DNA from: Bodo saltans
Taxonomy: Eukaryota; Euglenozoa; Kinetoplastea; Eubodonida; Bodonidae
NCBI GenBank assembly: GCA_001460835.1
Contig: CYKH01000281.1
Location: 1 to 26,138, forward strand
DNA: 26,138 nt
Direction of reading: 5' to 3'
Below, in pieces: positions 1 to 26,138 of the stretch. Within the stretch, counting starts at the first letter, position 1. Each line of letters starts with the position of its first letter. The notes beneath the pieces were generated by a model. The model did not search any database, was not told where the DNA came from, and saw only the letters and a program-made list of their open reading frames with translations. The position numbers were made by a program, and so were the translations under genes.

Positions 1-1
1 A

Positions 2-3000
2 ATGAAGTTGGTCCCGTACCTTGGCTCATCATTGTCATGCGGAAAGTCAGGAAAGCCCCTCGAGCGGTCTGTGATTGAGCACGTGATCCTTCCCTTGGCG
101 CAGCTCTACAGTAACTTAGGAATGCAAGACTCTGTCGTTGGATTGTTCTCATCGATTCATTACTTGGAGAGTCAAGATACAACTGGCATCGGCCTTGAGC
201 TCTTGCGAAAATGGTCCGATGCACGAAGTGCTTATTCTGGTTCTCTTCAGATCTCATCGTCACCAGTTCTGCCTGGAACATCGGATCAATGCCGTGAAGG
301 CTACGTGCGTACGTTGTGCATGTGCGGTGAATGGCGCAGTGCTCTCACCGCTGCGAAAGATTTTGTTCGTAGTGCCAGTAGTCCCGGACCAAGCATGAGC
401 CCACAGCAACTTCAAGCTTCGTCATCTGCAGCCAGTAATATTTCCATCTCTGGCGCAACTGCTGCGTGGATTCTCAACGAATGGGACGAAGTTGCTGATT
501 TTGCTCAGCGCATCACGAACGAACCGATGCAGTATTTTTTCGTGAATGCTGTGGTGTTCAACCACGTCAATGACAATCCCAATGGCAACCAAGACCAGTT
601 GATATGCATTCGAGACGCAAGGCTAAGTTTAGAAGCGAGCCTGAAATCCCTTCTACCTGTCAGTTACACGCACGCCTACGACAGTATTACCCTTCTTCAA
701 AATTTCCAAGAAATTTGGGAAGCTGTTGCGTTCCGTCGGGCAAAAACTGCGACTCGACGTAATCAAATCAAAGAAATGTGGGCAGCTCGCGTCAACTCCA
801 TGAAGTCAGACAATTATTTTCAGAAGCTACGATCGCTTATGATCCATTCCCTTGTACTCACTCCTGCAGATATGCCGGAGACGTGGCTACAGTTCTGCGA
901 ATCTGTCCGGCCTACATACCCACAACTTGCAAACTGGGCAATGAGAAGTCTCCAACTTGGCCGACTCGCGAGTACTGCAAGCGACGATATTTCAGCTGCG
1001 GTGGTGGCGAAGGGTACTCCGTCTGTACGCGTTGGATACTTCATGCACTTATGGAATACAGGCAAGCTGAGCGACGCTGTGTCGGGAATGCAATCTCTTG
1101 TTGCTCCCCCCACGCAAACCTGCTCGTGCAAGCTCGAAGAGATTGATCCTCGGTCGTTTGGAATGGGACACTTAAAGTTAGGATTGTGGAAGCAAGAAAT
1201 ACACGCCGATAACTTCTGGAAAGGTGAATTGCGTGATGGAATCATCCACCATCTCCACTCTGCCATTCGAGCCTGCCCTGACGACTACGACACGTGGCAT
1301 GCGTGGGCCCTCATGAACTACCGCATTCAACAGCGTGAAAGTGATTTGGATCGTCGCTCGCAATCTATTTTTGTGTCTAAGGCCCACGAGGGTTTCGTGG
1401 CCGCTATTTGTTTGAGCCCCTCCGCTGCTATCTCACTTCAAGATGTGATGCGTTTGTTGCAGCTTTGGTTCGTGCAAAACGGAGTGAGAACACTGAAGGA
1501 ATCTATCGCCGACGCAGTCCAGCGTATCTCCGTGGAGCACTGGATTCACGTGGTGCCGCAGCTCATTGCTCACCTTGGGCACGATTCTCACGACGTGCGA
1601 GACGTTGTGTTCCGAATTCTTCAAAAAATTGCCCTCGCACATCCTCAAGTTGTCGTGTTCCCTCTCCTCGTCAACATCATCCAAGATCCCAATGTATTGC
1701 CTGCGGACACAACTTCCCATCGTGACAGCCTTTCCATTGCCCTGCTCGAAAAGTACGTCCCTCAGCGTGTTCGCAGAGATGCTGAATGGGCTGGTCGACA
1801 GTTGTGCGCAGCGGCGCTGATGCCAATTGAGCATATTCTTGAGCAAATGACGCTTGTGGCCGAGGAGTGGGCTAACATTGACGCGGTTCAATCCCCAACA
1901 AGGTCATCGATAGGAACTCCTTTTATTGCAAATAGTGACATCCCTCACTTCCCTGTTCCTGCCAAAGACAAGAGCGATACCTACGAGGCTGGAAGTCCCA
2001 ACCTGCACCGCCGAACAAGCAACACAACAGCAGCGAATGCAGCGGAAAAATCAAACGCCTCTTCTGACGAGGAGGACTACTTGAGGGCCATTCGGCGGCT
2101 GATGACTGTTGTGTTTATCTACAAGAACAACCCCACACTTGGAAAACTTGGTGATATTGGAAAATTCACTCAGCAAGTGATCGACTACTCCAGGACAGGG
2201 CAACGGGAAAACGCACGATCATTGCTCGAACAGCTAATCGAAGAAATCACAGAACATGTGAAAAAGATTCGCAAAGCGGGAGAAGATGCCCTTAAGGCAG
2301 TGGAACCTTTGGCGTCCGTGCGTAATCTGTCTGTTTCAATGTTCGGCGAGTACAACTGGACGAATCCGTCACAAGTTCCAACGATTGCATCGTTCAGCAC
2401 TCAATGCGACGTGATTCGCTCAAAGAAGCGCCCACGAAAGATCCGCGTGACTGGATCCAATGGAGCAGTGTATGCGTTCTTGTTGAAAAGTAACGAGGAC
2501 ATCCGCCTCGACGAACGTGTGATGCAGTTGTTCGGTCTTGTCAACTCGTTCGTTGAGCTCCAAAAGAGCTCTGCGAATTGTATGATCACCAAATTTCCAG
2601 TGATCCCCATTTCTGCAAATGTTGGGCTCCTTGGCTGGGTTGAGTACAGTGACACTCTGCACGACGTGATTTCAAACTATCGCACGCTTTCCAGCGCAGA
2701 CGGCTACCTCGAACGCGGCCTCCTTTCAGAGCAATTTGACGAACCCTTCGAAGATCTGATGCGGACGACGTGGCCAAAAGTGCAAATCGTGCAAAAAGCG
2801 GAAGCATTCGAAAATGTGTTCAGCTCTCCAACGTGTGAGTCCGCAGATCTTGCTCGATCTATGTGGCAACGTGCCCCGAGTGCCGAAGTCTGGCTAGCTC
2901 GCCGCACTGCCTTCACAGAGTCCTTGGCAACAATGTCCATGGTGGGGTACATCCTAGGTCTCGGTGATCGCCACATGGGAAATATCATGTTGAACATGAG

Positions 3001-3553
3001 CAGTGGCAAGATTGCCCATATTGACTTCGGTGACTCCTTCGATGTGTGCAGAGTTCGCAACACGATCCCTGAGACGGTTCCCTTCCGCTTAACTCGCATC
3101 CTCATTCACGCGATGGAAGTGTTTGGCGTCGATGGCGTGTTCCGCTCAACGTGTGTGTCCATTTTATCGCTTCTTCATCACCACCGAGATAGCATCATCG
3201 CTCTCCTCTCTGCGTTTATTTATGACCCAATCGTTTCGCATCAAGAGAGCATGCGATCTATCCTGGAGCGTCAATCGGCGCCCCAGAATATTGTTGAGCG
3301 AATTCGTAACAAACTCCGAGGCCTTGAACTCGCAGTGCCAGATCAACAATTCCAGCCTTTCGACAATAAAGGCGCGACGCCAATTATCGCACGACCTGAT
3401 ATCCATTTCGTCTCACATGCGTTCAACGATGAGGCCAAGCGTGATGTCTCTGCTGCATTGGCTCCCAAGGAGCAAGTGGACATGTTAATATCAGAAGCAA
3501 CAAATCTAGAGAACTTATCCTCCATGTACTACGGATGGGCACCGTTATGGTAA
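2..3553 (+). CDS. TOR: TOR-family protein kinase (PIKK), C-terminal 1183 residues, 5' end outside window
   Basis: This is a target-of-rapamycin serine/threonine kinase of the PIKK family, the catalytic core of TORC1/TORC2-type growth-control complexes. The FAT helical region fills roughly residues 1-560 and a divergent FRB-equivalent lies near 590-755. The kinase domain spans about 800-1110, with ATP-site K829 in FLLKS, catalytic loop GLGDRH (D989, R990, H991, N994) and the metal-binding HIDFGD (D1008). The protein ends in a FATC tail, YYGWAPLW, ending in Trp as TOR FATCs do. The sequence after the DFG (PFRLTR, AMEV, DGVFRSTC) also follows TOR rather than ATR, ATM or SMG1. TOR proteins usually exceed 2000 residues, so the ATG at position 2 is almost certainly internal and the N-terminal HEAT repeats lie upstream. 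Kinetoplastids carry several TOR paralogues; which one this is cannot be told here. Confidence 0.93.
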   Translation: MKLVPYLGSSLSCGKSGKPLERSVIEHVILPLAQLYSNLGMQDSVVGLFSSIHYLESQDTTGIGLELLRKWSDARSAYSGSLQISSSPVLPGTSDQCREGYVRTLCMCGEWRSALTAAKDFVRSASSPGPSMSPQQLQASSSAASNISISGATAAWILNEWDEVADFAQRITNEPMQYFFVNAVVFNHVNDNPNGNQDQLICIRDARLSLEASLKSLLPVSYTHAYDSITLLQNFQEIWEAVAFRRAKTATRRNQIKEMWAARVNSMKSDNYFQKLRSLMIHSLVLTPADMPETWLQFCESVRPTYPQLANWAMRSLQLGRLASTASDDISAAVVAKGTPSVRVGYFMHLWNTGKLSDAVSGMQSLVAPPTQTCSCKLEEIDPRSFGMGHLKLGLWKQEIHADNFWKGELRDGIIHHLHSAIRACPDDYDTWHAWALMNYRIQQRESDLDRRSQSIFVSKAHEGFVAAICLSPSAAISLQDVMRLLQLWFVQNGVRTLKESIADAVQRISVEHWIHVVPQLIAHLGHDSHDVRDVVFRILQKIALAHPQVVVFPLLVNIIQDPNVLPADTTSHRDSLSIALLEKYVPQRVRRDAEWAGRQLCAAALMPIEHILEQMTLVAEEWANIDAVQSPTRSSIGTPFIANSDIPHFPVPAKDKSDTYEAGSPNLHRRTSNTTAANAAEKSNASSDEEDYLRAIRRLMTVVFIYKNNPTLGKLGDIGKFTQQVIDYSRTGQRENARSLLEQLIEEITEHVKKIRKAGEDALKAVEPLASVRNLSVSMFGEYNWTNPSQVPTIASFSTQCDVIRSKKRPRKIRVTGSNGAVYAFLLKSNEDIRLDERVMQLFGLVNSFVELQKSSANCMITKFPVIPISANVGLLGWVEYSDTLHDVISNYRTLSSADGYLERGLLSEQFDEPFEDLMRTTWPKVQIVQKAEAFENVFSSPTCESADLARSMWQRAPSAEVWLARRTAFTESLATMSMVGYILGLGDRHMGNIMLNMSSGKIAHIDFGDSFDVCRVRNTIPETVPFRLTRILIHAMEVFGVDGVFRSTCVSILSLLHHHRDSIIALLSAFIYDPIVSHQESMRSILERQSAPQNIVERIRNKLRGLELAVPDQQFQPFDNKGATPIIARPDIHFVSHAFNDEAKRDVSAALAPKEQVDMLISEATNLENLSSMYYGWAPLW

Positions 3554-4031
3554 GGAGAGGGTGTTGTACACAAGTTCCAATGTGTGACTTACGAGACGAG
3601 AGAGAGAGAGCCAACGCCCATGATGGTGGGAAAAACGTTCCCAACCAATGAAACCTTCAATGGCAAAAAAAACAAAAGAATGAAGAAAAAGAAAATTCAT
3701 CAAAAAAGAGGGTGGACGAGAGTTTGTTTTTTACAGTTGAAGTATGTATGAGCGGTGGAGGATAGGCACGTGGACAATTCAAGAGAAGTGGATTGAGAGC
3801 TTTGGCATTTTTGGATCACACAATTACCTTTTGCGTTGTGAAAGGAGTAGAGCTGCTTGGGATGAGAAGACTTAACGAATCGACGTCAACAACGAAAGAA
3901 GCGCAATGCACACAGTCACATGTTTTACAAATGAAGTATCTTCTGTTGCCATCAACGTTCACGCGATTTGTCCCGTTTTCTTGATTTGTACAGCTCACAT
4001 TTGGGCGTGCAAGGGAGAAAGAAAAATAGAC
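3554..4031 (+). other. Intergenic region: TOR 3' UTR and 5' UTR of next gene
   Basis: This 478-base gap contains no convincing gene. It holds a GA dinucleotide stretch (about 3594-3610), an A-rich purine tract (about 3664-3710) and, near its right end, a pyrimidine tract with an AG at 3992-3993. The only + strand open frame of note (3793-3984) begins with TTG and has no recognisable content. Confidence 0.6.
3971..3993 (+). promoter_or_regulatory. Predicted spliced-leader acceptor for the IQ-repeat gene
   Basis: A pyrimidine-rich tract ends in a CAG with AG at 3992-3993. The first ATG after it is at 4032, giving a 38-base 5' UTR. That ATG is not in frame with the long ORF starting at 4177, which matters for the start call of the next gene. 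Inferred by analogy with kinetoplastid trans-splicing. Confidence 0.55.
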
Positions 4032-4271
4032 ATGTCATCCCTTCCTCCTCGTCCTGCCTCCGCAACAATACAAGGCAGGTCAGTGGGCCAGCAACAGCAA
4101 CGCCCACAGCGTCCAACATCGGCAACAGCGACGCGTCATTATCAGGACGCCGCATCATCGTCGTCTGCGGTAGACAATGCAAACGATCTTTCCTCGCAGT
4201 CTGCTGGAGAAAGCCATCATGCATCGATCGATTATTCAATTCTTGCTGACAAAGAAACGCGAGCACGTTGA
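4032..4271 (+). CDS. Probable N-terminal segment of the IQ-repeat protein in another frame (or an overlapping upstream ORF)
   Basis: This 79-codon ORF starts at the first ATG after the predicted acceptor at 3992-3993. Its product begins MSSLPPRPASAT and is rich in Gln, Ser and Pro, much like the low-complexity stretches of the large protein that follows. It ends in TGA at 4269-4271, overlapping the first ~95 bases of the ORF at 4177, which reads one base further on (+1). The long frame has a TAG at 4171-4173 and therefore cannot extend upstream itself. The simplest reading is that one base is missing or extra in the assembly, or that the gene is truly frameshifted, somewhere in 4174-4271. An inhibitory overlapping upstream ORF is the alternative. 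The join cannot be placed exactly from sequence alone. Confidence 0.45.
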   Translation: MSSLPPRPASATIQGRSVGQQQQRPQRPTSATATRHYQDAASSSSAVDNANDLSSQSAGESHHASIDYSILADKETRAR

Positions 4272-7200
4272 TGCGGCGTTACATCCGACTGCTGCCGCCG
4301 CTGCTCCTAATGGACGAAAAGGTGCGTGGTCCTCTCCGTTTATTGATGCCAACAGTTCTTCCATTGTGACCACACCGTCGATTGTGAACCTCATGCATGT
4401 CAGTCGATGGAGAAAGTTTAGTAGAGTACAAGTAGAAATTCTTCAATTTAAGCACATCGTCGAACGAGAAGAGCAAGAGCGAGCTTGGTTGATTGGCTGG
4501 TGGTTGCTGTGGCAGCGGCTTGTTTCGCAGTACATTGAAGTTGGGGCTCGTTTTACAACTGTCAATCACCAAATGAGCGTTCCACGCTCTCACCATCGTC
4601 TCCGGCAGCGAACATTGCGCAAAGATTTAGCTCGATCTCTAGAGAAGTTGAGCCGGAAGACACACTTAGCGCAGCGTTTTATGTCATGGCGTCAGTGTCA
4701 CATGATGTCTCGTGAAGAGAACATTATGGAAACTCTGCGGAATGCCGAGCTCGCTAAGAGAATGAAGGGTGGAGAAACAACACAAGATCTTACATCTGAT
4801 GCGCATAGCCCTGGTAGCAAACAACTTAATACTTCGAATATCACTACGACAACAACTGCCAGCGACGCTTCCACGAGAACTCCAACTCGGTTTCGTGGGT
4901 ACGCTATCGAAGATCCATGGAGCCCTTCCACCAACCACAACAACAATTCAGCAGGTCAGCAACATCACCTATCATCCGCAGTCCCGCCCACGAGGCCATC
5001 GTCCACGTCAGACTCTCGCACAGCCTCCGCCTCCTACGGTCATCACCATCCACCAACCGCCAAGTACGTTGACATCAGCAGCATGGATGCGAATGGTTTG
5101 TCTGCCTCGTCTGCGCATGACTCTCAACTGACAAGTAGTGCCGGTGTAAGTCCGCAATACCATCATCGTCAAGCATCAGACAACAGCGATCATAGCAGTG
5201 TTTCTGTTCTTGGTACAACAACAACAACTACAATGGTCGCTGGCCCCCAATACCATGGCAACCAACAACGAGAATTTGTGTCAACTGAGTCAATTGTTAT
5301 CGATGCAGTCATGACATACAGTTCTGACCTCGTTGTCCGTCACCTCAACAAGTTGTGCAAAATAGCGCAGCGCGAGGAAAGTGCCAGACGAAATGAAATT
5401 GTACTGCAAGCCGTAGCGTTTACTGACTCTCGAAATATTGAATTGGCTTGGATTCTTTCGAAGCTGCATGCGGAGTCGCTCCTTCGCATGTTCTCTAGCG
5501 CTGCAATTGAGTTTCAAGAAAGCGCCATTCGCCAAGAAATTGCTCTGATGGAAAGCAGCGAAGTAATCGATCTTATTGTGGAGCACAGGTTAGAAAGGCA
5601 TGCCCTCAACTCGACTATCTCAAAGAATAGCGGTGTGGAGTCTTTGATATCACGCGGAGCCACTTCGTCAGAACAGCTTGCAGGTGTTCCTATCACTGCC
5701 GTCTCTTCTTGCGGCGTTGTGCTCGTGACATCGCCCCCTGGCTCTCCGCTTGTGAACTTTTCCCTCCCAACACCAGAAGATAGCGTTCTTCAGGCATCGC
5801 CACACCCAACCGCGCCCCCTGCACTCGTTTACCAACTCCCACCAAAATTGAAGTTGCTCCCGACAAACCTTGTAGAAGAGCAAGCGTTTCTGCTTCAGCG
5901 AATCGGGCGAGCCTACTCGGCCCGACAAAACACTTTCCGTCACGTGATGTTCTGGAAGGTCGATCGAGGCATCCGCAAGGAGCTCTGGACTGCGTTCACT
6001 CAAGGCCTTATGGTGCTAGCAGGAAAATTAGCTGGTGTAATCGCAACTTCTAGTGGCAAGCAAAGCGAAGAGAAGACGGCGAAACAAGAGCAGCAACAGT
6101 CCGCGATATCTGTGATTCAGCGCGTTTGTCGTGGATCCAAAGCGCGCTCAAATATCAAATTCGTGCAAGGATTTTGGATAGCTGACCACAACGTAAGGGT
6201 CGAGCTGTTCGACGCTTGGCAAAAGAAGGTTGGACGAATTGAATCCCTTTCGCGGCTTCATGTGTCTGAAATTAATGAACGGTTCGCGGTGTGTCGTCAA
6301 GAGAACGCAACCCGCGTCCAGCTAGAAACTGAACGTTGCTTGTCGACCACAATAAAACGCGCAGTTTCTTGTGTTCAGAAAGTAAGTCGAGCGTTTGTTG
6401 CCCGGAAGCATCTCTATCGGCTCCGTTGCTTTTGGGAAATTGACACTCGCATTCGGAAAGAAGTCTACAACGCATGGATCACAAAGGCGGAGACTCTGGA
6501 ACGAGCAGCTGCGAGGAACCTTTTAAGAATGTCGGAGAAGCAAGTTCGACTCGCCATTGACACTTCAGAGGCCGCAGCTTTCAAGAGCATCTTTGCTTTA
6601 GCACAGCCAGCACTGTTACTCTCCGCAAGCGCTCAACAACAGCGCGCCCTTGCAGTATTATGCTTGCAGCGTTGCGGAAGGGGTCATATCGCTCGAAACC
6701 AAAGGAAAGGCATGCATTTATTTTGGGTTGCAGACACGAATATCCGAGGTGAAGCGCTTGAAGCGTGGCAGGCTCACGTCCATCGTATCATGCATTTCTG
6801 TACCACCTCGTATCGGTTGATGTTTGTTGAGGAAACTGCGTCCCGTGCACCAATCGAGCATGATCAAGCACAAGAGCGCAGCAACCTCATGACGTCAGCC
6901 TCTTTGGTTATTTCCCATCAGATACTGGTGGAAACGTCAACGAGCTTGTACGCTTCCGCCCTGCATGCTCGTGAGGTTTCATTAAAGCAGTTTGGCGAGC
7001 TCGCAACGTTCGAGCATCTCCTCATTCGCACCGCGCTTGATGAGTTCTTCGAGAGGACAACCGTAGAAGTCGATGCGTACAATCTTTCGGATTTTAGCGA
7101 GAAGCTCAAGCTTGAATGCCCTAAACCTAGAGAGATCGTCGCTCGTGGCGCCACAGAGGAAGAAAATAGCGATGCTGATGTCAGCAGTGACGAGGAAGAT

Positions 7201-8658
7201 CACAATAACGCCAGCGGCAAAGACCCTCGCAACTTGTCCACTACTGTTGCAGCGGTGTCGTTGGAACCACATGGTTTTCCCAACAAAACCAGCGACAATA
7301 GTGACGCTGAAGTCAGTAGTGACGATGATGGTGATGATGATGGCATCAAAGACAAGAAGACTAGCGATGAATCCGTCGATGTTTCCAGTGAAGACAGCAA
7401 GGAACGCCGCAGCGTAAAAAAGATGTCTTGCACTCAAGATGAGGAAGAAGACGTAGATGTCTCAAGCGACGAAGACGATAGATTTCCAAAAGAGGTTCGG
7501 GCAAACCAAGTTCGTCGCACAGAAGAGCAACAGCAGCAGCAGCAGCAAGCCTTGCCAGAAGTGCCACAACCATCTCATCCGCAGTCGGATGGTGGATCTA
7601 CTGTAGTTGTCGCCTCATCTGAAGATGATGAAGAAGACGATGACGATGTCGACGTTTCCGATGACGATGATGATGCCGATCACAGTGATTTAGCGCTCAG
7701 CGGCATGGTTGAAATGTTGATGCGAATGGAAGCTGCGATGAGGCAACAATTTCAAGAAAACGAGGCGCAAGAGCGTGTTGTACTCAAGAAACATCACACA
7801 GCCGAACTTTCCGCAATTGAAGAAGGTGATGATGATGACGACTCCGACGACGATGGCTCTTTTCATATCGAATCGCCGCAAGCGAACGTCGACTTGCACA
7901 CACCAGCCAAGAGCAATAACACGCATCGACCTCAGTCAATTCTGAAGCGCCGTGTTCCAAGAGCATCATCAGCCGGCGCGAAGCCGAAGAAGAATCTCTC
8001 TCTGTCCCAGAGTATGCAGAGCGGCGAACTACAGAAGTCGACTTCATCGTCTGTGACCCTCCTCCTCCGCCATTCAACATCTGGAGGCCAACCTGACGAT
8101 AGCGTTGAACTTCTCTCCGACGATGAGTCAATCGACGTCACCAGCGATGACAGCAGCAGTGCTGATGACAGCGGTCCCATTGCACCTCCTGCTCCCATTG
8201 CCCCAGCGAAGTCATGGGTCAGAGACACGTACACACGTATTTTTGCTAATCAACGTTCAACGTTGGAGGGCGCCGAGTATGCTGCTCGGTACGAGATTCT
8301 TCAAGAATTGTTCAAGCTACAGCATTCGCTGCTTAGCGCGCAAGAATACTTGATGCGTCACTCGACTGTGATTGTGAACCGCAATGCGTTCGCTCGTAAC
8401 ATGTTAACCACCAAGCAGAAAATGGAGGATATGGTGAAAATGCAACTCCGCAGGGGTAACTCTCTGCTGAACGCGGCAAATGTTGTTTCTTCCCAGCGTC
8501 CTCCCCCTCGCGGCTCGTTGACTAGGACACGATCTAACAGCTCCGACTTTTCTTTGAATTCTACGTTAGCGTCACCTGACTCTATCGCATCTAGGTCGAA
8601 CTCAATGGCGATTGGCAACGCTTCTGTCACGTCAATTCTTCGTGAAGCTCAGTCTTGA
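4177..8658 (+). CDS. Large IQ-motif repeat protein with acidic Ser/Asp-rich C-terminal region (1493 residues)
   Basis: I do not recognise a named family. In order the protein shows: Trp-rich helical segments near residues 70-180 (SRWRKF, WWLLWQR, FMSWRQ) somewhat like the spaced F/W pattern of centrin-binding Sfi1 repeats; a low-complexity Ser/Thr/His region (about 200-360); a helical part (about 370-480); four gapless 34-residue repeats at 574-607, 648-681, 734-767 and 831-864, each starting with an IQ-like motif; and a long acidic tail (about 990-1330) with recurring DVSSD-type motifs and a polyQ run. IQ motifs usually bind calmodulin, centrin or myosin light chains, so a cytoskeletal or flagellar scaffold role is inferred. 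The ATG at 4177 follows an in-frame TAG at 4171. The true N-terminus may be at 4032 in another frame. Confidence 0.85.
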   Translation: MQTIFPRSLLEKAIMHRSIIQFLLTKKREHVDAALHPTAAAAAPNGRKGAWSSPFIDANSSSIVTTPSIVNLMHVSRWRKFSRVQVEILQFKHIVEREEQERAWLIGWWLLWQRLVSQYIEVGARFTTVNHQMSVPRSHHRLRQRTLRKDLARSLEKLSRKTHLAQRFMSWRQCHMMSREENIMETLRNAELAKRMKGGETTQDLTSDAHSPGSKQLNTSNITTTTTASDASTRTPTRFRGYAIEDPWSPSTNHNNNSAGQQHHLSSAVPPTRPSSTSDSRTASASYGHHHPPTAKYVDISSMDANGLSASSAHDSQLTSSAGVSPQYHHRQASDNSDHSSVSVLGTTTTTTMVAGPQYHGNQQREFVSTESIVIDAVMTYSSDLVVRHLNKLCKIAQREESARRNEIVLQAVAFTDSRNIELAWILSKLHAESLLRMFSSAAIEFQESAIRQEIALMESSEVIDLIVEHRLERHALNSTISKNSGVESLISRGATSSEQLAGVPITAVSSCGVVLVTSPPGSPLVNFSLPTPEDSVLQASPHPTAPPALVYQLPPKLKLLPTNLVEEQAFLLQRIGRAYSARQNTFRHVMFWKVDRGIRKELWTAFTQGLMVLAGKLAGVIATSSGKQSEEKTAKQEQQQSAISVIQRVCRGSKARSNIKFVQGFWIADHNVRVELFDAWQKKVGRIESLSRLHVSEINERFAVCRQENATRVQLETERCLSTTIKRAVSCVQKVSRAFVARKHLYRLRCFWEIDTRIRKEVYNAWITKAETLERAAARNLLRMSEKQVRLAIDTSEAAAFKSIFALAQPALLLSASAQQQRALAVLCLQRCGRGHIARNQRKGMHLFWVADTNIRGEALEAWQAHVHRIMHFCTTSYRLMFVEETASRAPIEHDQAQERSNLMTSASLVISHQILVETSTSLYASALHAREVSLKQFGELATFEHLLIRTALDEFFERTTVEVDAYNLSDFSEKLKLECPKPREIVARGATEEENSDADVSSDEEDHNNASGKDPRNLSTTVAAVSLEPHGFPNKTSDNSDAEVSSDDDGDDDGIKDKKTSDESVDVSSEDSKERRSVKKMSCTQDEEEDVDVSSDEDDRFPKEVRANQVRRTEEQQQQQQQALPEVPQPSHPQSDGGSTVVVASSEDDEEDDDDVDVSDDDDDADHSDLALSGMVEMLMRMEAAMRQQFQENEAQERVVLKKHHTAELSAIEEGDDDDDSDDDGSFHIESPQANVDLHTPAKSNNTHRPQSILKRRVPRASSAGAKPKKNLSLSQSMQSGELQKSTSSSVTLLLRHSTSGGQPDDSVELLSDDESIDVTSDDSSSADDSGPIAPPAPIAPAKSWVRDTYTRIFANQRSTLEGAEYAARYEILQELFKLQHSLLSAQEYLMRHSTVIVNRNAFARNMLTTKQKMEDMVKMQLRRGNSLLNAANVVSSQRPPPRGSLTRTRSNSSDFSLNSTLASPDSIASRSNSMAIGNASVTSILREAQS
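5896..6768 (+). repeat. Four tandem-spaced protein repeats (IQ + FW module) within the IQ-repeat gene
   Basis: Units lie at 5896-5997, 6118-6219, 6376-6477 and 6667-6768, with start-to-start spacings of 222, 258 and 291 bases. Each encodes 34 residues that align without gaps. Counting within the unit, all four share Q1, R5, A9-R10, F19-W20, D23, R27, E29 and A33, with Trp (once Phe) at 34 and Ile/Val at 26. The first ten residues are an IQ-type motif. The second part, FW..D..(I/V)R.E...A(W/F), is not part of the classical IQ motif and must be specific to this module. Confidence 0.9.
7171..8160 (+). repeat. Recurring acidic DVSSD-type motifs
   Basis: Short motifs recur at residues 999 (DADVSSDEED), 1043 (DAEVSSDDDG), 1066 (SVDVSSEDS), 1092 (DVDVSSDEDD), 1157 (DVDVSDDDDD) and 1318 (SIDVTSDDSS). 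They are separated by variable linkers and a polyglutamine run near base 7530. Ser followed by Asp/Glu at +1 to +3 fits the casein kinase 2 consensus. Seen directly; phosphorylation is inferred. Confidence 0.85.
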
Positions 8659-8987
8659 TGACAGCAGTGAGCTCAAAATTTGTTATTGTAGACAAAAAAA
8701 AACTCTTTCTAAATTCTACATTTCAAAGTGTTTCTTGAAAACAAGAAATGGGAAAAAGAATTCGTGTGCATTCGTGTTACATTCTTCCCTCAACACCACC
8801 ACCCTGTTGTCGTCTCGCCTTTGAGGGATGCCAAATCAACTTCAAAACGAAACGAAACGTTTCAACAGACGCGTAGAAGCTCATCGCCAACAATTTTCTT
8901 TCAGATTTCTACTGCCACCATTTTTTGGTGCTCCGTTTTCATCATCTTTGATTACTCGTTATCGATCCGAAATGAAGAAAGGAGATC
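8659..8987 (+). promoter_or_regulatory. Intergenic region with spliced-leader acceptor candidates for the kinesin gene
   Basis: A 329-base gap with no gene seen. Two acceptor candidates precede the kinesin start. One is the tract ending in CAG at 8902-8904. The other is the long pyrimidine-rich stretch 8905-8970, whose first AG is at 8976-8977. An out-of-frame ATG at 8972 would be retained with the first acceptor and create an overlapping upstream ORF ending at 9031. It would be removed with the second, which therefore looks the likelier site. Confidence 0.45.
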
Positions 8988-11900
8988 ATGAGCACGCCTC
9001 GCTCACCTTCAACTGCTCCAATTTCACTTGATGTTTCCTCGGCTGATTTTGATCTTGCCCCAGGGTTTCGCTCGAGTGCAACATCGAACGCTATCTCTCT
9101 TCCAACGCCGCCATTGCCTACGCATCATAGAGTGTTACTCTACAGCACGACTGCATTTGATGTCTTTTTCAAAGTTCGTTCTAGTAACCCGTCAGTCATC
9201 AGTTGCACTCCTGCATCAGGAATGGTGATGCCGTTTGAATCTGTTGTTCTCACTATCGAAGTTCATTCTTTCGCAATTCGCCACCACGACGGCTTGTACC
9301 GCCAACTGAACCTTCAAGCTGAAAATCCAAGACTGAAAATTTCTGCAACAAGAAGAGTAACGCAGCATCACGGATCCAATCAAAGTGAAAATGTATCCAC
9401 AGTCAACATCGCTGCGTCACACAACGTTGTCCTCTCACCTTTTGGTGTCAATCAGATTGATGAAGGTACCTCTGTGATCCCTCCTTCGTCGTTTGTATCG
9501 GAAGGTGTGAGTAGTACGGTGCGCAGGAGAAACCTTCCTACACCTCGAAAAAGCGCAGACATGGAGATGGAGCCCTATTTTGGCCACGTTGCTTCCTCGG
9601 AGGTCTCTTCTTCTGGTGCTAGCGCCCTTCAGCCATCCCGCATCAGCAAGCCGTCAGCTCCAGAGCTGCCAATGCCGCCACAACGGCATGCGGCAACTGG
9701 TGCCCATGAGCCAAGTCCTCAGCCCACAACGCCTCCTACATCACGGACCGCAGCTGTGGACCGTGAAGTTATGGCAAAGCCGCAAACTGCAGCTCCAAAA
9801 ATCCCTATCGTCCCCAACCCCACTGTGTTCCCTCGCGCTGAAGCCCCGATCGTTCCATGGGGAGATGAACAAAACCAGCGCGTTCATGTCCTTGTGCGGC
9901 CACGACCCAAGACCCCACTCGAACTTGAAGCCCACCACGGCGACGAAGTGTGGATACAAACAGAGAAAAGTATCGGTGATGCGGAGAGAACTTATCTCTT
10001 TGATGGAGTGCTCAATTGCTCTGCGTCGAATCGAGATGTTCACGAGTTGGCTGGAGTTCAAACTCTTATGGAGGGCGTCGCAAGAGGCGTGAATGCTTGC
10101 ATGCTGCTGTACGGGCAAACAAACAGCGGCAAGACGCACACCCTTTTCGGCTCTTTTGTGGACCAAGGCCATCACGAGACGAGTTTTGTCGATCAAGTTC
10201 GCAAGGAGCAAGGCCTGCTGTACTTCGCGCTTCATTCACTTTTTCGCTTTATTCGTCATTCAGATGGTGATACCTGCACTCTTTCTTTGTTCGAAGTTTA
10301 CAACGAAGAAGTCCGTGATTTGTTTGCGGACTCGGTGTACTTCGATGAAAGTGGAAACCCTGTTCGCCACAAAAAGGCGCAGCTACTTTTTGACCCAATC
10401 TCAGATGGTTTTCTTATCGATGGCCTGATAGAAACTCCATTCTCTGACCTTGGCAGTGGCCTCGCCCTCCTCAGTGTTGGTCTCACCAAAGTGACACTTG
10501 GAGTTTCTCACATTAACGACCGCAGCAGCCGAGCGCATACAATTTGTAAGGTAAAAGTTTACAAAAGCAACCGATCCCATGATCAATCGCCAACGACCTC
10601 GTCTGAAGTGTTCTTCGTGGACCTTGCTGGAAGCGAATCGCTCGCAGGACCCCAACAGCAGCAAGCAGCACTTGATGCTGAAATTTCAAGCATGATGATG
10701 TCGTCGCTAGCATCGGGGTCTGGTGCTTTAAAGCAAACAGCAGCGTGGACTGATGATTTTTCAAGAGTCAAATCTGCACACCATATTTCGAGATCATCCG
10801 TCTCTAAACGGGAAACTGCAAACATTAATCTAAGCCTGACGTCATTGAAAAAGTGCATCCTGGAGCTTTCACGCCAGCAACGCGCGAATCAGCAGCAATC
10901 GCGCGATGGATCGACTTCATTCCGCAAGTCCGGTTCAATGGCTGCTCGGCCATCAACCGCATCGCGACCTTCCTTTGTCGGCGGATTTATCCCTTTCAGA
11001 GACTCTGTTCTTACAAAAATTCTGAAGACTTCTCTATCTGGAAACAGTCGCGTTCTGATGATCTGCACTGTTTCTCTCAGCGACATGAATTACCGTGAGA
11101 CAAAAGCAACGTTAGCTTTTGGTACGCTGGCGAAGTCAGTCACAACTTCAGCGTTTGCCAACACAGAGCATCAATCGCATCCAAACAACGGCGTGAACGA
11201 GAAATTGAAAGCCCTTGAAAACGAAAATGTTTCCCTCAAGGAACAAATCGCCAACTTGGAAGCGGTTATCATGGCACACACACGAGAAATATCACTTGGG
11301 TCCAACATGAGGGGACTTCTCACTGACGCTGGTGGGAGCGCTCCTCGTGATTCGCTTCCAAATACAGTTTCGTTAGCGCCTAGCGGTGGTGCTTCAGCAG
11401 CGCGTGCTTCTCAGAACGTTGATGCAACACATCTTGTGCAGTTTGAAGCGTCTGAAAAAAGATTGGGAGAACTAGTGGCTGATACTCTTAAATACCTTGC
11501 AGATGGCGTGCGTGCGCTTATCCTCGTTGACCAGTCGACTAGCGTACCACTTCTAACTTCAGCGTCTCGTGGTGGCACCGCTCAACCACCGCTACCTGCG
11601 CGCGGCGGTGCTCAAAAAGATAAAATCGCAAAACTAGCGTCGATGCAACCGTTCAGCAGAACTCAATCCTCCACAACACCTAGGTATCAAGTAACTGCAG
11701 CTCAGCGTGCTGCGCCTGTGGTTCGAGCCGTAACTCTTCGTTTGAAACTACCACAAGGACGATTTGGCGGTGAGGTCATAGTTGTCGATGGTCTGAAACA
11801 ATATCGAGTGAAGATTGAAGACATGTCAAGAGTTGTTCTCGGGAAAAACTTCCCCGAACTTCGTGCCGCTGCCACAGCGACTCAAGCTGAAGAAGATGCA

Positions 11901-12755
11901 GAATCAGCAGCATTTATCCCGACAAAAACTCTGGCGTCTGTTTCCATTTTTCCATTTTCAAGCGTAGGTATAAGTACCAACAACTCACCACGACTTGCTA
12001 CCAAAGACCCGCTTCTCACATTCCTCTGCTCGGAAGAAAGTGACTTGGAGGGTTGGGTGATTGCGCTGGCGCACCTATCAACACAAGGCAGCAGCAGCGG
12101 ACCTGGTGCTTCATCAACATCATCTGCAGTTTCCATCCGAACAACGAATGTCTTCATGTCTTCTCTAGATGCTGCCAAAGGTTCTGGTGCTTCTAATCGT
12201 TCCGTGGCCCCTCCAACAACTTCAACGTTCCTTCGTTCAAAATCATCATCGGGTGGGCTGCCATCGCAAACCGTTCGCCGTCCGCCGATTCTCTTCTCGT
12301 GGGATATCAATACAATTGCCCGAAATTTTCCTTACGCGGTGAAGAGTGCATTCCAACAACAGCCATCTTCGAGGACGGCTCGAGGGCAACTGCCATCCTT
12401 CGTAGTTCTCCCTCGCAACAACCGTAGAGATGATATTGATGATTCTGATGATCAAATCCCTACAGATGTAGATCTCCTTCTCGCTCAATTAAGCGAGAAG
12501 GAGTTGCTACTGTGCAAACAGCACAATATTGATTTGGCGGAATATCTTCAAACTCGAAGTTTTATTCTTGGTGATGTCCCACAACAGGGAACTGAAGGGC
12601 AAACGAGGCGATCCATGTTGATCAGTTTGTACGACATCCGATTGAGCTGCCCGGTTTCCTTGTACCAAGCATTTGTGGTGGTGAAGTTTCTTCGAGATCA
12701 ACGGTTGATCCTTGATCTCCACGCATACCTGAGCTCAGGCTTCGCACATTTGTGA
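8988..12755 (+). CDS. Kinesin-like motor protein with N-terminal MSP-like domain and possible PH-like C-terminal region (1255 residues)
   Basis: A microtubule motor ATPase. Residues about 20-95 resemble a major-sperm-protein/VAP beta-sandwich (FDLAPG, then VFFKVRSSNP and TPASGMVMPFESV). The motor spans about 296-718: P-loop GQTNSGKTHT (G376-T385), switch I NDRSSRAHT (N510), switch II DLAGSE (D545), NINLSL (N612), IPFRDS (I668) and a closing TLAFGTLAKS. Two insertions enlarge the motor: about 45 extra residues between DLAGSE and NINLSL, and about 25 before IPFRDS. A short coiled coil follows (about 728-755). Residues about 915-1032 could be a PH-like fold split by an insertion, ending in a helix with LEGWVIAL. 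MSP and PH domains often tether proteins to membranes, so cargo or membrane attachment is inferred. All nucleotide-binding motifs are intact. Subfamily is not assignable by eye. Confidence 0.92.
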   Translation: MSTPRSPSTAPISLDVSSADFDLAPGFRSSATSNAISLPTPPLPTHHRVLLYSTTAFDVFFKVRSSNPSVISCTPASGMVMPFESVVLTIEVHSFAIRHHDGLYRQLNLQAENPRLKISATRRVTQHHGSNQSENVSTVNIAASHNVVLSPFGVNQIDEGTSVIPPSSFVSEGVSSTVRRRNLPTPRKSADMEMEPYFGHVASSEVSSSGASALQPSRISKPSAPELPMPPQRHAATGAHEPSPQPTTPPTSRTAAVDREVMAKPQTAAPKIPIVPNPTVFPRAEAPIVPWGDEQNQRVHVLVRPRPKTPLELEAHHGDEVWIQTEKSIGDAERTYLFDGVLNCSASNRDVHELAGVQTLMEGVARGVNACMLLYGQTNSGKTHTLFGSFVDQGHHETSFVDQVRKEQGLLYFALHSLFRFIRHSDGDTCTLSLFEVYNEEVRDLFADSVYFDESGNPVRHKKAQLLFDPISDGFLIDGLIETPFSDLGSGLALLSVGLTKVTLGVSHINDRSSRAHTICKVKVYKSNRSHDQSPTTSSEVFFVDLAGSESLAGPQQQQAALDAEISSMMMSSLASGSGALKQTAAWTDDFSRVKSAHHISRSSVSKRETANINLSLTSLKKCILELSRQQRANQQQSRDGSTSFRKSGSMAARPSTASRPSFVGGFIPFRDSVLTKILKTSLSGNSRVLMICTVSLSDMNYRETKATLAFGTLAKSVTTSAFANTEHQSHPNNGVNEKLKALENENVSLKEQIANLEAVIMAHTREISLGSNMRGLLTDAGGSAPRDSLPNTVSLAPSGGASAARASQNVDATHLVQFEASEKRLGELVADTLKYLADGVRALILVDQSTSVPLLTSASRGGTAQPPLPARGGAQKDKIAKLASMQPFSRTQSSTTPRYQVTAAQRAAPVVRAVTLRLKLPQGRFGGEVIVVDGLKQYRVKIEDMSRVVLGKNFPELRAAATATQAEEDAESAAFIPTKTLASVSIFPFSSVGISTNNSPRLATKDPLLTFLCSEESDLEGWVIALAHLSTQGSSSGPGASSTSSAVSIRTTNVFMSSLDAAKGSGASNRSVAPPTTSTFLRSKSSSGGLPSQTVRRPPILFSWDINTIARNFPYAVKSAFQQQPSSRTARGQLPSFVVLPRNNRRDDIDDSDDQIPTDVDLLLAQLSEKELLLCKQHNIDLAEYLQTRSFILGDVPQQGTEGQTRRSMLISLYDIRLSCPVSLYQAFVVVKFLRDQRLILDLHAYLSSGFAHL

Positions 12756-12864
12756 AGATGCACACAAAGTCTTTAGATCTACATTTTCATTTTTATGTTC
12801 TCTCTGTGGTGTGGTGATGATTCAATTCATTCCGCCAGTGAGTGGTCTTCCGAATTTATTTACT

Positions 12865-12890
12865 TTTTCATTTGTTTGTTTATTTTTCAG
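12865..12890 (+). promoter_or_regulatory. Predicted spliced-leader acceptor for the zuotin gene
   Basis: A T-rich pyrimidine tract ends in TTTTTCAG with AG at 12889-12890, only 15 bases before the ATG at 12906. It decides the start: the in-frame ATG at 12795 lies upstream of the acceptor and would not be in the mature mRNA. Confidence 0.7.
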
Positions 12891-12905
12891 TTTCTTGCGC
12901 GAAAA

Positions 12906-14774
12906 ATGTCTACCACGACGGCGACATTGACGCTCTCGGCACCGTTGCCTGTGATCACTTCTTCTGACTTTGCCAAGCTACCAGCATTTTCTGGAGCTGC
13001 GGCTGTCATCAAGTCGTCGACATGCGAACCCGTTGGATCGATCTTCCAGCGTCGCCTCGAGCTTCAACAGTTTCTCGAGCGAGGCTTGAGTGAGGGAGGG
13101 GACACCCCAAAGAAGGGCCACAAGGACCCCAACAGCACCGAAGGTGGCACGTCTCCTACTGGTACGCGCGAAGGCAAGAATAAGAAGACAGTGAAGCTTT
13201 CTGAGGAAGACCTCGAAGTTGACTGGTATGATCTCCTCAACCTCCCCAACGCTGAAGGTTCTTCTGAAGAGCAAGTCCGCACTGCCTATCGCCGTCGCTG
13301 CCTTGAGACTCACCCTGACAAGCAAGCTGACAAGTCTGATGAGCTCTTCAAGAAGGTTCAGCGTGCGTTTGAAATTCTCGGCGACCCTGACGCGCGTCGA
13401 GCTTACGACTCCTCTCGTCCTTTCGACGACACGATCCCTGACGACAAAGTTTCTGAGGAAAATTTCTACGAGTTCTTTGGTCCAGTGTTTGAGCGCAACA
13501 AGAAATGGTCCATCCATCCACTCCCGTCCCTCGGCGACGAGACCACTACCATCAAGAACATCGAACGCTTTTATGATTCATGGCTGCACTTCCACTCGTG
13601 GCGCGACTTCTCTCATGAGTGTCGAGATGAACTTGAGAATATTGATGAAGGCATGTGCCGTGAGGAGAAGCGCTTTTACCAGCGTGAAAACGATCGCGTT
13701 TTGAATCAGATGCGCCGTCAAGAGCAGAAACGTGTCCGCACCCTTGTCGATCGTGCAAGGACGAATGATCCTCGTCTTCGCAAGAAGCGCGAGGAGGAAG
13801 AAGCAAAGCGTGAAGCGGAAAAACGTGAGCGTGAGGCTGAGAAGCAGCGCCTGATCGATGAACATCACCGTCGTCGCAATGAGCAATTGGAGGCTGAGCG
13901 AAAAGCTCAAGAAGAGCAGAAACGCGCCATCGTTGATGCCAAGAGCATTGTGAAGACCATCGCACAAAACTTGTTCCAATACTTGGATTCAGTCAGCCTT
14001 CTGGATCGCACAAAGACGAACATGTTGCTGCCCAATGTAGTGAGGCAACCTAATATTCAGTGGTTCTTCTCGAAGGCAAATGTGGAAGAAGCAGAAGAAA
14101 TGCTCAAGACCGTCACTGAAGCATCCACAACACCCGAAGGCACCGACGTTCCCGCCGTGTTGGAGTTCAACAGACTGATCGAAGAGAAGGAACAACGCAT
14201 TGGTGTTTCTCGCTACGGTGAGCCCATCAAGAAAAAGCCGGTCACTGCGGTTCCCGTTGCTGCTGCTGCTGCCGAAAAGCCCAAAGTTGTCGCAAAAGAA
14301 GTCGTTGCTGCGAAGTCGTGGTCTGAAGATGATGTCATCTTGCTGCAGAAAGCCATCGCCAAGTACCCTGGAGGCACTGTTGACCGTTGGCGTCGCATCG
14401 CAGTCATGATGCGCGAAAAGTTTACTGAAGAAGAGGTCCTGGTGAAGACAAAGGAACTTGAATCAGCTCCTAAGGGCGGTGGCATTCACACTGCTGGAAC
14501 TCCAGCTCCGGACGCGACTCCCGTTGCGGAAGTTGCTGCTGCTGCAACAACTGACGCTGCGACACCTGCTGCTCCTGCAGCACCAACCGGTGACGCGACA
14601 ACTGTTGAGGACTGGACACCTAAACAGCAAAAGCAGCTCGAAGTTGGTCTCCGTGACTTGAAAGACTACAAAGAGAAGGACAAGTTCCAGAAGGTCGCTG
14701 CCGGTGTTGAGGGTAAAACTGCCAAGCAGTGCTTCGACCGCTACAAGTTCCTGTGCACGTTGAAGAAGAGCTAA
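12906..14774 (+). CDS. ZUO1: Zuotin/MPP11 (DNAJC2-like) ribosome-associated J-domain protein (622 residues)
   Basis: An Hsp40 co-chaperone that with an Hsp70 partner forms the ribosome-associated complex at the nascent-chain exit. The J-domain is at about 106-170 with the Hsp70-stimulating HPD at 136-138. A zuotin homology domain follows (about 170-300), including FYDSWLHFHSWRDFS and RTLVDRARTNDPR, then a highly charged helical stretch rich in Glu/Lys/Arg. Two SANT/Myb-like domains close the protein (about 471-502 and 569-620), as in animal MPP11 rather than the shorter yeast Zuo1. An Ala/Thr/Pro-rich linker separates them. The upstream in-frame ATG at 12795 would add 37 hydrophobic residues, but they lie before the acceptor AG at 12889-12890, so 12906 is preferred. 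Length fits the animal family (about 620). Confidence 0.95.
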   Translation: MSTTTATLTLSAPLPVITSSDFAKLPAFSGAAAVIKSSTCEPVGSIFQRRLELQQFLERGLSEGGDTPKKGHKDPNSTEGGTSPTGTREGKNKKTVKLSEEDLEVDWYDLLNLPNAEGSSEEQVRTAYRRRCLETHPDKQADKSDELFKKVQRAFEILGDPDARRAYDSSRPFDDTIPDDKVSEENFYEFFGPVFERNKKWSIHPLPSLGDETTTIKNIERFYDSWLHFHSWRDFSHECRDELENIDEGMCREEKRFYQRENDRVLNQMRRQEQKRVRTLVDRARTNDPRLRKKREEEEAKREAEKREREAEKQRLIDEHHRRRNEQLEAERKAQEEQKRAIVDAKSIVKTIAQNLFQYLDSVSLLDRTKTNMLLPNVVRQPNIQWFFSKANVEEAEEMLKTVTEASTTPEGTDVPAVLEFNRLIEEKEQRIGVSRYGEPIKKKPVTAVPVAAAAAEKPKVVAKEVVAAKSWSEDDVILLQKAIAKYPGGTVDRWRRIAVMMREKFTEEEVLVKTKELESAPKGGGIHTAGTPAPDATPVAEVAAAATTDAATPAAPAAPTGDATTVEDWTPKQQKQLEVGLRDLKDYKEKDKFQKVAAGVEGKTAKQCFDRYKFLCTLKKS

Positions 14775-14855
14775 GCCTGCTAATGCAACAACACACACTT
14801 GAACTTTCCATTCCAATAACCCTTGAGATGATCGTGTAAGCTAACTTTCTTGACC

Positions 14856-14893
14856 ACCTTTATTTGTCTCTTGCGTCTCTTCTTATTTGTGAG
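14856..14893 (+). promoter_or_regulatory. Predicted spliced-leader acceptor for YIF1
   Basis: Pyrimidine-rich tract with AG at 14892-14893; a second possible AG follows at 14902-14903. The first ATG downstream is 14937. Confidence 0.5.
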
Positions 14894-14936
14894 TTTTCTC
14901 AAGTAATTGCGCCTCGTTTCGTTTTTCTTCTCGCTG

Positions 14937-15713
14937 ATGAAAGAACAATCTCGGCAAATGTTCGGAGAGAATCCAGATAGCAATATGATGATGCAGCTCG
15001 GGCTGTCGTACGGGCAGCGCGTCTTCCAAGAAGGCGAAAAGGGACTTAGCAAGTACTTACCCATCCTCAACGATGTCCGGCGTTACTTCCGAGTCAATAA
15101 CCAATACGTGAAGAAGAAGCTCCTCATGATCTTCTTCCCATTCAACAAGCAATTCTCCCGCCAGCAGTATCAGTTCGAAGATGACTCAGGTGCCAACGGC
15201 AACAATGCAGCTCCTACTCAGTTACCTCCAACAGACGATGTTTGCTCGTTCGATCTTTACATTCCTCTCATGGCACTGATCACGTACGTGACCATCTGTG
15301 GCTTTGTGAGAGGCATCAATCAAGGTTCTCTTGGCGCGGACTTCTTAGCGTCCACATTGACATCGATCTTTTTCTGGGTATTTTTAGAAGTTGCAGTGAT
15401 CAAAATATTCAGATACATCATGAACCTTCCCCAGACATTTGCTGCGCTTGACATCGTCGCGTTGTGTGGCTACAAATACGTTGGAGTGTCGCTGCTGGTT
15501 CTGTTTAGAGAAACGTTTGCTCTTCATGGTCATATCCTGGCAATGTTGTCGACGCTCTATATTGCCGCCGCCGCCGCCTTTTTTGCATACCGTGCTATGA
15601 GCGAATTTTACAGTCGAGACGGCAAAGTTCCTGTTCAAGCTCGTCCCTTGGTTTATGGAGCAGCTGGTTTGCAAATTCCATTTGTTCTGTGGTTCTCAAT
15701 GAGACCATTCTAG
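14937..15713 (+). CDS. YIF1: YIF1 family protein, ER-Golgi vesicle transport (258 residues)
   Basis: A multi-pass membrane protein of the Yip1-interacting-factor family, which pairs with Yip1 on COPII vesicles and in the Golgi and associates with Rab GTPases. The cytosolic N-terminal half has the family features (MFGENPDSN, LGLSYGQR, LNDVRRYFRVNNQYVKKKL). About five hydrophobic segments follow from near residue 98, starting FDLYIPLMALITYV, with DIVALCGYKYVG in the middle and a final hydrophobic C-terminus. The frame is open further upstream but only through a TTG; the first ATG after the predicted acceptor is at 14937, giving MKEQSRQM. Length and layout match the family. Confidence 0.9.
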   Translation: MKEQSRQMFGENPDSNMMMQLGLSYGQRVFQEGEKGLSKYLPILNDVRRYFRVNNQYVKKKLLMIFFPFNKQFSRQQYQFEDDSGANGNNAAPTQLPPTDDVCSFDLYIPLMALITYVTICGFVRGINQGSLGADFLASTLTSIFFWVFLEVAVIKIFRYIMNLPQTFAALDIVALCGYKYVGVSLLVLFRETFALHGHILAMLSTLYIAAAAAFFAYRAMSEFYSRDGKVPVQARPLVYGAAGLQIPFVLWFSMRPF

Positions 15714-15847
15714 AAAGCAAGAGCATGTTGTAGAGGTGAAGATTTGTGTCATTTGGCAAGGAGTAGCGATTGCTCTAGATAATTTCAACTGTGTTTCTGT
15801 ATTTCTTATTCGCTTTGAGCGTAACATCGTAATTATTTTTGTAGCAC

Positions 15848-15891
15848 ATCGTCTTTCCTACCTTCATTCGTTGGTTCACACTTTCATAAAG
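15848..15891 (+). promoter_or_regulatory. Predicted spliced-leader acceptor for PRP38
   Basis: Pyrimidine-rich tract with AG at 15890-15891, eight bases before the ATG at 15900. An alternative AG lies at 15843-15844 after a short T run. Confidence 0.5.
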
Positions 15892-15899
15892 ACGGAATC

Positions 15900-16472
15900 A
15901 TGTCTGCTGCAAGTGCTTCATGGGACCTGAAAGGTCGATCTGCCCTGAATGCAATTCAACCTCAGCAACAGCAGCGTATTTTGCGGTCTCAGCTTTGGTT
16001 GCAGGTCGTAGGGAAGCCACTCATGTGGGTCATCGAAAGGGGAATCGACTTGGAGCGTGTAGGTTGCGTCTACGGCCGAGGAGACGTTGTCCTTCCAGAT
16101 TTATTTATCTGTCTTGTTGCGAGGCTGCTTCAAATTCTTCCGAAACCTGAACTTGTCCTTGCGATGGTTCGTCAGGAGGAACACAAGTACCTGAGAATTC
16201 TTGGTGCAGTTGTTGTTCGCTTGATTGGGAACCAAACTATGAGTAACGTGACGATGGAGATTTGCTTTGAAGATTATCGCAACATTCGAGTTCGCGGATC
16301 AGATGGAAACGTTTCAGTTGAGCCGCTTGACAAGCTTTGTGAGTCTTTGTTCTTTGGAAGCGATCAGCCTGATGAACCACTTGAACCTGGAAGTGAAAAC
16401 GCCAATCTCGGTGGTTGGCTTGGGTTGCATCTCTCCTCTGGTATTTATCGAGCTGCCACAACTTCGCGGTAA
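15900..16472 (+). CDS. PRP38: Pre-mRNA splicing factor PRP38 (190 residues)
   Basis: A component of the U4/U6.U5 tri-snRNP / B-complex needed for spliceosome activation. The PRP38 core occupies about residues 8-155: an N-terminal helix (LNAIQPQQQQRILRS), ERGIDLERVGCVYG, the family hallmark EEHKYLRILGAVVVRLIG, then CFEDYRNIRVRGSDG and the closing helix LDKLCESLF. It is short: the long Arg/Ser-rich tail of animal PRPF38 is absent and only about 35 unremarkable residues follow the core. In a kinetoplastid it would act mainly in trans-splicing (inference). The ATG at 15900 lies eight bases after the predicted acceptor. Confidence 0.92.
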   Translation: MSAASASWDLKGRSALNAIQPQQQQRILRSQLWLQVVGKPLMWVIERGIDLERVGCVYGRGDVVLPDLFICLVARLLQILPKPELVLAMVRQEEHKYLRILGAVVVRLIGNQTMSNVTMEICFEDYRNIRVRGSDGNVSVEPLDKLCESLFFGSDQPDEPLEPGSENANLGGWLGLHLSSGIYRAATTSR

Positions 16473-16541
16473 GAAAACGCATATTGCTGTTTTTTCTTGT
16501 TTTGAAAAGTGCCTCTTTCAATCTGTTTCTTCACATCACTG

Positions 16542-16566
16542 CTTCTTTGTTTTCCATTGGTAATAG
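16542..16566 (+). promoter_or_regulatory. Predicted spliced-leader acceptor for the five-helix membrane protein
   Basis: Pyrimidine tract ending with AG at 16565-16566, 17 bases before the ATG at 16584. The in-frame GTG at 16509 lies upstream of it and is not used. Confidence 0.6.
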
Positions 16567-16583
16567 CTGCGCGGTTCGTCGTC

Positions 16584-17315
16584 ATGAGCGACGCTCAACA
16601 ATATTTTGAGATGATGGAGAAGTTGAAAGCGAAGGCAGTGAAGAAAGTCGAAGCATCAAGCCTTGATTTTCTCACAGCAGACGCCCTTGTGTTAGCCTCT
16701 CAGGAAATTTTGATTCTTGTGGGCGTCACAGCAGTCTTCTCACTCATTGTTTTTATTCTGCTCAGCCGAGCTTCTTCTCGCAAGCGCATCGCCAAAATTC
16801 GGAAGACGTTTTTTGTTCCCCCATCGTGGTTTGGAATTGCTTCAGGAATTTGTGCCTGGGAGTCTCTCCATGCGCTTACTTCTGTTGTTATCTTTGTCAA
16901 GCGTGCAACATCTGAGGCTCCCCTTGGAGAGGGGTTTGCATCGTCTGATCTTTTCAACTGGATTATCTTCGCAGCCGACACTGCGGTGATTTTCGGATTT
17001 GCGGTGACTCTTGCATTCGATATCGACCTTGGTTACGCGGTACTGGCGTGCCTTGCGTCCATTGGCACGTCATTCTATCAAACTGCAAGTGTCACAGAGA
17101 ACCTTGCGCTTGCAGGATATCTGGGCCTTGTGAATGTACTGTTCGCATTGTTTTGGTGCGTGGGTATTGGCAAAGGCTGGATTAAGTCAGAAATGCACTT
17201 GGCGATGCGTGAGCTTGAGGGTATGGGTGTGTCGAAAGAGACAACATCGGCGTTGGCCTCTAAAATGGGGCAACGAAAAGGACCCAAGAAACCGATGCCT
17301 AAGCGTTCAGCGTGA
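16584..17315 (+). CDS. Five-helix membrane protein, possibly divergent TspO/MBR-like (243 residues)
   Basis: Five hydrophobic segments are visible at about residues 39-61, 81-105, 123-147, 149-168 and 174-197, preceded by a short helical N-terminus and followed by a basic 45-residue tail (QRKGPKKPMPKRSA). The order resembles the TspO/translocator family: PPSWFG opens the second helix as PPGW does in TspO, and GTSFYQTASV followed about ten residues later by AGYLGLVNVLFAL recalls the FY...PYLxWVxFAxxL region, at roughly the usual spacing (about 100 residues from the PPSW). However, the conserved Pro of PYL is replaced and the Trp content is low. TspO proteins bind sterols and porphyrins in outer mitochondrial or bacterial membranes. 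I treat this as a weak family call; the membrane topology is firmer than the function. Confidence 0.7.
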   Translation: MSDAQQYFEMMEKLKAKAVKKVEASSLDFLTADALVLASQEILILVGVTAVFSLIVFILLSRASSRKRIAKIRKTFFVPPSWFGIASGICAWESLHALTSVVIFVKRATSEAPLGEGFASSDLFNWIIFAADTAVIFGFAVTLAFDIDLGYAVLACLASIGTSFYQTASVTENLALAGYLGLVNVLFALFWCVGIGKGWIKSEMHLAMRELEGMGVSKETTSALASKMGQRKGPKKPMPKRSA

Positions 17316-17472
17316 AGTGCGGCGCCGTTCTGCGGATGATGCTTCCATTTTGTGTGGAAAAAGAAGAAGGATTTCCTGTGCTGATTCCTTCGTTCCATGC
17401 AAATAGAAAGACTTTCCTTGTGCGATCTCTATTGTAACACTTCATAAAGTTCCTGGGGTTGTGAGCCCTGAG

Positions 17473-17536
17473 CCCTCCTCCCCTTCCTCCTCGCTTATCT
17501 TCTAACTCAACCGCTTTTGTTCTTTCAAAAAAAAAG
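17473..17536 (+). promoter_or_regulatory. Predicted spliced-leader acceptor for the Ser/Pro-rich protein gene
   Basis: A long C/T-rich stretch ends in an A run with AG at 17535-17536 (another AG at 17540-17541), 14-18 bases before the ATG at 17555. Confidence 0.55.
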
Positions 17537-17554
17537 TAAAGGCGGCGCGTGGCG

Positions 17555-18664
17555 ATGGATCGCAGAGCCGCGATGGAAGCGATGGTTCGCCTAACTCACG
17601 AGAGATGTGCTTCACCACCATCACTGGTTACCCCACCGCCAGCAGTAACAACTTCGATTCAACGGGCTCCGTCACCAGCTATGTTCAGTCGTGACGACGT
17701 CATTTTATCATTGAAGCGAGCTCACCAAAAAAATCAGAGATCTAGAGGCGTTGATGCAACAATTTCTGTAGAAGCTGACGCAACAGTCTTACCCCAGCTC
17801 TGCAGCGTCGTTGGCCAAATTCCCCTGCATCCCCCTCCACAACGTGCGAAGTCACCCACGACTCCGATCACAAGAACAAACAGCGAAAACGTCCTTGCGA
17901 CAGCAAATTGCTCCTCCCCGTTGTCAACGCTCTCACTAACAACCGATAAATGTCAATTTCCTTCCACAGACATTGACGTGCAGTTGGCAGGTTCGTTGAT
18001 GGGGAGACCAGATGTCGGCAGTATCGGTGGGCACGCAAGCTGCGATCATTTTTTTGACAGCCCTCATGCTGATGATCGAGAGCACGATCGAATATTGAGA
18101 AAGGCTGGCTATCTCAATGCCACAGACTTCGAAAATGACGATGAGCGTCAACTCGCAGTTGCACAAGCAAAAAAAATCGCAACTCGGCGGGCCCTGCATC
18201 GATCACTCCACGTCCACCAAGCTCAGCCCCTTCCTCCGTCGAACGAGTCTCCGCATGAATTCACGTACCACACATCCACTCCCCCTCGAAAGCAGCGGGC
18301 CGGCGGTCAACGTCTTTCACCACCACCATTAGGAACACCAGGTACTCAACAACATGAAATTGCGCTCGCAAACGCGCTTACTAAGTATTCGAACTCTCGC
18401 CTTCACTACCGAAGTGCTACCTCACCACAGCAACAATCGAAGAGAGTGGCGGTGATCAACGACTCTCAGCGAAGCGGCGGAAAGCGTGAACCCCTTCCAC
18501 CTGGCCGCATGTTGTCGCCAATTCCAATGCCTACATCGGAACTTGTCAATCGAACGTTAACGATGTTGGAGGGTATTGACTCATTGTCACTGACGACAAC
18601 TGGGGGAAACTGCTTTCGATTGTCATCTGACATTCAGTTCTCTTTGAAAGGATCCTTTCGCTGA
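17555..18664 (+). CDS. Hypothetical Ser/Pro-rich protein (369 residues)
   Basis: Not recognised. The protein starts MDRRAAMEAMVRL (an in-frame GTG two codons upstream is not needed). It is mostly low-complexity and probably disordered, with many Ser-Pro/Thr-Pro sites (for example APSPAMF, AKSPTTP, RLSPPPLGTPG, MLSPIPMP), which are possible targets of proline-directed kinases. Two short helical stretches stand out: FSRDDVILSLKRAHQK (about 45-60) and an acidic-to-basic segment about 175-215 (DREHDRILRKAGYLNA, then AQAKKIATRRALHR). There are no membrane segments or signal peptide. The ORF is real judging by its length, its intergenic spacing and the acceptor site just upstream. Function unknown. 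Confidence 0.75.
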   Translation: MDRRAAMEAMVRLTHERCASPPSLVTPPPAVTTSIQRAPSPAMFSRDDVILSLKRAHQKNQRSRGVDATISVEADATVLPQLCSVVGQIPLHPPPQRAKSPTTPITRTNSENVLATANCSSPLSTLSLTTDKCQFPSTDIDVQLAGSLMGRPDVGSIGGHASCDHFFDSPHADDREHDRILRKAGYLNATDFENDDERQLAVAQAKKIATRRALHRSLHVHQAQPLPPSNESPHEFTYHTSTPPRKQRAGGQRLSPPPLGTPGTQQHEIALANALTKYSNSRLHYRSATSPQQQSKRVAVINDSQRSGGKREPLPPGRMLSPIPMPTSELVNRTLTMLEGIDSLSLTTTGGNCFRLSSDIQFSLKGSFR

Positions 18665-18754
18665 AGGAAAATCCTTTGTGTAAAATAGTGTGCACGATGG
18701 TGTTGTATCGTCCATTTTGCGCTCCACTGAAGGTAAGCTAAGTCCATCATTACT

Positions 18755-18775
18755 GCTTTTTTGTGTCTTTGTCAG
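18755..18775 (+). promoter_or_regulatory. Predicted spliced-leader acceptor for the coiled-coil/LRR gene
   Basis: A T-rich tract ends in TTTGTCAG with AG at 18774-18775, 17 bases before the ATG at 18793, which sits in a purine/C-rich context (ACCACC before ATG). Confidence 0.7.
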
Positions 18776-18792
18776 CTAGCAGCTAGACCACC

Positions 18793-21700
18793 ATGAAACT
18801 TACGCCACTCTTAGAAATTGTAGAACTTCAACTCCAGCGTGATCGTTTTGAGAGCGGTGTTGCAGAGTGCGCTGATAAAATCAATGAGCAGCGACTCAAG
18901 CTGCAGCGTGCCCAGCGTGACGTCACTGATTATTCTGGTCGCCTTAAGTATGGCGGTAAAGGCGGTCTCAATCCTGCTGATATCGTAGGCCTTCAAGAAA
19001 AGGAATCTGTTGCGCAGAAAGCTGCTGCTGATGCCTCGAAGCTGGTTCACGATTTGGATTCGCAGACAAAATCCAATGCCGATGAACTTCACCGCGTCAA
19101 GCAACAAATCGACTCACTAATGAACCAGCTCAAGATGCGCTACTGTGTTCAGACCTTAAGCGGATCAGCTCGTGCATCAAAGCCATCTGGTCGTGACGAA
19201 GATGGTGGCGGCTCTAAACAACCAATCGCAGCATCATTCGCAGAGAACATCTACCTCATCACCGATCAGCTGCGCGCACTGATCGCCGGCGGTGGAAAGC
19301 ATCCCTTTCTTAAGCTGTTCCTCAATGATCCTCCGCCCGTCAATGACGCTGCGCCGCATTTTACCGCGTGGGAGCAGCGTACTCTGAGCCTAATTTTCAA
19401 CGCGAAAGAAAAAGTTCAGAAGTGCTTTCAGTTGCTTACTGATGCTGTCAATGCCGTTTGCGCATACTACCCTGACCTCGCAAAAAATGTGCCTTTGTGG
19501 ACTGAGTTTGTTGACATGTGTGATGATTCATTTATTGGTGCGCTTGGGGACAATATTGACCGCGCTTTAAGTTCATACGAGCGCGCTGTTGGTGGCAAGA
19601 CCGCCCCTGAGCTTTTTAGCGTAAACCTGAAACTGTCTCAGGCATGCCGTGTCCAGCTCGTTCCAACCGCTCACGACCTACCGAACCAACTTGTCTCACT
19701 CATCGAAGACAAGATGTTCTCCGTTGTCCCGTCGAATACTCTCGGAGATGTTTCAACGATGCCAACGCAGCATAAGACTGGTAAGGGTGCTTACGCCAAG
19801 AAGCTCCTCGCCGACAAAGAGATCGCCGCTCGCCTTGAGCGGATCAAAAATCATGTCGCTCGTTTTGGCGAAGAACTTGTCGCTGCCGTTGTGAAAGTAG
19901 AGGACAAGTTCATGGCATTTTGGATTCCAGACTCTGTTTCCCAAATGACGCTCGAAGAGCTTCGCGCTGCTCGAGATATGGTTGACTTTGAGTTTGGTTT
20001 CGTTCGTCAGCGAATCTACGGTGGAGCGTTTCAATTGAACTCCTTCCCACTTCAAGACACGTTAAGCTCACTCTTATCGTCACAAATCGATGTGAAACGG
20101 CAAGAGGAAGCGAACACTTCAGATGAAGTTGTTCGAGAAATGATTCGAATTGCTAGCCTCAGTAATGCTCGAACATCAACTGTTCCCGCTGGTGGCCTTG
20201 CGACAATTTTGCGTGTGAAATCAAGCAACAAACATCCTCACCCACGCGATACTGCGGATGAGGAATGGTCCGAGCGCTTCGACCCCGTGAAGTACGTCGA
20301 GCAGCTTGTGGCTGTCCAAGTGAAAGCCGCAAATGTGACAACCGCGGTTCCAGCCACTCAGCGCAGTGTTGCTCCTATCAAGTCGATTACCGCATCAGCG
20401 GATGTAGCTGCTCCAGTTTCGTCCCGCATTTCATCCAATGTTGAGCATGCCAAAGAGATTAAAGAATTGAAGGAGACTCGCGACAATATCCCAATTCCAT
20501 CATCGCAACAGCACTCGAGCCCACCACCTCTCAACAGTAAACCGCTTGAAAATTTAGTGGCACTCTCCGTTCAAAAAAACATTTCGCCACGTCCAAGTTC
20601 AACACCATCCAACGGGCTTCGTACAAGCACTGTCGCAAATCAGCTTTACTCGTTGACCCCCAATCGAATTCCTGCGTCTTCTAACAAACAGCCTCACTCA
20701 CCGTCCCCTCGTGACAGCGCATCGACGACTACAGAAGCTGGTGTCTATAACTCGCGCTCGGTGGAAGTCCTCAAACCTTCAACATCTACGTCTCAGAGAG
20801 CACCTGATGTTGCAAGCGCAGCACCCCGATCTACAGCTTGGAGTTCTCCATCTCCCAAAGTTGAAAAACAGCGCCCTGAAATTGAAATCTCTGAGCGACC
20901 ACCTCGCGAGCCGAGCCATGCTCCAGTGAATCCGCTTCTGTCACCTTTCCGTGAAAAGCAAGCCACTCCCACTTCTGCTGCACCGCCAAATCCAGAACGA
21001 GAATTATTCGATGCTACAACTGAACGAGAGGAGCCATCACGCCGACCTCGAAGTATTCTCAAAGGAAACGTTCAGAGTGATACTCCTCCCATCCGCTCGC
21101 CACGAATTCCCGCCCCGGTGAGCGAGCCCTCTGAGCGTGTCGATGATGATGAATACACTTTGCAGAACTTGCTTCAGAAAGAGAAGGAGAGTTTGGAACG
21201 AATCCGACTCATGAAAGAAAAGGATGAAGCTCGTCGACGTGAAATTCAAGCTGCGCATCGACGTGAGGTGGTTACGGAAGAAACTCTTCGCAAAGTCAGC
21301 CCGCGGAGCGAGTATCAAGCGCTCCTCGAAGAGCAATCCAGGCTCGACACCGCCAGGCGTGAAAACGAAGTTAAGCTTCGTGAGGCAGAAAAGGAAGCCC
21401 GTCGAATGCGTGACGAACAGGAATTTCAGCGTCAATCCCAGTTGCACGATGAAGAAAGGCAGCAAAAACTTTGGGAAGAGCAGCTACGCCATCAGCACGA
21501 AGAAAACGCTCGACGCCGCACTCGCGAAAAACAAGCAGCTGAGGAAGCCGAGCGAGAAGCATTGCGCAAGAAAATTGAGGAAGAAGAGAAGCGCAAACAA
21601 TATCAACGAGAACTCGAGGATCGTCTTGAGGATGAGCTTCGGCGTCGCGCGTTGCAGCAACAGAAAGAACGTGAAGAACGGGAAAATGAGCGTATCCGGC

Positions 21701-22572
21701 GAGAACATGAACTCCACCGCGAACAAGAAGGGGAGCGGAATCGACAACGAGCAGCCTTAGAGCGCATGAGACACTCACCTGTACCTCAAGAAGCCAGTTT
21801 CCATGAGACCGGCCTTGAAAGTGATCATAACTCTTCGAACTACTTGCCGTCAGTTGCTGATCCCTCCGCACTGCGACGAAAACTTGCACTGCCTCCAGTT
21901 CAAGGGGCTTTGGGTGATCGCCCATCAACACCTACGTCGTCAGCTGCGCCGCTCCTTCCAGAGGTTCCATCGTCTGCTCGCAATCGGAAGCCCAACACCG
22001 CGCCACTTGGAACTCCTCGAGGATTAAATGGTAGCGCTCGCAGCACATCTGATATGACCCCTCGCGATCGCATGAACCCAATTCCAACTACAGGGCCACT
22101 TCCTGAGGTATCCCTTTTGGACGAATACAAACAGTACTGCTTGAACTTTGGGATAAAGCCCAATTCTGGGCTTCTGAAGTCACTACCTTCAGTTGTCGGT
22201 GACTTCGCGACAACGATTAACCTCGACTTGAACTACATCGGAGTGAAAGGTGTCCAGCCACTCCTTCAGATCCTTCGGCGTAACCGCGGGTTGAGGCTCT
22301 TGAACCTCAAGGATAACAATCTTGAGAACAACGAGGTGAGAGCGTTAGTGAACGTCCTACTCACTGATAGTGGAAATACACTTACCCACCTTGACCTGTC
22401 AAACAATCCTATCTCTCTTGCGGGAGGCTCTGCTATCATGGATCTTGTTTCGCAGAAGAAATCACTAACAACTGTTGTTCTTCGCGGTACCCTCATTCAG
22501 CCAAAGGTCGTTGAGAAAATTGTCGAAGCTGCCGAATCCAATCGGCGGCGAGCAGCATGGGGTGACGAGTAG
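18793..22572 (+). CDS. Coiled-coil protein with C-terminal leucine-rich repeats (1259 residues)
   Basis: No named family recognised. Residues 1-120 form a predicted coiled coil. Residues about 150-450 are mixed helical with no known motif. About 480-780 is a low-complexity Ser/Pro linker with a PRSILKG motif (S754-K757). Residues about 783-995 form a very long Glu/Arg-rich helix or coiled coil (repeated EER, REAE, EEEEKRK). After another linker, LLDEYKQYC begins at 1108 and leads into ribonuclease-inhibitor-type leucine-rich repeats (about 1130-1245) such as LRLLNLKDNNLENNEV and LTHLDLSNNPIS. This resembles LRR proteins of flagellar or cytoskeletal structures; that role is inferred. LRRs of this type bind protein partners, and the long helix could act as a spacer. 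Confidence 0.85.
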   Translation: MKLTPLLEIVELQLQRDRFESGVAECADKINEQRLKLQRAQRDVTDYSGRLKYGGKGGLNPADIVGLQEKESVAQKAAADASKLVHDLDSQTKSNADELHRVKQQIDSLMNQLKMRYCVQTLSGSARASKPSGRDEDGGGSKQPIAASFAENIYLITDQLRALIAGGGKHPFLKLFLNDPPPVNDAAPHFTAWEQRTLSLIFNAKEKVQKCFQLLTDAVNAVCAYYPDLAKNVPLWTEFVDMCDDSFIGALGDNIDRALSSYERAVGGKTAPELFSVNLKLSQACRVQLVPTAHDLPNQLVSLIEDKMFSVVPSNTLGDVSTMPTQHKTGKGAYAKKLLADKEIAARLERIKNHVARFGEELVAAVVKVEDKFMAFWIPDSVSQMTLEELRAARDMVDFEFGFVRQRIYGGAFQLNSFPLQDTLSSLLSSQIDVKRQEEANTSDEVVREMIRIASLSNARTSTVPAGGLATILRVKSSNKHPHPRDTADEEWSERFDPVKYVEQLVAVQVKAANVTTAVPATQRSVAPIKSITASADVAAPVSSRISSNVEHAKEIKELKETRDNIPIPSSQQHSSPPPLNSKPLENLVALSVQKNISPRPSSTPSNGLRTSTVANQLYSLTPNRIPASSNKQPHSPSPRDSASTTTEAGVYNSRSVEVLKPSTSTSQRAPDVASAAPRSTAWSSPSPKVEKQRPEIEISERPPREPSHAPVNPLLSPFREKQATPTSAAPPNPERELFDATTEREEPSRRPRSILKGNVQSDTPPIRSPRIPAPVSEPSERVDDDEYTLQNLLQKEKESLERIRLMKEKDEARRREIQAAHRREVVTEETLRKVSPRSEYQALLEEQSRLDTARRENEVKLREAEKEARRMRDEQEFQRQSQLHDEERQQKLWEEQLRHQHEENARRRTREKQAAEEAEREALRKKIEEEEKRKQYQRELEDRLEDELRRRALQQQKEREERENERIRREHELHREQEGERNRQRAALERMRHSPVPQEASFHETGLESDHNSSNYLPSVADPSALRRKLALPPVQGALGDRPSTPTSSAAPLLPEVPSSARNRKPNTAPLGTPRGLNGSARSTSDMTPRDRMNPIPTTGPLPEVSLLDEYKQYCLNFGIKPNSGLLKSLPSVVGDFATTINLDLNYIGVKGVQPLLQILRRNRGLRLLNLKDNNLENNEVRALVNVLLTDSGNTLTHLDLSNNPISLAGGSAIMDLVSQKKSLTTVVLRGTLIQPKVVEKIVEAAESNRRRAAWGDE

Positions 22573-22719
22573 AGATTTTTATTACCAAGACAATGACGAT
22601 ATTTTTTTGACTGACAAAATTTAGACTCCCGCAAACATTTGAGTTCGTGCGGTATGAAAAAGGACCACTGAAAATTCATTGATTCTGTAAAATTCATTGA
22701 GTCTGTATTTAATCCACAA

Positions 22720-22738
22720 CCTCTCTCTCTATGTGAAG
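22720..22738 (+). promoter_or_regulatory. Predicted spliced-leader acceptor for the GST gene
   Basis: A CT-rich tract is followed by AG at 22737-22738 (a second AG at 22741-22742). A minimal ATG-TGA at 22731-22736 sits just upstream of the AG and would be spliced away. The 5' UTR to the ATG at 22779 is about 40 bases. Confidence 0.5.
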
Positions 22739-22778
22739 GAAGTATCATTGTGTTTATCATTTTCGCTCCCCTGGTGCT

Positions 22779-23489
22779 ATGACTCATCCGTTGACCCTTT
22801 ATGGCCACTTTCTTTCGCAACCAACTCGCGCTGTTTTATGGACGCTTGCAATGAAGGGGACACCGTACAATTTCGTGAAAATCAATCCAGCTCAAAACGA
22901 AGCCGACACGGAAGAATTTTACGCCAAATTTCCGACTGGTGGAGTTCCGGCACTCCACGATGCTTCTGCTAAATTTGATGGCAAGCCCTTGCATCTCACT
23001 GAAAGCAACGCAATTCTGGCGTATTTGTCGTCGAAGAATGGTTGGAGTGACCTCTATCCAACAGATGTTGTGTTGAGAGCCAAAGTTGACCAATGGCTCC
23101 ACTGGCATCATGCGAACATGCGCATTTGCACCAATCGTATCTTTCGTCCTCGCATGAATATTGCCATGGGTTGGAAGCAAGCAAATCCGCTTCTTGAGGG
23201 CCCAGACATTTTGAAACTGTTGCGCCCAAGCTTTCTTGTGCTCCAGCACGAAGGCTTGTTGAACTCTCGCCCTTTCTTGGTCGGTAACGTTCCAACCATT
23301 GCTGACATCTCTGTTTATTGTGAGCTCGATCAATTGTTTTATGCGAAACTGCTTGACCTTCAAGACTTTCCTGACATTCAGTCATGGATGAAGCGCTTGC
23401 AAGCTTTGCCCCACCACGACGAAGTTCGACGAACTTTGTTTAAATTCATTGAGATTCTCAACTCGAAGTCTCCGCAGTCTGGCATTTGA
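22779..23489 (+). CDS. Glutathione S-transferase, theta-like (236 residues)
   Basis: A cytosolic GST that conjugates or otherwise uses glutathione. The thioredoxin-like N-terminal domain (about 1-85) has LTLYGHFLSQPTRAV with the likely catalytic Ser13 of theta-class enzymes, the cis-Pro in GGVPAL (V56-P57) and the glutathione-binding LTESNAILAYL (E75, S76). An all-helical C-terminal domain follows (about 95-225), including FLVGNVPTIADIS, the N-capping motif typical of GSTs. Length is normal for the family (about 230-245). Class assignment rests on the SQPTR motif and on a Trp-rich helix near 105 (VDQWLHWHHANM). Substrate unknown. Confidence 0.93.
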   Translation: MTHPLTLYGHFLSQPTRAVLWTLAMKGTPYNFVKINPAQNEADTEEFYAKFPTGGVPALHDASAKFDGKPLHLTESNAILAYLSSKNGWSDLYPTDVVLRAKVDQWLHWHHANMRICTNRIFRPRMNIAMGWKQANPLLEGPDILKLLRPSFLVLQHEGLLNSRPFLVGNVPTIADISVYCELDQLFYAKLLDLQDFPDIQSWMKRLQALPHHDEVRRTLFKFIEILNSKSPQSGI

Positions 23490-23580
23490 AATCTCTCGTG
23501 CCCTCGCTATGCAAAACTTGTTTTCGGAGTACTTATCACTTCACTATGGTTTTAAGTTGCAAATCAACTTAATGAAATTG

Positions 23581-23608
23581 ACTCTCTCACTCTCTCTCTC
23601 TCTCTCTT
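23581..23608 (+). repeat. CT dinucleotide microsatellite
   Basis: An almost pure CT repeat. It probably acts as the polypyrimidine tract for the downstream small gene: the first AG after it is at 23638-23639. Confidence 0.85.
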
Positions 23609-23637
23609 AATTCTCGAATTCCCAAAACATATGAACG

Positions 23638-23639
23638 AG
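23638..23639 (+). promoter_or_regulatory. Predicted spliced-leader acceptor AG for the small hypothetical gene
   Basis: This is the first AG after the CT repeat and lies one base before the ATG at 23641, implying a native 5' UTR of a single base. An ATG at 23631 (a 10-codon upstream ORF) lies before this AG and would be removed. Confidence 0.45.
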
Positions 23640-23640
23640 C

Positions 23641-24060
23641 ATGATGGAGCAACGACCATTTGATCGCGACCTCACTGTCGTTCTTCGAGCAGGGAAGCGT
23701 CATGTGTTTCAGTATTGTCGAGATTTAAACCAGACGTGGCGTTCTCTGGTAGGGGCTCTTGTAAATTTATTCATTGTTCCCACGTCCGCCTGGAAACTTC
23801 TTATTCGAGTGGTGGATGGCTATGAACTTGCCTCTCCTGACGACAACGTCCCTGCTTCGCTCCTGCACTGCAGCCAGTTTGTTTCAAAATCAGGCCGCGT
23901 TGAAGTTTTCCTAGTTGTTCCAAATTCTGATGGACTTTTCCCCAGTGTGCCAAGTTGTGACTCCGATATGTCATTCGTCCCGTCTGATGCTCCTGTGCAG
24001 CTTCCAAAAGGGTTAGTCGACTTCATTGATCACTTGCGGCCTGCTTCGCAAGTCTCATGA
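23641..24060 (+). CDS. Small hypothetical protein (139 residues)
   Basis: Not recognised. It starts MMEQRPFDRD; the second Met three bases later is an equally possible start. Alternating hydrophobic strands (LTVVLRAG near 11-18, WKLLIRVVDGYEL near 51-63, VEVFLVVP near 87-94) and a central helix (about 30-46) are compatible with a small ubiquitin-like or PB1-like fold, but this is only a visual impression. There is no signal peptide, and the C-terminus (LPKGLVDFIDHLRP) looks helical. The gene sits 150 bases after the GST and only 82 bases before the HEN1 start. It is likely real given its acceptor-like upstream tract and the uniform gene spacing. Confidence 0.6.
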   Translation: MMEQRPFDRDLTVVLRAGKRHVFQYCRDLNQTWRSLVGALVNLFIVPTSAWKLLIRVVDGYELASPDDNVPASLLHCSQFVSKSGRVEVFLVVPNSDGLFPSVPSCDSDMSFVPSDAPVQLPKGLVDFIDHLRPASQVS

Positions 24061-24107
24061 GTTGTGTGACTGTTGCATCTTTCTTGTAAGTTGTTTTATT
24101 GTGTTTA

Positions 24108-24139
24108 CACTTCAAACTTCTCCTATCTGTCTTTATCAG
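24108..24139 (+). promoter_or_regulatory. Predicted spliced-leader acceptor for HEN1
   Basis: Pyrimidine-rich tract ending TTTATCAG with AG at 24138-24139, three bases before the ATG at 24143. It rules out the in-frame TTG extension back to 24026, which would overlap the previous gene. Confidence 0.7.
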
Positions 24140-24142
24140 TTG

Positions 24143-25474
24143 ATGCGTAAAAATGGCGTCGATCATGGCTCACATCACTTCATGCCCCCGTTGTTCAACC
24201 AGCGGTTGCGGTTTGTGACCGATCTGGTGGAGAGTAACGGAGTTCAATCCGTACTAGATGTAGGTTGCAGCGGAGGTCAGTTGCTGCATTTCCTCATTAT
24301 GTCATGTCGCCGCGAAAATTCGTTGCGCAGGTACGTTGGATTTGATGCGAGCCGAGATGCTCTTCATCGAGCCTCCGCATCGTTACCGACTTCGTTGTGC
24401 CCCACGGAACTCCTTTACTCGTGCGACATTAACTTTGTGGAAGGTGACATCTCTCTAGACGAAACGCGATTATCACGAGATGTATTGCAACTCTTGGAAA
24501 ACAAGTTTGAGCTGATCGCTTGTATCGAGGTGATTGAGCACGTTCCAAAGGCACGCTTGGGATCGTTTCTAACAACAATATTCGATTCTCTTTGCACAAT
24601 ATGCAATGCTCAGACTGTCGTTCTCACCACTCCAAATCGCGACTACAATTGGCTGTTTGGCTCGCAACAGCAGCTGCTTCGCCATGACGATCATAAATTT
24701 GAGCTCTCGCATGCTCAATTTGTAAGGCTATGCACAATCATTTACCGGCAGTTTTCTGGTTGGACTTTGGAATTTTCAGTAGTTGGAAGAGGCGCAACCC
24801 AGTGCGCCGTCTTTCGACGTGACGGTACAGTCCGTTTTTCGCAAGAAAATTGTATCCATATTGGTGAGTTCCAGCGGAAAGTAGAGTCAATCTTTGACGA
24901 TCTCGAGGATGCCGTTGTGCCCTCTCTTGAACTTGAAGAGATTGACGCGCCTCTTCGTATTTTCCGGGGTGTTGCAACTGTTGCGGCAGTTGATGTGTGG
25001 GAGCGTTTACGGCGTGCAACAGTTCAGTATGCGACGCGACTGCACCATGAGCGTCGCGTTGACATTATCGTGCTTCAGATAAACGATATTATCGCTTCGA
25101 CTGAACTCATTTCCGACCTCACGTTGACACCACTTGCACTTTACTCCGCAATGCAAAATCTTCAAAAGTCTCTCAGTTCAAGTAGCGGTCATGAGATATC
25201 ACGGTGTGGCAATTACCAATCCACATCCAATGCGAACTTCAACTGCTGCTGCACAGAATGGATTCTGGACTCGCAACATCTCGTTGAAAGTGCATTGGGG
25301 ATTACAACAATCGACTGGCTCAACGACACAGTTGCGATCGGCAAAACATTAGTCTTCGAGATTGCCATAACGCTCGCAAATTTAGGCTACTGTTTCCACG
25401 CTGGTAGTCCTGTCACGGTCGTATCGGACACCTCTCAACGACGACAGATCGTCGCCCAGTCTGATAATGCGTAA
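24143..25474 (+). CDS. HEN1: HEN1-type small-RNA 3'-terminal 2'-O-methyltransferase (443 residues)
   Basis: Predicted to add a 2'-O-methyl group to the 3' nucleotide of small RNAs, protecting them from uridylation and decay. The Rossmann methyltransferase domain (about 13-215) opens with FMPPLFNQR, typical of the family. It has the SAM-binding VLDVGCSGGQL (D39-G45), the VGFDAS acidic strand and the HEN1 metal-binding signature: E129 and E132 in EVIEH, H133, and H184 in DDHKFE. It also has TTPNRDYN near 155. All four metal ligands are present, so the enzyme should be active. About 220 further residues follow with no domain I recognise; plant HEN1 has extra domains N-terminally and bacterial Hen1 differs again. 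Its presence suggests an Argonaute-based small-RNA pathway (inference). Confidence 0.92.
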   Translation: MRKNGVDHGSHHFMPPLFNQRLRFVTDLVESNGVQSVLDVGCSGGQLLHFLIMSCRRENSLRRYVGFDASRDALHRASASLPTSLCPTELLYSCDINFVEGDISLDETRLSRDVLQLLENKFELIACIEVIEHVPKARLGSFLTTIFDSLCTICNAQTVVLTTPNRDYNWLFGSQQQLLRHDDHKFELSHAQFVRLCTIIYRQFSGWTLEFSVVGRGATQCAVFRRDGTVRFSQENCIHIGEFQRKVESIFDDLEDAVVPSLELEEIDAPLRIFRGVATVAAVDVWERLRRATVQYATRLHHERRVDIIVLQINDIIASTELISDLTLTPLALYSAMQNLQKSLSSSSGHEISRCGNYQSTSNANFNCCCTEWILDSQHLVESALGITTIDWLNDTVAIGKTLVFEIAITLANLGYCFHAGSPVTVVSDTSQRRQIVAQSDNA

Positions 25475-25799
25475 AATATCTGTCACTCTCGTCCAGAAAT
25501 GCAGTGAACGCTGACAGTTGCTGCAAATGCCACCGGGAACAGAAAAAAAAAACGCAGCATACAAAAAAAAAGAGTGGCATCTTGTGCTCATCGTTGAAAG
25601 TACCATCGGACATGGGAACAATTAACCTTTTTCAAAGAAAAAAAAGTCAGTACCTTTATTGAGGAAAGAGGACTCGGAGGAAAGGATCAGTACTCAATGC
25701 TCCCGCCCGGAGAGCGCGAAGATACGTCCTATCAAGTCGGTAAATCGTCAAGTACTCATTGTAGAGAAATCTACGCGAAGTGAAGCGAGAAACAGCTAA
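25475..25799 (+). other. A-tract-containing intergenic region
   Basis: No intact gene seen. It contains pure A runs at 25543-25552 (10), 25563-25571 (9) and 25638-25645 (8). The + frame in register with the retroelement-like ORF is open from 25626 to a TAA at 25797-25799, with an unremarkable basic product and no ATG. It may be degenerate upstream retroelement sequence or simply a 3' UTR. Confidence 0.5.
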
Positions 25800-26138
25800 C
25801 CCCCGCAAGCCCCACAACATCCGTTTCTGTCTAAACTGCACGCAATACGTTGGGACTTCAATGTGTGTTTGCGATGCGATATCAGACTCGTTCTGCCAAC
25901 AGAAGATGTGTATGTTGATGTAACCATCGCAAACGCAGCTTGCAAGACGCACGCAGGCAAACCACTATCCACCATTGAGCGAAACAAGACGCGAGAGAAA
26001 GAGGCAAGCTATCTCGAGCATGTTGCGGCACTGAACGGCCATTTGGTGGCATTCGTCGCAGAAGCGCGCGGGACACTAGCACCCGCTGCGTTGCACCTTT
26101 GCAAACGCCTTGACGCTTTACAGATTGTGAAGCAGTTC
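25800..26138 (+). pseudogene. C-terminal endonuclease-like fragment of a non-LTR retroelement protein, continuing beyond the window
   Basis: The + frame is open for 113 codons after TAA 25797-25799, has no ATG and runs off the right edge. Its product shows CDIRLVLP, YVDVTIAN, then ERNKTREKEASYLEHV and VAFVAEARGTLAPAAL. This order (Arg-x-Asp, a hydrophobic strand ending in Val-Asp-Val, a downstream E/K...Tyr helix, then a hydrophobic strand with Glu and Gly and a Gly/Ala-rich helix) matches the restriction-like endonuclease or related C-terminal domain after reverse transcriptase in site-specific non-LTR elements. Candidate catalytic Asp codons are at 25878-25880 (RCDI) and 25917-25919 (VDV). 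With no start and an in-frame stop just upstream, it is read as a truncated or decayed copy. The 98-codon minus-strand ORF at 25656-25952 overlaps it and is taken as a shadow. Confidence 0.55.

Follow-up and report, generated by a model that had tools for sequence, protein, structure and literature searches.

The locus raises the question of what is encoded where an IQ motif runs on, 4 times in 1 protein, into a second conserved block: an extended docking site for EF-hand proteins, an element of helix packing, a diverged repeat of a known family, or an ordinary IQ motif followed by residues that are alike by chance. The window, that is, the whole stretch of 26,138 nucleotides analyzed (Bodo saltans, assembly GCA_001460835.1, contig CYKH01000281.1), carries a series of long ORFs on the + strand in the ORF listing, and the repeat lies in the middle of one of them.

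4177-8658, + strand: repeat-bearing ORF, 1493 aa, carrying all four IQ-FW units
5881-6012, + strand: unit 1 in its 44-aa form, with the 34-aa core at 5896-5997 (residues 574-607); its FW block ends in F instead of W
6103-6234, + strand: unit 2 in its 44-aa form, with the core at 6118-6219 (residues 648-681); best Pfam IQ match among the units
6361-6492, + strand: unit 3 in its 44-aa form, with the core at 6376-6477 (residues 734-767)
6652-6783, + strand: unit 4 in its 44-aa form, with the core at 6667-6768 (residues 831-864)
5950-5997, 6172-6219, 6430-6477, and 6721-6768, + strand: FW blocks of units 1, 2, 3, and 4, FW..D..[IV]R.E...A[WF]

The sequence-only reading had described 4 gapless units of 34 residues; their start and end were reproduced exactly, and the 10 positions it called invariant (Q1, R5, A9, R10, F19, W20, D23, R27, E29, and A33) were shared by all four units in a gapless alignment. 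Linkers, given there as 40-63 residues, measured 40, 52, and 63 residues. The regular spacing it proposed did not hold, since the steps from unit to unit were 74, 86, and 97 residues and are therefore not regular. The length of 34 residues stood for the core and proved too short for the whole: with the F of the FW block numbered 0, columns -22, -20, -19, -16, +19, and +22 lay beyond the core and were hydrophobic in 4 of 4 units, and because such columns recur outside the core, the sequences suggest a pattern of about 45 residues, not 34. Altogether 16 of the 81 columns examined were hydrophobic in all four units; at a 45% share of hydrophobic residues, approximately 3.5 such columns would be expected. 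The step from Q to F was constant at 18 residues, which by arithmetic makes five helical turns; none of the 4 units contained a proline, and the three linkers together held a single one, P811.

We compared the units with shuffled sequence and with each other to obtain the support and the age of the copies. Within residues 560-905, aligning four segments without gaps gave at best 10 invariant columns, against a maximum of 4 over 300 shuffles, and the best pair of units shared 16 identities, against 12 at most in 300 shuffles of the same residues, the low shuffle values being lower bounds as the search was greedy. Profiles built from 3 units recovered the fourth at 29.3, 36.2, 39.8, and 38.0 bits for units 1-4. 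With the FW half alone (24 columns), the same leave-one-out test gave 8.2, 18.9, 16.4, and 17.2 bits, and with the IQ half alone (20 columns), 9.3, 5.7, 9.7, and 9.9 bits, so that the FW half is the stronger half in 3 of 4 units, and each half of unit 1 is weak by itself. With the FW columns only, the place listed was each time that of the left-out unit (4 of 4); units 2-4 came out at E 0.005-0.032 and unit 1 at E 12 (database size set to 100000). A chance or low-complexity repeat is ruled out by the shuffles and the leave-one-out recovery. Pairwise identity between units was 12-16 of 34 residues in protein and 39-52% in DNA over 34 codons, and of the 10 invariant positions, 8 are encoded by differing codons, the exceptions being Q (CAG in all four) and W (a single codon). 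Because of this DNA identity and codon variation, the four copies are old as judged from their sequences, and a recent DNA duplication or an assembly artefact is ruled out by the same figures. We infer that the sequence has been kept by selection on the protein.

We searched for domain models covering the unit. The IQ motif (PF00612) matched the whole 1493-aa protein at 26.2 bits and a 322-aa segment at 35.1 bits in 3 stretches, both above the cut-off of 20.3; on single units 2, 3, and 4, it scored 20.0, 16.7, and 15.0 bits, none of which reaches the cut-off, and the IQ half of unit 1 had no Pfam IQ match even at E<=10. PF00612 was also the sole Pfam model on the whole protein at E<=1, a level at which no motor domain was found upstream of the IQ motifs; Pfam Sfi1 (PF08457) was absent both from the listing of the protein at E<=1 and from those of its pieces at E<=10, and HMMER filters discard most matches above about E 0.1 in listings at either threshold. 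The FW half of units 2-4 was not covered by any Pfam model listed. On unit 1, a Transposase_22 match spanning the FW half (14.3 bits, cut-off 22.4, E 0.053) was taken for chance. The earlier description of the unit as a recognizable IQ motif joined to a conserved block was thus borne out, with PF00612 found in 3 of 4 units and the FW half without a named model, and full cover by a Pfam IQ or Sfi1 model, named beforehand as a refuting outcome, did not occur. Against the PDB, the whole protein had no relative, and the 322-aa segment had three matches at E 0.48-0.78 that were unrelated. The unit profile had seven matches at E<=10, with the IQ half matching myosin VIIa (E 0.051) and myosin-5A (E 8.2), and with the FW half matching zinc-finger chains of PARP1 in four rows over FWKV..SIR (E 1-1.5) and an archaeal protein (E 1.4), which were taken for chance. 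In literature titles and abstract openings, we found no earlier description of the IQ-FW unit.

The Bodo saltans genome was searched over 29.3 Mb in 934 contigs. The strict pattern FW..D..[IV]R.E had 4 matches, all within gene 4177-8658 (control, 0), and a looser FW pattern had 7, of which the 3 outside the gene (one on the + strand, two on the -) were rejected as relatives for having no IQ motif within 60 codons upstream. The unit consensus found only the four units at E<=10, and searches of the genome with the N-terminal and C-terminal parts of the protein returned only this gene, with no paralogue or second copy. IQ matches numbered 42 in the genome. On 30 of these loci the unit profile reached at best 8.9 bits, over IQ columns 1-21, and no match touching the FW columns exceeded 3.2 bits; the remaining 12 places were covered by the genome-wide searches with the FW pattern and the unit consensus.

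Relatives in other organisms were sought in a set of 5.8 billion proteins. Words from residues 560-900 gave 3564 candidates and, at E<=0.001, only the window's own protein; the 322-aa segment gave 2697 candidates and no match at E<=10. Both searches required shared exact 5-residue words, which limits their reach, and proteins of 564-820 aa, of <177 aa, and of more than about 2610 aa lay outside the length limits of both. As a control, the zuotin-like neighbor recovered 184 proteins from the same set, the window's own included; among the 120 listed, full-length ones were found at 71%, and Trypanosoma, Leishmania, Leptomonas, Phytomonas, and Angomonas at about 44-52%, so kinetoplastid proteins are numerous in the set. 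Because zuotin is much more conserved than the IQ-FW protein, the control shows the kinetoplastid content of the set, not the detectability of a fast-evolving relative. Either the IQ-FW protein is confined to a narrow lineage, or these searches miss its relatives because of fast evolution or a large difference in length. Since no orthologue was found, the constraint on the FW block is visible only between the copies. Four stretches of viral contigs fit a pattern; none is a relative, and they carry no weight for a eukaryotic gene. By these sequence comparisons, then, the repeat is real and old, extends the IQ motif by a block that no model was found to describe, and sits in one gene without known relatives.

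The reading toward which we lean, tentatively, is that of a kinetoplastid scaffold with four extended docking sites for EF-hand proteins, in which the IQ helix continues into a second contact block. The four units would be diverged copies of one module in such a scaffold, each forming one straight alpha-helix of about 45 residues. The C-lobe of an EF-hand protein (calmodulin, centrin, or another light-chain-like protein) would grip the IQ half, and the conserved F/W/I/L/A/W residues, with the D and R downstream, would offer a contact for the N-lobe or for a second EF-hand protein. Four such complexes would stiffen the middle of the molecule, where the units separate an N-terminal half rich in serine and threonine from a C-terminal half that is acidic. 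This docking is favored by the gapless repeat, the match to the IQ model, the absence of prolines from the units, the constant step of 18 residues, and a helix prediction for unit 3: with the other three units as alignment, AlphaFold2 modeled the 62-residue unit 3 as one helix over residues 2-61, a prediction that rests on four alignment rows, and the best of five models had a mean pLDDT of 76.7. It is also favored by the plentiful EF-hand genes of the genome (76 EF-hand_7 matches from 150 of 192 candidates scored) and by an aromatic N-lobe precedent in myosin II.

The earlier statement that classical IQ motifs do not continue with this aromatic/acidic block is not supported as worded, since some IQ motifs, that of the precedent among them, do have aromatic residues after them. 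PF00612, the motif of myosin necks, resembles the units in Q...R[GA]..AR, in the hydrophobic residues that precede it, and in its several copies per chain. Its model has 21 positions, whereas the units run gaplessly on into FW..D..[IV]R.E...A[WF]. Myosin-neck IQ motifs lie roughly 23-25 residues apart and are thus closer-set than the units, whose copies follow each other at 74-97 residues. In the myosin II IQ2 motif, the regulatory-light-chain site (residues 814-842 of myosin-7), the IQ motif is followed by aromatics, as in the units, with W at Q+12 and Q+14 and a proline between them; W829 of myosin II is placed in the N-terminal lobe of the light chain (PMC10232470). The IQ-FW units, in a protein without a motor domain, instead carry F and W at Q+18 and Q+19 with no proline between, and the contact geometry would therefore differ from that of myosin II.

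Docking is weakened by several results. Clustering of the invariant positions on a single face of the helix does not exceed chance (P 0.06 for all ten, 0.13 for the FW part), and the IQ halves are weak, with unit 1 missed by Pfam and the others singly below the cut-off. The other four models of unit 3 were low (pLDDT 51-70), and a single-sequence model of 366 residues (540-905) had a mean pLDDT of 35.8, was of no use, and was discarded. A strict centrin triad, in either direction, occurred within the units only at residues 604-611, at the edge of unit 1. A more specific proposal takes the unit as a distinct kind of EF-hand docking repeat, present 4 times in one scaffold that originated within kinetoplastids. 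A straight helix would join an IQ site to an invariant aromatic/charged site at a constant distance, so that one light chain is gripped by both its lobes or two different EF-hand proteins are bound. In our judgment, this proposal is rather unlikely to hold in full.

The main rival, possible though somewhat doubtful, takes the FW block as an element of helix packing or self-association and the upstream IQ-like half as a degenerate remnant or a separate site. Positions 0, 3, 7, 11, and 14 would form a coiled-coil-like stripe, with a possible salt bridge between D4 and R8. All four units have hydrophobic residues in columns 0, 1, 3, 7, 11, 12, 14, 15, 19, and 22, as packing leads one to expect; the better recovery of the FW half in 3 of 4 units (8.2-18.9 bits overall, against 5.7-9.9 for the IQ half) points the same way, as does the lone proline of the combined linkers. 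Packing does not explain, however, why the block is joined without a gap to an IQ-like motif in each of the four units, and an invariant F-W pair is unusual in a plain coiled coil.

It is improbable that an Sfi1-type centrin-binding repeat, diverged and placed after an IQ motif, makes up the FW block. Sfi1 repeats (PF08457) are likewise W-anchored and present several times in one chain, and positions 7, 12, and 15 of the units ([IV], [WFYL], and [WF]) resemble part of the Sfi1 consensus AX7LLX3F/LX2WK/R (PMC9406199). At position 8, however, where the consensus has its second L, the units have an invariant R, and they are without the Pfam Sfi1 match. No place in the 1493-aa protein had more than 4 of the 6 features of the consensus; of the nine with 4, two (residues 70 and 163) had W as required, neither within a unit, and one (residue 590) overlapped unit 1 without the required W. 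Outside the units, an N-terminal stretch of the same protein fits the centrin 1-4-8 triad as defined in PMC9406199, with LAQRFMSWR fitting it in reverse.

4489-4692, + strand: N-terminal stretch fitting the centrin 1-4-8 triad (LIGWWLLW, WWLLWQRL, WLLWQRLV, and LAQRFMSW then R); motif match only

The genome also contains a separate Sfi1-like ORF (L062, G000:C129:1658-2149) with many F..W repeats, scoring 26.1 bits at a cut-off of 22. A profile of 14 W-centered pieces of this ORF had four matches in the 1493-aa protein at -0.4 to -2.8 bits, none on the FW blocks, which argues against an Sfi1-type origin; the best (-0.4 bits, against up to 3.9 in shuffles) lay at residues 74-85, and the match at -2.8 bits lay at residues 738-752, in the IQ half of unit 3. 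In the other direction, the FW profile listed nothing on the Sfi1-like ORF. Ordinary IQ motifs with a chance resemblance downstream are scarcely credible: IQ motifs are common in the genome and unit 1 is found weakly from the FW half, but that half still places the left-out unit in every case, shuffles give 4 invariant columns at most, and the FW columns stay at or below 3.2 bits at the 30 IQ loci profiled.

Should the FW block be a second EF-hand contact, it would show a way of lengthening an IQ motif into a docking site of probably greater selectivity, and the kinetoplastid cell would gain a light-chain-decorated scaffold. Should it be a packing element, it would still be a repeat unnamed by the domain models tested. 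As a single gene without known relatives, the case has limited general weight until relatives are found.

The neighboring ORFs were annotated by Pfam and PDB searches. A TOR-like kinase lies directly upstream of the IQ-FW gene.

2-3553, + strand: TOR-like kinase, C-terminal part; best PDB match mTOR, E 5.4e-114
8988-12755, + strand: kinesin, with a weak N-terminal MSP-domain match (PF00635, 20.3 bits, cut-off of 25.9 not reached)
24026-25474, + strand: HEN1-like small-RNA 2'-O-methyltransferase; PDB 4xcx, E 1.2e-18

The PDB match of the HEN1-like ORF spans residues 51-281 of 482, and its long C-terminal part is without a match. Other neighbors were a zuotin-like chaperone, YIF1, a PRP38-family protein, and a glutathione S-transferase, and a further ORF had a leucine-rich-repeat match below the Pfam cut-off. 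ORFs 16509-17315 and 17549-18664 had no match in the Pfam search.

Two short motifs recur in the IQ-FW protein outside the units. The first lies in an acidic region downstream of them.

7171-7665, + strand: acidic region with four strict copies of [DE][VIA][DE][VI][ST][SD][DE]

Shuffles (n=2000) gave a mean of 0.007 copies and a maximum of 1, and looser copies, judged by eye, lie near the strict four. The copies presumably resemble casein-kinase-2 sites or SUMO-interacting motifs. The second motif, E[SY]A.R.EI, has three copies on the + strand at 5377-5400, 5518-5541, and 8275-8298; at most 1 copy appeared in 5000 shuffles, for a pattern picked after the copies were noticed.

All 42 IQ matches and all 76 EF-hand matches listed in the genome were on the + strand, which suggests that the contigs have been oriented by their coding strand. 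The kinetoplastid spliced-leader 3' pattern occurred at 15 places in the genome (control, 0), 7 of them within the first two bases of a contig. Together with kinetoplastids being the nearest organisms named among the zuotin matches, this pattern marks the host as a kinetoplastid. Among five of these loci examined (contigs C26, C51, C56, C109, and C154), 3 were contig starts, 1 followed a run of N, and 1 was internal. The assembly may contain some transcript-derived sequence.
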